Part shown: piece by piece, positions 1-64,000 of the stretch
Numbering within the stretch: position 1 is the stretch's first letter
Layout of the letters: the number at the start of each line of letters is the position of its first letter
From: Syntrophomonas sp.
GTDB taxonomy: Bacteria; Bacillota; Syntrophomonadia; Syntrophomonadales; Syntrophomonadaceae
Reading direction: 5' to 3'
Assembly: GCA_016841245.1 (NCBI GenBank)
Contig: JAENZN010000001.1
Coordinates: forward strand, 1 to 64,000
DNA length: 64,000 nt
Notes under the pieces: model-generated
What the model was told of the DNA's origin: nothing
What the model saw: the letters and a program-made list of their open reading frames with translations, nothing else
Databases searched by the model: none
Program-made: the position numbers and the translations under genes

Positions 1-1499
1 TTGAATTCATCTTCAACATTTTCAATTATATACTCGCCATTGTCCGTAAAGGTAACAATAATGGCATCGGCGGGCAGATGGGTGGGATTGCTTTGCTGAG
101 CTTCCATGACCAATTCCAATGAATTTGCTACGGCCCCGGAATACAGGGCTGCATCTTCGTGATTAATCGTGCCGGATGACAAAAGTGAATCCAGCATCTT
201 TGCCAGGCCGAAAATATGAAGCCAATTATCTTCCTCGAAATAACATTCGCTAAAATCACACAAGTCGATTAATTTAATTTTTATTTTGTTATCCTCTAAG
301 CCATGGGGGGAATAGTAATATTTGCCGTTTATTTGTATGATTTCATTATTGAGGCTGGCGTAAAACATTTCACCAACTTCCTGTACGGATAAGTAATCCA
401 TAAACAATAAGGTCAGCGGGAAATTGGCAATGGTTAAGTCTTCTGCAACTTTCATATGGTGCTCGCAATCCCATATGCCTGATATAAGTCCGGTTTCTTC
501 ATCGCGCATGTTTTTAAACACAAAACGGACCAGATCATTAATGTTTGTTTTGCCCTGGTTTCTATCAACAAATCGGATCATCATCGGGTAGAATAATTCA
601 TGGGGCGCCGTTCCGAAGTCAATATTCAATTTGTCCCCGTATCCGTCCAAATCCATCTGAGCCAGATACATTTTATAGCTGCCGTCGTCGGCATAGAAGC
701 TGTAATAGATTCCACCATTCCTGTATCGTGCTTGTTGTTCAGACAGGCAGGCCCCGAAGTATTCATCATTTTCGTGGAGTTCATAAGTATTTATATAATC
801 ATTGGTATAGGGCAGTACGGCATTAATATATTCAGGTTTGATTTTTACCGTCAGTTGCTGCAGGTCCAAGCCGGCTATATCCTGTCCTTCCACATACACT
901 TCGATATTGCCAAAAGTTGTGCCGGGTATAAACTGCAGGACAACATCTCTGGCGGCTGTCATAAAGGTTTCATATGGAACGGTAATTTTTATTCGGCTGC
1001 CGTCCTTGACTGCATATTTTTCCAGGTTTGTCATTAGAAACGGCCGAGGAAGACAGTACTCTAAATTATAGGTATATGTCTCGTAATCTCCCTTGACATT
1101 GATAACCAGATCTTCGGTATCGGTCAGGCCGATAATGTACCCGCGATCAAACCCGGCCAAGCTCTCATCGCTGCAAACACTCAACAGATCGAACTCTATC
1201 ACCACATTTTCTATACCGTCATTGACTTTAGGGTTAATGTGCCATATGTATGACGGCATAGTTATTATGTTTTGGAAGTAGCCTTCATTTCGGACCTCGT
1301 CGGTTATGTCAACCGTGTTTGTGTTGTCGCCGTTGTCTATCAGTATCTCGCCATTTATGGGCTGGGATATATCCAGACAGACCTTTTCAAGAGGCTCTTC
1401 ACTGTCTTGAAGCTGTTCAGTGTTTATAGACGGTTTGCATCCGGTCAATAAACTGCTGATAAGCATCAACGAGATTATAACGAATAAGCATTTCTTCAT
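1..1499 (-). CDS. Large lipoprotein, 3' end beyond window
   Basis: An open frame of 499 codons runs from an ATG at 1499 off the left edge, so the stop is not seen. The N-terminus is a clear lipoprotein signal: MKKCLF, a hydrophobic stretch, then the lipobox LLTGC with the lipidated cysteine near residue 21. The rest is acidic, rich in Tyr/Asp/Asn and has no further membrane segment, so an extracytoplasmic membrane-anchored protein is expected. I recognise no catalytic motif or family. The ATG overlaps the TGA of the upstream frameshifted lipoprotein (ATGA at 1499-1496), which implies translational coupling. The function is unknown. Confidence 0.8.
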   Translation of the reverse strand, partial: MKKCLFVIISLMLISSLLTGCKPSINTEQLQDSEEPLEKVCLDISQPINGEILIDNGDNTNTVDITDEVRNEGYFQNIITMPSYIWHINPKVNDGIENVVIEFDLLSVCSDESLAGFDRGYIIGLTDTEDLVINVKGDYETYTYNLEYCLPRPFLMTNLEKYAVKDGSRIKITVPYETFMTAARDVVLQFIPGTTFGNIEVYVEGQDIAGLDLQQLTVKIKPEYINAVLPYTNDYINTYELHENDEYFGACLSEQQARYRNGGIYYSFYADDGSYKMYLAQMDLDGYGDKLNIDFGTAPHELFYPMMIRFVDRNQGKTNINDLVRFVFKNMRDEETGLISGIWDCEHHMKVAEDLTIANFPLTLLFMDYLSVQEVGEMFYASLNNEIIQINGKYYYSPHGLEDNKIKIKLIDLCDFSECYFEEDNWLHIFGLAKMLDSLLSSGTINHEDAALYSGAVANSLELVMEAQQSNPTHLPADAIIVTFTDNGEYIIENVEDEF

Positions 1500-2070
1500 C
1501 TTAATCTTTCCTTAAGCTCAACCCATTGACCGATATTAACAATATCCGCCGGTCCCGTAAAATATGAATAGGCAGTATCTTTGTCATCAAAGTCAAAGTT
1601 TAAAACAAAATGATAGGGGCCTTGTTATGGCAAATTACGCTCAAGAACGACGGCTGCAATACGGCCTGGAACATTGGATAAGGCTGAACGGTTGTTGGGA
1701 AAACATATGCTTTTACCCTCAAGTGTAATATTGAGTTGGTAAGAAATTCACGCTGCATACTCAGCTTTAATCCACCGTGTTTTGCCCCGGAGACGTTCAG
1801 CGCTCCATCCTTTACTGTGTAAGCAGTGTTTCTATTTCCATCTGCTTGGAAATAATTTAAATCGTCCTCCGAATAAAAATCTATTTTATAAAGAAATTCG
1901 TATTTATTAGGTGCTTGTTGTATTTCCTTAGTTTGTAAAATTTGCTCTGATGCTGCTTGCGGTTCTGTGGAGGCAGGGGAACTCGTAGCAACCGGGCTGT
2001 TATCGGAACAACCAGTTATTAATGATATTATAAATATGATAGTTAGTGTATTAAAAAAAGCTTTTTTCAT
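1496..2070 (-). pseudogene. Lipoprotein gene broken by a frameshift
   Basis: The ATG at 2070 opens a 156-codon frame with a lipoprotein signal (MKKAFF, hydrophobic core, SLITGC) that stops at 1600. The last residues of that frame look random. Another frame, from about 1624 down to 1496, reads a sensible tail (GPYHFVLNFDFDDKD, ending VELKERLR) whose TGA overlaps the ATG of the next lipoprotein. A TAA at 1625-1627 closes that frame upstream. The parsimonious reading is one lipoprotein gene of about 190 codons interrupted near 1620-1640 by an indel, either real decay or a sequencing error. The intact part shows no recognisable domain. Confidence 0.6.
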
Positions 2071-2098
2071 AACATACCTATATTATATTTATTCCTAA

Positions 2099-2407
2099 TT
2101 ACAGCATACGCTGCGTAACGGTCAAATATTGTCGATACTCAATAAACAAATAAGAAGCTTCTTGTTCCAAATTGTACCACAAATAATCCGGGAGTTGAAA
2201 ACAGTCTATAACATCAGAATAGTGGCAACTAATTGTCGGAAAATAAACACTACCTGCTGGCGAAAAATAATTCATCACCAAAAAATAAAAAGCCCATCTT
2301 GAATTTAAAATGTGCCTTCGGATTCTTATTTTTCTTTTCAATTTACAGATTATATAGCTCTTTAGAGAAAAACAGTTCTTGTTTTTACTGCTGCCGCACA
2401 TAACCAC
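2099..2407 (-). CDS. Doubtful small ORF or gene remnant
   Basis: A 102-codon frame sits between two broken genes and overlaps the opposite-strand fragment at 2379-2660 by 29 bases. Its C-terminal half (for example YLWYNLEQEASYLF) looks protein-like, while the N-terminal half is basic and irregular. There is no convincing ribosome binding site and no family is recognised. It may be the tail of a lost gene or not coding at all. Confidence 0.2.
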   Translation of the reverse strand: MVMCGSSKNKNCFSLKSYIICKLKRKIRIRRHILNSRWAFYFLVMNYFSPAGSVYFPTISCHYSDVIDCFQLPDYLWYNLEQEASYLFIEYRQYLTVTQRML

Positions 2408-2660
2408 CAGCCCCTCTATACTAGTTAAGAATTCAACTCCATTACTTGTATCTCCGAAATCTATAATTACACTAGAGTTCAGCGATATTCAACCATCAAG
2501 TATTGATGTTAATATCTGGGAAGATAATGCAGTTATCAAACAAGAATTAAACAATAATCAGCTGGTAGTTCCAGATTCTGAAGGGTTGGTTATCTACGAA
2601 GTTGCAGCAACCTGGGAACAAGGCAGGGCATTTTATGCTTTCCTAATAGATGTAAAATGA
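2379..2660 (+). pseudogene. C-terminal remnant of a secreted/lipoprotein gene
   Basis: The frame from a TTG at 2379 has no ribosome binding site or signal peptide, but from about codon 12 it reads a coherent beta-rich domain: ITLEF, VNIWEDN, VVPDSEGLVIYEVAATWEQG, then AFLIDVK. This resembles the C-terminal domain found in uncharacterised Bacillus and Clostridia lipoproteins, where a 'W.QG.. YAF..' ending is common; that resemblance is from memory. I read it as the 3' end of a gene whose 5' part has been lost. A weak hairpin (TTCCCTA/TAGGGAA, 2667-2692) follows. Confidence 0.45.
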
Positions 2661-2898
2661 TAGCTGTTCCCTATTATTTTAAGAGTAGGGAAGGGAAATA
2701 AATCATCATCGAAAAAAGGAATGCAAAAAATAAAAGGCACATTTTATATTATCCGTGGCTGCAGTTTGCTGTGTTATGAAGTGATTGCGTCTAATGTTTA
2801 TTTGGGGGACTGCCCAGTAGGCTAATAACGTGCAGCATTTGAAGGGGTAAGTTGTGCTAAAATTAGTACAAAGCAAACCATCAATAGAGGTTAGGCAG

Positions 2899-3157
2899 AT
2901 GGGGAAATATACATTTATAAATTTTTAACCAGATTTATTATTCGGTTTAGGACTAATTTTGGCAATTAGTCCACTTATTCTATATTGGTTTATTCATGGC
3001 GACTATGATCGATATATCTTGATTATAAATGGGCCATATCCATTCAGCTATTTTGGGCGGAGGGCCATTTCAGATATTTATGTATATGCGATTATTGGTG
3101 GTTGTAGTAGTGTTGGTTATTATTTCAATGATTTTAAAAGGAAGTATTAAACAATGA
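2899..3157 (+). pseudogene. Small membrane protein gene with stop and frameshift
   Basis: From the ATG at 2899 the frame reads MGKYTFINF, meets TAA at 2926-2928, and continues in the same frame with a membrane segment (PDLLFGLGLILAISPLILYW) and then ILIINGPYPFSYFG. Near 3057-3062 a +1 shift gives GGPFQIFMYMRLLVVVVVLV and a second membrane segment, ending at the TGA at 3155. A single protein of about 85 residues with two membrane helices explains all three pieces, so the gene carries two lesions. No function is known to me. It lies 34 bases upstream of the next small membrane protein gene. Confidence 0.55.
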
Positions 3158-3190
3158 GAATCAATTATCATACAAGATAGGAGATTAAAA

Positions 3191-3622
3191 ATGAAAAATC
3201 GGGCAGCAGCAGCAATGATAATTATAGCTACTATTACGGCTGTTATTGTTGGTGCAGTTTTAAATTTTCCTGAGTTCTCAATGGGAAGTCCTGCAACCTT
3301 AAGAAATTTAATTGTCACAATTTTATACTTAACTATTTGGATTATCGTAATAAGAATTTGTACCAAAAATAAGAATCGTGGCATCGTGATATATTGTTCT
3401 GCTTTTTGGTTTATAACGCTGCTTCTCTCTATATTAACGGTATGTGTTAATGCTACAGAAGTACACGCTGCTTGGGCAATACCGTTTGTTATTCTGTTTC
3501 TAAATCAGTTGTATGGAATCAGATTTTTGGCAGGCAGTTTGTTGAATACTTCTATCATAATAGCATTCATATCTTTGGTAATATTTTTTAATACTGTAAT
3601 ATCGTATCAACGCATAAAATGA
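3191..3622 (+). CDS. Small integral membrane protein
   Basis: The frame of 143 codons starts at an ATG preceded by TAGGAG at good spacing. It shows about four hydrophobic helices: residues 8-26 (MIIIATITAVIVGAV), about 38-57, about 67-87 and about 115-137. A short basic stretch (CTKNKNR) lies after the second helix. There is no conserved catalytic motif and no family I recognise. It follows the broken small membrane gene closely, so the two may have been co-transcribed. It is an intact but uncharacterised membrane protein. Confidence 0.6.
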   Translation: MKNRAAAAMIIIATITAVIVGAVLNFPEFSMGSPATLRNLIVTILYLTIWIIVIRICTKNKNRGIVIYCSAFWFITLLLSILTVCVNATEVHAAWAIPFVILFLNQLYGIRFLAGSLLNTSIIIAFISLVIFFNTVISYQRIK

Positions 3623-3783
3623 GCATAATTATCTATATCAAGATTACCAACTTGCTTCGTGTAATCCAAATAACCCGATTCAACCGCCTCTTTCCCCTAT
3701 CGGTTGATCAGTAGGGGAGGGGAATAGGAATTTTCTATCGAATTCTTGCGTGTACGTCTTAAAAGGGGGTGTGGAGATAAAAA

Positions 3784-4260
3784 ATGTACTCAAAAAACGG
3801 TTTAATCTTCTGCATAGGCTTATTATTTTTATTGGGTATAATAAGCGGCTGCGGAATGCCTGAGAATGCAAAGAATGCATATGATGATGATTCAATAGTT
3901 GTACAGGATTTTGATACTTACAGCCTTCGTTCCTCCGAGACCAAGCACTCTGGCAATGAAATCACCTTTAAATATAGCAATTTTTACGGGTCTTATACTG
4001 TTTTTAGCCTGGAATCAGAAGAAGATGCTGAAGTCACATTTGAATATGACTCAAAAGTAGATAGCGGTGACTTTAAGGCCGTATTAATTAATCCTGATAA
4101 AGAAATAGAGATTCTATGGATTGGCAATCAACAAGCTGCTGAAACTGTACAATTAGAAAAAGGAACGTATGTGTTTAAGACTGTGGGTAGAGATGCTGAT
4201 GGTAAAATTCATATTTCGATCGATACAAATCAAAATGTTGACATAATAAGCGGTGATTGA
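3784..4260 (+). CDS. Small lipoprotein, beta-rich
   Basis: The ATG at 3784 follows an AAAGGGGG/GGAG ribosome binding region. The N-terminus MYSKNGLIFC, a hydrophobic core and GIISGC give a lipoprotein signal peptide with Cys near residue 23. The mature part (about 135 residues) is acidic, with alternating hydrophobic residues as in a beta-sandwich (ITFKYSNFYGSYTVF, VTFEYDSKVDSG, YVFKTVGRDADGKIHISI). It resembles small surface lipoproteins of Firmicutes but carries no diagnostic motif. The possible hairpin CCCCTA/TAGGGG at about 3694-3717 lies upstream. Confidence 0.65.
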   Translation: MYSKNGLIFCIGLLFLLGIISGCGMPENAKNAYDDDSIVVQDFDTYSLRSSETKHSGNEITFKYSNFYGSYTVFSLESEEDAEVTFEYDSKVDSGDFKAVLINPDKEIEILWIGNQQAAETVQLEKGTYVFKTVGRDADGKIHISIDTNQNVDIISGD

Positions 4261-4929
4261 GTTATTTATTAAATCATGAAGATATTAAATAACGTGTATC
4301 GAGAGAACGGTTCCGCGATATATTATTCATCAACCAGTATATGCTAAAATAGTGAGAAAAAACGGCTGGGATAATCCCAAAGCTATTCTTATGAGAAAAC
4401 GCTTAAATGAATAACAGCTATACATCTTGTTTAGTGATTTTTTTCACTTTTATAAGTGTAAGTCCCAAGAATAAATATACTTTATAAACTTATAGTCCAT
4501 TGCACTAATTTACTCCTAATTATTTGCGATTTAAGGCCCCTAAAAATATTTTTATGATGTTTATATCATGGAGATATTAAATAAAACGTATCGGCGGCAT
4601 ATTTAAATCATGGCTATCCGGTTATTATAGATCTGGCAGCAAAATCAATCAGCCAGGTTGATGATCGATGATTAATTAAATTTGAATCCGTATTTTATAA
4701 TGATAGAATCATCATATAAAATATCAATAATCAGATATGCAAATCTAAACTTATCAGCCATCATAAAAAAGCATCCAATCGTGCATTTAACGAATATTCA
4801 TAAAACTGTAAGAAAATAATGGGGAAAAGCGTATTTATATCAAAAAAGGGTAAATAATCTTAACAAGTTTACATAATGTTCATTATCGGAACCATGAAAG
4901 GGGCTTAAAAAAAGATGAATATGATGGTC
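4261..4929. other. AT-rich gene-free interval
   Basis: About 670 bases with no supported gene on either strand. A degenerate direct repeat is visible: roughly 30 bases around 4274 (ATCATGAAGATATTAAATAA then CGTGTATCG) recur around 4566 (ATCATGGAGATATTAAATAA then AACGTATCG). This could be leftover duplicated sequence; I see no transposase or terminal inverted repeats. Confidence 0.4.
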
Positions 4930-5853
4930 TTATTGTTGTGGAATTTCATTTGTGAGGAGCCCTGCTGAATTGGTTAGATAGTGTAGGAAGTCTTTTTTCA
5001 ATCCGGTTAAGGATTCATTTGCCCGACATATTATATTTATATCCCAGGACAATTTTAATCCTTCTACTAAAATACTGCATATTCTGCCTTGCTGCAGATC
5101 CCTTTCCACTACCGGATATGGTACTATTGATATCCCTTTATTATTTATGACCGCGTGTTTAATAGCCTCGAAGTTTGTAATCTCCATTATTATGTTTAAA
5201 TCATCATAGTTTACTGCATGTGTTTTAAGACAGTTATTAATATAATTGCGTAGAATAGATTCATCTTCTCTTGATATAAATGATTCTGCAAACAATTCTG
5301 GTATGGTAATAGATTTCCTGTTTGTCCACTTGTCTGTTGCTGGTGTAATAAGTACTAATTCACTGCTGCCGATCTTGCAAATATCCAGGTCGCGGTCATA
5401 AAAATCATTTCCTTCAACTATACCGATATCAAGACAGTGATCTTTAATTTCGCTGATGATCTCTTGACTATCGGATATATTCAATCTCACATAGGTGCTC
5501 GGATGCATTTGTTTAAACTCTAATATGGAATTAGGTAAATAGTAATTGCCAGCAGTATAACTGGCTCCTAAATTAATGTTTTCTTTACTAGCTCCAGATA
5601 GTCCAGCAATATCATTCTCCATTTGTTCGTAGAGGACCAGGATTTTATCGCCATATTCAGAGAATTTTTTCCCCGCATCGGTTAATTTAACCCCATTATT
5701 GCATCTCTCAAACAACGCAATGTTATAACGCTGCTCCAATAACTTAATCTGTGAACTTATGGCGGGCTGGGTAAAATTTAATATTTTAGCTGCTTTGGTG
5801 AAACTTTTAACCTGAGCAATGGTACGAAATATTTCAAATTGTTCTACGTTCAT
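4930..5853 (-). CDS. LysR-family transcriptional regulator
   Basis: The 307-residue length is typical of the LysR family. The N-terminal winged helix-turn-helix occupies about residues 1-60, with the hallmark FTKAAKILNFTQPAISSQIKLLE, then a linker helix and a C-terminal co-inducer domain of the periplasmic-binding fold (INLGASYTAGNYYLP onward). It belongs generally with the CysL/CbbR-like group judging by the GASYTAGNYLLP-type motif; the effector is unknown. The ATG is preceded by AGGGGC. The gene is divergent from the DUF503 gene, separated by about 210 bases, and might regulate that side, but no operator was identified. Confidence 0.9.
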   Translation of the reverse strand: MNVEQFEIFRTIAQVKSFTKAAKILNFTQPAISSQIKLLEQRYNIALFERCNNGVKLTDAGKKFSEYGDKILVLYEQMENDIAGLSGASKENINLGASYTAGNYYLPNSILEFKQMHPSTYVRLNISDSQEIISEIKDHCLDIGIVEGNDFYDRDLDICKIGSSELVLITPATDKWTNRKSITIPELFAESFISREDESILRNYINNCLKTHAVNYDDLNIIMEITNFEAIKHAVINNKGISIVPYPVVERDLQQGRICSILVEGLKLSWDINIICRANESLTGLKKDFLHYLTNSAGLLTNEIPQQ

Positions 5854-5975
5854 GCTGTATCGCCCCTACATCCGTCTAAACGATTAATCCAATAGGAATT
5901 TTTTTTTGTAGCTCTATTAATATAATATCATTATTCGACAAATACACAATGTTTTGTCGAAATTTTTCTCTTAAT

Positions 5976-6004
5976 TTGTAACCCGCCTCCAAACCTGCTA
6001 CAAT
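5976..6004 (+). promoter_or_regulatory. Sigma-A type promoter for DUF503 gene
   Basis: TTGTAA (5976-5981), a 17-base spacer and TACAAT (5999-6004) form a good housekeeping promoter. The predicted start is near 6011, about 50 bases before the DUF503 ATG. Confidence 0.55.
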
Positions 6005-6061
6005 TGATTAGACATTTTTGCCATTTAAAGAAATTATCAATTTAGGAGGTTGAACTAGCTA

Positions 6062-6361
6062 ATGTATGTACTTTATGGACAAATTTCTATTTTCTTACCA
6101 TATTCCTCTAATTTGAAAGAAAAGAGAAAAATTATCCTCAGTATAGTAGACCGCATTAGAAAACGCTTTAATATTTCTATCGCTGAAATAGACGATCATA
6201 ACCTGTGGCAGCGATGCTCGCTTGGCTTCAGCGCGGTTACCGGCAATCATTCAGATATTGAAGTAATGGTTGATGCCGTTTATTCAACCATCGAACGACA
6301 TATCAATGACATTGAAATTCTCTCTTTCAATTACGATATTTTCCGACCTTCCGATCGCTAG
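6062..6361 (+). CDS. DUF503 family protein (YlxP-like)
   Basis: A 99-residue protein with the family's features: an N-terminal strand (MYVLYGQISIFLP), the SLKEKR-like motif (NLKEKRKIILSIVDRIRKRFN), then ISIAEIDDHNLWQRCSLGF. Length matches DUF503 proteins (about 90-100 residues). In Bacillus the member YlxP sits in the nusA-infB-rbfA region, but here it stands alone, so a distinct paralogue is likely. The start is set by GGAGGT at about 6043-6048. The biochemical role of the family is not established. Confidence 0.8.
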   Translation: MYVLYGQISIFLPYSSNLKEKRKIILSIVDRIRKRFNISIAEIDDHNLWQRCSLGFSAVTGNHSDIEVMVDAVYSTIERHINDIEILSFNYDIFRPSDR

Positions 6362-6481
6362 TCTCATCCCCTACCATTATTTACCTGGTTTTTTCTGCAG
6401 GAAATTAACATATTTTGACGAAATTAGCTGGTGCTTACTTTTTTGTTATAAAAGATTTAATAAGGAAAGGAATGATACATT

Positions 6482-7435
6482 TTGAAGAATGTAGGCAACC
6501 AGTCAAAACGTCTCTCAGTTTCCATTGCGTTAATACTATTTGCTATAAGTGTTATATTTGTAAGTCCCTCATCGGTCATGGCATTAACTGTCAACTATGC
6601 CATCTCTACCTCTGTCAATACTGACAGCCTGGTTTATAATTATAAGCTTGGTGAGGATAGTTCTATCGGCACATCGCTTATTAATTCCTCGGTAGATAAC
6701 GCATCCACAGCTACCCCAGAGGTAGTTACTCAAATGGACTCGGCAGAAATTCAAAACCCCCAAGCAGATGTAAACATAGAGACTTTAGCAGCAGGTACTA
6801 AATATGCTACCGACCTTTACATTATCGATAGCGGAAAACCTGGTCCGGTGGTGCTGATAGTGGGCGGAGTACACGGCAATGAAACTGCCGGGTATACTGC
6901 AGCTGCTGAAGTAACAGACTGGCAGATAGACAAAGGAACCCTGCTGGTTCTCCCTCAAGCAAATAAACTGGCCATTAACAAGGAAGTCAGGTATTTAAGC
7001 AGCGAAGGAGATCTTAACCGGGATTTTCCGCAGGCTTCCAACGAGAGTGCGGATAATGCTTTATCAAAAGCTATCTGGTCAGCATTAAAGAAATATGATG
7101 TTGACTGGCTTATGGACATGCATGAAGGTTATGATTATTACAAAAACACTTCTACCAGTTCAGTAGGTCAAAGTCTCATTTATTATCCTAACAGCAGCAC
7201 TAAAACAACAGCTTCTGAAATAGTCAGCACTTTGAATCAAGGTATCAGCACTTCTTATAAGAAATTCAGCCTGCTTCAGTATCCCGTCAAGGGCAGTCTG
7301 GCGCGCGCTGCCGGACAATACCTGGGAATACACAGTTTTATATTCGAAACCTGTGATAATCCCAGCCTGTCGATCCGGGTCAATTATCAACTCAAGGCGG
7401 CCAAAACTCTTTTACAGGAATTGGATATGATGTAG
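6482..7435 (+). CDS. Secreted M14/aspartoacylase-like zinc peptidase
   Basis: The TTG at 6482 follows AAGGAAAGG. The N-terminus is a signal peptide (basic MKNVGNQSKR, hydrophobic 11-34, cleavage near VMA-LT). A poorly conserved 60-residue segment follows, then a domain of the succinylglutamate desuccinylase/aspartoacylase (M14-like) family. The zinc ligands are readable: GGVHGNE (H131, E134) and MDMHEG (H214). GDLNRDFP (about 177-184) supplies the substrate-binding Arg, and FIFET (E289) is the likely catalytic glutamate. It is expected to cleave an amide or peptide bond outside the cell, perhaps in cell-wall or carboxypeptidase chemistry; the substrate is unknown. It has a close tandem paralogue downstream. 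Confidence 0.85.
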   Translation: MKNVGNQSKRLSVSIALILFAISVIFVSPSSVMALTVNYAISTSVNTDSLVYNYKLGEDSSIGTSLINSSVDNASTATPEVVTQMDSAEIQNPQADVNIETLAAGTKYATDLYIIDSGKPGPVVLIVGGVHGNETAGYTAAAEVTDWQIDKGTLLVLPQANKLAINKEVRYLSSEGDLNRDFPQASNESADNALSKAIWSALKKYDVDWLMDMHEGYDYYKNTSTSSVGQSLIYYPNSSTKTTASEIVSTLNQGISTSYKKFSLLQYPVKGSLARAAGQYLGIHSFIFETCDNPSLSIRVNYQLKAAKTLLQELDMM

Positions 7436-7468
7436 GCATTTTTTACCCGAATATAATGCCGCAATGAT

Positions 7469-7496
7469 TGAAGCCGGTGCCCTTGTTCCGGCTTCA
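7469..7496 (+). terminator. Hairpin after first M14-like gene
   Basis: A 9-bp stem TGAAGCCGG / CCGGCTTCA with a 10-base loop lies 34 bases after the stop, followed by GTCTGTTTT. It is a plausible intrinsic terminator with a weak T-tract. Confidence 0.5.
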
Positions 7497-7681
7497 GTCT
7501 GTTTTCCAGAATAAATTACAAATATTCATATAATTCCATTTCCGTTATCTTGCCAACGGCTCCCAGTTAATTACCAATATTTACTCGCTAATATCTGCAG
7601 GATTATGACATATATTGACGAATTTTACTATTGTTTGTTTTTCTACTAAGCAGATTATTTTTAGGAATGGAATGATATTTT

Positions 7682-8479
7682 TTGAAAATTGTAAGCAAAC
7701 CGTTAAAACTAGTATATATTTTCCTGGTATTATCAATATTCATTATAGTTTCCATATTTGCACTTTCAGAATCGGTCCTGGCAGTCACTTACAGCAACCA
7801 GACTTCTTCTGCAGGAGTGACTATAGAGACTTTAGCTTCGGGCAGCAAATATGCCACAGAGCTTTATATAATTGATAGTGGTAAGCCTGGTCCGGTAGTA
7901 ATGATCGTGGGAGGAATACATGGCAGCGAAACTGCTGGTTATACTGCCGCAGCAAAAGTTACAGACTGGCAGATAGACCAAGGAACCCTGCTGGTTCTCC
8001 ATGAAGCAAACAAACTGGCTATTGACAAGAATACTAGATATGTTAGTGGTGAGGGGGACCTCAACCGGGACTTTCCCCAATCTTCCACGGAAAATGCTGA
8101 CAATACTTTATCCAGGGCTATTTGGTCTGCTCTAAAAAAACATGATGTTGACTGGCTGATGGATATGCATGAAGGTATCGATTATTCCAAAGCCTCAAGC
8201 TGCTCAGTCGGGCAAAGTCTGATATATTATCCGGAAAGCAGCACTAAGTATTTAGCCGGCAAAATTGTTGCTGGTCTGAATAAAAATATCAGCACCTCAT
8301 ATAAAAAATTCAGTTTGCTTGACTACCCGGTTAAGGGCAGTCTGACTCGTGCTGCCGGACAATACCTGGGAATACACAGTTTTATATTCGAAACCTGTGA
8401 TAACCAACTCTTATCAACTCGGGTTAATTACCAGCTCCAGGCTGCCAGAACTCTTTTGCAGGAGCTTGACATGATGTAA
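7682..8479 (+). CDS. Secreted M14/aspartoacylase-like zinc peptidase, paralogue
   Basis: A tandem paralogue of the preceding gene. It has 265 residues against 317, because the segment between the signal peptide and the catalytic domain is nearly absent. A signal peptide covers about residues 1-35 (cleavage near VLA-VT). The zinc ligands are H80 and E83 (GGIHGSE) and H163 (MDMHEG), with GDLNRDFP and the catalytic E238 (FIFET). The TTG start follows AGGAATGGAATGA. The 70 bases before both genes are also alike (CTGCAGGA, ACATATNTTGACGAA), so the duplication included the promoter. Both domains keep all key residues and are probably active. Confidence 0.85.
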   Translation: MKIVSKPLKLVYIFLVLSIFIIVSIFALSESVLAVTYSNQTSSAGVTIETLASGSKYATELYIIDSGKPGPVVMIVGGIHGSETAGYTAAAKVTDWQIDQGTLLVLHEANKLAIDKNTRYVSGEGDLNRDFPQSSTENADNTLSRAIWSALKKHDVDWLMDMHEGIDYSKASSCSVGQSLIYYPESSTKYLAGKIVAGLNKNISTSYKKFSLLDYPVKGSLTRAAGQYLGIHSFIFETCDNQLLSTRVNYQLQAARTLLQELDMM

Positions 8480-8489
8480 GTATAATGAA

Positions 8490-10142
8490 CTAGTAGACCA
8501 TTATCGCTCTGCGCACACCACCAGGAGCAACTATCCTCCCCTGAGTACCCGTATCCCCGATAGGTCCGGTATCCTGAGGTTGATTCTGAATAACCACCGA
8601 GTTTCTGGTAAGATTCTCAACCCTGCTAACATTTATGACGCTGCTCCTAGTGCTGCGGCGGCTTCGGCTGGATCTGTCTGTTGGTCTTCTATCACTTGAT
8701 CGACTTCTACCTGAAGTCACACCTGGTGTTGACATGGTATCTCCTGAATCGTCGGGCAGATGACGCGAGTTCTCCAGGGCTGCCCGGCTGTTATTTCGCT
8801 TGCTGCCGCCAGTGATGTTCCAGCCTTTTCTGATGTCCATTTTTTCGTCCCACTGTATGTCGTTTTTTATCATCCAGTATATTATTCCTATCTCTTCAGC
8901 ATATTTATCGAATAATTTAGTATATTCCAAGTCCTTCCATATATTTTCAAAATCCTTCATGAAATAATCTCTATCACCCGTATAAAACGCCTGTTGAGCT
9001 TCAGCGATATTTAAATAATTATTTTGCAGCTGCAGATAATTACTGGCCACAATTTTGGCCAGGCAAATCACTGCGGTAGCGATTCTCTGAGACATAAGCC
9101 AGCTTCCAGGAGTTCTATATTCAAACCCCCCGTAATCTTTTTCCCGGTAATCACCCAGGAAACCGTATTTTTTTCTCCTCCTGGCAGCGGTATGAGGTTT
9201 TTCTATCATAAACACCAGCAGACCAACATAATTATCCAGAGCTCTCAAAAGTGCTGCGTTTAGGTTTACATTACTAAAGTGAATATGCCCTCCTATAGAA
9301 TAACCTGCTACTGGTTGACTGCCCGCCACCCATTTTACATTCTTATAAGGAGCCATTGAATTGGCTCTGGTAAGAGCATATCTAAGATTTCCAATCAGCT
9401 GTAGAGGAGATTTCTCAGGTTTAGGCCTTAATTCAGCTACCGGCCGCTGCTGACGGTTAGGCAGCCTTATATTATCGCATCCCACTATACCCTGAACCGG
9501 AAAGAAATGTGATGCTGAAACCAGTTTTCCGGTGCGGTTATTGATGATCATAAATTCGGGATCAGCTCCAAGTTTAACCTCTCTCTTCTTGCAATCATAT
9601 ATCTTATCCAATTCATCTATCAGGCTGCTGATGTCTTTATCTCTCAAATCAGGACATGGATCTACTCCAATTACCTGCAGCCTTTTTCTGCTATTTAACT
9701 GAATTTTTATTACCGCCAGATCGAGACCGGATAACAGGAGAGCTCTTTTAGCTATTTCTGCCACCCGGGATTTCTGGTTTTCCCGCATATATTTTGTCTT
9801 ACCACCGCCCTTTCCCAGAACCTTCTGGCGAATAAATATGATTTTCATATCAAAAAGCAGAGCCTCGTATATCTTTGATGCTTCTCTATCCTCCGGCCCG
9901 GCATGGACCCGGTTTAATTTCATAACACTTAAGATGTTGTCCGGGTCGGTGCAGCGTTTAATCGCCTGCGGGTGGTTTATGGTTCGTTCGAATCTTGCTT
10001 TTTCATTTCCCAGGTTTATGTTTATATAGTTGATTTCTCCCAGGGTAAATTCATCCCAGCTTACTTCTTGCCAATGAGATTTAATCCCTTCAAGCAGTTT
10101 ATTCCCCATTTGATTGTTCTGATATACTACCTTAAGCTTCAT
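8490..10142 (-). CDS. Amidoligase (COOH-NH2 ligase) with Ser/Arg-rich tail
   Basis: I place the start at the ATG at 10142 (MKLKVVYQ), which follows GGAAAGGA; the frame stays open to an ATG at 10175 inside the previous gene. The central part (about residues 190-400) matches the glutamine-synthetase-fold amidoligase family: VKLGADPEFM, VAELRPKP, YSIGGHIHFS and YGGFEYRTPGSW carry the acidic/His metal-ATP site. An N-terminal region of about 180 residues is ATP-grasp-partner like. The last 100 residues are Ser/Arg/Asp-rich and disordered (for example SRSSDRRPTDRSSRSRRS). It overlaps the upstream YheC/D-like gene by 11 bases, so the two are translated together. The family is thought to form amide bonds on peptides; the substrate here is unknown. 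Confidence 0.75.
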   Translation of the reverse strand: MKLKVVYQNNQMGNKLLEGIKSHWQEVSWDEFTLGEINYININLGNEKARFERTINHPQAIKRCTDPDNILSVMKLNRVHAGPEDREASKIYEALLFDMKIIFIRQKVLGKGGGKTKYMRENQKSRVAEIAKRALLLSGLDLAVIKIQLNSRKRLQVIGVDPCPDLRDKDISSLIDELDKIYDCKKREVKLGADPEFMIINNRTGKLVSASHFFPVQGIVGCDNIRLPNRQQRPVAELRPKPEKSPLQLIGNLRYALTRANSMAPYKNVKWVAGSQPVAGYSIGGHIHFSNVNLNAALLRALDNYVGLLVFMIEKPHTAARRRKKYGFLGDYREKDYGGFEYRTPGSWLMSQRIATAVICLAKIVASNYLQLQNNYLNIAEAQQAFYTGDRDYFMKDFENIWKDLEYTKLFDKYAEEIGIIYWMIKNDIQWDEKMDIRKGWNITGGSKRNNSRAALENSRHLPDDSGDTMSTPGVTSGRSRSSDRRPTDRSSRSRRSTRSSVINVSRVENLTRNSVVIQNQPQDTGPIGDTGTQGRIVAPGGVRRAIMVY

Positions 10143-11481
10143 ATTTTCCTTTCCCATTCTTCTTTCGCGCCGCATATATAAAATAGTCGGTAAGGTTCTG
10201 CAGATGTTTCTTTCTTATATCATCTTCATCAAAACTGGACGGTTTTGAATTCACTTCCAGAATCCATATTCTTCCATACGAGTCAATCCCTAAATCCATG
10301 GTAAGAATCCCCAGATTAATTCCCAGCTTTTCTTCTAAAAGCCCTGGCACCAGGGTAGTAATTCCCCTTAACTGCTGATGTATTGACTGCCTGATTCGAA
10401 TGGCAGGAAAGACCCGGGTTATAACCTCATCAAAAACCTCGGCCCGGCCTCCATTGGGTATATGAGTTACGAATCTATCCTTGCCGGCTACCCTCACCGC
10501 TGCCCCGGTAAGAATCCATTCCCCATGGAGATTTTTCTGCATCTGACTGCGTACGTCAAATAATCGGGAGTTATATCTGGCTAGATCAACCGCCTGCTGT
10601 ATCAGATAATTTCTTCGCAGCACTTCACTGGATAGCTGGCGATACAACAGGTTAAAAGTATAAGGGCCTTTCCAAACCGGAGCTGTGGAGCTAGCCCCGG
10701 CAAAACAATAGCGCCCTGGAGGTTTACAAATGATCTTAAATATTCCCCGTCCAATTGAACCATCATTTGGTTTTATGAATAACGCTGGATATCTTTGCAG
10801 CATAAGCTCTAAATTGTGGCGGTTATATATTTCGCTGTCTGGTATCATGTTTTTTGCCTCAGGATGTTTTTTTAGGGCATTATATACTTCTTGTTTATTC
10901 AAGAAACGGCTGTTAAAAACATAAACCCGTTGGTCTCCATCCATTTCATAAAGTAGTCTGGTAATCTCCTGCTGCTTTTCTATCTTCCTGAACCGAATCC
11001 GGTTATAAATAACATCCGGCCACGCAAAGGTTCCTGCTTTCCAGGAGTTATGTCCGGTGGTTATTCCCCGGATATATCGATGATCTTTAGATATTCCTTC
11101 CGGTCCAAAAAGATATACGAATATTCCTCTCCTACCCGCGTATTCAATCATCTCTTTGAATAGCTTACCGGTTTTACCATGAGGCAGACTTCTATTTCGG
11201 ATGGCGCTGGTCATTACTCCAACTACTGGTCCAATTAGTAGTTCGTTTTTACTGCCGGCATAAATCAGATATTGAAAACCCGGTAATTTAAGTTCTCTGG
11301 CAGCACCTCTGTTTAATATTGCAAAATTTACAGGCATTGGGCTGTTTTCTGATACTATAGATAATTTTGCTGTACAAGATAAAGATCCGGCCTTGAGCTG
11401 AACCAGGCTGTTGACCGGTGCGTTTTTCAGGATATGGGGGTTTAGTTTAATTGCTGGTGAACAGGAGTCCATTTTCTGCAT
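10132..11481 (-). CDS. YheC/YheD-family ATP-grasp protein
   Basis: The 449-residue protein has the YheC/D architecture. An N-terminal beta domain (about 1-110) contains LLIGPVVGVMTS, followed by VIYNRIRFRKIE, FNSRFLNKQEVYNAL and the ATP-grasp core (FIKPNDGSIGRGI, nucleotide-binding Lys; later DLGIDSYGRIWILEVNSKPS with acidic metal ligands). In Bacillus these proteins are endospore coat-associated; their reaction is unproven but ATP-grasp enzymes ligate carboxylates to amines. The start is set by AGAGGGG. It is translationally coupled to the amidoligase gene, suggesting both act on one substrate. Confidence 0.85.
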   Translation of the reverse strand: MQKMDSCSPAIKLNPHILKNAPVNSLVQLKAGSLSCTAKLSIVSENSPMPVNFAILNRGAARELKLPGFQYLIYAGSKNELLIGPVVGVMTSAIRNRSLPHGKTGKLFKEMIEYAGRRGIFVYLFGPEGISKDHRYIRGITTGHNSWKAGTFAWPDVIYNRIRFRKIEKQQEITRLLYEMDGDQRVYVFNSRFLNKQEVYNALKKHPEAKNMIPDSEIYNRHNLELMLQRYPALFIKPNDGSIGRGIFKIICKPPGRYCFAGASSTAPVWKGPYTFNLLYRQLSSEVLRRNYLIQQAVDLARYNSRLFDVRSQMQKNLHGEWILTGAAVRVAGKDRFVTHIPNGGRAEVFDEVITRVFPAIRIRQSIHQQLRGITTLVPGLLEEKLGINLGILTMDLGIDSYGRIWILEVNSKPSSFDEDDIRKKHLQNLTDYFIYAARKKNGKGKYEA

Positions 11482-11598
11482 TTTATAACCCCTCTGATTT
11501 TGTTATATTTCATTTTATGAATAATGATAATATCCGGTGCCTGTTAGCACAACAAAATAGAGCCCGCCAGTCAACACCCGGAATTTTAAAGAAAATAA

Positions 11599-11637
11599 AA
11601 AGCAGGAAATGATATAAAAAACCATCAACCCTGCTTT
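11599..11637 (-). terminator. Terminator downstream of trkA
   Basis: On the minus strand AAAGCAGG and CCTGCTTT form an 8-bp stem around a 23-base loop, followed by a T-rich run (TTATTTTCTTT). It lies 36 bases after the trkA stop. Confidence 0.45.
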
Positions 11638-11672
11638 GCTCTTCTATTAGTATTGCTATTTAGAATTACTTT

Positions 11673-13028
11673 TTATTTTTTCGAGTTCAGAAACAACTTT
11701 TCCACCTTTTGAATGCTTTTGGAGATTGAAAAAACCATCAGGTGATCATGTGGCTTTATCTCATGTTCACCACTGGGAATGATGACCTGGTTTTCTCTCA
11801 CTATGGACCCGAGAACTGATCCGGAGGGAAACTTAATTTTACTCAATTTCTTACCCGCGGCTATGGAACCCGGTTGGGCAACCAGTTCTAGCATTTCAGC
11901 CATTTCTTCGCCCATTACGGTGACGGAAACTATGTCCCCCCGACGAATATATTTCAATATAGTACCTGCTGTTAACATTCGTGGGCTCATGATAATATCA
12001 ATGCCGATCTGATCTACCAGAGGCATAAGGTCTGACCTTTTCACTTTACAAATGGTTGACTTAACTCCCAAACTTTTAACGATTAAACAGGATAGTATAT
12101 TTAAGCGGTCATCATCTGTTACCGCAATAAACATGTCACTTTCCCCGATATTTTCTTCTCTTAAAAGCTCCAAATCACTTCCATCACCATTAATAATCAG
12201 AGCATTCTTTAGCTGGTTTTCCGCCTTTCGGGCTTGCACTATATTTTTATCAATAATTTTTATATCAATCGGCCAGCGTCTCTGTTCAATTATTTTAGCC
12301 AGGTAGCAGCCAGTTCTTCCGGCTCCCAGTATTGCAATGCTCTCAACCTTTTTAGGCTGTATGCCCAGAGATGGCAGCACTGCCGGCATATCAGCTGTTC
12401 TAGCCATTATGTACACCTTATCTTTCGAAAACAGACAGTCATTCCCAGCCGGAACTATAGTACGGTGTTTCCTTATTATTGATACTATAACAAAACTAGA
12501 GGTATCCAATTCCTTAAGTTGAACTCCATCAAGAACAGAATCATCAGGAATCTCTACTTCCACCATTTGTACCCTGCCGTCTGCATAATATTCAACACTT
12601 AATGCTTCCGGGTTTCTAACTATTTTGGCTATTTCCAGAGCAGTTACTCGTTCAGGGTTAATTATCAAGTCAACACCCAAAAGAGCTTCGGGCGAGAATA
12701 TTGGGGTTTCCATATATTCAGTATTTCGCACCCTGGCTACTGTAGTTTTAACCCCATATTGTTTTGCTAAAAGGCAGGCAATCATATTCAGCTCATCCAT
12801 CTCAGTTACTGCGATGAGCATGGCAGCTTCCTTAACCCCTGCCGCCTCAAGTGTGGCCGGCGAGGAACCACTTCCCAGAACCACCTGAACATCCAGGCTT
12901 TCATCAACAATTTTAAGTCTTTCTTCATCCTGTTCTATTACTACCACGTCCTGGTTTTCACTTGATAAAAGCTGGGCAATACTGTAACCCACTTTCCCGG
13001 CACCTATAATTATTGTTTTCATATTCAT
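11673..13028 (-). CDS. trkA: Trk potassium uptake regulatory subunit TrkA
   Basis: The 451 residues contain two RCK_N/RCK_C pairs, the classic duplicated TrkA layout. The first NAD-binding Rossmann fold begins MKTIIIGAGKVGYSIAQLL with an acidic residue after the second strand (VVVIEQD). The second starts at about residue 229 (VESIAILGAGRTGCYLAKI). TrkA is the cytoplasmic ligand-gated ring that controls the K+ channel TrkH. No trkH lies in this window, so the partner is encoded elsewhere. It starts 4 bases after the ychF stop, implying one transcript. Confidence 0.92.
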   Translation of the reverse strand: MNMKTIIIGAGKVGYSIAQLLSSENQDVVVIEQDEERLKIVDESLDVQVVLGSGSSPATLEAAGVKEAAMLIAVTEMDELNMIACLLAKQYGVKTTVARVRNTEYMETPIFSPEALLGVDLIINPERVTALEIAKIVRNPEALSVEYYADGRVQMVEVEIPDDSVLDGVQLKELDTSSFVIVSIIRKHRTIVPAGNDCLFSKDKVYIMARTADMPAVLPSLGIQPKKVESIAILGAGRTGCYLAKIIEQRRWPIDIKIIDKNIVQARKAENQLKNALIINGDGSDLELLREENIGESDMFIAVTDDDRLNILSCLIVKSLGVKSTICKVKRSDLMPLVDQIGIDIIMSPRMLTAGTILKYIRRGDIVSVTVMGEEMAEMLELVAQPGSIAAGKKLSKIKFPSGSVLGSIVRENQVIIPSGEHEIKPHDHLMVFSISKSIQKVEKLFLNSKK

Positions 13029-13032
13029 CCAC

Positions 13033-14085
13033 CTATACGTTAAATCTAAAATTTATTAAATCTCCATCATTAACCAGGTATTCCTTGCCTTCCAATTTAA
13101 ACAAGCCCTTTTCTTTAACCGCATTCATGCTCCCCAACTGCACAAAATCTTCATACTTGATTACTTCCGCCCTGATAAATCCTCTTTCAATATCCGAATG
13201 TATTTTACCTGCTGCAATCTTGGCTATAGTACCTTTTTTTATGGTCCAGGCTTTGACCTCATCTTCACCCGAAGTTATAAACGAAATAAGCCCCAGGCTT
13301 TCATACACACTTCTTGCTATTCTTAGCACCCCTGACTCTTGCAATCCCAATTCTTGCATAAACATTTCTTTTTCATCCCCATCAAGTTCTGCAATCTCTT
13401 TTTCTATCTCAGCCGACACTTCAACCATCTTCATCCCGTGTTCTTCCAGGTAAGTAAGAAGTTCCTCCCGGCCTGGATAGTTCTTTGCTGCCATATCATC
13501 TTCTGCCAGATTCAAACATATAAGTACCGGTTTGTTGGTAAGGAATTGATATGTTTTCATAATGTCCTGCTCTTCATCATCAAGTTCAACCGATGATAAA
13601 TGTTTTTCGTTTTCCAGAGCATTTTGGAGTTTTGCCAGCAGACTGCGTTCTTTCTCCAATTGTTTTTTCTTTTTACTCTCATCAATACGCCTCATGCGTT
13701 TCTCTATAAGATCAAGATCTGCCAGCAGCAGTTCATAGTTCAAGTTTTCAATATCACCTACCGGATTAATGCTGTCTGCCTGCCCATCTGAAAAAGCTCT
13801 GATAACCATCAGCAGCGCATCTGCCTGACGGACCGCTTCTAAAAAAACTGCCGTGGATTTTTCACCACCCGCTACTAAACCAGGAATATCCACGATCTCC
13901 AACTGGGCATAAGTAGTTTTCTTTGGTTTATAATAATCCGCAAGTTTGTCTACCCGATAATCAGGTATACGCGCCATAGCAGTATTAGTTTTACCCGCAA
14001 CGGTAGTTTTTCCTGTATTTTCAGTAAGTAACTCGAATATGGTTGTTTTTCCCACCATAGTCATACCCAGAATCCCAAGCTGCAT
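13033..14085 (-). CDS. ychF: YchF/Obg-like P-loop NTPase
   Basis: A 350-residue YchF-type GTPase/ATPase, slightly short of the usual 363. The Walker A is GMTMVGKTT, divergent from the common GLPNVGKST. Switch II follows as VDIPGLVAGG, and a helical domain with charged repeats covers about 125-165. A C-terminal TGS domain ends LVNDGDLINFRFNV, as in the family. The G4 region reads CLNLAEDD (NLxE rather than NKxD), the change linked to ATP preference in YchF proteins. It is cytoplasmic and ribosome-associated in other bacteria. It is the first gene of the ychF-trkA pair. Confidence 0.85.
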   Translation of the reverse strand: MQLGILGMTMVGKTTIFELLTENTGKTTVAGKTNTAMARIPDYRVDKLADYYKPKKTTYAQLEIVDIPGLVAGGEKSTAVFLEAVRQADALLMVIRAFSDGQADSINPVGDIENLNYELLLADLDLIEKRMRRIDESKKKKQLEKERSLLAKLQNALENEKHLSSVELDDEEQDIMKTYQFLTNKPVLICLNLAEDDMAAKNYPGREELLTYLEEHGMKMVEVSAEIEKEIAELDGDEKEMFMQELGLQESGVLRIARSVYESLGLISFITSGEDEVKAWTIKKGTIAKIAAGKIHSDIERGFIRAEVIKYEDFVQLGSMNAVKEKGLFKLEGKEYLVNDGDLINFRFNV

Positions 14086-14309
14086 ATCAAATCTATCCCT
14101 TCAAAATCGAATTCAAATTTCATTATATCTTTAGGTTTCCTAAAACACCAGTGTTTCGTTATTCTTTTCACTGTATTTATTTTATCTAATTTTTACGCTA
14201 AATTCTAATAATCTACAATATTATATATCATGCTTAACATCTGACATATATTCACGTCATATTACATTTGCTTAATGCACAAGGTATAAAAGGAGGTGAT
14301 CAATTAATA

Positions 14310-14906
14310 ATGCCGATATTGACGCATTACAGCCGCATAGGGTTAAATAACATTAATACTATACCGGAAACCGTTAGTGAACTGTATCATTTGGGAATGG
14401 AGTTTAATGACCATATTAGTAAGAATTTAGATGATATTTATTCTGCGGTATCTGATGCATATGAAAAAACCATAAAAAATCTGCTGTATTATCAGCAAGT
14501 GGAAAAAACCAAACTTATAGAACTATTGCATAACGAAATAAACTATTGTGATAGAGCTTTCTATGATCGAAAAAAAACCTCTATTACCGTTTATAGAAGC
14601 AGCAGGTATGATTCTGCCAAACCAAATACCTTTTTTAAAAAATCCCTGGATACTTTTACTGAAAGACTAAACAACTTTAATTATATCTGCCGTGAACATA
14701 AGGATCTTAGCGAGGTAGATTTATTGATCCTATATCTTGGACTCAGGGATTACTGCGCTAATTTCTACCAGCAGATGGGGATAAATTATTATGATAAAAA
14801 CATGATGAGTACCTGTAAAGAAATGGTGGTTCTGATTGACCGAGTCAGCGATGATATCGGTCTGGCATATATGAGTCAAAAACAAAATAACCCGGAGCAA
14901 GAATAA
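14310..14906 (+). CDS. Uncharacterised helical protein
   Basis: I choose the ATG at 14310 because AGGAGGTGAT lies at 14291-14300; the frame is open to a TTG at 14268. The 198-residue product is hydrophilic and mostly helical, rich in Tyr, Asn, Asp and Lys, without signal peptide or membrane segment. Segments such as TVSELYHLGMEFNDHISKNL suggest helical packing. I recognise no family. It converges on the PH-domain gene, with a shared terminator that overlaps its stop codon. The perfect ribosome binding site suggests high expression. Confidence 0.65.
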   Translation: MPILTHYSRIGLNNINTIPETVSELYHLGMEFNDHISKNLDDIYSAVSDAYEKTIKNLLYYQQVEKTKLIELLHNEINYCDRAFYDRKKTSITVYRSSRYDSAKPNTFFKKSLDTFTERLNNFNYICREHKDLSEVDLLILYLGLRDYCANFYQQMGINYYDKNMMSTCKEMVVLIDRVSDDIGLAYMSQKQNNPEQE

Positions 14907-14924
14907 AATATTCTCGCTCCGGGT
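14890..14924. terminator. Strong bidirectional terminator
   Basis: ACCCGGAGC (14890-14898) pairs with GCTCCGGGT (14916-14924), and inside it AGAATA pairs with TATTCT around an AAA loop, with one mismatch between. T-rich sequence follows on both strands. It serves the converging genes at 14310-14906 and 14928-15764 and includes the stop codon of the first. Confidence 0.8.
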
Positions 14925-14927
14925 ATT

Positions 14928-15764
14928 TTACAGGCTTAATTCAGCCAACGTGAGGATGAAGAATATACCTGTTACCAGGATGCCAATGGCCAGCAGCACA
15001 TATCCGCCCGTTGAGCTGAATTGGTATAATCGTTCCGCGTTGCCAATATTGAAAAAGAATAAAGCCAGGGCTAAAACTAATAATAATATGATGAAATTAG
15101 GAGCTCCTGAACCAGGGAAAAAGATGGTCAGATACAAGCCATAAGCCAACAGCATAAGCAGATTGATCCTCAGCAGCAGTCTGAAAAAATTATCCTCCCG
15201 GACATTCTCTCCCTTTTCCTCATCGGGTATTTTTTCAGTATCGAATATGGTAGATTTCTTGCCGCTCTTGTTTTCCAGGGTTTTGAGCAGGTCGTCATAT
15301 GCTTCGTCTGCCGGGGTAATCCCGATAAAACCCTGGCTGGACTTAATGTACAGCAATTCGTCACCTGCTTTGGTGGCATACAGCCTGATTGGGCCGATTC
15401 CTCTTAGAGTAAACAAACCAATTTTGAACCCGGGCCAGTTGGCTCCTATCACTGAAAAAAGATTAACCTTACCTCTCACATTAATAAGTTCGTTTATCTC
15501 ATCATAAGCAATGGTAAACCTTCTGAAACCCGCTTTTATAAGCAGACCTTTTTCAGTGGTTTCGTATTTCAAGGTAAAGGCACTGAAAAGAAAAACTGCA
15601 TAAACTGCCATGAACAGATAGGCCGGAATCAGCAGCATCAACTTTAAGACCTTATCTTCTTCACCCAATGAAAATCCTATCCCCCATAAGCAAATCCCAA
15701 AAACTGCTACTCCAACAATGAGTCCATACCAGGCACCATATGATTTGCGGGGTTTATACTCCAT
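14928..15764 (-). CDS. Membrane protein with bacterial PH-like domain
   Basis: The start is the ATG at 15764 (MEYKPRKSYGAW), preceded by GGAGGG; a longer frame overlaps the upstream gene and lacks a better site. The 278 residues comprise two helices (about 10-30 and 42-62) and a beta-rich cytoplasmic domain (about 65-165: LKYETTEKGLLIKAGFRRFTIAYDEI, IRLYATKAGDELLYIK), which resembles the bacterial pleckstrin-homology/photosystem-II 4-type fold. A charged linker and three more helices (about 195-275) follow. No function is known. It is the last gene of the pfkA-hbd operon, 19 bases after hbd. Confidence 0.65.
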   Translation of the reverse strand: MEYKPRKSYGAWYGLIVGVAVFGICLWGIGFSLGEEDKVLKLMLLIPAYLFMAVYAVFLFSAFTLKYETTEKGLLIKAGFRRFTIAYDEINELINVRGKVNLFSVIGANWPGFKIGLFTLRGIGPIRLYATKAGDELLYIKSSQGFIGITPADEAYDDLLKTLENKSGKKSTIFDTEKIPDEEKGENVREDNFFRLLLRINLLMLLAYGLYLTIFFPGSGAPNFIILLLVLALALFFFNIGNAERLYQFSSTGGYVLLAIGILVTGIFFILTLAELSL

Positions 15765-15783
15765 CTCTATCCCTCCAGGTTTA

Positions 15784-16662
15784 TTATTCATCATGCTTTT
15801 CATCAGGTGAGCAGTTGTATTCATAAAAGCCCTTTCCGCTGTTAACCCCCAGGTGTCCTCCTCGGATCATGGTTGCCAGGAGCGGATGGGGCCTGTATTT
15901 GGAATCCCTGAATTCATCATTAAACCCAATAATTGTATGGTATAGATTATCCAACCCCATTTTATCAGCTAGTTCCAGCGGCCCCAGATCCATACCCAGG
16001 CCCAGTTTCATAGCGGTGTCGATGGCTTCTTTTTCGGCCCGATTGTCTGCATAAACAAATATTGCTTCATTAATATATGGCAGAAGAATACGGTTGACTA
16101 TATAACCGGGGCTCTCTCGCTGCACCAGAACACTTCTTTTTCCGATTTCATTACAAAAAGCCATGGCTTTTTGTACCGTATCATCGGAAGTCTCCAGCCC
16201 CTTTATTATCTCTACCAGCTTTAAGAGATGTACCGGATTGAAGAAGTGCATACCCAGAACTTTATCTGTCCTTTCGGTTGTAGCCGCAATTTCAGTAATA
16301 GATAGTGATGAAGTATTGGTAGCCAGAATCGTATTGGCGCCACACAGGCTGTCCAGTTCAGCAAATATCTGTTTTTTTACAGACATATTTTCTACTACCG
16401 CTTCGATAACCAAATCTGCATCACGCAGATCAGACAGGTCGGTAGTACCGCGGATATTATTAATGGTCTTTACCTTATCCTCTTCTGTAATTGTACCCCG
16501 GTTCACCATTTTACTCAGGGTCTTTTCTATCGTGTTCAGCCCGTCTTTTACCAGGTGCATCTGCAGATCACGAAGTATTACATCATAACCTCCCCTGGCT
16601 GCGGCCTGGGCTATGCCTGCTCCCATGATTCCAGCTCCTAGTACTGCAATCTTTTCCACCAT
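15784..16662 (-). CDS. hbd: 3-hydroxybutyryl-CoA dehydrogenase
   Basis: The 292 residues from the ATG at 16662 (preceded by GGAAGGGG) are the usual size. The NAD-binding fold starts VEKIAVLGAGIMGAGIAQAAA, then LATNTSSLSITEIA and MHFFNPVHLLKLVEII (catalytic His in HFFNP), with the substrate domain ending NSGKGFYEYN. It oxidises 3-hydroxybutyryl-CoA to acetoacetyl-CoA in beta-oxidation, or runs in reverse in butyrate synthesis, in the cytoplasm. It follows pfkA by 38 bases in the same direction. Nearby crotonase or thiolase genes are absent, so the rest of the pathway is elsewhere. Confidence 0.92.
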   Translation of the reverse strand: MVEKIAVLGAGIMGAGIAQAAARGGYDVILRDLQMHLVKDGLNTIEKTLSKMVNRGTITEEDKVKTINNIRGTTDLSDLRDADLVIEAVVENMSVKKQIFAELDSLCGANTILATNTSSLSITEIAATTERTDKVLGMHFFNPVHLLKLVEIIKGLETSDDTVQKAMAFCNEIGKRSVLVQRESPGYIVNRILLPYINEAIFVYADNRAEKEAIDTAMKLGLGMDLGPLELADKMGLDNLYHTIIGFNDEFRDSKYRPHPLLATMIRGGHLGVNSGKGFYEYNCSPDEKHDE

Positions 16663-16700
16663 CACAAACCCCTTCCACGAAAAAAGCACAATTAGCTATT

Positions 16701-17807
16701 TTATATTTTCTTGCTATCTCCCAGACCAATCCCCACTGCTCTGGCTGATCTGACCAGATCTCCATTGGGATCGATTTTTTTGATTTCTTTTATCGCATCC
16801 TCTAACTTCACGGTAGATATTTCTGTACCCCGTAGACTTACCATAGTCCCATATTTCTTATCCATAAATGCTTCAACTGCTGCTACCCCATACCTGGTGG
16901 CTAGAACCCGGTCGTAAGGAACTGGAGAACCACCCCTCTGCAGATGTCCCAGAACCGTAACCCGGATTTCGATATTTTTTAACCTGGCGCCAATCTCTTC
17001 CGCAATCTGCTGTGCAACCCCTCCCAGTCTAATAGGATCATGACTGGTAGGTACGTAATTTTGTACTACCATCTCTCCCCCTTCAGCGGCTGCTCCTTCA
17101 GCAACTACAATGATACTGAATTTCTTGCCCTTCCGATAACGCTCGGCAATCTTAGCTAGAACGGCGTCTATTTGGTAGGGAATTTCGGGTATAAGTATAA
17201 CATCAGCACTCCCAGATATACCAGCATGCATCGCAATCCAGCCAGCATAACGCCCCATAACTTCAAGAATCATTACCCGGTGGTGGGATTCTGCGGTAGT
17301 ATGCAGTTTGTCTAAGGCCTCGGATGCTGTGTTTACCGCGGTATTGAAACCAAAAGTTACATCTGTGGAAGACAGATCATTATCTATCGTCTTGGGAACT
17401 CCTACTACTTTTACCCCCAATTTATCAAAGCGGTTGGCGATAGATAAACTGCCATCACCTCCTATTACTATAAGACCGTCCAGAGCTAAATGTGACAGAT
17501 TTGACAAAGCCCGCTCTGATTCATCACTCTGGGTCATCTGACCCTGACGAAAAGAATTATAGGCGAATGGATTATCCCGGTTACTGCATCCCAGTATCGA
17601 GCCGCCGGTATGACTTATACCCGATACCGTTTTTAAGTCCAGGGGTCTATAGTCGTCCTCTACCAATCCGCGAAATCCATCCATAAAGCCTACTACTTCC
17701 AGTCCATATTCTAGAATGGCACATTTAGTGACCGCTCTTATGACCGCATTTAGCCCGGGACAGTCCCCGCCTCCGGTCAACACCCCGATATGACTAATAT
17801 TTCCCAT
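16701..17807 (-). CDS. pfkA: 6-phosphofructokinase, ATP/PPi mixed-type
   Basis: The 368-residue protein has the PFK fold: GVLTGGGDCPGLNAVIRAV at the N-terminus, IGGDGS (116-120), VPKTIDND (about 138-144), MGRYAGWIA and LGHLQRGGSP. The Gly in GGDGS points to ATP, whereas pyrophosphate enzymes usually have Asp (GGDDS). The Lys in PKTIDND is typical of the group III and PPi-dependent branch, where E. coli PfkA has Gly. An ATP-dependent group III enzyme is the best reading. It phosphorylates fructose 6-phosphate in glycolysis. GGAGGG precedes the ATG. It heads a likely operon with hbd and the PH-domain gene. Confidence 0.9.
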   Translation of the reverse strand: MGNISHIGVLTGGGDCPGLNAVIRAVTKCAILEYGLEVVGFMDGFRGLVEDDYRPLDLKTVSGISHTGGSILGCSNRDNPFAYNSFRQGQMTQSDESERALSNLSHLALDGLIVIGGDGSLSIANRFDKLGVKVVGVPKTIDNDLSSTDVTFGFNTAVNTASEALDKLHTTAESHHRVMILEVMGRYAGWIAMHAGISGSADVILIPEIPYQIDAVLAKIAERYRKGKKFSIIVVAEGAAAEGGEMVVQNYVPTSHDPIRLGGVAQQIAEEIGARLKNIEIRVTVLGHLQRGGSPVPYDRVLATRYGVAAVEAFMDKKYGTMVSLRGTEISTVKLEDAIKEIKKIDPNGDLVRSARAVGIGLGDSKKI

Positions 17808-17841
17808 TCAGAGTTTCCCTCCTTATATAAAAACTTAGAAT

Positions 17842-17928
17842 TTATATTCCCAGATGTTTTGATAAATCGTCCATGGCTGCCAGGCAACCCTTCATTACTA
17901 ATGGATCTCCTACTGCAATTATTATCAT
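17842..17928 (-). CDS. Possible 28-residue leader peptide
   Basis: A short frame starts at an ATG (17928) and stops at 17842, 35 bases before the pfkA start. It reads MIIIAVGDPLVMKGCLAAMD and on to HLGI, which looks more like protein than chance. There is no strong ribosome binding site. It could be a leader peptide, a remnant of an older gene, or noise. Confidence 0.2.
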   Translation of the reverse strand: MIIIAVGDPLVMKGCLAAMDDLSKHLGI

Positions 17929-17970
17929 GATTTATATAATTCTCTATGCAAAAGCATTCTCCTGTCAATA

Positions 17971-19131
17971 TTAGGGTTTCTCTGCTAATTTAAGCGAAAC
18001 AACAATTGGCCTTCCTTCTCTAATTATTTCCAGCACAACGCTGTCTCCCACTTTATGTTCTTTCAATATAGTCTGAAGCTCATCATAATTATTTACTGAC
18101 TTTTCATTTATTCTGCTTATAACATCATATTTTATGATACCAGCTTTTGCAGCAGGTGATTCAGGCTCAACTCCGACTACCACTATTCCCTGCTTCTCTA
18201 TTTTTAAGTAATTAGCTATATCTTCATCCACCGACTGCAGGTAAATTCCAATATAAGGTCTGATAACTTTCCCATTTTCAATCAGCTCGTCCAGCACATC
18301 TCCAGCTGTGTTAATAGAAATTGCAAATCCAATACCCTGCGCTTGTGCGTTTACAGCGGTGTTTATTCCCACCACTTGCCCATTGGTGTTGAGCAGGGGA
18401 CCTCCACTGTTGCCTGGATTAATGGCCGCATCGGTCTGTATCAAATCTTTATAAATGCGGTTTTCGATCTGCATGGGCCTTCCTTTGGCGCTTACTACCC
18501 CTGCAGTAACCGTATGGTCCAAACCATATGGATTGCCGATAGCAATTACCCATTCCCCTACCCTCAACTCATCTGAATCACCAATTTTTAAAGGTATCAA
18601 ATCATCCGCTACCTCTATCTTTAGTATGGCCAGGTCCATTTCATAGTCCTGTCCCACTACTTCTGCCTTCAACTGGCGGCCATCGTTGAGATTAACCAGG
18701 ATTTCGTCAGCCCCATCGATTACATGCTGATTAGTGGCAATATGACCCTTTTTACTTATTACAAAACCTGTTCCAATGCTGTTTTTTATACTGGGGTTGT
18801 TATCTCCAAAAAATTCCTTAAAGAAAGGATCGTTATAAAAGTAGCTGGATCCGCTGACTTTCCTGCTTGATTCAACGTTTACCACCGATGGACTTACCAT
18901 TTCAACCATGTCGGCAATATCAACAGGCCCTATGATAACAGAAGAAGTGCTGTTGTTTGATGCATCCCCTTGATCTGTTTTGGCGGAATCATCTGCTATA
19001 GAATCCTGCTGTCGGATATCTTCTACTACACTGCTATAATTAACTAACAAAACACAACAGGCAATCAGAGCAAGTACAAGTATGATTAATAACGCTTTAA
19101 GCCATCCGGGGGTGCCATTCTCTGTGTTCAC
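17971..19131 (-). CDS. HtrA/DegP-like serine protease, membrane-anchored
   Basis: The 386 residues follow the Gram-positive HtrA plan: one N-terminal anchor helix (about 11-31), a Ser/Asn-rich linker, a trypsin-like protease domain, and one C-terminal PDZ domain (about 290-380, starting RPYIGIYLQSV). The catalytic triad is readable: H136 (TNQHVIDG), D166 (MDLAILKI) and S242 (GNSGGPLL). It degrades or refolds misfolded proteins on the outer face of the membrane. It has its own ribosome binding site (AAAGGGGAG) and lies upstream of pfkA in the same direction. Confidence 0.92.
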   Translation of the reverse strand: MNTENGTPGWLKALLIILVLALIACCVLLVNYSSVVEDIRQQDSIADDSAKTDQGDASNNSTSSVIIGPVDIADMVEMVSPSVVNVESSRKVSGSSYFYNDPFFKEFFGDNNPSIKNSIGTGFVISKKGHIATNQHVIDGADEILVNLNDGRQLKAEVVGQDYEMDLAILKIEVADDLIPLKIGDSDELRVGEWVIAIGNPYGLDHTVTAGVVSAKGRPMQIENRIYKDLIQTDAAINPGNSGGPLLNTNGQVVGINTAVNAQAQGIGFAISINTAGDVLDELIENGKVIRPYIGIYLQSVDEDIANYLKIEKQGIVVVGVEPESPAAKAGIIKYDVISRINEKSVNNYDELQTILKEHKVGDSVVLEIIREGRPIVVSLKLAEKP

Positions 19132-19412
19132 AATCTCTCCCCTTTCTTTATAAAGATGCTTAATATTTTTCGTTCTGGTAATGAGATGAAGACTTCCGTT
19201 TCATCCCCGGGGGGCATCCCTATGTTCCCTGACTTAAGTTTATTATATAATAACAGAAATTATCTTGTCCCGCTTAAATACGAAGGAAGGAAACTCATGA
19301 AGATCAACCTTAATTAGTCCCCCTGAAAAAGTCGACTTGGGTGTAAGGGTAGTTTTTAGAGTCTAACTAGCAGACTGCCACAAGTGCACTTGATAAGCTT
19401 ACCGGAGCAAGT

Positions 19413-20783
19413 CTAGGAATCACTTGACCGGGTCTTAACCGGGAAACCAGCCAGATAGGATCCATATTCCAGCGGTCTTTTAAATGAATTGCGCATAATA
19501 ATTTGTGATGCCTCAGTTTCGGTAGTTTTTCGGGGCTTCGAATTGACTTCTATCAGCCAGGGCCAACCCTTTTTATCTATCCCGATATCCAGCCCCAGTT
19601 CTCCAAAATTGCCATTGCTTTCTGCATCCAGAGTAACTGCCACTCGCTGGCAGAGCTCTTTTATCTCAGCATTCTTTTCTTCGATCAGGCTTTTCTTTTT
19701 ATAAAGGGATTTTAATAAACTCCTGCTGGTGACCACTCGCCCTCCCCGGCTGAGATTTGAAATACTGCTTCTTCCTGGAGCTATTCGGGCAAATTTTTTG
19801 CCGATCTGCCATTCTCCACGGCCATTCTTCTGATAAATAATTCGAATATCAAACACCGAACCATGATATCTGGTCAGGTCCAATCCCTGCTGTACGATAT
19901 ATGGTTTTCCTTTTCGATATACGCTGGTCTTTTTCATTATTTGGCTGGCATTATCGGTACTGCCATTAATCCTGCTCCGAGAGTATACCGTAAACTTCAG
20001 GTTGTTCTCGCCCAGTTTTTTAACTTTGATGATGCCAATACCCAGGCTGCCATTACTCGGTTTAAGGTACAGCACACTATGTTTGCTCAGCATCTCTGCC
20101 AGGCTCTGTTCACTTAATTTTTGGGTTTCCGGTAAATAAGGTTTCAGGAATAGATTTTGGGCAAGGGTTTGATAAACCTGCCATTTATTGAGATATGATG
20201 GGTTGAAAACTTTAGTATAGGGCTGTTCCTTCAGCATTTGCAGGGTTGATTGAACATTACTTCTGATTTCACTTCTTCTGCTGGATATTCGATTATATAC
20301 TACATCGGGCAGCGGATAGGTGGATGATTCCCATACTCCATGGTTGGTGCTTAAATATCGGTAATTATAACCCTTTACAGTCTTACTGCTCCAGTTTATT
20401 GATGCCGGCAAAAATATATAGACCATCCCGTCGATGCTTCTGCCAATATGGCTCAAATAGGTTAATTCTGCCTGCAAGCTGGTAGGATCTAATTCATCTA
20501 ACTTAGCCCGGTTGGGCAGAGCTGTGGCCAGTATCCCGATTACCGGTCCCAGATGAATCATATTCTCTTCACAATCATATCTCCATCGGAGTTTCTTTCC
20601 GCCCTTAAGGTGCATTTCTCGATCCAGGGAGGGTGATGCGCGGTATCCACTCACATCATCCTTTATTTTTAATTTACTTTCGACTACTATGCCTCCCACT
20701 CTAACTTTGACTATATTCACCCGGGGTACATTATATTTAGTTGCTAGTCTTTCTGAAATACAAATTTCTCTTGTCATAGACAT
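19413..20783 (-). CDS. YheC/YheD-family ATP-grasp protein, second copy
   Basis: The 456-residue protein has the same architecture as the gene at 10132-11481 but is only moderately similar. Matching motifs include HLGPVIGILATA, DGMVYIFLPASINW, DVVYNRISSRRSE, FNPSYLNKWQVYQ, LYLKPSNGSLGIGI (ATP-grasp Lys) and DIGIDKKGWPWLIEVNSKP (metal-binding acidic/Asn residues). The N-terminal 70 residues hold an extra beta domain (ICISERLATKYNVPRVNIVK). It stands alone without an amidoligase neighbour. The family is endospore coat-associated in Bacillus; the reaction is unproven. GAGGTTGATGG precedes the ATG. Confidence 0.85.
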   Translation of the reverse strand: MSMTREICISERLATKYNVPRVNIVKVRVGGIVVESKLKIKDDVSGYRASPSLDREMHLKGGKKLRWRYDCEENMIHLGPVIGILATALPNRAKLDELDPTSLQAELTYLSHIGRSIDGMVYIFLPASINWSSKTVKGYNYRYLSTNHGVWESSTYPLPDVVYNRISSRRSEIRSNVQSTLQMLKEQPYTKVFNPSYLNKWQVYQTLAQNLFLKPYLPETQKLSEQSLAEMLSKHSVLYLKPSNGSLGIGIIKVKKLGENNLKFTVYSRSRINGSTDNASQIMKKTSVYRKGKPYIVQQGLDLTRYHGSVFDIRIIYQKNGRGEWQIGKKFARIAPGRSSISNLSRGGRVVTSRSLLKSLYKKKSLIEEKNAEIKELCQRVAVTLDAESNGNFGELGLDIGIDKKGWPWLIEVNSKPRKTTETEASQIIMRNSFKRPLEYGSYLAGFPVKTRSSDS

Positions 20784-21013
20784 CCATCAACCTCACTCAA
20801 ATCAAAATCAGCCAGATGTGGGGCATATAACAAGGGTGTTTTCTGGCTGCTTCGAGCAGTAATCATTATAAATTCAGGCATGTTGATACCACCGTTTTAT
20901 ACAGTTTTGTACCTTATAATATGAAATAGGCTTCATATTTGATAATATTAATAACGTAACGTTTGATCCTTTTCTTTCTTGATCAAAGAATACTAAAGAT
21001 GGAGATGAATCTA

Positions 21014-21475
21014 TTGAAATTAATCAGCGCCTGTCTCTGTGGTATTAATTGCAAATACAATGGAAAAAACAACGTAAATCCAGTTTTCGAGACCATGCTG
21101 TCTCGTAATGAAGTACTGCCGGTTTGCCCTGAACAAATGGGAGGGCTTCCTACTCCCAGACCTGCCTGTGAGATCGCTGGTGGTGCTGGTATGGATGTTC
21201 TGGCAGGAAAAGCCCGCGTTAAAGGCCAGGATGCCAGGGATTTAACGAAAGCCTTCATAAAGGGCGCTGAACTGGTATTAGAAATGGCTGCCGAAAAAGG
21301 GATAAAAGAAGCTATATTTCAAAGCAGAAGTCCTTCCTGTGGATGTGGATATGTTTATGATGGCACTTTTTCCTCTCATCTTATTAAGGGTGACGGAGTC
21401 ACTACCGCTCTCCTGCGGCAGCATGGTATCAAGGTGATCAATGAAGCCGATTTTTTAACGACTGTTTCTGAATAA
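21014..21475 (+). CDS. DUF523 family protein
   Basis: The TTG at 21014 sits 9 bases after GGAG, giving a start like other family members (LKLISACLCG). The 153 residues show the conserved cysteine-rich signature: SACLCGINCKYNG, VCPEQMGGLPTPRPACEI and SRSPSCGCGYVYDG. These many conserved Cys suggest metal or Fe-S binding, but the family's function is not established. Its stop codon lies inside a palindromic repeat. The gene is followed by a PP-loop gene on the same strand, about 53 bases on, so the two may be linked. Confidence 0.8.
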   Translation: MKLISACLCGINCKYNGKNNVNPVFETMLSRNEVLPVCPEQMGGLPTPRPACEIAGGAGMDVLAGKARVKGQDARDLTKAFIKGAELVLEMAAEKGIKEAIFQSRSPSCGCGYVYDGTFSSHLIKGDGVTTALLRQHGIKVINEADFLTTVSE

Positions 21476-21508
21476 GTTAGTAAGTTAGTGCCAGGCACCG
21501 AACTTATT
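21471..21508 (+). repeat. REP-like palindrome, GCACTAACTTAC family
   Basis: AATAAGTT (21471-21478) pairs with AACTTATT (21501-21508), and inside it GTGCC pairs with GGCAC. ATTTTT follows, so it can also act as the terminator of the DUF523 gene. Its left 22 bases are nearly identical to the right arm of the palindrome at 60851-60872. Confidence 0.65.
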
Positions 21509-21528
21509 ATTTTTGATAAGGAGAATGA

Positions 21529-22524
21529 TTGATTTTGAAAGCATTAAGTCTATTTTCGGGTGGCCTGGATTCACAGCTGGCCGCAGTATTAATTAAAGAA
21601 CAGGGCATTGAGATAATTGGGATCCACTTTACCACTCCTTTTTTCAGCGGCAATCAGGACATAAGCACGGCTGCGCAGGATTTGGGAATTGAGTTATTAG
21701 ATATAGATATAAGCGAAGATTACATCCCCCGAGTTTTGTTAAATCCAGTTTATGGCTATGGGAAAAATTTTAATCCCTGTATCGACTGCCATGCTTATAT
21801 GCTGAATACTGCCGGCAGACTGATGGAAAAACTAGAAGCTTCCTTTATGGTTACTGGTGAAGTGGTGGGCCAACGACCTATGAGCCAGAACCGCTCCGCC
21901 TTGAACGCGGTTGACAAATTATCTGGATTCAAAGGTTATGTAGTCAGGCCCCTATCAGGCCGACTGCTGGACAAAACCATTCCCGAACGGGAAGGATGGA
22001 TAGACCGCGAACAGCTATTGGATATTAATGGACGGGGACGTACCCGGCAGATGGAACTGGCCGATCAATACGACCTAAAAGATTATCCTTCCCCGGCCGG
22101 AGGGTGCCTGTTAACCGAATCTAATTTTGCCAGCCGTCTGCGACAGATGCTTCAGTTTGAAATTGAACCATCCCCCCTGCAAATGCAGATTTTAAGGCTG
22201 GGACGGCATTTCTATATAGCTGATGGAATACTTCTGGTAGTAGGCCGAAATCGTTCCGAGAACGACCGTTTGGTAAATATTGTACTGGATTCTGATCTGC
22301 TGCTTAAGGTAGCGGACAGACCGGGACCTCTGGCCGTTGTTCGGTGTATGAAAAATAAACTGAGCAGAAGTGACCTGGAATACGCGGCATCGATCATGGC
22401 AAGATATAGTGATGCTAAACTAGAACCCCAGGCTCGCATCAAAGTCTTTTCTAAAAACCAGGAGCATATAGAAAGTCTAATGATTAAACCATTGCCCTCT
22501 GAGCAGGTTCCATCCAGTGTTTAA
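21529..22524 (+). CDS. PP-loop ATPase, tRNA-thiolation-like
   Basis: The 331 residues begin with the PP-loop signature LSLFSGGLDSQLAAVLI, an ATP pyrophosphatase motif. Further motifs are NPCIDCHAYML (possible catalytic/metal cysteines), FMVTGEVVGQRPMSQ and DYPSPAGGCLLT, seen in MnmA/ThiI-related proteins. The likely chemistry is adenylation of a substrate, possibly tRNA or a sulfur carrier, but the exact reaction is not known. A C-terminal extension of about 130 residues follows. AAGGAG lies 5 bases before the TTG at 21529; the TTG at 21535 is an alternative start. Confidence 0.75.
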   Translation: MILKALSLFSGGLDSQLAAVLIKEQGIEIIGIHFTTPFFSGNQDISTAAQDLGIELLDIDISEDYIPRVLLNPVYGYGKNFNPCIDCHAYMLNTAGRLMEKLEASFMVTGEVVGQRPMSQNRSALNAVDKLSGFKGYVVRPLSGRLLDKTIPEREGWIDREQLLDINGRGRTRQMELADQYDLKDYPSPAGGCLLTESNFASRLRQMLQFEIEPSPLQMQILRLGRHFYIADGILLVVGRNRSENDRLVNIVLDSDLLLKVADRPGPLAVVRCMKNKLSRSDLEYAASIMARYSDAKLEPQARIKVFSKNQEHIESLMIKPLPSEQVPSSV

Positions 22525-22553
22525 TTATTCTGGACCTGGCAGGCCCCAGATTA

Positions 22554-23090
22554 TTATTTGAAAATATTGATATCTATTTGTTTAAACATTTCCTGGTATC
22601 CTTCAACTGCTGGATGCGCTCCGTCCAGCAGCAGCAGTTCAGTTTTCACCTGACCGTTTTGATCATAAAAGGCCCGGTTAAACTGAATGACTGGGATTTC
22701 GTTTTTCTCTGCATAGTTTCTCATCCAATCCCTGATTCTGGCCAGCAGACCTTCCAGATACTTGTCATCAATAGCAGTCGGAAGTCCGAATACTACTTTT
22801 ATGTCATTCTCTTCGGCCTTTTCCGCCATTAGTTGAATATTGCTTACGATTCTATCAAATGATTCCGCCATCAGAATATCGTTAGAGCCACCCATAATTA
22901 CAACATGGGTAGGTTCATAACTCACAACTGCTCTATCAAAACGGCGCAGCATGTCACTGGTGGTATTGCCGTTAATACCTTTATTGATCACTTCTACTCC
23001 CAGGCTATCTTTAAGCATGGTAACCCAGGAAGCCGAAGGTCCGAATGGAAAACCCCAGGTTATACTGTCACCCAGGCAGACAATTTTCAT
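22554..23090 (-). CDS. SGNH/GDSL hydrolase
   Basis: I start at the ATG at 23090 (MKIVCLGDSIT), which follows AGGTGG; a longer frame adds 32 residues with no family features. The 178 residues hold all SGNH blocks: GDSITWG (nucleophile Ser), GINGNTT (Gly), MGGSNDI (Asn) and DGAHP (Asp and His). It is a cytoplasmic esterase or lipase-like enzyme with no signal peptide; substrate unknown. It follows the UPF0182 gene on the same strand with a hairpin in the 105-base gap. Confidence 0.88.
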   Translation of the reverse strand: MKIVCLGDSITWGFPFGPSASWVTMLKDSLGVEVINKGINGNTTSDMLRRFDRAVVSYEPTHVVIMGGSNDILMAESFDRIVSNIQLMAEKAEENDIKVVFGLPTAIDDKYLEGLLARIRDWMRNYAEKNEIPVIQFNRAFYDQNGQVKTELLLLDGAHPAVEGYQEMFKQIDINIFK

Positions 23091-23145
23091 TTCTTTTGCC
23101 ACCTGCAAAATCCTCCTGTAAATAATTATTATCCTGGCATCATTC

Positions 23146-23173
23146 ATGCCCCGGCCAATACTGACCGGGGCAT
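23146..23173 (-). terminator. GC-rich hairpin between UPF0182 and SGNH genes
   Basis: ATGCCCCGG and CCGGGGCAT form a perfect 9-bp stem with a 10-base loop. No T-run follows on the minus strand, so it may be an mRNA-processing or attenuation hairpin rather than a full terminator. Confidence 0.4.
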
Positions 23174-23195
23174 AACGAAATTCCATATATATCAG

Positions 23196-25967
23196 TTATT
23201 CTACTCCTGCTGTTGCTTCCAGTTGGGCAAGTGTTTCTTTAAGTTTTTCAAGATTATTCCCATAAGCAGTCCAATCACCAGCCACCAGGCTTTCTTGAGC
23301 CTGATCATAATACAGGCGGGCCTGTCTGGCTAGTTCCGAAACACTGCCAGAACCCGGGCTTACAGTAGGAGTGTCGTCTGGATTCTGATCTGTATCGCCT
23401 GGTTCTGCTTCTGCCTCACTATCTTTACCAAATAATGCGATAAGGGCTCCCTCCAGGGTTGGTTCCATCACTGTCTTGTTGCCAAAACCTGCAATTACCC
23501 GTTTTAATTCGGGCAGTTTACTGCTATCTGCCTGCAGGTACATAGGTTCTACATAGAGGATAGACTTACCCATAGGAATTACCAGCAAATTACCACGGTA
23601 TACGCTGGAGCCCTTCTGGTCCCACAGGCTGAGCTGCTGGGATATCTCCGTATTCTGGTTAATCCTGGACTCTATCTGTTCAGGACCATAGATGGTCTCC
23701 TGTTTGGGGAAGTTGTAGACCAGCAGTTTTCCATAATTGTCCCCGTCCATACGAGCACACATCCACCCTACCATGTTAGGCCTGCTCTTGGGAGTAAAAG
23801 GCATCATTAAAATATATTCTGCTTCTTCTTCACCTGGAAGACGCATGATTATATAATAAGGTGCCATAGCCTGGGACTTATCATCCACCACTTCGTTTGG
23901 AATCAGCCAGGGGTCTTCTTTATTATAAAACACATACGGATCGGACATATGGAAAGTTTTATAGGTATTGGCCTGAATCATAAACATATCTACCGGATAC
24001 CTGACGTGAGCCTTCAGCCCCGCTGGCATCTGACTGATAGGTTTATATGTTTCCGGGAATATAGCCGCATAGGTCTTGATTATTGGATCTTCTTGATCAG
24101 CAATATAAAACACCATATCTCCAGTATAAGCATCTACGGTAACCTTTACTGAATTACGCAGATAGTTGTTGCGGGCCGAGTCAAAAGGCTCTGAATAAGG
24201 ATATTTATTGGTATAAGTGTAAGCATCGATAACCCAATACAGCTTGCCGTCATCATTAATTACGATATAAGGATCAGAATCATATCCCAGATACGGTGCC
24301 ACCATGTTCACTCGATCAACAATATTTCTATTCATTAAAATCTGGCTGTCATTGGTGACCTGGGAAGACAGCATCATTTTATAATCCTTCAATACCCAGG
24401 AAAAAGCCAATTTCCTGAAGATGGAATTTACTTTTATCCCATTATCCCCTTCATAGGTAGCGTATACGTTCTGTTCTCCCATAGGATAATCGAATTCCTT
24501 TTGCAGGGTATTGACGATAACGTAATTATTGGTTACTTCTCCAAAATAGATTTCCGGCCTGGCCATGGTTAAATCAGTAGTTACTCTAGGAGGTATGTCT
24601 TTCACAAAGAATTCTGGGAAGCCTTCTTCCGCCACTTCCGTAACCGGGCTTACTACCAGTCCGTAACCGTGGGTGTACATCAGCCGCTGGTTTATCCAGG
24701 TCTTGGCCTGTTCCGGCAGTTCTGCCTGATCTATCTCCCGGGCTGATACCATAACCTGCCTGTAATTACCGTCAATAACATAACGGTCTACATCTACATC
24801 ATCAAATACATAATATGGTCGCAGCTGCTGCAGATTCTTATAAGTAGTCATCAACGGCTGCCAGTCCCATAATCTTATATTATCGATAGTACTTTTATGA
24901 TCCGGATCATAAATATCCAGATTATTATCTACATCAAACTGCTGAATTTCCGCGTTATCCAGCCCATACGCCGCTCGAGTGTATTCTATAGCCCGTTCAA
25001 TGTAGGGTCTTTCTTTATTAAATTCATTGGGCTGTACGATGAAGTTCTGGATCACTGTAGGATAAATACCACCCAGAATTATGGCTACCAGTATCCATAC
25101 CCCAACACTAATCAATACCAGGTTAAATTTCTTTATAAATATATTGATAAAAATAAGCAGGGCCACGATAATCGATATGACCATCAGCACTTTATAGGAC
25201 AGCAATCTGGCATACAGATCGGTATAGGTGGCTCCGAATACGATTCCTTCTGGTGAAAAAAGAATGCCATATGAAGACAGGACATATCCCCAGGCTTTTA
25301 ATCCAAATATTAATGCTATTAGAATTGCTATGTGGCTCTTGGCCACGGTAAACTGGCTCCAATTGCCAAAAAGCAGATCCGATGAAGCATTCAGGGCATA
25401 TATTACCCCAGCAGTAATAGTAACCAGGATCAGGCCGGTCATTACCGTACTGTATATGAATTGATAGAAACTTAGATTAAAGAAATAAAATCCCAGGTCT
25501 TTGGAAAATACCGGGTCAACCGTTCCTACCGGTACCCGGTTCAGATACTGCTGTATCACAATCCAGTAATCGCCTGCCACTGAGCTCAAGATGAATCCTC
25601 CGAACAGGCTGATTCCTATAAATATCCATTTTGCATAAGGACCCTGGATAAAACCCCGCCACGGTGTAGGTCTCTCTTGATCCAGGTAAATTACCTCTCT
25701 GCTCTCATCTGCAGTTTCATCCTTTTCTCTTATACCCATATTTTTTCGGGTTATCAGTAAATTAATATAGAACAAGAGAAATCCGAAAATAAATAACACT
25801 GCGTAAAGTGTTATTTTGCTCATTAATATAGTAGTAAAAACACTGCCATAGTTTACAGAATCAAACCATAACCACTCCGCATATAGTCCAGTAAAAAGCG
25901 ACAGCACCCCCAGGATTAATATAAATATGATCAGTCTTATCGTACTGCCGTTCATCCTCTGTTCCAT
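23196..25967 (-). CDS. UPF0182 family large membrane protein
   Basis: The ATG at 25967 follows GGAGGAG; upstream codons lack a site. The 923 residues match the UPF0182 layout: about seven membrane helices in the first 320 residues ([21 protein letters not shown], then several more), and a large extracytoplasmic domain. That domain contains [51 protein letters not shown] and [16 protein letters not shown] low-complexity acidic linker ([17 protein letters not shown]) leads to a C-terminal helix. The family's function is unknown. Confidence 0.9.
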
Positions 25968-26050
25968 TATTATCTCCTCCATTTGTTTAATATGCTTATG
26001 ACATAACATAATAATTGACAGCTTGCTGGATAAGCTCGTAGTTCTATATT

Positions 26051-26890
26051 TTAATATACCTTAGACAGCAAAGTATCTTTTCTAAGCTCTGGACAGCCGC
26101 ATTCCTGCTTAACCGGCAGATTACGCAGTACCTGCAGCATTACCGCAGCCACCGCCCTGCTCTCACCATAAAATATATCCTCTAGTTCTTCATGCTGCCA
26201 GGGCGATACAATCCCCTCGGCATAATTAACCACCAGATACAAACCTGCATAACAAGCCTCTATTTCACGAGCCAGATATACTTCCGGACACAAGCTCTGC
26301 CCTACCACATCTGCCCCTGACATCTTGAAAGTGTTTATTTCTGCCGGGCTTTCAAAATGTCGTCCATCGGTATTGACATAGACTCCACGATCAAATACCC
26401 TTCCACTCTGCCATATACCTTGCAGCACTTCCACAACAGCCTGTCTCATCTCACTACACAGGGCATCTCTCATTACCAGCAGGTAGCGATCAGACAATGA
26501 GACATCCTTCCTCATGGATACATCTATATAATCATAGGGTACCACAATATCACGAGGCTTCAAAAGGTGGTTTATAGCACCCACCCCTCCTTCGGCCAAA
26601 ATTCTTTTAACTCCAGCTTCCTTAAACACATAAAAAACCTGCCGAGAAGCATCTGCTCTGTTTACACCGCTTCTCCAACCATGCATCCTACAACTTAGAA
26701 CACTTCTTTTTATTCCGTCTTCTCCCAATAGACTGAGATATTTGAATTCTGGGCTTTCTCCATAGGGAGTAGGAAAAACCAGCCCATTTTCCAACACTTC
26801 TACAAAATCATAATTCATTTCTTCGGGCAGTTCAATGCTCAAGGTACTTGACCCGCCCAGCAGACCAAAATCAGCAGCAGGTATACTCAT
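26051..26890 (-). CDS. MTAP/PNP-family nucleoside phosphorylase
   Basis: The 279 residues match the purine nucleoside/methylthioadenosine phosphorylase family: FGLLGGSST at the N-terminus, then [13 protein letters not shown] (family: H..G..P..INYRAN), [27 protein letters not shown] (usual: ATNAVGSL...PGD.V..DQ.ID) and [18 protein letters not shown] (usual: G.D.V.M...PE..LA.E). Several hallmark residues are altered, including M to Q before the PE motif, so substrate preference may be unusual. It lies 176 bases downstream of mqnC in the same direction. In the futalosine pathway a nucleoside-cleaving step is needed between the MqnE and MqnC steps, and no mqnB is seen here, so this gene is a candidate for it. 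Confidence 0.75.
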
Positions 26891-26970
26891 TTAATACTAT
26901 TACCCTCTCTTTCTTACACATTTACTTCTCAATTCCCTGCTAGAATCCTTGTTTTTTATTCCAATTTGTT

Positions 26971-27062
26971 GTGTCAGGGGTGTCAGGGGGACGGTTCTTT
27001 TGACACAAGTTTTGCATCTAAATTTTGTGTCAAAAGAACCGTCCCCCTGACACCCCTGACAC
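26971..27062. repeat. Perfect 37-bp inverted repeat, GACGGTTC family
   Basis: Arms 26971-27007 and 27026-27062 are perfect inverted copies around an 18-base loop. They contain GTGTCAGGGG, TCAGGGGGACGGTTC and TTTTGACAC. It sits 3 bases after the mqnC stop codon and may terminate that transcript. Related palindromes lie at 34141 and 40405. Confidence 0.85.
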
Positions 27063-27065
27063 ATA

Positions 27066-28142
27066 TTAGAGTACTCTCAATATCTGGTATTCGGTATTCC
27101 TGAGCGCGGGTTGACGTCCGCTTTCTCTAATCATATCCACCATGCGCTTAAACTCCATATTGTGGGTGGTTCCGGCTGCTCTTACTACATTTTCTTCCAG
27201 CATTAGACTTCCCAGGTCATCAGCCCCAAAGTAAAGAGTCAGCTGACCAATACGATCCCCTTGAGTAACCCAGGAACCTTGTATATGTTTCACATTATCT
27301 AAATACAAGCGAGCCAGAGCCAGAAAGCGCAGGTAAAGCGCTGAAGTGATTTTTTTTCCCAGGAGTTGGTTATTGCCGGGCTGATAGGTCCAGGCAATAA
27401 ACGCTCTGAAACCTCCGGTTTCATCCTGCAGATTGCGGATCTTTTCAATATGATATAAACGGTGTTCCAACCCTTCTACACTGCCCATCATCATAGTGGC
27501 GGTTGATTCCAAACCGATTTCATGTGCTGATCTCATTACTTCCAACCAGCGGTGGGTCATGATTTTGTTGGGACTGATGGCTTTCCTTATATCATCATGT
27601 AGTATTTCAGCTCCCCCACCGGGCAATGAATCTAATCCCGCATCTCGTAAGCGAAGCAGTGCTTCTTTAATACTCAAACCTGATTTTTCAGCAATAAATA
27701 CGATTTCTGGAGCCGTCAGGGAATGAATGGTGATATCATAACTAGATTTTATACTCCGGAACATTTCTTCAAAATACTCAATACCCAGATCCTCATTCAT
27801 GCCTCCCTGTATCATAAGCTGGGTAGCTCCCAGATCCACGGCTTCGTCAATCTTTCTCATCAGAGTTCTCTTATCTATCACATAAGCTTCCGGGTGATCT
27901 TTTTCACGGTAAAAAGCACAGAATTTACATTGGCATGTGCAAATATTGGTATAGTTAATATTGCGGTCTATTATGAAAGTTGCCAGGTTATGGCCAAAAA
28001 TGTTCTCTCTGACCTGAGTTGCTGCCTGACCCAGTTCCAGCAGTCCGGCATGCTCATGCAGGAACATAAACTCTTCTTTGGTCATGCGCCGCCCTTTTAC
28101 TATATCATCTAGTATGCTTTTAGTGTGCAATTTTCCCTCCAC
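27066..28142 (-). CDS. mqnC: Cyclic dehypoxanthinyl futalosine synthase MqnC
   Basis: The 358-residue radical SAM protein carries the cluster motif C68-x3-C72-x2-C75 (NICTCQCKFCAF), then LGATQLMIQGGMNEDL, LDSLPGGGAEIL and WTYQPGNN, all typical of MqnC. It cyclises dehypoxanthine futalosine to its cyclic form in the futalosine route to menaquinone. The start is a GTG at 28142 whose G is the last base of the mqnA stop (TAGTG), so translation is coupled. Downstream a palindrome separates it from the phosphorylase gene. Confidence 0.93.
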   Translation of the reverse strand: MEGKLHTKSILDDIVKGRRMTKEEFMFLHEHAGLLELGQAATQVRENIFGHNLATFIIDRNINYTNICTCQCKFCAFYREKDHPEAYVIDKRTLMRKIDEAVDLGATQLMIQGGMNEDLGIEYFEEMFRSIKSSYDITIHSLTAPEIVFIAEKSGLSIKEALLRLRDAGLDSLPGGGAEILHDDIRKAISPNKIMTHRWLEVMRSAHEIGLESTATMMMGSVEGLEHRLYHIEKIRNLQDETGGFRAFIAWTYQPGNNQLLGKKITSALYLRFLALARLYLDNVKHIQGSWVTQGDRIGQLTLYFGADDLGSLMLEENVVRAAGTTHNMEFKRMVDMIRESGRQPALRNTEYQILRVL

Positions 28143-28969
28143 TATATATCAAGAATCTCCAGAGACGGTACTTCATCGATAAGACCATGCATACTGGCCT
28201 GCCGATAGTACTCCGTCAGTCCTTCCTGCTGTTTAAGGTCAAAGTCAAATCTCAGAGTCCTGAAATAATCTACCAGATATTCTTCTTCGAAGTCTTCCCA
28301 CTGGGCCACTTTGGCTGCCACATCCCAGATGTTCTCCAGGCTCAGTTTGATCGAATCGGTAAAAGTATCTTTAATGATTTTTATCTGCTCCAAATTATTT
28401 TGGGCAAAATCTTTGCGGATGGCCCACACCGCAAATACCATAGGAAGTCCGGTGAACTTCTTCCATACTTCTCCTAAATCATAAATATGCAGGCGATGGT
28501 AAGTTTTACAGCGTGCTCTTAGAGCATCATCACCGATTAAAAGGGCAGCATCAGCTTCCAACAGCATAGCTCCCAGTTCCGGAGTTGACTGAAAATATTC
28601 CGGTACCGCCTGGTAGTAGCGAGCCATAATTATTCTCAGCAAAGCTTGAGATGTGGCCGATGCATTGGTTAAAGCTATTTTTTTACCATGCAGTTCCTCA
28701 ATGGGGAATTTGGAAAACAGGTATATGCTCTTGACTTCTCCATCTGAACTTACAGAAATATCAGGCATCAAAACATATTCCCGATAGTTTCTGGCATAGG
28801 CGATAGAAGATATGGGGGCCATATCCAGAACATTATCCTGCAGCATCCGGTTCAGATCGGTAGGTATTCCTTTAATCAGGTCGATTTCCAGCAGGAATTT
28901 CTTTTCTATCAGCCCATAAAAGAGAGGAAAACAGTTTATAAATTGTATATGCCCTACACGTGGTCGCAT
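28142..28969 (-). CDS. mqnA: Chorismate dehydratase MqnA
   Basis: The 275 residues have the periplasmic-binding-like fold of MqnA: RPRVGHIQFINCFPLFYGL, NRMLQDNVLDMAPISSIAYARN, KIALTNASATSQALLRI and ALLIGDDALRA. MqnA dehydrates chorismate to 3-enolpyruvylbenzoate, the first futalosine-pathway step. It is cytoplasmic. It starts 13 bases after mqnE and overlaps mqnC by one base, giving the order mqnE-mqnA-mqnC in one operon. AGGAGGG precedes the ATG. Confidence 0.92.
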   Translation of the reverse strand: MRPRVGHIQFINCFPLFYGLIEKKFLLEIDLIKGIPTDLNRMLQDNVLDMAPISSIAYARNYREYVLMPDISVSSDGEVKSIYLFSKFPIEELHGKKIALTNASATSQALLRIIMARYYQAVPEYFQSTPELGAMLLEADAALLIGDDALRARCKTYHRLHIYDLGEVWKKFTGLPMVFAVWAIRKDFAQNNLEQIKIIKDTFTDSIKLSLENIWDVAAKVAQWEDFEEEYLVDYFRTLRFDFDLKQQEGLTEYYRQASMHGLIDEVPSLEILDI

Positions 28970-28982
28970 TTTTACCCTCCTA

Positions 28983-30065
28983 TCAAAATTCTTTTATAAT
29001 ATTATAAAGGGTATCCCGCTCAGTAGGTATATACCCTGAATCTTTGATCAGATTTACCAGATCTTCTTTACTGATGCCCTTGGCCGTGCCGGCACCAGCA
29101 GCGTGCATTATTCTCTCCTCTACTACGGTACCATCAATATCATCTGCTCCAAAATCCAGAGCTATCTGCGCAATGGGCAGACCCAACATGATCCAGAAGG
29201 CCTTGACATGAGGTATATTGTCCAGCATAAGACGCGATATGGCTATGGTCTTCAAATCATCAACGGCACTGGTTCGCTTGATATGTTCCATGGAAGTGTT
29301 TTCGGGCAGAAATGGCAGAGGAATAAAAGACTGAAATCCAGGCATCTCATCCTGCAGTTCCCGCAGTCGTATCATATGTTCGATGCGGTCTTCTTTACTT
29401 TCAATATGTCCATAAAGCATGGTGCAGTTGGTTTTAATATCCATCTGATGAGCAATACGGTGTACATCCAGCCATTCATCACTCATTGCTTTATTCGGAC
29501 ACAGTTTTCGCCTTATTTCATCGTTGAAAATCTCTGCTCCTCCACCAGGCATAGAGCCCATACCCGCATCTTTCAGTACCTGCAGGACTTCCCGTATGGT
29601 CCTTCCGCTGATCCGGTGCATATGAAAAATCTCTACGGCAGTAAAAGCTTGAATATGTATGTCAGGAAACCCCTGATTTAACTTTCTAACCACTTCAGCA
29701 TAGTAATCCAAACCCAGGTTCGGATGCATAGCACTAACTATATGAAATTCCGTAATCCCGTGGTCAACCGCAGCTGCTCCAAATTCAAATGCTTCATCTG
29801 CGGTCATTAAATAAGGGCCGCCTTCTCCATTTTCATCTACTCCAAAAGCACAGAATTTACACCGAGATACACATATATTGGTCAGGTTGATGTGGCGATT
29901 CACATTAAAAAACACATTCCTGCCTGACATCTCCAACTTTTTATCCCGGGCCATTTCACCTATAGCAAGCAGATCATGACTCTCATATAAATACAGCCCA
30001 TCTGCCCGGTCGAGCCGCTCATGACTCTTCACCTTCTCCTTGATCTCCAGCAGTCTAATATCCAT
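28983..30065 (-). CDS. mqnE: Aminofutalosine synthase MqnE
   Basis: The 360-residue radical SAM enzyme has C65-x3-C69-x2-C72 (NICVSRCKFCAFG), then ITEFHIVSAMHPNLGLDYY, GSMPGGGAEIFNDEIR and FIPLPFLPENT, which distinguish MqnE from MqnC. It joins 3-enolpyruvylbenzoate to SAM to make 6-amino-6-deoxyfutalosine. It is the first gene of the mqn operon and lies 56 bases after the ABC-class ATPase gene, in the same direction. No promoter was resolved in that gap. Confidence 0.92.
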   Translation of the reverse strand: MDIRLLEIKEKVKSHERLDRADGLYLYESHDLLAIGEMARDKKLEMSGRNVFFNVNRHINLTNICVSRCKFCAFGVDENGEGGPYLMTADEAFEFGAAAVDHGITEFHIVSAMHPNLGLDYYAEVVRKLNQGFPDIHIQAFTAVEIFHMHRISGRTIREVLQVLKDAGMGSMPGGGAEIFNDEIRRKLCPNKAMSDEWLDVHRIAHQMDIKTNCTMLYGHIESKEDRIEHMIRLRELQDEMPGFQSFIPLPFLPENTSMEHIKRTSAVDDLKTIAISRLMLDNIPHVKAFWIMLGLPIAQIALDFGADDIDGTVVEERIMHAAGAGTAKGISKEDLVNLIKDSGYIPTERDTLYNIIKEF

Positions 30066-30121
30066 AAGTTAACTCCTATCGTCTTACTTAAAACTTATTA
30101 TATCAGATAAGCTACTACATT

Positions 30122-31816
30122 TTATACCAGAAGCCCAATTTGCAGGATACGCAGGCGATTAATGGCAGCAGCCAGTTCATACCTTCTGGGCATAGCCAGT
30201 TCCCCGGGATGCATCCCGGTCTTATATAGAGTAACCTGGGCCAGATCCTGATTCATATCTCTGCAAATTAAGTTGAGCACCTCTTTCAAGGTTCGCTGTC
30301 CATCCACGTACTTTTCCATATAGCGCAGGCACTCAGCAATGGCCCGGGTTTGACTGCTTTCCAATAGTTGTTCGATTCCCCCCAGATCAACTATCTCCCT
30401 GCCGGCCATGATAGTCTGCAGTCCTTTAGCCGAAACTTTAACTCTATCCCCCCGGGCAAATTTCAGACTGGCCCTTTTGATCACCCGTTCCGGGGAACTC
30501 AGCCACTCATCCTGGGATTCCTGTACTCTTCCACTCTTTACCGACTGGGTCACTTCCCGGGCTTTATTTGTCACGTCATAGACCCGATAAACATCCAACA
30601 TTATCACATGGTCGGCAGTATCCAGATAATCCCCGGCTCCACCTATTACCAGTATGGCTGATATACCATATTTTTCATACAAGGGCCGTACCCGATCAAC
30701 AAAAGGAGTTATGGGCTCTTTTTCTTTGGCAATCAGCTTCTGCATCCGGGCATCCCTGATCATAAAGTTTGTGGCACTGGTATCTTCATCTAAAAGCAGC
30801 AGATCAGCACCAATTTCTATGGCTTCCACGATATTGGCTGCTTGCGAAGTACTGCCGCTGGCATTGGCAGTTGAAAACTCCCGAGTATCCTGCCCCAGAG
30901 GTAGGTTGTCAATAAAGTATCTTATGTCAACTTTTTCCACCTTACGTCCATCTTCAGCCCTTATTTTTACCGCATCGGGCGATGTTATAACCCACTCCCG
31001 ACCATCTCCCTTAATATGATTGTATACTCCCCTCTCGATGGATTTCAGGAGAGTGCTCTTGCCATGATATCCTCCCCCCACAATAAGGCTGACCCCCCTG
31101 GGTATCCCCAGGCCCTTAATCGTTCCGTGATGAATAGTCTCCATTTCAACTTCCATACTAGCCGGGCTTTGAAATATCACACAATCCTTTTCCAGCATAG
31201 GCAGGTCACTATTACCGCTTTTTCTTGGCAGGACGGACCCATTAGCCACAAACGCTGTCAGGCCGAGTTTTGCTAAATTCTCTCTGATAAAATCCTGATC
31301 TTCATACAGATACACAAATTCAGCCAGATGCTTCTCTAATCCCTCATTAAATACCAGCGATTGCCGGGCAATTTCCAGAAGTGCCTGACATAATATGTTT
31401 CGTGCTTCCCGGCCCTGTATCCTTCTCCCGGCGGCTGGAAGTCCTACCGTCATTCGAACCTCAACAAAATCAGGCGTAACCTTGGCAGCAGTGCGCTTTA
31501 AAACCTGCTGTTGCCCGGCATCGATGTTTATGTCTCGTGAGTAATTTTCTTTTATATTAGTCTTCACCCGGCGAGCAATGTTATCTTCCAGGGCGATCAC
31601 GCGAATTCCTTCATAAAGGTATTCTGGAAATCCAGCTTTTTTCATGGGCAATCTTAACCTAATCTTACTAGGAGGAGCATAAGGATCAGCCTGAACATGG
31701 TCTATAAACAAAAAATAATCTCCTGCTTCATAAGAACCCTGTATATCCTTATATGCCTTGTATCCTAATCCGTCAATTCTCCCTAATTTTTGAGTTAAAT
31801 CATCAATATTAAACAA
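30122..31816 (-). CDS. ABC-class predicted ATPase (PF09818-like)
   Basis: The 564 residues match the 'ABC-class ATPase' proteins. An N-terminal domain (about 1-230) precedes Walker A (LIVGGGYHGKSTLLKSIE, about 249-266), a degenerate signature stretch (FSTANASGSTSQAANI) and Walker B (ADLLLLDEDTSATNFM). There are no membrane segments and no linked permease, so it is not a transporter subunit; its biochemical role is unknown. It precedes the mqn operon by 56 bases on the same strand and may be co-transcribed, though a functional link is unproven. Confidence 0.85.
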   Translation of the reverse strand: MFNIDDLTQKLGRIDGLGYKAYKDIQGSYEAGDYFLFIDHVQADPYAPPSKIRLRLPMKKAGFPEYLYEGIRVIALEDNIARRVKTNIKENYSRDINIDAGQQQVLKRTAAKVTPDFVEVRMTVGLPAAGRRIQGREARNILCQALLEIARQSLVFNEGLEKHLAEFVYLYEDQDFIRENLAKLGLTAFVANGSVLPRKSGNSDLPMLEKDCVIFQSPASMEVEMETIHHGTIKGLGIPRGVSLIVGGGYHGKSTLLKSIERGVYNHIKGDGREWVITSPDAVKIRAEDGRKVEKVDIRYFIDNLPLGQDTREFSTANASGSTSQAANIVEAIEIGADLLLLDEDTSATNFMIRDARMQKLIAKEKEPITPFVDRVRPLYEKYGISAILVIGGAGDYLDTADHVIMLDVYRVYDVTNKAREVTQSVKSGRVQESQDEWLSSPERVIKRASLKFARGDRVKVSAKGLQTIMAGREIVDLGGIEQLLESSQTRAIAECLRYMEKYVDGQRTLKEVLNLICRDMNQDLAQVTLYKTGMHPGELAMPRRYELAAAINRLRILQIGLLV

Positions 31817-31918
31817 TTATTATCCTCCCCAAACGTTTGTTTGTGCAATATTTTTCAGCTTTTTTTACGCAAATAGCCCTAAGATACCATCTTAAGGCTA
31901 ATGATTTTATTGATATTA

Positions 31919-32239
31919 TTATTTATGAGATGCTTTCTTTTTAATCTGCTGCTGAAGTAATAATAATTCGTTGGGATTTACTTCCTCGCTAAAAGCCAGG
32001 GCCCATTCCAGTCTTTTAATTATTTCTTCTGTACTCCCAGGACCAGTATATATTAAGGGCTGGCAGGTAAATTTCTCAATAAACACCCACAGGTCCAGGG
32101 TCATTTCTTCCAGTTCCTGAAGGCCCTTCTGGACATATACCGTATCACTTTGAGCAAGTTTCTCTTTAATCTCAAGGATTTTCTGGCAGATATCTTCCAG
32201 GGTCTCGTTTATCATACCGGCCGGCAGAAAATTAGTCAT
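31919..32239 (-). CDS. Uncharacterised small helical protein
   Basis: The ATG at 32239 follows AGAGGT and gives 106 residues; the frame is open six codons further upstream. The protein is predicted to be all helix (INETLEDICQKILEIKEKLAQ, GLQELEEMTLDLWVFIEKF, EEIIKRLEWALAFSEEVN) and ends with basic KKKASHK. I recognise no family. It lies 80 bases after ddl in the same direction and may share its transcript. Confidence 0.6.
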   Translation of the reverse strand: MTNFLPAGMINETLEDICQKILEIKEKLAQSDTVYVQKGLQELEEMTLDLWVFIEKFTCQPLIYTGPGSTEEIIKRLEWALAFSEEVNPNELLLLQQQIKKKASHK

Positions 32240-32319
32240 ACTTATACCTCTGTCCACATAGTGTACTCTTATTCTACATTTCTTTTCTCTATCGGCCCTC
32301 AGAATACCTTTTTGTCCCT

Positions 32320-33249
32320 CTATTTTTGCAGAGCCAGGCGCACAATTCGGTCTACCAATTCTTCATAGCTCAGACCTGCTGCCCGAGCAGCATCCGGCAC
32401 CAAACTCATGGCGGTCATTCCCGGTATAGTATTTACTTCCAGCACAAATGGATTTTCATCCTTATCTATCATAAAATCCACTCGAGCATAACCCTGGCAT
32501 TTAAAGCTCGAATAAACTTTTTTGCTTATCTCTACAACTTTGGCATTCACTAATTCGCTCACCCGCGCCGGAATAATATGTTCACACATTCCGGGGGTAT
32601 ATTTGGATTCATAATCATAGAACTCATTGGCTGCCGTGATCTCTATAATGGGTAGTATCTGCGGTTCTTCATTGCCTACTATGGCTGCGGTCAGCTGTGG
32701 ACCCTGGATAAACTTCTCGATCAATACTTCCTGATCATATTTAAAAGCCTCTTCAATGGCAGACTCCAATTCTTCTGCTGTTTTCACTATATATACCCCG
32801 ATACTGGACCCCTGGGTAGCTGCTTTCACTACCAGCGGCAATCCCAGTTCAGTGACTATCTCACTTAATTTCTGCTGGTTCTTGCGGTATTGGTATTTAG
32901 TAATTATTACAAAGTCAGCGGTAGGAATACCCTCATAACAAAAGATTTTTTTAGTGCTTACTTTATTCATGCAGATGGCACTGGTCTCAACCCCGGAACC
33001 TGTATATGGAATTCCCAGTATATCAAGATATCCCTGCACAGTTCCATCTTCTCCATATTTACCATGCAAGGCTATAAAAACTACATCTGGACTGATATCT
33101 TTTATCTTTCCCAGGTTATCCCTGCTCAAATCAAGGGTTTTGGCCTGATAGCCCGCCTTTTTCAGCGCATTATAAACGCCTGCTCCACTCCTCAGAGATA
33201 CTTCCCTTTCTTCGGACATCCCACCCATCAACACCAGAACATTTATCAT
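32320..33249 (-). CDS. ddl: D-alanine--D-alanine ligase
   Basis: The 309-residue ATP-grasp enzyme has all Ddl motifs: VLMGGMSEEREVSLRSG, FIALHGKYGEDGTVQGYLD, GIPYTGSGVETSAICMNK, LPLVVKAATQGSSIGV (ATP-binding Lys and substrate Ser), YARVDFMIDKDENPFVLEVNTIPGMT and a C-terminal helix. It joins two D-alanines for peptidoglycan synthesis in the cytoplasm. Substrate-loop residues match the D-Ala type rather than vancomycin-type D-Lac ligases, as far as can be judged by eye. No other mur genes are adjacent. Confidence 0.95.
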   Translation of the reverse strand: MINVLVLMGGMSEEREVSLRSGAGVYNALKKAGYQAKTLDLSRDNLGKIKDISPDVVFIALHGKYGEDGTVQGYLDILGIPYTGSGVETSAICMNKVSTKKIFCYEGIPTADFVIITKYQYRKNQQKLSEIVTELGLPLVVKAATQGSSIGVYIVKTAEELESAIEEAFKYDQEVLIEKFIQGPQLTAAIVGNEEPQILPIIEITAANEFYDYESKYTPGMCEHIIPARVSELVNAKVVEISKKVYSSFKCQGYARVDFMIDKDENPFVLEVNTIPGMTAMSLVPDAARAAGLSYEELVDRIVRLALQK

Positions 33250-33470
33250 TCAATTCACCGCCCTGTTATAATTTTTATAGCCCACCCCTAAAGGCAGGTT
33301 TATGTAAGAAATATTATTTTGCATCTGCTATTATTCCATGCATTAGGGTTATTTTAGATTATATTCCATACCAGTGCAAAATGCAGGTTCATTTTACTTG
33401 GTTTTATTAATTTTTGATTAAATAATCTTTTGTATTGTTATATAAGAAACAGTTTTGGGAGGATTTATTA

Positions 33471-33806
33471 ATGACTGTAAAATGGGTACAAGATTTCCCC
33501 GCAGCTATAACCGTTTGTGATTCCAGGGGTATCATCACCGCCATGAATGAAAAATCAGCCGTACTCTTCGCCAAATATGGAGGATATGAATTGATCGGAA
33601 AGCAGCTCCTGGATTGTCACCCACCTGGCGCCCAGGAGACCATTGAAAACATGCTGGAGAAGCAGGTTGAGAACTATTACATCAGCGAAAAAGACGGGCA
33701 GAAGAAGCTCATCATCCAGTCCCCCTGGTATGAAGGAAATCAATTTATGGGCCTGGTGGAGATTGTTAAAGAAATCTCCGGTGATATCCCTCTTTATAAG
33801 AGGTAA
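33471..33806 (+). CDS. Stand-alone PAS-domain protein
   Basis: The ATG at 33471 follows TGGGAGGA, giving 111 residues; the frame extends 12 codons upstream without a site. The whole protein is one PAS-like domain: WVQDFPAAITVCDSRGIITAMNEKSAVLFAKYGG, then ELIGKQLLDCHPPGAQETIENML and a beta sheet ending FMGLVEIVKEI. A conserved Cys-His (LLDCHPP) could bind a cofactor. No output domain is attached. Such short PAS proteins occur in Clostridia and may sense a small molecule; the partner is unknown. Confidence 0.75.
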   Translation: MTVKWVQDFPAAITVCDSRGIITAMNEKSAVLFAKYGGYELIGKQLLDCHPPGAQETIENMLEKQVENYYISEKDGQKKLIIQSPWYEGNQFMGLVEIVKEISGDIPLYKR

Positions 33807-33977
33807 CCAATCTGCTTAAGTATGGCTTCTTGATTAAAGGAGTCATCACAAACGAACAAGTCATGAATTTTGATTGCTGTCATTTACACGAAATCTAAGA
33901 CATTCTCGCTTATAAATCATATTTGCTTAAGCAATTCAGACCTGACCCTGAAGCTGGCCACTGTTAAAAATACACTC

Positions 33978-34006
33978 TTGAAGCAGTAAAGAATATATGC
34001 TAAAAT
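33978..34006 (+). promoter_or_regulatory. Promoter of tRNA-Trp
   Basis: TTGAAG (33978-33983), a 17-base spacer and TAAAAT (34001-34006) with TATGC before the -10. Transcription would start near 34013, about 35 bases before the mature tRNA. The rest of 33807-33977 holds no visible gene. Confidence 0.6.
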
Positions 34007-34046
34007 TGATTCTGCTGATGATGCCTTATAAAGCATCATCAAATGC

Positions 34047-34123
34047 AGGGGAGTAGCTCAATTAGGCAGAGCACTGGTCTCCAAAACCAGGGGCTGCAGG
34101 TTCGATTCCTGTCTCCCCTGCCA
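34047..34123 (+). tRNA. tRNA-Trp (CCA anticodon)
   Basis: The cloverleaf is complete: acceptor AGGGGAG/CTCCCCT, D arm AGCTC...GAGC, anticodon stem CTGGT/ACCAG around loop CTCCAAA with anticodon CCA, T arm GCAGG TTCGATT CCTGT, discriminator G and an encoded CCA end. The 77-base length reflects a D loop with one extra base. It stands alone, followed 17 bases on by a palindromic repeat that may terminate it. Confidence 0.95.
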
Positions 34124-34140
34124 TTATAAAGTAAGAATAA

Positions 34141-34232
34141 GTGTCAGGGGGACGGTTCTCTTGACACTTATTTCTATTATGAGACAAGCAGCAGGGGGTC
34201 ACTTCAAACCGTCCCCCTGACACACCTGACAC
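34141..34232. repeat. REP-like palindrome, GACGGTTC family
   Basis: GTGTCAGGGGGACGGTT (34141-34157) is inverted as AACCGTCCCCCTGACAC (34207-34223), 17 bp perfect. The middle is imperfect and contains TTGACAC. It lies between tRNA-Trp and the converging APC permease gene and is a diverged relative of the perfect palindrome at 26971. Confidence 0.8.
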
Positions 34233-34242
34233 TCATCCAATA

Positions 34243-35565
34243 TTATTTGACTCGATTTGATAGCTCTTTTTTTCTGGCATATGTAAGTGCACCAACAGTT
34301 AGCACGATGTACAAGAAAATAATAAACAACATTTGCGGCAGTGCATGGGTAAATTCATAATATAGTATCAGGATACCGCTGACTGCAAGCACAATGATGG
34401 ACAGCATAGTAATGAAAGACGAGGACTTAGTCTCTCTCTTTATTGTAAAGTTGGTATATGCCACCAGTAATGAGACCAGAAGAAAGGTAATGCTGCCAAA
34501 TTCCAGTATCAGCTCCAGACCGCCTATCAGTATCAAAAAGCTAGATATCCCAGCCATAATTATGATTGCATTAACCGGAATACGCTTTTTCCTTACGGAC
34601 AGATACCTGGGCAAATACCCATTATCGGAGATAACCGCCATTTGCCTGGAGGCTCCAAAAAGAGTACCGCTTATTGCGCTGCTAGTGGCGAGAATCGCCC
34701 CCAGTATCACGAGATCAGCACCCCAACTGCCCATTACCTCACCGGCACCATAGGCCAGGGCAAATTCCTTGTTTTTTATAATATCCGCTGCTGGAATAGT
34801 CAGCACTGCACCAATAGAAATGACCAGATAAATGATAATCGCCAGAAAGATAGCCAGGTAAATCGCCCGCGAAATGTTCTGGTCTGGATTATGCATTTCC
34901 TCCACTGCATTTATAACCAGTTGAAATCCTTCATACGCCACAAATGTAATAGATGCAACGATCAATATACTTAAAACACTGATTTTTCCAGCATCTGCCG
35001 AAATATTTCCAATGAAATTCGAAAGGTTCGGAGATCCGAATTTAATCAATATCACGGAGATGGCTAGAAGTATAGCAACTTTCGTATAGACCATAATGTC
35101 TTCTATTTTCCCCATCCCTTTGACGCTCCAGATATTAATAACAGTAAATACTGCGGTAATGCCAATAGCCACTGCTTTACGAACCCATATGTCCTGGGCG
35201 AACGGAGAACCACTGAGGATATATGATGCAAACGTGTAAGCATACAAGGCCAGTGTGCTGATAAACCCGAAAATGACCCACCATCCTATTATAGAAGGCG
35301 CAGTATGCGACTCAGTAAACGTTCTTTTAATAAATGAAAACGTAGCACCTTCATCCTTATAGTACACGCCGAGTTTAATGTATGAATACGCTGCCAGCAA
35401 TGCCACGATGCCCCCAATAAATATCGCAGCCGGTGTCAGGTATCCAATCATGGCAACCGATACTCCGATTACAGTAAAAATACCGCCCCCTACCATTCCC
35501 CCAAGCGCAATCGCGACAAGCTCAAGCAGCCCCAAGTTCTTATTCTGCTTTCGGTCTATGGGCAT
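34243..35565 (-). CDS. APC-family amino acid permease
   Basis: The 440 residues form about 12 membrane helices. The first holds the APC signature LVAIALGGMVGGGIFTVIG, with the unwound GGGIF substrate-binding element, and helix 6 reads FVAYEGFQLVINAVEEMHNPDQN. It should import an amino acid or exchange amino acids by secondary transport; the substrate cannot be read. It is transcribed alone, converging on tRNA-Trp, with AGGAG before the ATG. The 310 bases upstream hold no gene, only a minor hairpin near 35694-35725. Confidence 0.9.
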   Translation of the reverse strand: MPIDRKQNKNLGLLELVAIALGGMVGGGIFTVIGVSVAMIGYLTPAAIFIGGIVALLAAYSYIKLGVYYKDEGATFSFIKRTFTESHTAPSIIGWWVIFGFISTLALYAYTFASYILSGSPFAQDIWVRKAVAIGITAVFTVINIWSVKGMGKIEDIMVYTKVAILLAISVILIKFGSPNLSNFIGNISADAGKISVLSILIVASITFVAYEGFQLVINAVEEMHNPDQNISRAIYLAIFLAIIIYLVISIGAVLTIPAADIIKNKEFALAYGAGEVMGSWGADLVILGAILATSSAISGTLFGASRQMAVISDNGYLPRYLSVRKKRIPVNAIIIMAGISSFLILIGGLELILEFGSITFLLVSLLVAYTNFTIKRETKSSSFITMLSIIVLAVSGILILYYEFTHALPQMLFIIFLYIVLTVGALTYARKKELSNRVK

Positions 35566-35877
35566 ATGCAGCTCCTTCTCTTCGAAGTATATATTTTCTC
35601 ATTTTCATTATTACTTTTTATAGATTATATCATTGACACCCCAGTGGAACACGGATGTGTACCTGCCCGGTGCCCCATTTACTTTTAGGCAAGTCAGTTG
35701 GCAGTTCCCATGTGGAAACTGACGACGGCATATTTATTCATTCAGAATCACGAATATTACTTTTTGCAGTGAAATCATTCTTTGATAGTATCCATGTGCT
35801 ATCATCAAATAAACTACTTTAAACAATCCGGTAATTTATCATTTATTGAACAAAAGTAGATTTGCTTTTATAATTAA

Positions 35878-35906
35878 TTGCAGTACTGGTTACTTTATGG
35901 TATATA
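35878..35906 (+). promoter_or_regulatory. Antisense-RNA promoter, copy 1
   Basis: TTGCAG (35878-35883), a 17-base spacer and TATATA (35901-35906) on the plus strand. Seven bases after it begins the 44-nt segment that is identical in both copies (GGATTCGTGG...). The spacing is the same in copy 2, although the promoter sequences differ. Confidence 0.6.
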
Positions 35907-35913
35907 TGAATTA

Positions 35914-36005
35914 GGATTCGTGGGGCTGATCACCCCCAACAACGATTCCAGCAAAAATGATCTCTGCTGAAGAGCTACCAGGGCTATTAAGCCGGTAGCT
36001 CTATC
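35914..36005 (+). ncRNA. Predicted antisense (antitoxin) RNA, copy 1
   Basis: An RNA starting at GGATTCG (35914) would run antisense to the 3' untranslated part of the toxin mRNA and reach the hairpin AGAGCTACC/GGTAGCTCT (35971-36002) at the toxin stop codon. The first 44 nt are identical in copy 2. The segment can fold as a stem (GGATTCGT with ACGATTCC, one mismatch) topped by GGGG/CCCC. The 3' end is a guess because no T-run follows the hairpin. The antitoxin role is inference from layout. Confidence 0.5.
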
Positions 36006-36069
36006 TCATTATGAGAGCTAGAATAAACAATATGATAACCATAAATGATAGGGCCTCATATGTATTCAT
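36001..36069 (-). CDS. Holin-like type I toxin peptide, copy 1
   Basis: A 22-residue peptide starts at the ATG at 36069, after AAGGGGG at 9 bases, with three in-frame stops immediately upstream that fix the start. It reads MNTYEALSFMV, then a hydrophobic helix, ending ALIMR. The MNTYE(A/T)L beginning and single membrane helix resemble the putative holin-like toxin family (Hol-Tox) of Firmicutes, whose members are type I toxins. The leader (36070-36120) includes GTGGGGTCCCCC. The peptide would insert in the membrane. It is too short for ordinary gene callers. The family assignment is from memory. Confidence 0.7.
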   Translation of the reverse strand: MNTYEALSFMVIILFILALIMR

Positions 36070-36126
36070 TCATTATCACCCCCTTCTGCCGGAAAGCATT
36101 CGGGGGACCCCACGAACTTATGTTCT

Positions 36127-36154
36127 ATTATAACATTAATCCCATATTTTTACA
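36127..36154 (-). promoter_or_regulatory. Toxin promoter, copy 1
   Basis: On the minus strand TGTAAA (36154-36149), a 16-base spacer and TATAAT (36132-36127). The same -35, -10 and spacing are kept in copy 2. The start would fall near 36120, giving a leader of about 50 bases. Confidence 0.65.
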
Positions 36155-36241
36155 CCCAACCTGTTTTCCCCAAACAAATGGATTCCAGGCGCAGTTTGCA
36201 AGTCAAGAATAGTCCCTACCTGCACTGCAAGCTATATCCAG

Positions 36242-37444
36242 CTATACATGTCTCTTACGGGGATATGAATTACCAGCGTTGACTGACAGGGGTGTTTCCT
36301 GTACTGGTTTTTGGGTTTTATTAAAGGTCACATTGATTATTATTGCTGCTAGAGCCATAAGTACCATTACCAGTATTATTACTCCTACTTCTGCAATGCC
36401 CAGGTTCTTAAGAGTAACCATCCTAAATCCCTTGGCCATCCAACTGTAAGGCATTATTTTCCCTAGTGAACTAATTGGCTCATACATGTACGCCCAGGGC
36501 CAGGTATAGCCTGATAAAAAGAAAAGTGGGATCGACAGCAGCAATAAACAGCGAGTGATTTGCAGAGAATTATAGGCTTTTAAGGATATGAAGAAACCTG
36601 TAAAAGTAATGATAATATCATAAAGCAGTCCCAGAATAATAATCAGTAATACCCCGCCTTCGATTTTGACATGTATAAATTGAGCTGAAATCCACAGCAA
36701 AAGCGTATAGTTGAAAAAATTTATTATAAAATAGGGCAGACATTTACCCATAATAATCTGCTGAACAGAAAGGACAGAAGATAAATACTGGGACCAGGAA
36801 TGACGTTCCTTTTCCCTGCTGACAGTCAAACTAACCGATAAAAGACCTAGCTGATGCAGTATCATCATTACCAGACCCATGAACAGAAAATAGGTATAAT
36901 TTATATTGGGGTTATACCAGACAGTGATGTTGAAATCTACTGCATTGACGATGCTGCTGATCTCCACACTGCTTAGACCTTTCCCGGCCAGATAAGCAAC
37001 CGTATTTTCTGAATTGAATTGTTTTATTACCTCGATATTCTTTTTCTGAATATTATATCCCCATATTAAATTAGAACCATCATACACCGTGAGCACTTCC
37101 GTATGCCTGTGCAATGAGGTGTTTTTCTGCAGATCTTCCGGGATTACCACTCCGGAGCGAATTTCCCCCATCTGCATAGCTGTTTGAAGTTCTTCATAGG
37201 TATCTACATCTTCCACTATATTGAAGTATGGACTGTTGGCATAAGCGTTTTCAATCTCTCTGGATAATTCGGAATGATCCAGGTCAACTATAGCCATGGG
37301 TATATTGCTTAACAGTCCTGAAAAATATACTGCGCCAAAAAGAGTAACATAGGCTATCGGCGCCAGAAATACTACTACAAAAAGAATGGGGTCTTTTAGT
37401 ATATGAAGCACTTCATAATAAGCGATTTTAGTTATACTGCGCAT
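36242..37444 (-). CDS. ABC-2 type efflux permease
   Basis: The ATG at 37444 follows GAGAGGTGATTAGG; earlier codons overlap the upstream gene. The 400 residues have one N-terminal helix (ILFVVVFLAPIAYVTLFGAVY), a soluble extracytoplasmic domain of about 150 residues (IPMAIVDLDHSELSREI, VVIPEDLQKNTS) and about five C-terminal helices. This matches the YhhJ/YbhR-type ABC-2 permease. It pairs with the permease just upstream (5 bases away), so the two likely form a heterodimeric channel with the ATPase at 38585-39316. It probably exports a drug or lipid-like compound. Confidence 0.88.
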   Translation of the reverse strand: MRSITKIAYYEVLHILKDPILFVVVFLAPIAYVTLFGAVYFSGLLSNIPMAIVDLDHSELSREIENAYANSPYFNIVEDVDTYEELQTAMQMGEIRSGVVIPEDLQKNTSLHRHTEVLTVYDGSNLIWGYNIQKKNIEVIKQFNSENTVAYLAGKGLSSVEISSIVNAVDFNITVWYNPNINYTYFLFMGLVMMILHQLGLLSVSLTVSREKERHSWSQYLSSVLSVQQIIMGKCLPYFIINFFNYTLLLWISAQFIHVKIEGGVLLIIILGLLYDIIITFTGFFISLKAYNSLQITRCLLLLSIPLFFLSGYTWPWAYMYEPISSLGKIMPYSWMAKGFRMVTLKNLGIAEVGVIILVMVLMALAAIIINVTFNKTQKPVQETPLSVNAGNSYPRKRHV

Positions 37445-37449
37445 CCTAA

Positions 37450-38592
37450 TCACCTCTCCAACCAGCTTACGGCTATAATGCTTATTCCATAACACACTAG
37501 TGCTATAATCAGCATGGCCACGAAATAATAAGACAGCATATTAAATTCTGCGCCTTTAAAAACCATAAAGTTGTATCCCTGGAAAAACCAGGTCTGAGGA
37601 AGTATCCAGGCAGCTTTCTGAATAACTGCCGGCATCGCTTCCAACGGCCAGGTATAACCACATAAAACGAATGAGGGCAGTGCCACCATCATTCCCAACC
37701 TGCTTGAATCTACCGCGTTATTGGTCAGACTGGACATCATAGTTCCTATACTATGTATGGCTATAGAAAATACGAAGGTAAATAGTAATAATAGCCCAAA
37801 ATTACAGTGCAGCGGGAGTTTAAAGACTACAAAAGCGAGAAAATATACCGGCAGCACCAAGAGCATAAAAATTGTCAGGTGTACGATGGACTTGGAGCCA
37901 AATAAAGCCAACTTTGATATTCCTGATGCTTTAATCTGCAGCCAGCTGCTCATGCCAATTTCACCTATAACATTTACCGCAGCAGTTAAGGTACAGCACT
38001 GCTGCCAGATGTTTAAAGCTAAGGCCAGTATTAGAAAATACGCATAATTGAGTGTAGGATTATACCAGGCCTCCTGCCTGAACTCTATCGACTGATAGGC
38101 ATTTTGAGCCTCATCAAGAGTCATTCCCATTCCCACCAGGATTTTTATTCCGGTTTCTGCACTTATAGTTTGGGTAACTTCCATTATTGCACTGGAGGCG
38201 GGAGTAGCAAAGGTTATATTACTACCATCAATCACTGCCAGTATTCTGGTCTGCCTTTTCAGAGTTATATTTTTGCCATAACCTTCCGGAATCACGATTC
38301 CGACCACTATATCCCCATTTTCTATCATAGTTTCCATATCGCTATAATCCGCCGGATAGTCGGTTACTTTCAGGTTTTGAGCAGCTTCCAAGTCCTCTCT
38401 AAGTTCGCAGCTCTGACTACTGTGATCCAAATCTACTATGGCAGTGGGTATATCCTGGATAACCTGCATACGATACACGTAAGCAAATAGCAAGATCCCC
38501 AATATGGGGCCGAAGATTATTATGTTTCTAAGTGTCCGGTCACGCCATATGTACAAGCATTCACGCTTCATTATCAAAAAATATTTACGCAT
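37450..38592 (-). CDS. ABC-2 type efflux permease
   Basis: The 380 residues have the same layout as the downstream permease: an N-terminal helix (TLRNIIIFGPILGILLFAYVY), an extracytoplasmic domain (IPTAIVDLDHSSQSCELREDL, VGIVIPEGYGKNITLKRQT) and five to six C-terminal helices, with FVLCGYTWPLEAMP in common. It is a paralogous partner. Its ATG overlaps the stop of the ATPase gene by 8 bases (ATGCGTAA), so translation is coupled. Confidence 0.88.
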   Translation of the reverse strand: MRKYFLIMKRECLYIWRDRTLRNIIIFGPILGILLFAYVYRMQVIQDIPTAIVDLDHSSQSCELREDLEAAQNLKVTDYPADYSDMETMIENGDIVVGIVIPEGYGKNITLKRQTRILAVIDGSNITFATPASSAIMEVTQTISAETGIKILVGMGMTLDEAQNAYQSIEFRQEAWYNPTLNYAYFLILALALNIWQQCCTLTAAVNVIGEIGMSSWLQIKASGISKLALFGSKSIVHLTIFMLLVLPVYFLAFVVFKLPLHCNFGLLLLFTFVFSIAIHSIGTMMSSLTNNAVDSSRLGMMVALPSFVLCGYTWPLEAMPAVIQKAAWILPQTWFFQGYNFMVFKGAEFNMLSYYFVAMLIIALVCYGISIIAVSWLER

Positions 38593-39316
38593 AAGTGTTG
38601 CCCAACCTGTCTGCCATAGACCGGTCCAATTGGTTATATTTATCTCGGGCTTCTTCTGCGGTTAGAATACTTAACTGTCTGTTTTCCAGCCAGCCAACCC
38701 GGTCCATATATTCGCAAAATTCTATATTACTGAAACCGCATACCAGGGTTCCTCCCTGACTATTAAAGGTTTTTAAGCGGTTTACAATCAAATGGCGTGA
38801 ATATAAGTCAATATCTTTAATTACCTCGTCCAGTATCAGTAATTGCGGTGAATTAAGCATGGCACAGGCCAGAGATACCCGCTGGTAAATTCCGCCTTCC
38901 AGCATAATAATCGGTTCTTTAAGGTAGGGTTTAAGCTCAAAATCATCAACCACCCTTTCTATATCCTGCCTGGAGGCGTTTTTTAAGGCTGCTATAAGTT
39001 CAAAATTTTCTGCGGTTCTTAGATCTCTGAAGAGGCTGCGCTTCTGAGTAAGTAAACCAGTATGTTTCTTAAAACTCTGATCTTTACGCACGTTACATCC
39101 CAATACCTCAACCCTACCGGATTTAAAACGGTCTATTCCTGCCATGATATGCAGCAGACTAGTTTTTCCACTGCCTCGGTTGCCGTATATTCCCAGACAC
39201 TCATTTTTTGCTACTTCCAGATTCACATTATCCAGCACCACCTGTCGGGAAATAACCTGTACCAGATTATTAACTGAAATTACCCGTATTTCTTCCATTT
39301 CTTCATTTTGCTCCAT
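38585..39316 (-). CDS. ABC transporter ATPase with degenerate motifs
   Basis: The 243-residue nucleotide-binding subunit has Walker A (YGNRGSGKTSL, about 44-54), Q-loop (LLTQKRSLFRD), a signature reading LEGGIYQRVSLA and Walker B (LLILDEV). The signature has Glu in place of Ser (normally LSGG), and the switch region after Walker B reads CGFSNIEF with no clear His. ATP hydrolysis may therefore be impaired or differently controlled. It sits between the HlyD-like adaptor and the two ABC-2 permeases and should be their only ATPase. It starts 2 bases after the adaptor gene. Confidence 0.85.
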   Translation of the reverse strand: MEQNEEMEEIRVISVNNLVQVISRQVVLDNVNLEVAKNECLGIYGNRGSGKTSLLHIMAGIDRFKSGRVEVLGCNVRKDQSFKKHTGLLTQKRSLFRDLRTAENFELIAALKNASRQDIERVVDDFELKPYLKEPIIMLEGGIYQRVSLACAMLNSPQLLILDEVIKDIDLYSRHLIVNRLKTFNSQGGTLVCGFSNIEFCEYMDRVGWLENRQLSILTAEEARDKYNQLDRSMADRLGNTYA

Positions 39317-39318
39317 AA

Positions 39319-40386
39319 TTAGTTCCCCTCATTAATTATGTCAGCTGCAGCCGTCATACCGGTCTTTAAACGTAAATCGTCATTGGGTACATTGATTTTT
39401 ACTTCAAAACTTCGTATATCATGAGAATCCTGTTCACTGACAGCTTTCTTCACAGCAAACTGCCCGGCATCACTAATCCATACCACATTCCCGATAAATA
39501 CTTGATCGGGATAAGCATCTACGCTTATTTCTACTTCCTGTCCGAGTTTAACCAGGCCTATTTTCGTCTCATCCACAAAAACACTTACATAGGTATGCTT
39601 TAAATCACTTATCTCAAAAACAGGCGTACCTGCATTAAGCATTTCTCCTTCATCCAGCATTTTACCGGTAATATATCCGGAGATAGGCGCAGTAAGAATA
39701 GTATTATCAAGATAAGCCTGAGCCTCGGCAAGTGCTCCCTGCGCTTGTTTATATAGACCGGATGCCGCTGTACATTTTGATTTTGCCACCTCTACTGTCA
39801 ATCGGGCAGAACAGGCTTCATCATACTGGCCCTGAGCTGCCTCCAGATCATTCACAGCTGCATCATATGCATTCCGGGCTTGATCTAACTGCTGTTTTGA
39901 AACCGCTCCTCCGGTATAAAGTTCCTGTACCCGTTCCAACTGCTGACCGGCATCGGTAACGCCCACCTCAGCTTTGTCCACCATGGCCTGAGCCTGAGTT
40001 ATTGTCGCATCAATCTGCTGGCTGGTCAGAGGAACAGCCGTACCAGCCTGGTCAAGCTGCCCTTGAGCTGCCTCACAGGCTCCCTGGGCCTGCATTACCT
40101 TGGCCTCCAGTTCACGTTTATCAAGCACCGCCAGTTCCTGTCCCTTCTGTACTTCATCCCCTTCTTCCACCATAATGTTTTCAATCTTCCCCGCTACCTT
40201 AAAAGATGCCATGACCGTTCTGGCCTCTACCGTACCGGTAACGTTTAATCCATTCCTATCTGCTGCCAGCACTTGCTGATGCTTATAAAAATACCCAAGT
40301 ATTGATACGGTACCCGCAAGCATTGCCAGCATTAAAATAAGAATTACCATCTTTTTCCCTTTTCCTGGAATTGTTTGGTCTATCAT
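39319..40386 (-). CDS. HlyD/YbhG-like membrane fusion adaptor
   Basis: The 355 residues begin with an N-terminal membrane helix (MVILILMLAMLAGTVSILGYF), then a biotinyl-lipoyl-like half (VTGTVEARTVMASFKVAGKIENIMVEEGDEVQKGQ), a long coiled coil (about 90-215, Ala/Gln-rich), the second half (TILTAPISGYITGKML) and a beta-barrel ending KTGMTAAADI. This is the adaptor of YbhG/YhiI type ABC-2 efflux systems. In a Gram-positive cell it would extend from the membrane to the wall side. GGGGAGG precedes the ATG. It is preceded by tetR and a small palindrome. Confidence 0.9.
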   Translation of the reverse strand: MIDQTIPGKGKKMVILILMLAMLAGTVSILGYFYKHQQVLAADRNGLNVTGTVEARTVMASFKVAGKIENIMVEEGDEVQKGQELAVLDKRELEAKVMQAQGACEAAQGQLDQAGTAVPLTSQQIDATITQAQAMVDKAEVGVTDAGQQLERVQELYTGGAVSKQQLDQARNAYDAAVNDLEAAQGQYDEACSARLTVEVAKSKCTAASGLYKQAQGALAEAQAYLDNTILTAPISGYITGKMLDEGEMLNAGTPVFEISDLKHTYVSVFVDETKIGLVKLGQEVEISVDAYPDQVFIGNVVWISDAGQFAVKKAVSEQDSHDIRSFEVKINVPNDDLRLKTGMTAAADIINEGN

Positions 40387-40404
40387 GTTTAATACCTCCC
40401 CATG

Positions 40405-40436
40405 GATGACAGTGGGGACGGTTCCCTATTGTCATC
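40405..40436. repeat. Short palindrome, GACGGTTC family
   Basis: A nearly perfect hairpin: GATGACA with TGTCATC, inside TGGGGA with TCCCTA, and a CGGT loop. It contains the core GGGGACGGTTCCC, which ties it to the larger palindromes at 26971 and 34141. It lies between tetR and the adaptor gene, so it would be transcribed into the operon mRNA. Confidence 0.7.
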
Positions 40437-40469
40437 TCTTTCTTTAAATTACCAACCTTATTGACCCAT

Positions 40470-41099
40470 TTATTGTTTGGCATCCCGTAATGACTGATTG
40501 AGAAAAATACCGTTGCTGATAACCATTTTCACCAACTCCATTACCTTCTTAAGGTCTTCTTCCTCTTGTTCTTTATCCAGCAGACTGTAAGTAATGTCCC
40601 GGAATATATTTTCCAGCAAGCGGGCCAGTTGATATGGATCAACTTCTATAAGGGATTGATTTTTTATTCCTCTTGCCAAAACCTTAGTCATCATCTGAAG
40701 TTTTTCTTCCCTCATATCTAGCACATCTTGCTCCCATTCAGGCTGAATACCTGCATCCAGGCTCCGACGCAGCCAGGAAGAAAATATCTGGTGGTTAGCC
40801 TGGTAATAATTATAGTGGAGCAGCATGTAATTATATATTGCTTCCTGTATATCCGGGTTTTTCAAGCATTTTTCTTCTATTTCCTCACACAAGTGCTTTA
40901 CATCTACTGATACCAGATAAGCCAGAATATGATCTTTGTTCTCAAAATACTGATAGAGTGTCCCCTTCCCACATCCGGCCGCCTTTGCAATATCATCAAC
41001 GGTTACAGATTCGTAAGGCTTTTTAGACAGCAAACTATATGCTGCATCTGCAATAATCTGCTTTTTAAACTCCTTCTCCCTTTCCCTCATGGTAACCAT
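40470..41099 (-). CDS. TetR-family regulator of the ABC-2 operon
   Basis: The ATG at 41099 follows AGGAGG; the frame opens 13 codons earlier. The 209 residues have a TetR DNA-binding domain (IIADAAYSLLSKKPYESVTVDDIAKAAGCGKGTLYQYFENKDHIL, about 12-57) and a helical ligand domain. It stands first in the operon with the adaptor, ATPase and permeases and should repress it until an exported compound binds. No clear operator palindrome was found in the 100 bases upstream. Confidence 0.9.
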   Translation of the reverse strand: MVTMREREKEFKKQIIADAAYSLLSKKPYESVTVDDIAKAAGCGKGTLYQYFENKDHILAYLVSVDVKHLCEEIEEKCLKNPDIQEAIYNYMLLHYNYYQANHQIFSSWLRRSLDAGIQPEWEQDVLDMREEKLQMMTKVLARGIKNQSLIEVDPYQLARLLENIFRDITYSLLDKEQEEEDLKKVMELVKMVISNGIFLNQSLRDAKQ

Positions 41100-41194
41100 C
41101 ACGGCTCCTCCTGTCTGCTCAGTACTAACATTGACCACTCAGTTCTGTTAAAATACATTTTATTCCTATTCACATTCGCCTGTCAATATGTCTT

Positions 41195-41320
41195 TTAGAT
41201 GACCTCAGGAACGGGATTTCCTTGCCCGCCAAATAGTTCTTCTACATCAACATAATAATAGAACCGGCTTTGTTCCGGGAAGCGCCCCACGATACTTCGC
41301 ACTTTAATATTTTCGAGGTT
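41195..41320 (-). pseudogene. C-terminal gene remnant
   Basis: A frame ending in TAA at 41195 reads LENIKVRSIVGRFPEQ, then SRFYYYVDVEELFGGQG and NPVPEVI. This has the look of a real protein tail but no start codon with a ribosome binding site, and it decays into low-complexity sequence upstream of about 41320. I do not recognise the parent gene. The rest of the 41100-41670 gap contains the terminator at 41467 and AT-rich sequence. Confidence 0.35.
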
Positions 41321-41466
41321 GTGTAAGTGTATATGTATATGGTGATATATTTAAATTGATTCTTTTTGTAGGCGATGTATCATATAAAAATATAATTAAA
41401 ACCATCCTGCTTTTTTATATCTTAATTATTTCTCTCTCATGCTGGAATTCAATAACTTCATATAAT

Positions 41467-41500
41467 AAAAGCCTCTCCAGTTAAACACGGAGAGGCTTTT
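41467..41500. terminator. Bidirectional intrinsic terminator
   Basis: AAAAGCCTCTCC pairs perfectly with GGAGAGGCTTTT (12 bp, 10-base loop), with T/A runs on both sides. No intact gene ends at it now; it may belong to the degraded gene nearby. Confidence 0.7.
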
Positions 41501-41670
41501 TAACATGGGTTATAATTTATATCATTAGATGTTGCTAACCGAGCTCCTTGTTGTTACCCTGTCCTATGGAAATTTATTTAAATAATAGCTTTGCTGCTTC
41601 TTTCTCCCTGTTACAGGAGCAATTTGAAATGACTCTGTAGTGTTTGCAACTAGACTGTTATTGAAATTTA

Positions 41671-41699
41671 TTGAATTACTGTTCGCCTTATGATATAAA
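41671..41699 (+). promoter_or_regulatory. Antisense-RNA promoter, copy 2
   Basis: TTGAAT (41671-41676), a 17-base spacer and TATAAA (41694-41699). As in copy 1, the conserved GGATTCG segment begins 7 bases downstream (41707). Conservation of position despite changed sequence argues for use. Confidence 0.65.
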
Positions 41700-41706
41700 T
41701 AAATCA

Positions 41707-41796
41707 GGATTCGTGGGGCTGATCACCCCCAACAACGATTCCAGCAAAAATTATTTTGTGCTGATAGAGCTGCTATGTTAAATAGACAGCTCTACT
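41707..41796 (+). ncRNA. Predicted antisense (antitoxin) RNA, copy 2
   Basis: The first 44 nt (41707-41750) are identical to copy 1, then sequence diverges except for a hairpin at 41766-41793. There AGAGCTG-CTAT pairs with ATAG-CAGCTCT, whereas copy 1 has AGAGCTACC with GGTAGCTCT. The changes keep pairing, so structure is selected. The 3' end is estimated. Confidence 0.5.
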
Positions 41797-41860
41797 TCGT
41801 TATGAGAGCTAGAATGAATAATACCATGGCAATGAATAACAAAACCTCATATGTATTCAC
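41792..41860 (-). CDS. Holin-like type I toxin peptide, copy 2
   Basis: A 22-residue peptide starts at a GTG (41860) 8 bases after AAGGGGG. It reads M(V)NTYEVLLFIAM, then FILALITK. Compared with copy 1 it keeps NTYE and FILALI but differs at about half of the remaining helix positions, all conservative. The substitutions preserve a membrane helix, which indicates selection on the peptide. It lies just beyond lysA's terminator, in the same direction. Confidence 0.7.
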   Translation of the reverse strand: MNTYEVLLFIAMVLFILALITK

Positions 41861-41916
41861 TCACATTACCCCCTTCTGCTGAAACGCAGTCGGGGAACCC
41901 CACGAACCTATGTTCT

Positions 41917-41944
41917 ATTATAGCAATATTTACATATTTTTACA
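41917..41944 (-). promoter_or_regulatory. Toxin promoter, copy 2
   Basis: On the minus strand TGTAAA (41944-41939), a 16-base spacer and TATAAT (41922-41917), as in copy 1. The leader contains TTCGTGGGG (41906-41898), complementary to CCCCACGAA in the mRNA 3' end (41718-41710). Confidence 0.65.
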
Positions 41945-41989
41945 CACAGCATTTTTAGTCACCCAAACTGCATGAGCTCAAAAACAAAA

Positions 41990-42026
41990 AAGGCTCAACA
42001 GCCAGTATATCTGAATGTTGAGCCTT
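41990..42026 (-). terminator. lysA terminator
   Basis: On the minus strand AAGGCTCAACA and TGTTGAGCCTT form a perfect 11-bp stem, followed by TTTTGTTTTT. It lies 35 bases after the lysA stop and separates lysA from toxin copy 2. Confidence 0.85.
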
Positions 42027-42061
42027 ACTGGCAATATCCCCGGTTTACGGGTTATTCTGCT

Positions 42062-43354
42062 TTAAATCTTAAAAATCTCCGGATATTTGTTGATGAATTG
42101 ACTCTGCAGATCATCATCATAATCAAAGGTGGCGAAGTAATCCGCCGGGGTTTCTGCTCTGCGGATCAGTTCACTGGAGCCATCTTCTTTCAGGAGAATT
42201 TCTGCTGAACGCAGTTTGCCATTATAGTTATAACCCATCGCAAATCCATGGGCTCCCGTGTCATGTATAACCAGCAGGTCGCCAATATCGATCTTGGGCA
42301 GCATTCGATCAATGGCAAATTTATCGTTATTCTCACACAGGCCTCCGGTAACATCATATTCATGATCCAGGGCTTGGTCTTCTTTTCCCATAACCGTGAT
42401 ATGGTGATAGGCTCCATACATGGCCGGACGCATCAAGTTGGCAGCGCAGGCGTCCAAACCTATGTATTCCTTGTGAATATGTTTTTCATGTATTGCGGTA
42501 GTAACCAGACAACCGTAGGGACCTGCCATAAACCTTCCCAGCTCCGTGTATATGGCCACGTCATCCATACCGGCAGGGACAAGTATTTCCTCATAGATCT
42601 TACGAACCTCCTGAGCAATAGCAAATATATCAGCTGGGGTCTGCTCCGGGCGATAAGGTATGCCAACACCGCCTGAGAAGTTAATAAAGGCAATATGGGC
42701 ACCCGTTTCCTGGTTTAATTCAACCGCAGTTTCAAACAGTATTCTGGCCAGAGCAGGATAATAATGATTATCGGTGGTGTTGCTGGCTAAAAAGGCATGC
42801 AGACCAAAGTGCTTTACTCCTTTTTCCTGCAGCATCTTAAATCCTTCCGTCAGCTGGGGCCGGGTAAAACCATACTTTGCTTCCCCGGGGGTATCCATTA
42901 TTGCGTTATTAATAGTAAACTCACCGCCTGGATTATACCGGCAGCTGATGGTTTCTGGAATTCCAGCCACCTGATCCAAAAATTCAATGTGAGTTATATC
43001 ATCCAGATTGATGGCAGCGTTCAGCTTTCGGGCCAGAATAAAATCCTCCTTTGGAGTTACATTGGACGAGAACATAATTTCATCCCCACTGAACCCCACT
43101 GCATCAGAGATCATAAGTTCTGTATAAGATGAACAGTCTACGCCACAACCTTCTTCTTTTAATATCTTCAAGATAGTTGGATTAGGGGTGGCTTTAACTG
43201 CGAAATACTCTTTAAATCCTTTGTTCCAGGCAAAGGCCTGATGTAATCTGCGGGCGTTTTCTCTAATGCCCTTTTCATCATACAAATGAAACGGGGTAGG
43301 ATATTTTGAGGTAATCTCCTTTAATTGATCCAGGTTAACAAATGTTCTTTTCAT
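42062..43354 (-). CDS. lysA: Diaminopimelate decarboxylase-like enzyme
   Basis: The 430-residue PLP enzyme of the alanine racemase-fold decarboxylases binds PLP at K54 (EYFAVKATPNP). Other motifs are GCGVDCSSYTEL, FGLHAFLASNT, INFSGGVGIPY (phosphate-binding glycines), TELGRFMAGPYG and AGGLCENNDKFA-like VTGGLCENNDKF with the catalytic Cys. It likely makes lysine from meso-diaminopimelate; a related role such as carboxynorspermidine decarboxylation is less likely but not excluded. It is a single gene with its own terminator. Confidence 0.85.
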   Translation of the reverse strand: MKRTFVNLDQLKEITSKYPTPFHLYDEKGIRENARRLHQAFAWNKGFKEYFAVKATPNPTILKILKEEGCGVDCSSYTELMISDAVGFSGDEIMFSSNVTPKEDFILARKLNAAINLDDITHIEFLDQVAGIPETISCRYNPGGEFTINNAIMDTPGEAKYGFTRPQLTEGFKMLQEKGVKHFGLHAFLASNTTDNHYYPALARILFETAVELNQETGAHIAFINFSGGVGIPYRPEQTPADIFAIAQEVRKIYEEILVPAGMDDVAIYTELGRFMAGPYGCLVTTAIHEKHIHKEYIGLDACAANLMRPAMYGAYHHITVMGKEDQALDHEYDVTGGLCENNDKFAIDRMLPKIDIGDLLVIHDTGAHGFAMGYNYNGKLRSAEILLKEDGSSELIRRAETPADYFATFDYDDDLQSQFINKYPEIFKI

Positions 43355-43504
43355 AATCGACCTCCGTTTTCTGTTTCTGTTTAATTGATTAGACTAATCT
43401 CCTGCTAGATATTGTCTATAGCAATGGCACCATCGCCAGTACTGCCAAACGTTCGGAAAAAACCAACCTCTCGTCTAAGCATAATAGCACTCTGACTGCT
43501 GTAC

Positions 43505-44158
43505 TCACAGGTATTTTCTGGCTTCACGCACACTCAATGAATGCAGCGGATTACTGTCTATAAATTCTTTGACCCATTCTTTATCAGTTTTCGAGTATTC
43601 CCGGAGCGCCCAGCCAATAGCTTTGTTGATAAAAAACTCCCTGCTGCTGCTGTTCCCGATAATAATTGATGCGAGTAATTTTTTATCAGTCTTTTCCTTG
43701 TGTTTTAATTGAAAGAGGATAGCTGTTCTCACCAGCCATATATTGTCGCTATCAGTCCAGTTTAAAATATGACTCTGAACCAGTTCCGGCTCTTTTACAC
43801 ACAGTGTGCCGATGGGGTTGGCGGCCAGGCTGTCTACTGTATCCCACCACGATTTTTTCACAATCAAGTCTGTAAGTCTATCCATATCTGCCTTCGATAA
43901 GCTGCTTGTAAGAGCTATAAGATAATCCAGGGCTAAATATTGAAATTCACGTTCCGGCAAATCCCACAGTCTGAAAACAAACTCCCAATCGAGTAATTTT
44001 TCTTTCCTGGCTTGCCTTATGAAGCTCTTTTGAAGCTCGTTTCTCTTGGGCCTGGGTATACCCAGGAAGGAAAATTGATCTTTCATGTAAGCCGCCATTT
44101 TAGCAGCCCGCTCCAGGTCCTTATTCTCATAAAATGATAGTATTAATTCTTCCTGCAA
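43505..44158 (-). CDS. DNA alkylation repair protein, AlkD-like
   Basis: The 217 residues are all helical HEAT-like repeats as in AlkD: MAAYMKDQFSFLGIPRPKRNELQK, LWDLPEREFQYLALDYL, WWDTVDSLAANPIGTL, NIWLVRTAILFQLKHKEKTD and FFINKAIGWALREYSKTDKEWV. The WWDTVD and IGWALRE motifs hold the catalytic Asp and DNA-contact residues of the family. It removes alkylated bases (3-methyladenine, 7-methylguanine) from DNA. It stands alone between lysA and two genes of unknown function. Confidence 0.88.
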   Translation of the reverse strand: MQEELILSFYENKDLERAAKMAAYMKDQFSFLGIPRPKRNELQKSFIRQARKEKLLDWEFVFRLWDLPEREFQYLALDYLIALTSSLSKADMDRLTDLIVKKSWWDTVDSLAANPIGTLCVKEPELVQSHILNWTDSDNIWLVRTAILFQLKHKEKTDKKLLASIIIGNSSSREFFINKAIGWALREYSKTDKEWVKEFIDSNPLHSLSVREARKYL

Positions 44159-44373
44159 ACTTAAACACCCCGCTTGAAGTAAATTATAACATTTTTCGCC
44201 ATTAACAAAACTGCTGCCAGCATTTTATCATCAAATTCCGAAAGACCCCTCTGACAGCGGAGTGGCCTGGACCCAGACTTACAAGAACCTGCCTCTTGCA
44301 TACCTGCATACAATATATCTGACCAAAAAGCCAGGCCTAAACATACAAAAATCAACGTACCCAAATACCGGGT

Positions 44374-45786
44374 CTAGAAATCACCCATTTGAACGGCTGA
44401 CAGAATATATTTCTCAACAGATTTTAACCGGTCTGGGCTCAGGCTCTGCACGAACCTGTCGTATTCAACCTGCCACTGCCTATTGGCGTCATGTTCAGCA
44501 GCATTTAGCAAGGAAAAGCTGCTCGAGTCGGCTCTCAATTCTTCCATATACACTATTCTAGCCAGTACTGATAATTCCAGGTCTCCCAGGGTATGGTATA
44601 CAGCTCTAAAATCTTCTCCAAATAGGCAGTTCGCCTCCAGCACATCAATGAAATCACCTAGAGTTTGAATACCGCCGCTTATAATCTCCGCTTTTTCAAC
44701 CGGATCAGTATGTTCCATGATTTCCTCAACCAGACTGCAAAAGCTATCATTGTCCAATCTATCGCCCTCATTAAAAATGATGTCCACCTGCAGATTCTCT
44801 TCCCTATCCATAATAATTACATTAGCAAGAGTATTATTTTCCACGGCACATACAAATCTAGGCATCAATACCGCTGTGAAATCTCGCATGTACTTTTTCA
44901 GCTCGGTCTGATCTATTTCCAGTTTCTCTATCAAAGCTTCAACTGTTTCACCGATTATGGATACACATTGGGTAGTATCTAAATCTTTAAATAATTCCTG
45001 CAGATGAGCCATTTGGAGATGGGTGATGCTCAGTTCATTGGCTTTATTCCCTGCCATAACAGAGAAAATGGAATTGGTGAGTACTATTTCAAATATATTT
45101 ATAAGGGCTTCCCGGTAATCAATCCCATACACCCGACCGTAGTTAGATAAGAGCTTGCTAATCTTCTCTAGAGTAAAAAACCTGCAAAACTGAGTTTCGA
45201 GTTCTAATTTTCTAATATACTGTTTAATATATAATATTCCCTGCTTCTTCATATCATCAAAGAGCAGCGGATAGTCGATGCTGGCCATAGTATCGTGGGC
45301 ACTAAAGAACACATCGTATTTTTCGAAAAAATCTAGCAAGCCTTGATCTATAGTAGTTTGATATGCTTCGACGGGAATATCCAGCTTCTTATTCTTAATT
45401 TCCTTATAACTCTGCTCTGTTTCCCTCAGGCATGACTCCACCATTTCCAAACCTGCTTGATGTATTTCCTTGATGCTGCTTAACGTTAAGAGGTTTATGG
45501 CATCTTTGGGACTGTTAAAACTTCGGGTACAGGCATCGATACAGTATAAAATCGATAGCATAATTCTCTGTCCAGTTTCAATTTTGACTGATGTACTCTC
45601 CCCTTTGGTATATTTAATAATCAATTCCCCTAATAAAACCATCAACTGCTTTTGAATACTATCTATAGTCGGCTGATCCATCAGATCCAGGCGCTCTGCC
45701 TCTATCAAGAGCGAAAGAGTATAGTGATTGGGATCCAGTCGTTCTTTTTTAACCGGGGAATATCTCTCCATATCCATGTTTCTCAT
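44374..45786 (-). CDS. DUF6179-like protein of unknown function
   Basis: I use the ATG at 45786, preceded by AGAGGAG. The 470-residue protein is soluble, acidic and largely helical (SLLIEAERLDLMDQPTIDSI, MLSILYCIDACTRSFNSPKDAINLL, LLDFFEKYDVFFSAHDTMASIDYP). I recall a Firmicutes family named DUF6179 that pairs with DUF6323; this pair fits, but that is from memory. It begins 5 bases after the DUF6323-like gene, so the two are co-translated. No function is known. The 215 bases after it hold only a doubtful ORF. Confidence 0.6.
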   Translation of the reverse strand: MRNMDMERYSPVKKERLDPNHYTLSLLIEAERLDLMDQPTIDSIQKQLMVLLGELIIKYTKGESTSVKIETGQRIMLSILYCIDACTRSFNSPKDAINLLTLSSIKEIHQAGLEMVESCLRETEQSYKEIKNKKLDIPVEAYQTTIDQGLLDFFEKYDVFFSAHDTMASIDYPLLFDDMKKQGILYIKQYIRKLELETQFCRFFTLEKISKLLSNYGRVYGIDYREALINIFEIVLTNSIFSVMAGNKANELSITHLQMAHLQELFKDLDTTQCVSIIGETVEALIEKLEIDQTELKKYMRDFTAVLMPRFVCAVENNTLANVIIMDREENLQVDIIFNEGDRLDNDSFCSLVEEIMEHTDPVEKAEIISGGIQTLGDFIDVLEANCLFGEDFRAVYHTLGDLELSVLARIVYMEELRADSSSFSLLNAAEHDANRQWQVEYDRFVQSLSPDRLKSVEKYILSAVQMGDF

Positions 45787-45791
45787 CACCA

Positions 45792-46253
45792 CTACTCCTC
45801 TTTCCAACCATTATCCATTTGCTGCAGCAGGCTGCTTCTGATATCTATTACAAACCGGGCCATTTCTCTGCTCCTCAGCAGCTCCAAGGATCCCTGACAG
45901 GAACTATCATAGTATTCTTTCATCATAGATATCAGTTCATCATCACCGATCAGGTCTTCAGTTTCATTTTTATAATGATAGAATATATCTATAAGCTCAT
46001 TTATAGTTTTAACATACTCTTCACGGTTAATATGAGGCGAAATACAGAAAGCGGCTATAATTTTGCGGGCTGCTTCTATACCTAGTTCAAGACGCCCGTG
46101 GTTTTGAATAGCCTGGTTTCTTGCATCAATAATCTCCTGTGCTTGAGTGGAAGTTAATATCAAGCCATATTTTACTGACTCCTGGTTAGTTTTGAGTACT
46201 TCGCTGATTTCAAGCTGCTTTCCCATAGAGCGAAAAATATCCAGCAGGTTCAT
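45792..46253 (-). CDS. DUF6323-like protein of unknown function
   Basis: The 153-residue protein is helical (MNLLDIFRSMGKQLEISEVLKTNQESVKYGL, LELGIEAARKIIAAFCISPHINREEYVKTINELIDIFYHYKN). It lies directly upstream of the DUF6179-like gene, and the pairing itself is the main support. It heads the transcript; the start ATG at 46253 lies 7 bases after AGGGAG. The 415-base gap to the divergent marR contains no gene; several TTGACA-like boxes are visible near 46296 but none is convincing. Confidence 0.6.
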   Translation of the reverse strand: MNLLDIFRSMGKQLEISEVLKTNQESVKYGLILTSTQAQEIIDARNQAIQNHGRLELGIEAARKIIAAFCISPHINREEYVKTINELIDIFYHYKNETEDLIGDDELISMMKEYYDSSCQGSLELLRSREMARFVIDIRSSLLQQMDNGWKEE

Positions 46254-46586
46254 TACACTTGGCTCCCTTCGGGGTATTACCCATTTTTATCCATTGACAT
46301 TTGTCTTTGTTTGTGATAAACTGAATTTTTACTTTTATTGGTGCTTGTATTATATGTTTATAAGCCATGATTGTCAATACATAAGGTTAGGTCTTCTGTC
46401 TTTTCTCTTTAGCCGGAAACATATTCAGCGGCTTGTTGAATTCCTGACCCCGGAAGGTTACATATAGCTGCAAATATCAAAACATCAGTATATATCCTTT
46501 CAATATAATTCATGCTTGCTTTAATATTTTTTTGGATATCATGATAAGCATTCCCAACATTATCCCTTTTAGTAAACAACCCTTGA

Positions 46587-46606
46587 TAGTAAATTATTAT
46601 TTACTA
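46587..46606 (+). promoter_or_regulatory. Candidate MarR operator palindrome
   Basis: TAGTAAATTATTATTTACTA is a 20-base near-perfect palindrome 63 bases before the marR start. MarR proteins typically bind such sites and repress their own operon. A TTGATA box overlaps its left edge. Confidence 0.4.
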
Positions 46607-46668
46607 TTTTGTCTTGAAGATTTATACTTATCTAAGTAATTTTGAATTTCTTTTGAGTAGGTGTAAAT

Positions 46669-47106
46669 ATGACTGATTTAGAAAAGGTTGTTGACGACTT
46701 CATGTTCTTACTGAACTATATGCGTCAGAGCTACTTACGACCGGCCGAGCAGATTACGCGGCTCAAGTTAAGTCATGCACAGTTCCATGCCATATCCATT
46801 TTAGCTCTTAAAGGGCCTTTGCCCATGACCGAACTGGCTAATAAAATGACCATTTCCAAGCAGCAGCTCACCCCTCTGATTTATAAGCTTATAGAGGCCG
46901 GGTGGGTAGTAAGAAAGACTGATGAAAATGATCGGCGGATAGTGCTGATAGATGTTACTGAAGAAGGTTTAAAAACCTATAACGATCTGAAAGCAGAAAT
47001 AAAACATAAATTCATAGAAAAACTAAGCGAACTGCCAGAAAATGAACTTGAAGAACTCGATGACATGCTGCAAAAAATTCAGATGCTTCTTAAAGGCGTC
47101 ACATAA
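46669..47106 (+). CDS. MarR-family transcriptional regulator
   Basis: The 145 residues are typical for MarR: a helix, then the winged helix (LSHAQFHAISILALKGPLPMTELANKMTISKQQLTPLIYKLIEAGWVVRKTDENDRRIVLIDVTEEG, about 35-100), with the family wing 'D..DRR...'. It heads an operon with an efflux adaptor and a two-gene ABC exporter, so it should repress them until a drug-like ligand binds. The next gene starts about 48 bases on. Confidence 0.93.
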   Translation: MTDLEKVVDDFMFLLNYMRQSYLRPAEQITRLKLSHAQFHAISILALKGPLPMTELANKMTISKQQLTPLIYKLIEAGWVVRKTDENDRRIVLIDVTEEGLKTYNDLKAEIKHKFIEKLSELPENELEELDDMLQKIQMLLKGVT

Positions 47107-47154
47107 TGGCACCTGCCATATTAAATGGAAAAAATTATTAAGGTGGTCAATAGA

Positions 47155-47853
47155 ATGGAAAAGTTGAAAAAAATCTTAACGATATTAGGCATTGTTGTTG
47201 TTCTGGCTGGAGTAACTGGTTTATCCTACTATGTCTATCAAAGCATGTACTTTTTTTCTACCGAAGATGCCCAGGTTACCTGCGATATCGTCACCATCAC
47301 GCCAGAGCTCACCGGGAAAGTTAAGAATTGGGATATAAAAGAGGGCGATACTGTAAAGAGCGGTCAGCTTCTAGGGAAACAGGATGTCAGCAGCATGGTC
47401 ACCAGTTCGTCAACCAACTCCCAATCAATGGCCAACTCAGCTGATTTGATTATCAGCAAATCAGAGATCAAGTCTCCTATAGATGGTAAAGTAGTTCAGT
47501 CGAATGTTATCAAAGGCCAGGTGATCAGTCCCGGGATGGAAATAGCTACCATAGCAGATACTTCTCATTTTTATATCAAAGCACACATTGAAGAGACGGA
47601 TATTCTGAAAATTGAGAAAGGGCAAAAGGTTGACATCAAAATCGATGCCTATTCTAAGCAAAGTTTCCAGGGCTATGTAGAAAGTATCGGACAGGCTACC
47701 ACCTCGGCCTTCAATACCCTGCCATCTTTAAATACCAGCGGCACGTACTCCAAGGTAACCCAGTTGATCCCGGTCTATATCAGCATTATGGATGCTGATC
47801 AACTAACTCTTATGCCTGGTATGAATGCGGTTATAAAAATCCATATCAAATAA
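47155..47853 (+). CDS. HlyD/EmrA-like efflux adaptor
   Basis: The ATG at 47155 follows AAGGTGG. The 232 residues have an N-terminal membrane helix (ILTILGIVVVLAGVTGLSYYVY) and the EmrA hallmark FSTEDAQVTCDIVTITPELTGKVKNWDIKEGDTVKSGQ. A very short hairpin (a Ser/Asn-rich stretch around 85-105) replaces the long coiled coil, and the second lipoyl half (SEIKSPIDGKVVQSNV) and the barrel follow. It is compact because the coiled coil is missing. EmrA usually partners an MFS pump, but here two ABC half-exporters follow. Confidence 0.85.
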   Translation: MEKLKKILTILGIVVVLAGVTGLSYYVYQSMYFFSTEDAQVTCDIVTITPELTGKVKNWDIKEGDTVKSGQLLGKQDVSSMVTSSSTNSQSMANSADLIISKSEIKSPIDGKVVQSNVIKGQVISPGMEIATIADTSHFYIKAHIEETDILKIEKGQKVDIKIDAYSKQSFQGYVESIGQATTSAFNTLPSLNTSGTYSKVTQLIPVYISIMDADQLTLMPGMNAVIKIHIK

Positions 47854-47870
47854 AGAAATGAGGTTTTCTT

Positions 47871-48176
47871 ATGCATCGGCAAAATAAACGGCTCATCATT
47901 CTGGCCGGCTCGATACTGGTACTCTTGCTTGCCTGCTGTGGATGTGCGTGGAGAGAATAAAATTATTCCAGTAACAACGGCTTCAGCCAGTTATCAGGAC
48001 CTGGAAGTACCTCTGGAACTTAGCGGTGTTCTGGTCCCGTTTCAAACCGTGGATGTTTCCAGTAAAATATCCGGCAAGGTGATCAGCCTGGGTTTTACAG
48101 TAGGCCAGAAGGTGAACAGGTGGTAATTGCCAACGGCCATGCTCTGGCTGATAAAACCCCGGTTGAGGTTCAATAA
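47871..48176 (+). pseudogene. Collapsed lipoprotein efflux adaptor (MFP) gene
   Basis: Three frames are stitched here. From ATG 47871 a lipoprotein signal reads LAGSILVLLLACCGC and stops soon after. From about 47950 another frame gives IIPVTTASASYQDLEVPLEL, then VDVSSKISGKVISLGF, the first lipoyl half of a membrane fusion protein. Near 48110 it jumps to EGEQVVIANGHALADKTPVEV, which is the usual C-terminal end of RND-type adaptors. The middle of roughly 250 codons is deleted. This leaves the ABC exporter downstream with only the EmrA-like adaptor. Confidence 0.75.
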
Positions 48177-48208
48177 GAACTACTAACACTGGATGGAGAT
48201 TATCATTT

Positions 48209-49936
48209 ATGCTTAAATTATTCAGCGGATTAAAACCATATACCTGGAGTTTATTCTGGGTAGTTTTATTTCTTTTTGCCCAGTCTCTGGCCGAGCTTTA
48301 CCTTCCTACCCTCATGTCGGAAGTGGTTAACAACGGTATGATGAAGGGTGATACCGGCTATGTCTGGAGGTTTGGGAGCTACATGCTCGTAGTGGCCCTT
48401 ATCAGCAGCCTGTGTTCCGTCGTGGGCAGTTATCTTTCATCGATTATCGGTATGAGTTTTGGACGAGATACCCGGTATAAAGTATTCTCCCGAGTAGAAA
48501 ACTATTCTCTGAATGAATTTGATAAAATCGGAACTGCTTCGCTCATTAACCGAACTACCAATGACATTACCCAGGTGCAGACCCTCCTGGTGATCGGCCT
48601 GCGCTTCATGGTCAATGCCCCGATTATGTGCATCGGGGGTATCATCATGGCTTATTCCAGGGACAGCCACCTTACCCTTATTCTGGTCGTAGTCTTGCCA
48701 CTAATGCTGACCTTCATCGGCGGTGTTGCAACTTTTATAGTACCCCTGTTTAAAGCCATGCAGATCAAGCTGGATAAGGTCAATCTGGTCTTGAGGGAAA
48801 ATCTAACTGGAATAAGAGTAATACGCGCCTTTAACCGTCTCAAAAAAGAAACCGTACGCTTCGATCAAGCTAACCGCGATTTGACAGATACAGCTATCCG
48901 GGTCAATAAAATCATGGCCTCTATGCAGCCGGTAATGATCATTTTCATGAACTTTACATCTATTGCCATAATATGGTTTGGGGGCTTGCGTATCGCTCAA
49001 AACAACATGCAGATCGGGGATATGATGGCCTTTATACAATATGCGATGCAGATAATGTTTTCCATCATTATGGTTACCATCATGTTTGTTATGGTGCCCC
49101 GGGCCCAGGCATCGGCTCTTCGTATCAATGAAGTGCTGGATATGGAACCGACCATCGTGGATCCCGAAAATACTAGATCTTCTCATAAACAGAGGGGCTA
49201 TGTAGAATTCGAGGATGTGACCTTCTTCTATCCCGGGGCAGAAAACCCCGCCATCAGCCATATATCTTTCCAAGCCTGGCCAGGAGAGGTAACTGCTATC
49301 ATCGGCGGCACCGGCTCGGGCAAATCCACCCTCATCAATCTCATACCCCGGTTTTATGATGTTACCAGTGGCAGTGTCCTGGTAGACGGTGTGGACGTAC
49401 GGGAGATGAGCCAGGAGGAACTCCGTACAAAAATGGGCTTTGTACCACAAACCCCCATTATTTTCAGTGGTACTATTGCCGATAACATCCGTTATGGCAA
49501 AGCCGATGCTGCCGATGATGAGGTTAAGCACGCTGCTGATACTGCCCAGGCCAGCGAGTTCATCAACGCCATGCAAGATGGCTACCAGTCAATTATTGCT
49601 CAAGGCGGAACTAATCTATCCGGGGGACAGAAACAGCGTCTTTCCATCGCCCGGGCTCTGGTCAGGAAACCTGGTATTTATATACTGGATGATAGTTTTT
49701 CAGCCCTTGATTTCAAGACTGATGCCCGGCTTCGAGCTGCGCTGAAAAATGAAATCGTCAACTCTACCCTTATAATTGTGGCCCAGAGGGTGAGCACGGT
49801 CATGGATGCTGATCAAATCATCGTATTAGATGAAGGTCAGATAGCTGGAATCGGTACACACAGGGAACTCCTGGAAAGCAGCCAGGTATATTATGAGATC
49901 GTGTCCTCCCAGTTATCACAAGAGGAGATTGCATAG
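48209..49936 (+). CDS. Heterodimeric ABC exporter, degenerate-site subunit
   Basis: The 575 residues hold six membrane helices (about 15-310) then an ATPase domain: Walker A (IIGGTGSGKSTL), signature LSGGQKQR and Walker B (IYILDDSFSALD). The position of the catalytic Glu is Asp (LDD instead of LDE), the mark of the degenerate half of exporters such as TM287/288, LmrCD and BmrCD. It works with the next gene product as one pump for drugs or lipids. It is the fourth gene of the marR operon, with GGATGG-type ribosome binding region before ATG. It starts 32 bases after the broken adaptor. Confidence 0.92.
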   Translation: MLKLFSGLKPYTWSLFWVVLFLFAQSLAELYLPTLMSEVVNNGMMKGDTGYVWRFGSYMLVVALISSLCSVVGSYLSSIIGMSFGRDTRYKVFSRVENYSLNEFDKIGTASLINRTTNDITQVQTLLVIGLRFMVNAPIMCIGGIIMAYSRDSHLTLILVVVLPLMLTFIGGVATFIVPLFKAMQIKLDKVNLVLRENLTGIRVIRAFNRLKKETVRFDQANRDLTDTAIRVNKIMASMQPVMIIFMNFTSIAIIWFGGLRIAQNNMQIGDMMAFIQYAMQIMFSIIMVTIMFVMVPRAQASALRINEVLDMEPTIVDPENTRSSHKQRGYVEFEDVTFFYPGAENPAISHISFQAWPGEVTAIIGGTGSGKSTLINLIPRFYDVTSGSVLVDGVDVREMSQEELRTKMGFVPQTPIIFSGTIADNIRYGKADAADDEVKHAADTAQASEFINAMQDGYQSIIAQGGTNLSGGQKQRLSIARALVRKPGIYILDDSFSALDFKTDARLRAALKNEIVNSTLIIVAQRVSTVMDADQIIVLDEGQIAGIGTHRELLESSQVYYEIVSSQLSQEEIA

Positions 49937-49939
49937 ATT

Positions 49940-51880
49940 ATGAATATGAATCAGCAAAACCAATCAAAATCTCAGCCACCGCCTCGCCGCGGACCTATGG
50001 GTGGTCCACCTATAGGGATGCCGGCAGAAAAAGCCCGGGATTTTACCGGAACCTTGAAGAGATTGATCCAATACTTGAGTCCGGAGAAGAAACGCTTCAT
50101 TTTGGTTTTTTGTCTGGCTGTCGGCAGTACCCTTTTCTCCATCGTCGGACCCAAAATTATGGGAAAGGCTACCACCAAATTGGGCGAAGGGCTCCTGGCT
50201 AAATATGCTTATTTATTAAATTTAAATACCGCCATCCAGAATAATATGCCGATAACCTATATCAATCAGCTGCGAAAACAGCCTATCCCGACCTTCGATT
50301 TAGATTATATTGGCAGGATTCTGCTGCTGTTGATTGGTCTTTATCTCTTGAGTGCTCTTTTCAGTTACGTTATGGCGTATATAATGTCTACCGTGTCCCA
50401 GGAAACCGTTTACCGGATGCGCAATGATGTAAAAAATAAGCTGGATCACCTTCCCCTGAGATATTTTGATCAGCTTACTCATGGTGAAATCCTGAGCCGG
50501 GTAACTAACGATATGGATAATATAGCTAATACCCTGCAGCAGAGCCTGACTCAACTGATAACATCATTCGTTTCCATCATCGGTATACTAATCATGATGC
50601 TGAGTATCAGCCCCCTTTTGACTCTGATTGCGTTGGTGTCACTGCCTGTCAGTGTGGTCATTACCGGAGTCATCACTAGGTACTCACAGAAGTATTTTAT
50701 ACAGCAGCAGAGATGCCTGGGTGAATTGAACGGTCATGTGGAGGAAATGTATTCCGGGCATAAAATTGTCAAAGTGTTTGGCCATGAAAAGGACTCCATA
50801 GAGAAGTTCAAGGCCATCAATTCCCGGCTGTACGGGGTAGGATGGAAAGCTCAATTTATGTCTGGTATTATTTTTCCGGCTTTGAACTTCGTTAATAATA
50901 TAGGATATGTTTTAGTATGTATTATCGGCGGTGTTATGGTAGCCCAGAAGGTTATTCAGATCGGTGATATTCAGGCATTTATCCAGTATATCCGGCAGTT
51001 TACCCAACCCATCATTCAGGTGGCCAATATAGCCAATATATTACAGTCTACAGTCGCTTCCGCGGAAAGGGTTTTTGAAATCATGGATGAAAGCGAAGAA
51101 ATTTTGGAGCATGAAAGCCCTAAGGTGATTCCCTTTCCTCAGGGCCATGTTAAATTCGAGCATGTCCGCTTTAGCTACCAAGAGGATGTACCTCTTATCG
51201 AAGACCTGAACATCGATATCAAGGAAGGCCAGACGGTTGCCATCGTAGGTCCTACCGGAGCCGGGAAAACTACCCTGGTCAACTTGATCATGCGCTTCTA
51301 TGAAGTTCAGGAGGGCAAAATCACCGTAGACGGGGTAAATATCAGGGACATGAAACGCGGCGACCTGCGTACCATGTTCGGTATGGTGCTGCAGGATACC
51401 TGGCTCTTCAATGGAACCATCAGGGACAATATCGCCTATGGACGAGAAGGAGTGACCGAGGAGGAAATCATCGATGCGGCTCAAGCAGCTCATGCCCATC
51501 ATTTTATAATGACCCTGCCCGAGGGGTATGATACTATCTTGAATGAAGAAGCCTCCAATATATCCCAGGGGCAGAAACAGCTTCTGACTATCGCCCGGGC
51601 TATACTGGCCAACCCGGCTATCCTAATACTGGATGAAGCTACCAGCAATGTAGATACTCGAACCGAAGTACTGATTCAGAAGGCTATGGGCACTTTGATG
51701 AAAGGAAGAACCAGTTTTGTCATCGCCCATAGGCTTTCAACCATTAGAGAAGCAGACCTGATACTGGTGATGAATCATGGTGCCATTATTGAACAGGGCC
51801 GACATGTCGAACTGCTGGCTCAAGGAGGGTTCTATGCAGACCTCTATAACAGCCAGTTTACAGGAGCTAACCTGGCTTAA
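49940..51880 (+). CDS. Heterodimeric ABC exporter, catalytic-site subunit
   Basis: The 646 residues start with a Pro/Gly-rich tail (PPPRRGPMGGPPIGMP), then six membrane helices with an extra loop of about 45 residues between helices 1 and 2, and an ATPase domain. Walker A is GPTGAGKTTL, Walker B ILDEATSNVD (catalytic Glu present), and the signature is altered to ISQGQKQ in place of LSGGQ. This complements the partner: canonical Glu here with LSGGQ there. It starts 3 bases after the first subunit gene. The operon probably ends at the hairpin at 52071. Confidence 0.92.
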   Translation: MNMNQQNQSKSQPPPRRGPMGGPPIGMPAEKARDFTGTLKRLIQYLSPEKKRFILVFCLAVGSTLFSIVGPKIMGKATTKLGEGLLAKYAYLLNLNTAIQNNMPITYINQLRKQPIPTFDLDYIGRILLLLIGLYLLSALFSYVMAYIMSTVSQETVYRMRNDVKNKLDHLPLRYFDQLTHGEILSRVTNDMDNIANTLQQSLTQLITSFVSIIGILIMMLSISPLLTLIALVSLPVSVVITGVITRYSQKYFIQQQRCLGELNGHVEEMYSGHKIVKVFGHEKDSIEKFKAINSRLYGVGWKAQFMSGIIFPALNFVNNIGYVLVCIIGGVMVAQKVIQIGDIQAFIQYIRQFTQPIIQVANIANILQSTVASAERVFEIMDESEEILEHESPKVIPFPQGHVKFEHVRFSYQEDVPLIEDLNIDIKEGQTVAIVGPTGAGKTTLVNLIMRFYEVQEGKITVDGVNIRDMKRGDLRTMFGMVLQDTWLFNGTIRDNIAYGREGVTEEEIIDAAQAAHAHHFIMTLPEGYDTILNEEASNISQGQKQLLTIARAILANPAILILDEATSNVDTRTEVLIQKAMGTLMKGRTSFVIAHRLSTIREADLILVMNHGAIIEQGRHVELLAQGGFYADLYNSQFTGANLA

Positions 51881-52070
51881 AGGCAGTCTCCTGAATGCCG
51901 ATATCAATAATGGCAGTAGTATTATCATGGGATTATGGTATCAAGGAACATGGATCATATATATATTCTATTCATGGTCAAATCAGCTATTAGAGCATGG
52001 GAAGAATTATAATTTCCCAATGTAGGGCATGCTTCTATGTTACAGTCAGCTAACTTTATTAATATATTGA

Positions 52071-52110
52071 TTCCACTGCAAAAACCCTAAAAATAACTTT
52101 TGCAGTGGAA
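52071..52110. terminator. Bidirectional terminator
   Basis: TTCCACTGCAAAA and TTTTGCAGTGGAA form a perfect 13-bp stem. It lies 190 bases after the ABC exporter stop and 8 bases before the end of the converging YdbC-like gene, and would serve both. Confidence 0.7.
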
Positions 52111-52117
52111 TTATATA

Positions 52118-52354
52118 TTATCCTTCCAATATTTCTAAATCCATATCCTGAAGCAGTTCTTTCAGCTTAATTAGTTCCGCCTTATTGAGTGTTATGCCCT
52201 TCCCTATCTTCTCGTGTTCTGGTCCCCAATCACGAATATCTATTTTAGGACTGCGGTTATTCCAGTTCACCAGGTTTATTTCTTTTTGCCATCCTCTGGA
52301 ACCCTCAGATAAGACCCCCATAGATCTGGTGATTTCGAATTTAATATCAGCCAC
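52118..52354 (-). CDS. YdbC-like PC4-fold protein
   Basis: The 78-residue protein matches the YdbC family: MADIKFEITRSMGVLSEGSRGWQKEINLVNWNNRSPKIDIRDWGPEHEKIGKGITL, with WxKELNLVxWN and the DIRDWxPxHEKMGKGITL stretch. It resembles the transcriptional coactivator PC4 and binds single-stranded nucleic acids as a dimer in Lactococcus. AAGGAGGA precedes the ATG. Single-gene transcription is likely. The 285 bases upstream hold no gene. Confidence 0.85.
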   Translation of the reverse strand: MADIKFEITRSMGVLSEGSRGWQKEINLVNWNNRSPKIDIRDWGPEHEKIGKGITLNKAELIKLKELLQDMDLEILEG

Positions 52355-52639
52355 AAAATCATCCTCCTTATCAAATGCCGATTCCTTTACTTCTCTTTTT
52401 TGTATTATTTTAACATTTTATTGAAAATATATCACTATCTATATCTTTGGATAATATTTCAAATTGCTATGCTATTACAGCTTCACTGTTATTATGCAGG
52501 AGAAGCTCTGATGCTGGCTAATTATATCGAGGATTAATCAGCTTGCCGTATAACCCTTCAGACTTGATGACTTAAGAAGATACCGTGGTAATACTCGTAC
52601 CTGAGAAACTAAAAGCTTCCCCAATACCTCGCTCGCCAA

Positions 52640-53848
52640 TCATATAAAAGTATTGATGAAGTGTCTGATAACTTCCAGTCCACCCAGCATTGCTCCCATA
52701 CTGCTGCCCACATTAGCCAGTGCAACTACCAGTAAAATGTGGGTCACTTTATTATTCCAAAATCCCCGTACAGAATTGATATCCTCTGCTATATTCTCAA
52801 AATCCTGTACTTTGGGTTTTCTTATGATAGCTTCGATCAGACCAGCAAACCATCCGGCAGCTAAAAGCGGATTTAAAGAACTGATAGGTGAGACGATGAA
52901 TGCTGTCAGTATAGACAGGGGATGAGCTAAGGCCAGTAATGCTCCTAAGGCAGATAAAGAACCATTCCATATAATCCAGGCGGCTACCTGATCGATTCCA
53001 GCTGTTTTATCCACAGAAAAGGTGGAAGCAATCAGTGCTAATATCAATACCGGTATAGCCCAGGCCACTATTTTGGTGATTTTAGAGGCAGGCATAACCT
53101 GGGACAGCCTTTCCAGATCATTTTCCCTGCTCAATTCCAATTTGATCCCTGGAATATGTCCGGCTCCTAACACAGCAACAACTTTATTCCCGGGAGCTTC
53201 CTTTATTTTTTGAGCCAGGTACTGGTCCCTTTCATCAATTAAAATTGACTTTATGTGAGGGAAGGACCGGGATAGTTCTTCTAATGCTGAACTCAGCATG
53301 TCACCGCTCTTCATTTTCTCTAGTTCTTGTTCGTCTATTTCTTCATTAATGAACATACTCATGATAAGCTGAAAAAACAGTTTCATCTTGCCCCATAAAC
53401 CAATACTCCTCCATATGCGCATCATGGTAGTCTGGATATCACGGTCAGCTAAACAAAGAGAAGCTCCTATCTCCTCGGCTGATGCTATCCCCTGCATCAT
53501 TTCCTGACCGGGTTTGATGTCAAACTGCAGGGCTAATCTTTTTTGATAAGAGGACAGGATTAAATTTACTAAGAGGAGCAGAGCCTGACCTTCTTTAATA
53601 ATCCTAGTGATATTTGTATTCTTCCAGCGATCAGTATCAGCAATGTTCCGATAGCGGGACGGACATAATTCTATACATACCGTCTCGGGCTGCTCTTCCT
53701 TGATTACCTCTCTAACCTCATCTACACTTTTTGAGGAAACATGAGCTGTTCCAATAAGTATTATCTGCTTGCCATCCATTTCTATATGATGAACATTTCC
53801 ATCAGTCAAGTTATCACTTCCTATATTTTCTCTTTTATAAGCCACCAT
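52640..53848 (-). CDS. TraB-family membrane protein
   Basis: The 402 residues have an N-terminal TraB/PrgY domain: IILIGTAHVSSKSVDEVREVI, VCIELCPSRYRNI, LADRDIQTTMMRIW, and VVAVLGAGHIPGI, with the two conserved His and Glu residues of the Tiki-like metalloprotease superfamily (GTAH, IELC, GAGH). About four helices fill the C-terminal third (about 265-395). PrgY/TraB limits pheromone activity in enterococci, but most members have no known role. It starts 12 bases after the diguanylate cyclase gene's stop, in the same direction. Confidence 0.88.
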   Translation of the reverse strand: MVAYKRENIGSDNLTDGNVHHIEMDGKQIILIGTAHVSSKSVDEVREVIKEEQPETVCIELCPSRYRNIADTDRWKNTNITRIIKEGQALLLLVNLILSSYQKRLALQFDIKPGQEMMQGIASAEEIGASLCLADRDIQTTMMRIWRSIGLWGKMKLFFQLIMSMFINEEIDEQELEKMKSGDMLSSALEELSRSFPHIKSILIDERDQYLAQKIKEAPGNKVVAVLGAGHIPGIKLELSRENDLERLSQVMPASKITKIVAWAIPVLILALIASTFSVDKTAGIDQVAAWIIWNGSLSALGALLALAHPLSILTAFIVSPISSLNPLLAAGWFAGLIEAIIRKPKVQDFENIAEDINSVRGFWNNKVTHILLVVALANVGSSMGAMLGGLEVIRHFINTFI

Positions 53849-53860
53849 TATATTAACACA

Positions 53861-55177
53861 TTAAATAGAACTGGCCACTCTATTCCTTCCAGCTAATTTG
53901 GCCGTATATAGTGCCCGATCGGCTTTATTTATACTGGGACCCGGTTTATCGTTGGTTGATGGTCTAACCATAGTGATACCAATACTTACTGTCAAATAAG
54001 GTGCTGCCTCGGAGTATTCGTGAAGAATATTGATGTTCTGAATACTATTTCTGATATTATCAGCTAAACTTCTAGTCCCTTCCTCATCCATATTTATAGC
54101 TATGAATAAGAATTCTTCTCCCCCCAGCCTGGCCACAAAATCGCTGGAGCGCCGGCAGTGAGATTTTATCGTTTGAGCAACTTTGATCAGACAATCATCT
54201 CCTGATAAATGACCATAATTGTCATTAAAAGCCTTAAAATAATCAATATCTATCATTAATATTGATATCGAGTTCCCCTCACGTATCGCACGATTCCATT
54301 CTCGGTTCAAATAATCTTCCAGGTTTCTTCTATTGGGTATTCCTGTTAAATCATCTATCAGGGTAAGTTTTTTTAGCTCTTGATTAGCTTTTTCCAACTC
54401 CTCTTGAATGGTCTTTCTTAAAATAACTTCATCTGATAATTGTCGGTTAGTAGTATTTAAAAGGTCATTTTTGCTCTTGATTTCCCAGCGGGAGGCAAAA
54501 TCTCTTACATAATTTTCATAAAGGGTTTTGGCCATTACCCATGACAAAATCAATAAGATCCCAATATTAACATAATGCCCTATCAAAATGGCTGTGGAGG
54601 GCTGATAAAATGGTAAACCGATCATAAGTATACTGAGAGATATAAGGTAGGGAATAATCAACATCCTGCTGTTCACATAGAATATTATTGATCCCAGGAT
54701 CAAAGCTACTAAATAGGCTGATATGCTTCCGTATAAACGCTGATCAAATAAAGTTATCACCGCTGACCAGGTCATGATAAAGGTCAGGTAAGAAACCATC
54801 AGTTTTTCTATATAGGGCAAGTCAATCTGCCCCATCTGCGCCCGTTTTTTCAAGCAGCTGGACAAGTATAAATATATACAAGTTACAACGATGGTAATTC
54901 CATACATGAGACCATAAACTGAATTTTGAAAACCATGTTGCATGCTTACTGTTTTATGCGAAAAATGCGAAAAATATAGATTTGCTAAAAATAAGGCCAT
55001 CTCTAATATTATAATTACCATGGCAAATGATTTTCCACGGTTAATATTTTCTAAGGCAATTTCTTGAGCAAATTCCAGCTGGCATTGTACTTCAATACTG
55101 CCATTTACCAAATTCCTGATGCGCATAAGCAATTCCCTTCCAGATGCTAAAACCTTTAGTCCATGCTTGCTTTTCAT
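53861..55177 (-). CDS. Membrane-bound diguanylate cyclase (GGDEF)
   Basis: The 438 residues comprise a cytoplasmic lead, five to six membrane helices (about 55-225), a short coiled coil (about 240-275: LRDEVILRKTIQEELEKANQELKKL) and a GGDEF domain (about 275-438). That domain starts LIDDLTGIPNRRNLEDYL and the active-site motif is GGEEF (ARLGGEEFLF), competent for c-di-GMP synthesis. A substrate-contact motif DIDYFKAFNDNYGH is intact. No RxxD inhibitory site was identified by eye. The start at 55177 follows AAGGGATAAGG; 55126 (after GGAAGGG) is also possible. It is likely co-transcribed with TraB. Confidence 0.9.
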   Translation of the reverse strand: MKSKHGLKVLASGRELLMRIRNLVNGSIEVQCQLEFAQEIALENINRGKSFAMVIIILEMALFLANLYFSHFSHKTVSMQHGFQNSVYGLMYGITIVVTCIYLYLSSCLKKRAQMGQIDLPYIEKLMVSYLTFIMTWSAVITLFDQRLYGSISAYLVALILGSIIFYVNSRMLIIPYLISLSILMIGLPFYQPSTAILIGHYVNIGILLILSWVMAKTLYENYVRDFASRWEIKSKNDLLNTTNRQLSDEVILRKTIQEELEKANQELKKLTLIDDLTGIPNRRNLEDYLNREWNRAIREGNSISILMIDIDYFKAFNDNYGHLSGDDCLIKVAQTIKSHCRRSSDFVARLGGEEFLFIAINMDEEGTRSLADNIRNSIQNINILHEYSEAAPYLTVSIGITMVRPSTNDKPGPSINKADRALYTAKLAGRNRVASSI

Positions 55178-55543
55178 CCTTATCCCTTAGGCATAAAAAA
55201 GATGATTATCCTTTATTATCGATAATTAAAAGCTTTTTCTATATGTTTACAATTATTCATATTAATTTGGTGCTTGGTCTACTTAAAACCAATGCTAGCA
55301 ATACTTATTTTTTTAAAATAATTACTAATTACTACACTAATAGTAATTATAACCATTAAACTGTTGACCTGTTAACTTTTTGTTCCGCAATTAACCTTAT
55401 TAGCAGAGGTCCCATAAGGCTTCCCCCATATATATTTAATCTAATATAAATTTTATAAATCTAACCCCGTTTTTCACAGTATTAATAACGCATTTATAGA
55501 AGATACGTATATTATATCTTGATAGAGAGAATGGAGTGAAATC

Positions 55544-55933
55544 TTGAAACCAATGAAAATTCTTTTATGCAGTGACAATCTTTTATATACCCAAAATCTT
55601 GCTGCTGCTTTTGAACATATATCATCTTTTGATGTAATAATGAGGGATGTTCTGGCAGATAACCTAATATTTGATGCCAGTGTTTTTCAACCAGATATTG
55701 TAGTATGGAAACTAAATGAGCATCAAAAATGTTTATCCAGCTTAAAAGAACTTCGCTTCTGCTGTCCATCTTCCTACCTGTTCATATTATGTGATAATCC
55801 AGCCTATATAGATATATCTACTATGTTTGATCTGAAACTGACAGCTACTCTTCCTGCTCTTCTTCCAGCAGGACAGATTGCAAATGCGGTGGAGCTTTCT
55901 ATTGATGCAGGATTAATATGTTTGCCCCTGTAA
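55544..55933 (+). CDS. Stand-alone pseudo-receiver domain
   Basis: The 129 residues (TTG at 55544 after TGGAGTG) fold like a NarL/FixJ receiver: MKILLCSDNLLYTQNLAAAF, FQPDIVVWKLNE, SYLFILCDN and a closing helix ending GLICLPL. The residue that should be the phosphorylated Asp of beta-3 reads Lys or Trp (DIVVWKL), so it is not a phospho-switch. The usual HTH output is missing, the protein stopping at the linker. It may act through protein contacts or be a truncated regulator. It is divergent from the diguanylate cyclase. Confidence 0.6.
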   Translation: MKPMKILLCSDNLLYTQNLAAAFEHISSFDVIMRDVLADNLIFDASVFQPDIVVWKLNEHQKCLSSLKELRFCCPSSYLFILCDNPAYIDISTMFDLKLTATLPALLPAGQIANAVELSIDAGLICLPL

Positions 55934-56347
55934 ACGGCAGGGACTAACTTAAGCATGGAGGAGGGCCTTCATTCCTTCCCCTACAACCTTAATATTTGAT
56001 TAATAGGAGCCGTTGCCTCTCAGGCATGCAGCTCTAAATTAGTTATGACCTCCACAATTATCTATGCCCACTTATTTATGACCATCTCACCCGAATCAAA
56101 TTCGCGATGCACCTTCATCCACTGCTCCAAAAGGGGATAGCGGTTTTATGCCAAATTTAAGTTAGGCAACAATATTATTACTCAACTTTAGTATCCCGAC
56201 CCCATTTTCCCTGTATATTAAATATTTTTTTAATGGTACAATTTCCTATGGTGCTGATGGCGTTAGATTACAATCTGGTAAGTACTGGTCTGCATCTTTA
56301 TTTATTAGATAGGAAATTAAACATTTTTAAGGCAAGGAAATGAAATA
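55934..56347. other. Gene-free interval with possible remnant
   Basis: No intact gene. On the minus strand 56142-56062 encodes RYPLLEQWMKVHREFDSG and a few more residues before a stop, bounded upstream by a stop codon, which might be the tail of a lost gene. A TACAAT box at about 56238 could be a -10 for the MATE gene. Confidence 0.3.
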
Positions 56348-57715
56348 ATGGATGAAAGAGCCCTTCAATTGGGAGAAAAAAATATCAGTCATCTTCTATG
56401 GCAGTTTTCATTGCCGGCTATCATCGGTATGCTGGCCAATTCTTTCTATATAATAATTAACCGCTTATTTGTAGGCAACGTGGTAGGTGCAGATGCAATT
56501 TCGGGAATGACAGTTACCATGCCCATTTCTTTAATCATCATGGCCTTCGGTATGCTGGTTGGCATTGGTGCCGGCGCCATGATCTCCATTCGTCTTGGGC
56601 AGCAGCAGCAGGACGAAGCCGAACAAATTCTGGGCAATGCACTTTCTCTGCTCCTGATCATTGCCGTAGTGGTATCGGGAATATTACTGCTTTCTCTTGA
56701 TTATCTCCTAACTGCGTTTGGAGCTAGTCCTGATACCCTACCTTATGGACGTCAGTTTATAAGCATCATCCTATTTGGATCAGTTTTTCAGCATATAAGC
56801 TTTGGATTGGGAGCTACAATTCGCTCCGAGGGTAATCCCCGTATTTCTATGAATATCATGCTTATAAATGCGGGCTTAAATATTGTTCTGGATTTTATTT
56901 TCGTTTATATTTTAGGGTATGGAATGCCAGGTACGGCTTTTGCAACAGTTATCTCGCAGGCCATCTCAGCCGCACTGGTTATTCGCCACTTTCTCAGTCC
57001 TGCCAGTGTGTTACGGCTTAAACTTAAAAACCTCCGTTTGCACAGGCATATACTTATAGGCATATTAAGCATTGGCATGGCTCCGTTTTCCATGCAGCTG
57101 GTCTCCAGCATGATAATCATTCTCTACAACCAGGGTTTAGCCAATTATGGAGGAGATGCAGCCATTGGTGCTTTTGGAATAATTTATTCCATCACCATGT
57201 TTATTCTCATGCCGGTTATTGGTATCAGCCAGGGTGCACAGCCGGTCATTGGTTTTAACTACGGAGCAGGAAAGTATACCCGCGTGAAAGAATCTCTCAA
57301 ACTGGCTATCATCTACGCTACGCTCATTGTAACGCTAGGATTCATTCTGATCCAAGTATTTGGTGCACCCATTATGAAAGCATTTACCTCAGATCAAGAG
57401 CTGCTTCAAATCGGGATACATGGTATACACATCTTCTTGTTGGTTCTGCCGGTAATTGGTTTCCAGATCGTCAGTGCCAATTTTTTTCAGGCTATTGGAA
57501 AAGGTTTTACCTCCATGTTTCTGAATATGCTGCGCCAGGTGATTTTACTCATACCAATGCTTTTGACTTTCCCGCATTTCTTCCACTTGAACGGTATATG
57601 GGTTTCCTCCCCGGCATCTGATTTAACTGCTTCAATGATAACTGCCATCGTGCTCTTTAGAGAATTGCGAAAATTAGATACAAAGCAGAGCCAAATGCTG
57701 CTGGAAAATGATTAG
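56348..57715 (+). CDS. MATE-family multidrug efflux transporter
   Basis: The 455 residues form 12 helices in two related halves: LLWQFSLPAIIGMLANSFYIIINRLFVGNVVGADAISGMTV in the first, and IGAFGIIYSITMFILMPVIGISQGAQPVIGFNYGAG in the second. That is the NorM/DinF-type fold of the MepA branch. It exports cationic drugs in exchange for H+ or Na+. AAGGAAATG-type spacing sets the ATG. It is a single gene converging on a kinase remnant. Confidence 0.93.
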   Translation: MDERALQLGEKNISHLLWQFSLPAIIGMLANSFYIIINRLFVGNVVGADAISGMTVTMPISLIIMAFGMLVGIGAGAMISIRLGQQQQDEAEQILGNALSLLLIIAVVVSGILLLSLDYLLTAFGASPDTLPYGRQFISIILFGSVFQHISFGLGATIRSEGNPRISMNIMLINAGLNIVLDFIFVYILGYGMPGTAFATVISQAISAALVIRHFLSPASVLRLKLKNLRLHRHILIGILSIGMAPFSMQLVSSMIIILYNQGLANYGGDAAIGAFGIIYSITMFILMPVIGISQGAQPVIGFNYGAGKYTRVKESLKLAIIYATLIVTLGFILIQVFGAPIMKAFTSDQELLQIGIHGIHIFLLVLPVIGFQIVSANFFQAIGKGFTSMFLNMLRQVILLIPMLLTFPHFFHLNGIWVSSPASDLTASMITAIVLFRELRKLDTKQSQMLLEND

Positions 57716-57719
57716 ATGT

Positions 57720-57935
57720 TTATGATTTGCGGTTGACCCTGACATTAAAAGTGGTTTCGTGTGAACCACTTTCGATATCAATAGCTGCATTATGCCGTTT
57801 AGCTATTCCATAGCATACTGCTAACCCCAATCCTGTACCTTGTTCTTTCGTACTAAAAAAAGGAGTACCCATTTTCTCCAATAGTTCAGTAGGTATTCCT
57901 TCACCCTGATCTTCAATTGAGTTAATTTTTTCTAT
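57720..57935 (-). pseudogene. C-terminal remnant of a histidine kinase
   Basis: Downstream of aspA the minus strand reads RQIEKINSIEDQGEGIP, then MGTPFFSTKEQGTGLGLAVC and IESGSHETTFNVRVN before TAA at 57720. These are the G1 (DQGEGIP), F (TPFF) and G2 (GTGLGL) boxes of a HATPase domain, as in Bacillus KinA-type sporulation kinases. The N-box, His region and sensor are gone, and the frame merges without a start into the 3' end of aspA. It is the stump of a deleted sensor kinase gene. Confidence 0.8.
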
Positions 57936-59341
57936 TTGCCGGGAATACCGGGTCTGGTTACCTGAAATAGATTCAGGATCTGCAGAGCTTGTTCTTCAGG
58001 CATAATATCATCTTCCGCCAGCACCTGTTTAATAGTTTTTCCCTTTTGACGAGCTTTTTCGGCTATCTGGGCTGCCTGGTCATATCCGATATAGTCGATT
58101 AGAGCCGCAGCTAGAGCAGAAGATGCTTCAACATGTTCACTGCATTTCTCCACGTCAAATGCAATTCCTTTAATACATTTATGATTAAAAATATCAACGG
58201 CCCTGGTGAGTATCTCTAGAGATTCCAGCAGGCATTCTGCTATCAATGGAATAAAAGCATTCAGCTCCAGTTGGCCAGAAGCTGCTGCCAGAGTGATACA
58301 TGTATCATTGGCTATAACTTTCATAGCAGTTTGAACCACCATCTCACATATTACCGGATTAACCTTACCCGGCATTATAGATGAACCGGCCTGAACCGCC
58401 GGCAGCTTTATCTCCCCTAGTCCTCCGGCTGGTCCTGATGCCAACAGCCGCAAATCATTGGCTATTTTCATCAGGGTAACTGCGGCCGATTTCAAAAGCC
58501 CTGATACTTCAACAAAGATATCCATATTTTGAGTGTTATCTATAGGATAATCACTTCTGGCCAACCCCAATCCGCTTAAATCCTGCAGAATATCCGTTAC
58601 TGTGTAGATATAAGCCAGAGGAGCATTAATTCCTGTACCTATTGCCGTACCTCCCAGATTAATTTCTCGGAGCCTTTCTTCTATTTTATACAGCCGCCAT
58701 CTGTCCCGGGATACAGCCCTTGCATAAGCACCGCATTCCTGACCTGCCGTTATCGGCAGCGCATCCATTAACTGAGTTCGCCCCAATTTTAATATGCCGC
58801 TGAATTTGTTTTCATTCACCTGCAGGCTTTCTTGCAGCGCCGCAAAGGATTCACTTAAGATTCTCAGCAGCTTGATAGCTGCAATCCGCAGAGCGGTAGG
58901 ATATACATCATTGGTAGACTGGCAGCAGTTTACCTGGTCCAGGGGATGAATTATATGGTAATCGCCTTTTTTCTCTCCCATTATTTCCAGAGCCCGGTTA
59001 GCTATTACTTCATTAACATTCATATTGCTGGAAGTTCCTGCCCCACCCTGCAGGGCGTCTACAATAAAATGCTTATCCAGTTTCCCTGCCAGAATATCTT
59101 CACAGGCCTGGATAATTGCCTGAGCTTTATCCTCTGGCAGTTGTCCGATATGGACATTGGCCAGGGCCGCAGCCTTTTTAACCAGAACAATGGCATAAAT
59201 CAGGTTTTGATTGGTTTTTCTATCGGACACCCTGAAATTTTCCAAAGCGCGGGCTGTGTGTATTCCATAACAGGCATCAACAGGAATCTCGACCCTTCCC
59301 AACATATCCTCTTCTATCCGATAGGTCAGTTCTGTTTTCAT
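57932..59341 (-). CDS. aspA: Aspartate ammonia-lyase
   Basis: The 469-residue fumarase/aspartase-family enzyme has the signature GSSIMPGKVNPVICE (catalytic Ser in the flexible loop), plus GGAGTSSNMNVNEVIANRA, HPLDQVNCCQSTNDVYPTALRIA and GGTAIGTGINAP. It converts aspartate to fumarate and ammonia. The first ATG lies 3 bases after hydF, so the two genes form one operon. Such an aspartase often sits among hydrogenase-maturation genes in Clostridia, where a role in supplying ammonia for the bridging dithiolate has been proposed; this is background inference. The 3' end abuts a kinase remnant. Confidence 0.92.
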   Translation of the reverse strand: MKTELTYRIEEDMLGRVEIPVDACYGIHTARALENFRVSDRKTNQNLIYAIVLVKKAAALANVHIGQLPEDKAQAIIQACEDILAGKLDKHFIVDALQGGAGTSSNMNVNEVIANRALEIMGEKKGDYHIIHPLDQVNCCQSTNDVYPTALRIAAIKLLRILSESFAALQESLQVNENKFSGILKLGRTQLMDALPITAGQECGAYARAVSRDRWRLYKIEERLREINLGGTAIGTGINAPLAYIYTVTDILQDLSGLGLARSDYPIDNTQNMDIFVEVSGLLKSAAVTLMKIANDLRLLASGPAGGLGEIKLPAVQAGSSIMPGKVNPVICEMVVQTAMKVIANDTCITLAAASGQLELNAFIPLIAECLLESLEILTRAVDIFNHKCIKGIAFDVEKCSEHVEASSALAAALIDYIGYDQAAQIAEKARQKGKTIKQVLAEDDIMPEEQALQILNLFQVTRPGIPGK

Positions 59342-59344
59342 ATG

Positions 59345-60580
59345 TTATTCGGTCCTTTCTGCAGCCCATTCCATCCTGGCCCGGGGAAACGGTATCAAAG
59401 CCCGATCCAATATACCGTGAACCCAGGCAATCAACACCCCGTAGTTCACAATGGGAACTCCGACCTTTTTGGCCTGCTCAATACGGTGCATTACCTCTTT
59501 TCGGTTCAGCATACAGGCACCACAGTGGACTACCAATGCATATTCACCCAGGTTTTTAGGATATTCAATTCCAGATACATGGTCAAATATCAGCTGTTTT
59601 CCAGTCCTCTGGCGCAGCCAGCGTGGTATCTTGACAGTTCCTATATCATCAGACTGGCGGTGGTGGGTACAGCCTTCACTGATCAATATCCGATCCTGGT
59701 CTTTAAGATTTTCTATAGCTGAGGCCCCTTTGACCAGTTCCACCAGATCTCCTTTGTAACGGGCAAAAAGTATAGAAAAAGAGGTCATCATAATATCTTT
59801 TGGGGTATCAGCCGATACTTTTAAAAATACCTGGGAATCAGTAATGACCATTTTAGGTTTTCTGCCCAGATTAGCCAGCGTTTCCCGCAGTTCATATTCC
59901 TTAGTGACCACAGCTATAGCATCGGTTTCCAGGATATCTCTTACAGTCTGCTGCTGAGGCAGAATGAGTCTTCCTTTGGGTGCCGCCTTATCTATCGGTA
60001 CAACCAGTACTACAAAATCTCCGGGATTAATCAAATCGCCCACCAAACGAAATTTGTCAGCTTCATTCGGTAGATTTTCCATCATATTCTTCTTTAGCGC
60101 TTCTATCCCCTGCCCGGTTTGAGCTGATACCGGTATAACAGGAAACCCGACCTCCTCAGGTAGTTCATTTACCTGACCATTGTCATTGCAGTCAATTTTA
60201 TTCCATGCCGCCACTATGGGTATATTTTTTTCTTTTAATAGGACAGCAATAGATTGATCATAGCTCGTATACCCTACCATTGCATCTATTACTAACACTG
60301 CCAGATCTGCCTTATTTAAAATATCCAGCGTTTTCTCTCTTCTCAATTCTCCCAGTTCACTGACATCATCCAGGCCGGCAGTATCGATCATGACCACCGG
60401 CCCAACTGGGAGCAGTTCCATCGGACGGTATACCGGATCGGTGGTTGTCCCTTTTACTGGCGAAACCAGTGCTATGTTTTGATTGCTGACAGCATTGATC
60501 AAACTTGATTTCCCCGCATTAGTCCTGCCCAAAAAGGCAATATGATATCTGTTGGCACGGGGTGTGGAATTAAGACTCAT
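59345..60580 (-). CDS. hydF: [FeFe]-hydrogenase maturation GTPase HydF
   Basis: The 411 residues hold an N-terminal GTPase domain (GRTNAGKSSLINA, about 18-30; DTAGLDD; WNKID), a dimerisation domain, and a C-terminal Fe-S domain with the HydF motif: CTHHRQ (about 318) and HCGACM (about 370). HydF is the scaffold that carries the 2Fe precursor to the hydrogenase. HydE, HydG and the hydrogenase are not in the window. GGGAGGGG precedes the ATG. hydF and aspA form one operon. Confidence 0.94.
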   Translation of the reverse strand: MSLNSTPRANRYHIAFLGRTNAGKSSLINAVSNQNIALVSPVKGTTTDPVYRPMELLPVGPVVMIDTAGLDDVSELGELRREKTLDILNKADLAVLVIDAMVGYTSYDQSIAVLLKEKNIPIVAAWNKIDCNDNGQVNELPEEVGFPVIPVSAQTGQGIEALKKNMMENLPNEADKFRLVGDLINPGDFVVLVVPIDKAAPKGRLILPQQQTVRDILETDAIAVVTKEYELRETLANLGRKPKMVITDSQVFLKVSADTPKDIMMTSFSILFARYKGDLVELVKGASAIENLKDQDRILISEGCTHHRQSDDIGTVKIPRWLRQRTGKQLIFDHVSGIEYPKNLGEYALVVHCGACMLNRKEVMHRIEQAKKVGVPIVNYGVLIAWVHGILDRALIPFPRARMEWAAERTE

Positions 60581-60810
60581 TAATATCCCCTCCCAATAAA
60601 AATACCCCTTTCCTGCGATAAGAGAGGAAAGAGGTGCACTATGTTCCAGTATTTTATTTTAGCGCCTTCCTCGCTCTCAGGCAAAAAACCCTTGAGGTAA
60701 GAATACTTTTATTTACTTGCTATTATTTTCCTGTTAGTATTGGTTTTTGTCAAGAAGATAATTTTGACAGGATGGATATCACAACGCAATAACAATTTAG
60801 ATCAGTGGGG

Positions 60811-60875
60811 TCAGGCACTAACTTACTAACTTATTATTATATAGTTTGGCAATAAGTTGGTAAGTTAGTGCCTAA
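60811..60875. repeat. Long palindrome, GCACTAACTTAC family
   Basis: Arms 60811-60835 and 60851-60875 are inverted 25-base copies with two mismatches, around a 15-base loop. The core is GGCACTAACTTACTAACTTA. The right arm matches the repeat at 21471. It lies 33 bases after the P-type ATPase stop. The rest of 60581-60810 holds only the hydF leader region, in which I identify no riboswitch. Confidence 0.75.
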
Positions 60876-60908
60876 CACCTTTTAAGTCACCATTAAAGTC
60901 ATGTAAGC

Positions 60909-63002
60909 TTAAAGCCTCCCCGCCCGCAGGGTGCGGGTCGCGTTGAGGACAGCCAGCAAGGCTGCACCCACATCGGCAAATACTGCCTCCCACATAGTTG
61001 CTGTGCCCATTAAGCCTAAAATGACAACGGCGGCTTTTATCCCCAGGGCGAGGATAATGTTCTGGATGACTATTTTTCTTGTGAACCGTGCTATTTGTAT
61101 GGCATGGGGCAACTTGTTCAAGTGGTCATCCATCAATACCACATCAGCCGCTTCAATAGCGGCATCAGATCCCAGTGCTCCCATGGCCACACCAATATCT
61201 GCTCGGGTGAGCACCGGGGCATCGTTTATGCCATCACCGACAAATATCAGCTGGCCCTGGCGATCTGGAACAAGTTTTTTTATGGCCTCCAAGTGTTCTA
61301 CCTTATCCTGGGGAAGAAGTTCAGCATATACCTGATCTACCGCTAATTCACCGGCGGCTGTATCCGAAGTGTTTCGATCATCTCCGCTGAGCATTATTAT
61401 TTGTCTCACGCCCAAATGTTTTAACTGCTGTATTGAATCAGCTGTTTCTCTTTTTAACTCATCGGATATCAGCAGGCAGCCAACATATTGCCCATCGACT
61501 GCCACATAAACCATGGTCCCCGGTTCAGTCTTTCTCAGGTGCTCTATTCCTTCCCTTTCCAAAAGCAGGCTGCTTCCAGCCAATACCCGGCTGCCTTTTA
61601 TAACCGCTTTAATACCACTGCCCTGGATTTCTTCATATCTTCCAATTACATCCTGATCTAGTCCACCCTGCCATGCTTCTCTTATTGATCTGGCTATAGG
61701 ATGGCTGGAATATATTTCTGCTAAGGCTGCCCATTCCAATATTTCTTTTTCATTAAAGCCATTTATGCTTTCTATCCGAATTACTTCAAATACTCCCCGA
61801 GTGATAGTACCCGTTTTATCAAATATTACCGTGTCCACATTTACCAGTTGATCCAGGATATTAGCTCCTTTAACCAGAATACCGGCCCGGGAAGCAGCGC
61901 CTATTCCCCCAAAGTAACCAAGAGGTATGGACACCACCAGGGCACAGGGGCAGGATATGACCAATAGAATAAGAGCTCTGTAAATCCAATCGTTAAAAGC
62001 TGCTCCGGGTAGAAATAACGGAGGAATAATGGCAGTCAGCAGTGCTCCTGCTACTACCAGTTGAGTATACCGACCTGCAAAGCGGGTAATAAATTGTTCC
62101 GCGGGAGCCTTCCTGACTGCTGCATTTTCCACCAGTTCTAATATTTTGGCCACCGAGGATTGAGCATACTCTTTGCTGACCCTTATTCTCAGCAACCCAG
62201 AGCCATTGATAACTCCGCTGAGAATTTCCATCCCCGCCTCAACTCGACGCGGTTTTGATTCCCCGGTCAGTGCAGAACTATCTACATATGAACTCCCCTC
62301 TATGACAATACCGTCCAAGGGCACCCTTTCACCCGGTCTAATCTCGATAATTTGCCCCACCAGGACTTCATCAGGATCTACTCTTTCGCTTCTGCCGTTT
62401 AGCAGCAGGTTAGCATAATCCGGGCGAAGGTTCATAAGCTCTGATATCGAACGGCGCGACCTGTTCACTGCCAGATCCTGAAACATCTGGCCTGCCGCAT
62501 AAAAAAGCATAACGCTGACTGCTTCTCCCAGGGCATTAACCGCTATAGCACCTAATGTAGCAATAGACATCAGGAATTTTTCATCAAATATTCGTCCCTT
62601 AAAGATATTATTCAGAGCCCTTATTAATACAGGATACCCGACCACAAGATAGGCACCTGCATAGAATAGATATGAAATATCGCCATAATAATCTTTTCTA
62701 TCTAATAGCAGAGCTCCCCCCAGCAACACTGCGCTGATAAATATTCGGACGAGACTAATCTTTGGATAATAATAATCCACCCTTTCGGCCTTAGCCCCAG
62801 TTTTCTCTATGGCTACCAGACGAACACCAGGTTCCACCCGATCTGCTATCTTCTGAACTTTATCCGCAAATGAAGGTTCTAAATGCAAGGACATAGCAGC
62901 CAGGTTGATTTTTACATCTCTTAATTCTGGTATCTGATTTATCTCTTTTTCAATCTTGGCAGCACAGTTAACACAAGTGAGTCCTTGCAGTAAATATTTC
63001 AT
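60909..63002 (-). CDS. Zn/Cd/Pb-exporting P-type ATPase
   Basis: From the ATG at 63002 (after GGAAAAGGA) the 697 residues comprise one HMA domain (LTCVNCAAKI, Cys10 and Cys13), eight membrane helices, the A-domain (SALTGESKP), the metal-site SCPCALVVS, DKTGTITRG (phosphorylated Asp) and GDGINDAP. Helix 7-8 shows ALGIKAAVVIL and FADVGAALL, whose Lys and Asp mark the Zn/Cd/Pb group rather than the Cu group. It exports divalent soft metals from the cytoplasm. It is downstream of, and probably under, the CadC-type repressor. Confidence 0.92.
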   Translation of the reverse strand: MKYLLQGLTCVNCAAKIEKEINQIPELRDVKINLAAMSLHLEPSFADKVQKIADRVEPGVRLVAIEKTGAKAERVDYYYPKISLVRIFISAVLLGGALLLDRKDYYGDISYLFYAGAYLVVGYPVLIRALNNIFKGRIFDEKFLMSIATLGAIAVNALGEAVSVMLFYAAGQMFQDLAVNRSRRSISELMNLRPDYANLLLNGRSERVDPDEVLVGQIIEIRPGERVPLDGIVIEGSSYVDSSALTGESKPRRVEAGMEILSGVINGSGLLRIRVSKEYAQSSVAKILELVENAAVRKAPAEQFITRFAGRYTQLVVAGALLTAIIPPLFLPGAAFNDWIYRALILLVISCPCALVVSIPLGYFGGIGAASRAGILVKGANILDQLVNVDTVIFDKTGTITRGVFEVIRIESINGFNEKEILEWAALAEIYSSHPIARSIREAWQGGLDQDVIGRYEEIQGSGIKAVIKGSRVLAGSSLLLEREGIEHLRKTEPGTMVYVAVDGQYVGCLLISDELKRETADSIQQLKHLGVRQIIMLSGDDRNTSDTAAGELAVDQVYAELLPQDKVEHLEAIKKLVPDRQGQLIFVGDGINDAPVLTRADIGVAMGALGSDAAIEAADVVLMDDHLNKLPHAIQIARFTRKIVIQNIILALGIKAAVVILGLMGTATMWEAVFADVGAALLAVLNATRTLRAGRL

Positions 63003-63216
63003 AAATCCGGTCCTTTTCCTTTCTCCCGTCAAATCTTAACGGTTCAAGTACTTGTCAGCCTTTTAATATGGTTTACCCCAATTGTATTAATAGCCTCAGA
63101 TTCTTATAGTATAATTTCCCTTCTCTACCCGATGATCTTATAAAAGCATCCTCACTGGCCCTAAAGCATATCTTCTTTAAAGGCTCTATAGAAACTCTCT
63201 CTGAAAAGGGCTAATT

Positions 63217-63576
63217 TCACTCATTTACATGCTCTAATGCCTGGTTAAATAACATGCCAATATGATGATCATCAAGTGAGTAATATATAACTTTTCCATC
63301 CCGCCGAAACTTAACCAGTTTCTGGGTTCGCAAGAGTCTGAGCTGGTGCGATACGGCTGATTCTGATGAATTAACCACCACAGAGAGATCACAAACACAT
63401 AGTTCCTGCTGCTGCAGAGCATGGAGAATCTTCAGACGGGTCGGATCCCCCATACATTTAAAAAGTTCGGCCAGACTATTGATTATTTCATCCTGCAGTA
63501 TATACTGACGGGCTTTTTCCACTTTCTCAGTATGAATACATCTTACCTGGCAAATATCATTAAGTGACTGAGTCAT
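63217..63576 (-). CDS. ArsR/SmtB-family metal repressor, CadC-like
   Basis: The ATG at 63576 follows GGAGG. The 119 residues carry the winged helix of ArsR proteins (about 38-95; VVNSSESAVSHQLRLLRTQKLV). Metal site 1 of CadC type is present: N-terminal CQVRC (two Cys) and ELCVCDLS (two Cys in the recognition-helix region). The C-terminal helix has DDHHIGMLFNQALEHVNE, the alpha-5 metal site of Zn-responsive members. It should release the operator on Cd/Pb/Zn binding. The gene precedes the P-type ATPase by 214 bases on the same strand. Confidence 0.9.
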   Translation of the reverse strand: MTQSLNDICQVRCIHTEKVEKARQYILQDEIINSLAELFKCMGDPTRLKILHALQQQELCVCDLSVVVNSSESAVSHQLRLLRTQKLVKFRRDGKVIYYSLDDHHIGMLFNQALEHVNE

Positions 63577-63607
63577 GGGCTGCCTCCTTCTTTCAAATGC
63601 GTACACC

Positions 63608-63621
63608 TGAATTATTGTTCA
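63608..63621 (-). promoter_or_regulatory. CadC/SmtB-type operator
   Basis: On the minus strand TGAACAATAATTCA is an inverted repeat of the ArsR/SmtB kind (TGAA-N6-TTCA); the SmtB site reads TGAACAGTTATTCA from memory. It is 32 bases before the repressor start. Confidence 0.6.
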
Positions 63622-63706
63622 TATGTACATTTTCTCTTATTTTGTTAGACAGGTCAAGCTGTCCAAGCAAAAGAATATTTTGCAAGATATTCCCCATCTT
63701 TATCTA

Positions 63707-63744
63707 AAATGAGATGCAAGGCCCGATTACCTTGCATCTCATTT
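63707..63744. terminator. Bidirectional terminator
   Basis: AAATGAGATGCAAGG and CCTTGCATCTCATTT form a perfect 15-bp stem with an 8-base loop. It separates the gene at the right edge from the cadC region on the minus strand. Confidence 0.75.
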
Positions 63745-63814
63745 CCTGTGCTTATTTTCATTTGGCTTAGCTTATCATATACCCTATTTGCTTTCCTTAA
63801 TCATATGATATTAG

Positions 63815-64000
63815 CTATTTAATATTTCCCTTAACAGATCCAATAATTCCAAGCATCATAAATATCATACTTAAACCCCATGCTATACTCAACAGTCCAA
63901 CCGTCAGACTATTTTCTTCCGCAAGCATTGCTGAGGGTACATTAACTTGATTATCTATTAGCTGTAAGAAGAAGAACATACTTAGTGATAACATTACTAA
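63815..64000 (-). CDS. Partial small membrane protein at right edge
   Basis: The minus strand is open from the window edge (64000) to a TAG at 63815, 61 codons. It reads one hydrophobic segment at the start (LVMLSLSMFFFLQLI), a polar loop (DNQVNVPSAMLAEENS) and a second helix (LLSIAWGLSMIFMMLGIIG) ending VKGNIK. The protein is probably a small two- or more-helix membrane protein whose start may lie outside the window. I recognise no family. It is followed by a strong terminator. Confidence 0.5.
   Translation of the reverse strand, partial: LVMLSLSMFFFLQLIDNQVNVPSAMLAEENSLTVGLLSIAWGLSMIFMMLGIIGSVKGNIK

Follow-up and report, generated by a model that had tools for sequence, protein, structure and literature searches.

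YheD has long been known as a spore-coat protein of unknown function. To our knowledge, no enzyme activity has been assigned to YheD of Bacillus subtilis, which might be purely structural; Pfam connects the YheC/D family with spore-wall modification. In B. subtilis, this coat protein associates strongly with itself and forms shells around the forespore (PMC7911427), and yheC and yheD belong to the sigma-E regulon and are stimulated by SpoIIID (PMC517825). Operonic linkage of ATP-grasp enzymes and COOH-NH2 ligases has been seen before, according to PMC4431377, which cites Iyer et al. 2009, and peptide ligases that are linked frequently work one after the other (PMC4431377). Both enzyme families and, in general, their operonic association are already known. 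By comparison, the cotE linkage, the sigma-K footprint and the pseudo-ATP-grasp domain described below were not found in the open-access literature that we searched, where absence is no proof.

The pair that we analyzed lies in a window of 64,000 nucleotides, the whole stretch of DNA under study, whose relatives place the host in Syntrophomonas. A preliminary description of this DNA had proposed that an amidoligase gene and a YheC/D ATP-grasp gene overlap by 11 bases. The ligase reading frame can be opened from 10175 (8490-10175, minus strand), whereas the start kept in relatives is 10142 (MKLKVV...). Since the conserved start is 10142, the overlap is exactly 11 bases. An 11-bp overlap is by itself ordinary operon spacing. 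The ATP-grasp gene stands directly upstream of the ligase gene in 39 of 40 Syntrophomonadaceae loci, and in the 28 loci where the gap between them was measured it ran from -11 to +24 bp. Syntrophomonas wolfei carries this locus too. Among 101 relatives, YheC/D genes were present in all 51 ligase-bearing genomes versus 15 of the 50 others. The pairing is far beyond chance. Coordinates of all features are collected in Table 1.

Table 1 Features of the ATP-grasp/ligase locus and its surroundings, with window coordinates.
Feature	Position	Strand	Remarks
YheC/D-type ATP-grasp ligase gene (P0002)	10132-11481	-	449 aa; lead gene of the unit
COOH-NH2 ligase (amidoligase) gene (P0001)	8490-10142	-	550 aa; 11 bp overlap with the ATP-grasp gene
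Predicted degenerate (pseudo) ATP-grasp domain, P0001 residues 1-189	9576-10142	-	Model and fold matches
GS/GCS-fold COOH-NH2 ligase domain, P0001 residues 191-443	8814-9572	-	PF14395 match
Ser/Arg-rich disordered C-terminal tail, P0001 residues 444-550	8493-8813	-	Low pLDDT, composition
C-terminal motif GRIVAPGGVR, P0001 residues 535-544, tail end	8511-8540	-	
Putative sigma-K-type promoter ACCGGATATTATCATTATTCATAAAAT	11512-11538	-	-35 AC, N17, -10 CATAAAAT
Second YheC/D ATP-grasp gene, same block	19413-20783	-	456 aa; PF14398 E=9.9e-78
Conserved element before the second YheC/D gene	20912-20943	-	ATCAAA-N14-CATATTAT
Secreted AstE/AspA-type zinc amidohydrolase gene, convergent neighbour	7682-8479	+	PF24827 E=2.4e-15
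Second AstE/AspA-type hydrolase copy	6482-7435	+	PF24827 E=1.7e-15

Pfam bears out the identities proposed for the two enzymes. P0002 matches PF14398 (ATPgrasp_YheCD) over residues 187-435 with E=3.4e-64 and 217 bits, against a curated cut-off of 26.8. In an alignment of 140 YheC/D homologues, K237, Q295, D309, R311, D396, E409 and N411 are conserved at 97-100%, and P0002 carries all of them; as judged from this alignment, its ATP- and metal-binding residues are intact. P0001 matches PF14395 (COOH-NH2_lig) over residues 191-443 as a full-length Pfam domain (E=4.3e-103, with 7.7e-104 in a further search; 344 bits versus a cut-off of 25), and NCBIfam gave no match. Because a sequence search of solved structures returned nothing useful, fold comparison was needed. 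The Foldseek matches of the ligase were glutamine synthetase, YbdK and (plant) glutamate-cysteine ligase, together with the COOH-NH2 ligase of Salinivibrio phage CW02, all of which agree with the PF14395 assignment. Across 59 ligase homologues, down to about 30% identity, D194, E196, E237, R239, H286, H288, R322, R323, E341 and R343 are invariant, and by these residues the GS-fold domain appears catalytically intact. Lost catalytic residues, which the preliminary description had named as evidence against its proposal, were not found; they are conserved in both enzymes. A phage origin of the ligase was considered and rejected, as tblastn gave no match in 50,697 phage records and only two distant viral contigs were found in IMG/VR.

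The preliminary description missed a second ATP-grasp fold, which lies inside the amidoligase. Pfam matches nothing in residues 1-189 of P0001 even with E relaxed to 10, and when modelled separately with 48 homologues these residues gave a pLDDT of 92.6. Among the 50 PDB matches listed by Foldseek for this part, all have the ATP-grasp fold, with E values from 7e-7 to 9e-5 and a TM-score over the query of at most 0.65. The best of those listed are MdnB, RimK, PsnB and ArgX, and D-Ala-D-Ala ligase and biotin carboxylases also appear. Alignment of residues 1-189 with the YheC/D family by hhalign gave a suggestive probability of 62%. The equivalents of D396, E409 and N411 of YheC/D are K146, G159 and D161 in P0001 and are variable among homologues. 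Since these metal-binding positions (146, 159 and 161) vary, we call the N-terminal domain a pseudo-ATP-grasp rather than an active ligase. By model and alignment, P0001 is thus a degenerate ATP-grasp domain fused to a GS-fold COOH-NH2 ligase. Within the genus, dN/dS amounts to 0.06-0.08 for the ligase domain, 0.12-0.14 for the pseudo-ATP-grasp domain and 0.28-0.44 for the C-terminal tail. Both folded domains are under strong purifying selection (dN/dS 0.06-0.14).

The residue patterns bear directly on whether these proteins are mainly structural parts of the coat, like the self-assembling YheD, with an ancestral or incidental enzyme activity. Such a role would suit the strong, shell-forming self-interaction of B. 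subtilis YheD (PMC7911427) and the fact that one domain of the ligase protein is already without its catalytic residues. Yet distant homologues show little or no variation in the YheC/D and GS-fold catalytic residues, and a structural part would not need them. We consider a mainly structural role improbable.

We next turn to the region upstream of the pair. The putative promoter fits the pattern taken as sigma-K-type, namely a -35 AC and a -10 CATAnnnT separated by about 16-18 bp. Clostridial sigma-K promoters have a -35 AC and a CATA-type -10 much like that of sigma-E, an example being the -10 CATATAAT before sigK (PMC3789822). The promoter block is kept across the genus and its flanks much less so. 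AC-N17-CATAnnnT occurs in 36 of 39 Syntrophomonadaceae leaders, which as homologues are not independent of each other, versus 0.71 on average, and never more than 4, among shuffled leaders. When the spacing was relaxed, 32 of 37 leaders contained the element, as did 7 of the 235 regions upstream of other gene classes at these loci. The bare pattern matches 3 times within the 64-kb window, where 3.1 matches are expected, and is neither enriched nor rarer. Since the window count is at the chance level, the promoter evidence consists in conservation among relatives and not in rarity. The genome also holds sigK, scored above its curated cut-off. The promoter is a consensus match and not a mapped start, and the -10 elements of sigma-K and sigma-E are alike. 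The preliminary description had suggested looking for SigE or SigK boxes before position 11481. A conserved box of sigma-K type is present, and a pattern search for a sigma-E promoter before the lead gene gave no support.

To place the pair in a wider context, we scanned 84,980 species genomes, which yielded 471 relatives, and took the best 80 of the 471. Outside Syntrophomonadaceae, 37 loci have a detected ligase ORF; this set includes one locus (L112) labelled Syntrophomonadaceae that is of the family f2 type. The gene for CotE, an outer-coat morphogenetic protein, was first recognised in three more distant relatives and was confirmed by Pfam PF10628; all six cotE calls checked with Pfam were positive. 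On the same strand and within 6 kb, cotE accompanies the ligase in 24 of these 37 loci, for example in Ammoniphilus, where the order is miaB-x-cotE-ligase-mutS. YheC/D genes occur in 28 of the 37, with two or more in 27 of these 28, and 35 of the 37 Bacillota loci have cotE and/or YheC/D. Together with the conserved sigma-K-type promoter, this cotE adjacency in other Bacillota lends substance to the spore-coat connection raised in the preliminary description. Since cotE is absent from Syntrophomonadaceae, the argument from cotE reaches the Syntrophomonas window by homology; in this family the enzymes must work without CotE, which cannot be their sole possible substrate. In a phylum sample, SpoIVA was found in all 33 ligase-bearing genomes and in 215 of 250 genomes overall (Fisher p=0.007, relatedness uncorrected), a co-occurrence that is weak because 86% of the sample has SpoIVA anyway. 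The Syntrophomonas genome has a SpoIVA gene as well. The COOH-NH2 ligase is absent from all 14 control genomes, B. subtilis included.

In Syntrophomonadaceae, the pair sits in a wider conserved block, comprising genes for a YchF-like GTPase, a PH-domain protein, a 3-hydroxyacyl-CoA dehydrogenase, phosphofructokinase and a DegP-like protease, followed by another YheC/D unit. This wider block is mostly housekeeping. The tandem YheC/D pair is present in most relatives, and in the element before the second YheC/D gene AGCAAA replaces ATCAAA in most relatives (by eye, about 15 relatives). An AstE/AspA-type hydrolase gene lies within 6 kb of the ligase in 31 of 40 Syntrophomonadaceae loci, and only 1 of 36 upstream regions of these hydrolase genes has a sigma-K element. 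The hydrolase is a possible partner of the pair.

ATP-grasp and COOH-NH2 ligase families also occur in other envelope contexts. This occurrence, together with neighbouring secreted hydrolases without sigma-K elements, would be in keeping with a pair that modifies the wall or capsule of vegetative cells, in a teichuronopeptide-like manner and unrelated to sporulation. The sigma-K-type footprint, the cotE linkage and the restriction of the ligase to SpoIVA genomes in the phylum sample all speak against such a vegetative role, which we regard as very unlikely.

The cluster composition also bears on a different kind of product. The pair might make a small peptide or polyamide, as a storage compound or protectant, in the mother cell, to be deposited in or around the spore and not bonded to coat proteins. 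Pairs of ATP-grasp and COOH-NH2 ligases are thought to form successive amide bonds in soluble peptides (PMC4431377), the small-molecule enzymes YbdK and glutamate-cysteine ligase are among the closest solved folds, and a cluster with more than one YheC/D gene might attach several residues. However, no transporter, amino-acid-modifying or precursor-peptide gene was seen to cluster consistently with the pair, the neighbours outside Syntrophomonadaceae being mostly unannotated, and the recurrent partner there is the coat morphogenetic gene cotE. A free small peptide therefore seems rather unlikely to us.

The amidoligase ends in the Ser/Arg-rich stretch that the preliminary description had put at about 100 residues. 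It has 107 residues, with 17 Ser, 17 Arg, 48% S+R+N+T, a single Lys and few acidic residues. It is mostly disordered by pLDDT, which is mostly below 50 for about residues 461-550, and the folded part of P0001 is confidently modelled (mean pLDDT 85.7). Of 32 homologues, 17 have a pattern G-R-[ILV]-x...-[IVT]-R close to the C-terminus. Only Syntrophomonadaceae have the tail in its long form, and the more distant homologues examined end 4-27 residues past the domain. No tail homologue was matched elsewhere in the genome. Since the tail is limited to this family and no other protein of the genome matches it, it is a lineage-specific extension.

The preliminary description had offered the tail as a substrate or an anchor. 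A disordered tail attached to an amide ligase does invite the thought of self-modification or of an amino-acid acceptor, which would make the ligase a self-tagging coat protein. In Bacillus, the Ser/Arg-rich coat regions of CotB and CotG are substrates of the CotH kinase. Since the genome has a CotH kinase gene, phosphorylation of the tail by CotH, by analogy, is likewise conceivable. A general role as substrate did not hold up, since the tail is family-restricted and faster-evolving: it is only 4-27 residues long in the related families examined, where the enzyme is conserved, and it varies strongly within Syntrophomonadaceae. Its single Lys, its few acidic residues and the weakest purifying selection in the protein likewise count against a substrate, and we give this reading hardly any weight. 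Anchoring, or retention in the coat, is possible and the most economical guess for the tail.

With these alternatives weighed, we propose that P0002 and P0001 work as a pair late in the mother cell and create amide bonds on spore-coat components or for them, with a probability of roughly 0.6. We infer that the genes are expressed during sporulation and that the proteins form a complex and act on coat material, and we likewise infer the nature of the product and the role of the tail, as follows. The two genes would be a late mother-cell (sigma-K) sporulation unit. Each enzyme would use ATP to activate a carboxylate and then join it to an amine, and the two would act jointly, with the active YheC/D probably docked via the dead ATP-grasp domain of the ligase. 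The amide bonds, made on or for coat components, might amount to cross-links or to an amino-acid or oligopeptide tag on side chains. The disordered tail, specific to Syntrophomonadaceae, would most plausibly hold the enzyme in the coat. A spore-coat location and late timing of the pair are very likely in our judgment. Coat-directed amide chemistry we hold to be probable, and any specific product far less so. Gene neighbourhood cannot identify the substrate of the pair.

The combination of YheC/D, a dedicated amide ligase and cotE leads to a testable hypothesis, namely that enzymatic amide bonds take part in coat assembly. If true, it would place a route that uses ATP next to the known cross-linking by transglutaminase, and it could shed light on how clostridia build coats without CotE. 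More tentatively, and with the odds somewhat against it, an undescribed ATP-dependent coat-modification system may be widespread among spore formers that do not belong to the B. subtilis lineage, and such a system would account for what the coat proteins YheC and YheD do. The system would consist of the fused pseudo-ATP-grasp/COOH-NH2 ligase and one to four YheC/D proteins, would be cotE-centred in Bacilli and related clostridia and cotE-independent in Syntrophomonadaceae, and would place late isopeptide tags or cross-links on the coat.

Comparison with known systems places the pair further. P0001 has its PF14395 domain in common with the COOH-NH2 ligase type 2 of phiEco32-like phages and keeps the invariant catalytic residues; unlike the phage enzymes, it is cellular, occurs in spore formers and is fused to an N-terminal pseudo-ATP-grasp domain. 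The graspetide ligases MdnB and PsnB and RimK have the ATP-grasp fold and are the closest solved folds of that N-terminal domain, whose metal-binding residues, in contrast to theirs, are not conserved. The vicinity showed no graspetide precursor gene, and among ORFs of at least 60 aa, the only ones covered, none is conserved beside the pair. According to PMC6490927, the B. subtilis transglutaminase Tgl forms isopeptide bonds in the spore coat; it belongs to an unrelated enzyme class that needs no ATP, and its likeness to the pair is one of analogy only. P0002 is of the same Pfam family (PF14398) as YheC and YheD of B. subtilis, which are sporulation genes there, but its gene is coupled in translation to that of a COOH-NH2 ligase and its putative promoter is sigma-K-type, whereas yheC and yheD are under sigma-E/SpoIIID. 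Further parallels are the cotE-linked clusters of Tumebacillus, Sulfoacidibacillus, Thermoactinomyces, Thermincola and others. Clusters of the Tumebacillus type contain cotE, several YheC/D genes in tandem, or both, with short tails in the proteins examined, whereas in Syntrophomonadaceae cotE is missing, a single YheC/D gene is adjacent and the Ser/Arg tail is long. In the cotE-linked clusters as here, both enzyme families stand on one strand and the ligase has the same fused architecture.

An AstE/AspA-type hydrolase accompanies the gene for the COOH-NH2 ligase (PF14395) in 31 of 40 Syntrophomonadaceae loci, and two such genes converge on the ligase gene in the window. The amide product might be hydrolysed by these amidohydrolases; alternatively, their genes might simply be unrelated neighbours of the ligase gene.

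Distant, short relatives of the ligase domain (265-277 aa) are also encoded on two IMG/VR viral contigs, L152 and L153.

Within the conserved gene block that holds the ligase pair and the second YheC/D unit, comparison of the relatives' loci found one ORF of 212 aa in the genus only, and a search of it against Pfam returned no match.

Comparison with loci L161 and L032 shows that, of two tandem YheC/D genes in the second unit, copy 1 is gone from the window strain and copy 2 is retained. A sister genome carries both. At the junction, what is left of copy 1, its upstream region and initial codons, runs straight into copy 2. A conserved element of its own lies upstream of this second unit and differs from the sigma-K element that precedes the first.

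Features of the ligase neighbourhood and the second YheC/D unit
Feature	Position	Description
Secreted AstE/AspA (M99-like) zinc amidohydrolase genes, tandem	6482-7435 and 7682-8479	
212-aa ORF	14268-14906	opposite strand
YheC/D copy 2	19413-20783	
Copy 1/copy 2 junction	~20837-20840	
Upstream element, second unit	20912-20943	AGCAAA-N14-CATATTAT in most relatives, ATCAAA-N14-CATATTAT in the window; compared in the window and loci L157-L175

Follow-up and report, generated by a model that had tools for sequence, protein, structure and literature searches.

The mqnEAC-mqnZ locus and its genome

The window analysed here is the whole stretch of 64,000 nucleotides at the start of contig JAENZN010000001.1 from Syntrophomonas sp. 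It contains open, adjacent frames of mqnE, mqnA, mqnC and a gene of the PF01048 family, all on the minus strand. mqnE (28983..30065) encodes an aminofutalosine synthase of the radical SAM type (360 aa; TIGR03700, 490 bits, cut-off 434.55), mqnA (28142..28969) a chorismate dehydratase (275 aa; PF02621, 264 bits), which groups with MqnA in the tree of MqnA and MqnD proteins, and mqnC (27066..28142) a cyclic dehypoxanthinyl futalosine synthase, also of the radical SAM type (358 aa; TIGR03699, 475 bits, cut-off 428.1). The fourth gene, mqnZ (26051..26890; PF01048, 100.7 bits), encodes a PNP/MTAP-fold protein of 279 aa, predicted here to be a futalosine-cleaving enzyme. The order and strand of the frames and the family-model matches agree with the first-pass annotation, which had described mqnE, mqnA and mqnC as a single operon followed by an MTAP/PNP-family gene in the same direction. 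Between mqnC and mqnZ there is a repeat element, a palindrome with two 44-nt arms (26970..27063; computed fold -80.4 kcal/mol, z -15.7), and no T-run follows it.

The mqnZ product is a divergent member of the PNP/MTAP fold. Its score with the MTAP equivalog model TIGR01694 (105.4 bits) is far below the cut-off of 274.85, the models of MqnB (TIGR03664) and MTAN (TIGR01704) are not among its family-model matches, and its only Pfam match is PF01048, with no match to PF02621, the MqnD family. The nearest solved fold found by Foldseek for the AlphaFold model of MqnZ (moderate confidence, pLDDT 75) is 3OZB, the P. aeruginosa methylthioinosine phosphorylase with hypoxanthine; comparison with 3T94 yields Z of 23.5.

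The window genome (completeness 99.99%) encodes two PF01048 proteins, MqnZ and a normal MTAP/MTI phosphorylase, the latter in a separate salvage operon. Neither the MqnB nor the MTAN model has a match in the whole genome, so the nucleoside-cleaving step of these types, reported earlier as missing at the locus, is missing genome-wide as well. MqnD is also absent from this genome: the mqnA product is the only strong PF02621 protein, and other matches to this family reach at most 25.8 bits. This joint absence of MqnD and MqnB had been overlooked in the first-pass annotation, as had the fact that the gene already has a name. mqnZ was named by Ravcheev and Thiele in 2016 as a guessed replacement of MqnD, not of MqnB, for a PF01048 gene next to mqnEAC in several genomes lacking mqnD, among them that of Syntrophomonas wolfei (passages on MqnZ in PMC4746308). 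The window gene, matched by description, is likewise a PF01048 gene of an mqnEAC operon in a genome without mqnD.

Distribution of mqnZ, mqnB and mqnD

In the phylum sample of 329 genomes, MqnZ is present in 57, and all 57 have MqnA, as do all 30 MqnZ genomes of the window's family. Co-occurrence was counted in genomes at least 90% complete. MqnB exceeds the cut-off in none of the 52 MqnZ genomes, versus 18 of 24 PF02621-positive genomes without MqnZ (Fisher p 1e-12, uncorrected for kinship), and MTAN does so in only 11 of the 52. Most MqnZ carriers also have an MTAP-type protein; none was found in six MqnZ genomes of one family (99-100% complete), and thus futalosine cleavage cannot in general be the work of the salvage phosphorylase. 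In G020 (93% complete) MqnZ is the sole PF01048 protein.

PF02621 proteins of the 57 MqnZ genomes are all of the MqnA type (39 of 40 genomes with single copies, the fortieth, G096, and G283 classed separately, ten genomes assigned by the tree, and six of the window's family assigned only by their BLAST cluster with MqnA), hence MqnD is missing from MqnZ genomes too. MqnD-type proteins are found in 19 of the 24 PF02621-positive genomes without MqnZ, in 18 of them beside MqnB and in addition in G365. A hidden MqnD was considered for G055, G090 and G162 and rejected, as the second PF02621 protein of these genomes sits within the MqnA side of the tree.

In the MqnB genomes of the sample mqnB and mqnD are side by side, so that mqnZ and an mqnB-mqnD cassette stand in for each other, and for the same reason the mutual exclusion cannot separate the roles of MqnB and MqnD. 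The swaps have occurred several times independently, with 9 changes on the MqnC tree, at least 5 of them on starred branches (G365, which has MqnD and no MqnB, being counted as MqnB/D-type). MqnZ is found in 52 of the 73 MqnC genomes at least 90% complete; most sampled genomes of the phylum with the futalosine pathway to menaquinone (vitamin K2) thus lack two textbook enzymes and have MqnZ instead. Three genomes with MqnC and without MqnZ are unusual: G168 and G360 lack both MqnB and MqnD, and G365 has MqnE, MqnA, MqnC and MqnD, its only PF01048 protein being of the MTAP type, which suggests that an MTAP-type enzyme may perform the futalosine step there.

Clustering of the genes at 40 loci and in the window (at most 20 kb per locus, neighbours only, six of them non-MqnZ loci) revealed no gene for the MqnD step linked to mqnZ, only mqnE, mqnA, mqnC and housekeeping or synteny neighbours. 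The families L119 and L132 share mqnZ, a DUF362-kind gene (the Pfam match comes from L119 only), a radical SAM-like gene and an MTAN, a set not seen in the other families. Comparison of 50 MqnZ-type and 19 MqnB/D-type MqnC rows (the latter again including G365) yielded no fixed difference, as expected if the MqnC substrate is the same; a trend was observed at residue 196, which is Trp in 18/19 MqnB/D-type and 12/50 MqnZ-type rows. In two MqnZ genomes of family f40 a deaminase gene adjoins mqnC. Its homologue in G168 is a split gene, whose N-terminal piece has its highest score with the aminofutalosine deaminase model.

A single-query scan of named genomes identified one relative, Syntrophomonas sp. 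B5_bin.5. The sister group of MqnZ (225-244 bits) occurs in genomes that have no mqn genes, where it is encoded in nucleoside-uptake operons that also carry genes for adenosine deaminase and a Bmp-type binding protein.

Residues of the candidate MqnZ site

The candidate site of MqnZ comprises S14, M69 (in place of Arg), H70, E100 (in place of Thr/Asn), R127, R141, R177, H178, E180, Q198, S199, N222 and E225. In the alignment, the purine-pocket residues Glu180 and Asn222 are invariant in 58/58 MqnZ, 5/5 MTAP/MTIP and 3/3 sister proteins; we take them to be the purine-binding Glu and Asn, with the same role as in human PNP. The phosphate site, in contrast, is changed. The MTAP residues here are Arg and Asn in S. 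mansoni, with Thr for Asn in the human enzyme (the part of PMC5147791 dealing with this site). Relative to S. mansoni MTAP, the Arg is replaced in MqnZ by Met (57/58) or Phe (1/58), and the Asn by Glu (58/58), though H70, S14 and S199 of this site are retained. Moreover, residue 68 is Arg or Lys in 55/58 MqnZ. R68 is one place before M69, which puts it in register with R-x-H of human PNP, and such a basic residue could still hold phosphate.

The unusual context of the PE motif, pointed out in the first-pass annotation, is a conserved feature: MTAP-type proteins have GMTSVPEV and the window MqnZ has GQSLCPEV, with its Gln invariant in all 58 relatives. R127, R141, H178 and Q198 are also invariant in MqnZ, and R177 is present in 57/58; all five are absent from the MTAP-type and sister proteins.

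Predicted function and comparison with known enzymes

Since two standard pathway genes are missing wherever close relatives of mqnZ have been found in the sample, MqnZ probably does the job of one of them, the removal of the base from futalosine, and possibly of both. Our preferred prediction, judged from sequence as probable, is a PNP/MTAP-fold futalosine hydrolase, rather than phosphorylase, in the role of MqnB. In such a pathway, a deaminase would first convert aminodeoxyfutalosine to futalosine, the hypoxanthine form, from which MqnZ would cut the purine, most likely using water activated by Glu100, an invariant residue located where phosphate is held in relatives; a side-chain role may be suggested for Arg127, Arg141 and Arg177. 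With water as the nucleophile, the product would be free dehypoxanthinyl futalosine, the normal substrate of MqnC. The proposal that the gene stands in place of MqnB is supported by the absence of MqnB from all 52 carriers and by the retained purine pocket. Counting against the hydrolase are the joint loss of MqnD, which replacement of MqnB alone leaves unexplained, and the MTAN of 11/52 carriers, which could do the futalosine step, as well as the presence of an MTAP-type protein in most carriers.

The loss of MqnD is directly addressed by the reading already put forward in the MqnZ passages of PMC4746308, that MqnZ replaces MqnD only, converting cyclic dehypoxanthinyl futalosine to 1,4-dihydroxy-6-naphthoate, with futalosine cut by a salvage MTAP/MTI phosphorylase or MTAN. 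It agrees with the lack of MqnD-type proteins in all 57 MqnZ genomes, with the MTAP/MTIP-type enzyme of the window genome and with G365, where such an enzyme seems to suffice. We consider it unlikely, as MqnB is equally completely absent, some MqnZ genomes have no MTAP-type protein, the sister group is located in nucleoside-salvage operons, and the invariant purine-binding Glu and Asn would serve no purpose if the substrate had no base. It is also rather doubtful that MqnZ performs two steps, removing the base and later opening the ring and cleaving the carbon-carbon bond, perhaps by acting after MqnC on a cyclised nucleoside. The repeated replacement of the mqnB-mqnD pair by one gene, the lack of any other conserved neighbour across distant families and the additional invariant polar residues (R127, R141, H178, Q198 and nearly invariant R177) would fit this; but the chemistry of the two reactions differs, the only change seen in MqnC is the trend at residue 196, and the comparison of gene contents covered neighbours only. 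If true, a large part of the phylum would make menaquinone by a shortened futalosine pathway.

Phosphorolysis, suggested in the first-pass annotation, appears improbable. A futalosine phosphorylase would pass the 1-phosphate to MqnC, with MtnA and a class II aldolase finishing the route and releasing DHAP, which would explain the loss of MqnD; one operon of the window genome does carry MTAP/MTIP, mtnA, a class II aldolase and an MTA/SAH-type deaminase, and H70, S14 and S199 are retained. Yet Met (or Phe) and Glu replace the phosphate Arg and Thr/Asn, and 9/52 MqnZ genomes have no mtnA, a gene that a route by way of the sugar 1-phosphate would probably require, so the MtnA route is rejected as a general mechanism. 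The chemical conflict between a sugar phosphate and MqnC, foreseen earlier, holds for phosphorolysis and disappears with hydrolysis, which would yield the normal MqnC substrate. Finally, an ordinary salvage phosphorylase located beside mqnC by chance, already disfavoured, is very improbable: MqnZ shares the fold family of MTAP, but it tracks MqnA in the phylum sample and in the window's family, and the window genome already has a normal MTAP.

Assignment of MqnZ to futalosine cleavage would fill one gap in an essential cofactor pathway while revealing another at the MqnD step. As a hydrolase, MqnZ would be a phosphorylase fold turned to hydrolysis by changes in the phosphate site. With MTA/MTI phosphorylases (MtnP, MTIP; PDB 3OZB, 3T94) it has in common the fold and the Glu/Asn of the 6-oxopurine pocket, and it is about 32% identical to the MTAP-type protein of its own genome over residues 93-277; unlike these enzymes, it has Met for the phosphate Arg, Glu for Thr, and Gln for Met in the PE region. 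MqnB (TIGR03664) and MTAN (TIGR01704) belong to another subgroup of PF01048, although MqnZ is predicted to carry out the same reaction. MqnD (PF02621) is of an unrelated family and is absent wherever the sample has MqnZ. Compared with MqnZ as published, where it is a replacement of MqnD and MqnB is unmentioned in the passages concerned (PMC4746308), MqnB is here absent too, and the purine pocket is intact.

Locus and genomic context of mqnZ

In the window, mqnE (28983-30065), mqnA (28142-28969), mqnC (27066-28142), all three assigned by family models, and the phosphorylase-superfamily (PF01048) gene mqnZ (26051-26890) follow one another on the minus strand, and mqnC begins at the final base of mqnA. 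Coordinates and family models agree with the first-pass annotation, which had placed mqnE, mqnA and mqnC together with an MTAP/PNP-family gene in the same direction. MqnZ reaches no cut-off of the curated equivalogs of the phosphorylase superfamily (family models), and its nearest named relative comes from a Syntrophomonas metagenome bin (95% identity). The 175 bases between mqnC and mqnZ contain a near-perfect palindrome with 44-nt arms (26970-27063), whose core recurs with one mismatch at 34143-34165. In a relative (locus L049), the same site holds another sequence, also palindromic and with the same GGGGACGGTTCTTTT core, as if it were occupied by a family of repeat elements.

The genome (completeness 99.99%) encodes two PF01048 proteins, MqnZ and one that exceeds the MTAP and methylthioinosine (MTI) phosphorylase cut-offs. 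The latter, of the MTAP/MTIP type, is encoded in an operon (L158:6302-10136) together with mtnA, a class II aldolase gene and the gene for an MTA/SAH deaminase-type amidohydrolase, probably an oxygen-independent salvage route for methylthioadenosine/deoxyadenosine. The MqnB (futalosine hydrolase) and MTAN models have no match in the whole genome, consistent with the earlier claim that the nucleoside-cleaving step of these types is missing. MqnD is also absent from it, mqnA being the sole strong PF02621 gene (others at most 25.8 bits).

Distribution of MqnZ, MqnB and MqnD

In the window's family, mqnZ orthologues are present in 30 of 54 genomes (58-100% identity, two being fragments) and strong MqnA in 31; in the sole genome with strong MqnA and no mqnZ (G010), the contig stops within the operon. 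A profile built from 18 orthologues was applied to 329 genomes, evenly drawn from the phylum. It yields at least 347 bits in 57 genomes, 225-244 bits in four (sister-type proteins) and at most 142 bits in the remainder, with a clear gap, inside which fall a fragment (G352, 191 bits) and an extra copy (G162, 159 bits), both from genomes already counted. PF02621 is found in 57/57 MqnZ genomes versus 32/272 others.

Among 79 genomes of 90% completeness or higher (52 carrying MqnZ, three sister-type, 24 PF02621-positive without MqnZ), MqnB is above the cut-off in 0/52, 0/3 and 18/24, respectively, and MqnC in 52/52, 0/3 and 21/24; MTAN is above it in 11/52 MqnZ genomes. By coordinates, all 18 MqnB genes directly adjoin a PF02621 gene, MqnD-type in all seven genomes placed on the tree. 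Where MqnZ is present, the PF02621 proteins belong to the MqnA type: in 40 genomes according to two home-made profiles, in 10 by tree, also in G283, and in six by sequence cluster; second copies in G055, G090 and G162 likewise cluster with MqnA on the tree. The tree also contains a second MqnA-type subgroup from several families (L159, L160, L161, L162).

The 73 MqnC genomes comprise 52 with MqnZ, 18 with MqnB and MqnD, and three with neither pattern (G168, G360, G365). On the MqnC tree, parsimony gives at least nine changes between the two types, at least five of them on well-supported branches (mean of 500 shuffles, 16.8), and G170 and G251, from one genus, differ in type. Firmicutes counts in a published table (MqnA 24, MqnC 25, MqnD 16; PMC3914697) already give a hint of the gap.

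G365 (L143, L169) encodes MqnE, MqnA, MqnC and a divergent MqnD, with no MqnB, MTAN or MqnZ; its sole PF01048 protein is MTAP-type. In family f40, a deaminase gene adjoins mqnC in G091 and G364, as one long frame each, and in their relative G168 (L141:3864-5202) this gene beside mqnC is broken into two frames; mqnZ (at least in the assembly), mqnB and mqnD were not found in G168. In two distant families (L119:6266-9908, L132:6129-10751), mqnZ is followed by DUF362-like, radical SAM-like and MTAN-like genes.

Putative active site of MqnZ and its sister proteins

For the AlphaFold model of MqnZ (mean pLDDT 75.4, pTM 0.82), the closest structure found by Foldseek is the hypoxanthine-bound methylthioinosine phosphorylase of P. 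aeruginosa, and the closest by VIA-align is archaeal-type MTAP II (Z 23.5, with 252 residues aligned at 3.5 A). Glu180 and Asn222 never change across 58 aligned MqnZ sequences (four fragments excluded); they correspond to the Glu and Asn that bind the base in 6-oxopurine PNPs.

The phosphate site described for S. mansoni MTAP consists of Ser12, Arg54, His55, Ala88 and Thr207, with Asn87 (human Thr93) beside it (PMC5147791). According to sequence alignment via MTAP-type relatives, rather than superposed structures, the residues opposite Ser12, His55 and Ala88 are Ser14, His70 and Gly101 (58/58 each), and residue 199, opposite Thr207, is Ser in 51/58 and Thr in 7/58. Arg54 is replaced by Met69 in 57/58 (Phe in one), and Asn87 by Glu100 in 58/58. 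The loss of the phosphate-site Arg, with an acid in place, argues for water rather than phosphate as the likely co-substrate, and the reported cleavage of adenosine by S. mansoni MTAP without added phosphate (PMC5147791) indicates that the PNP/MTAP fold is able to hydrolyse. On the other hand, the basic residue found at position 68 in 55/58 sequences could substitute for the lost Arg. Phosphorolysis releasing a sugar phosphate, as proposed in the first-pass annotation, is disfavoured by both replacements; moreover, a sugar 1-phosphate and MtnA route fails as a general answer, since mtnA is absent in 9/52 MqnZ genomes. Arg127 and Arg141 (58/58 each) and Arg177 (57/58) are missing from MTAP-type and sister proteins, and we infer that one of them holds the carboxyphenyl side chain of futalosine.

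An alignment that included three of the four sister-type proteins shows Glu100, Glu180, Asn222, Glu225 and Trp231 to be common to them and MqnZ. The genes of these same three proteins (L138-L140, in G178, G144 and G106) sit in nucleoside-uptake operons, next to genes for ABC permeases, a binding protein of the Bmp type and an adenosine deaminase (Pfam matches checked in one of the three loci), in genomes with neither MqnC nor PF02621. This suggests that they strip the base from a nucleoside after its deamination. The phosphate Arg is absent from these proteins and Glu100 is kept; judging by sequence, they may be unrecognised nucleoside hydrolases.

Proposed pathway and the published mqnZ

In the proposed pathway, aminodeoxyfutalosine made by MqnE would be deaminated, MqnZ would take off hypoxanthine using water, and the free sugar would be cyclised by MqnC. 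Comparison of MqnC between the two kinds of genomes revealed no fixed difference, which fits an unchanged MqnC substrate. No known enzyme for the MqnD step is present in MqnZ genomes, and neighbour comparison yielded no candidate; this step could be performed either by MqnZ itself or by an unlinked enzyme.

A gene of the same position and family was named mqnZ by Ravcheev and Thiele (2016, PMC4746308), the only relevant paper in our literature search on mqnZ; it was proposed there as a replacement of mqnD, although the authors remarked that sequence did not back this. Our analysis supports the published link of mqnZ to the pathway, and also the absence of MqnD. It adds that MqnB is missing too and that the purine pocket is intact, which together favour the role of MqnB for MqnZ; it is possible that MqnZ covers two steps.
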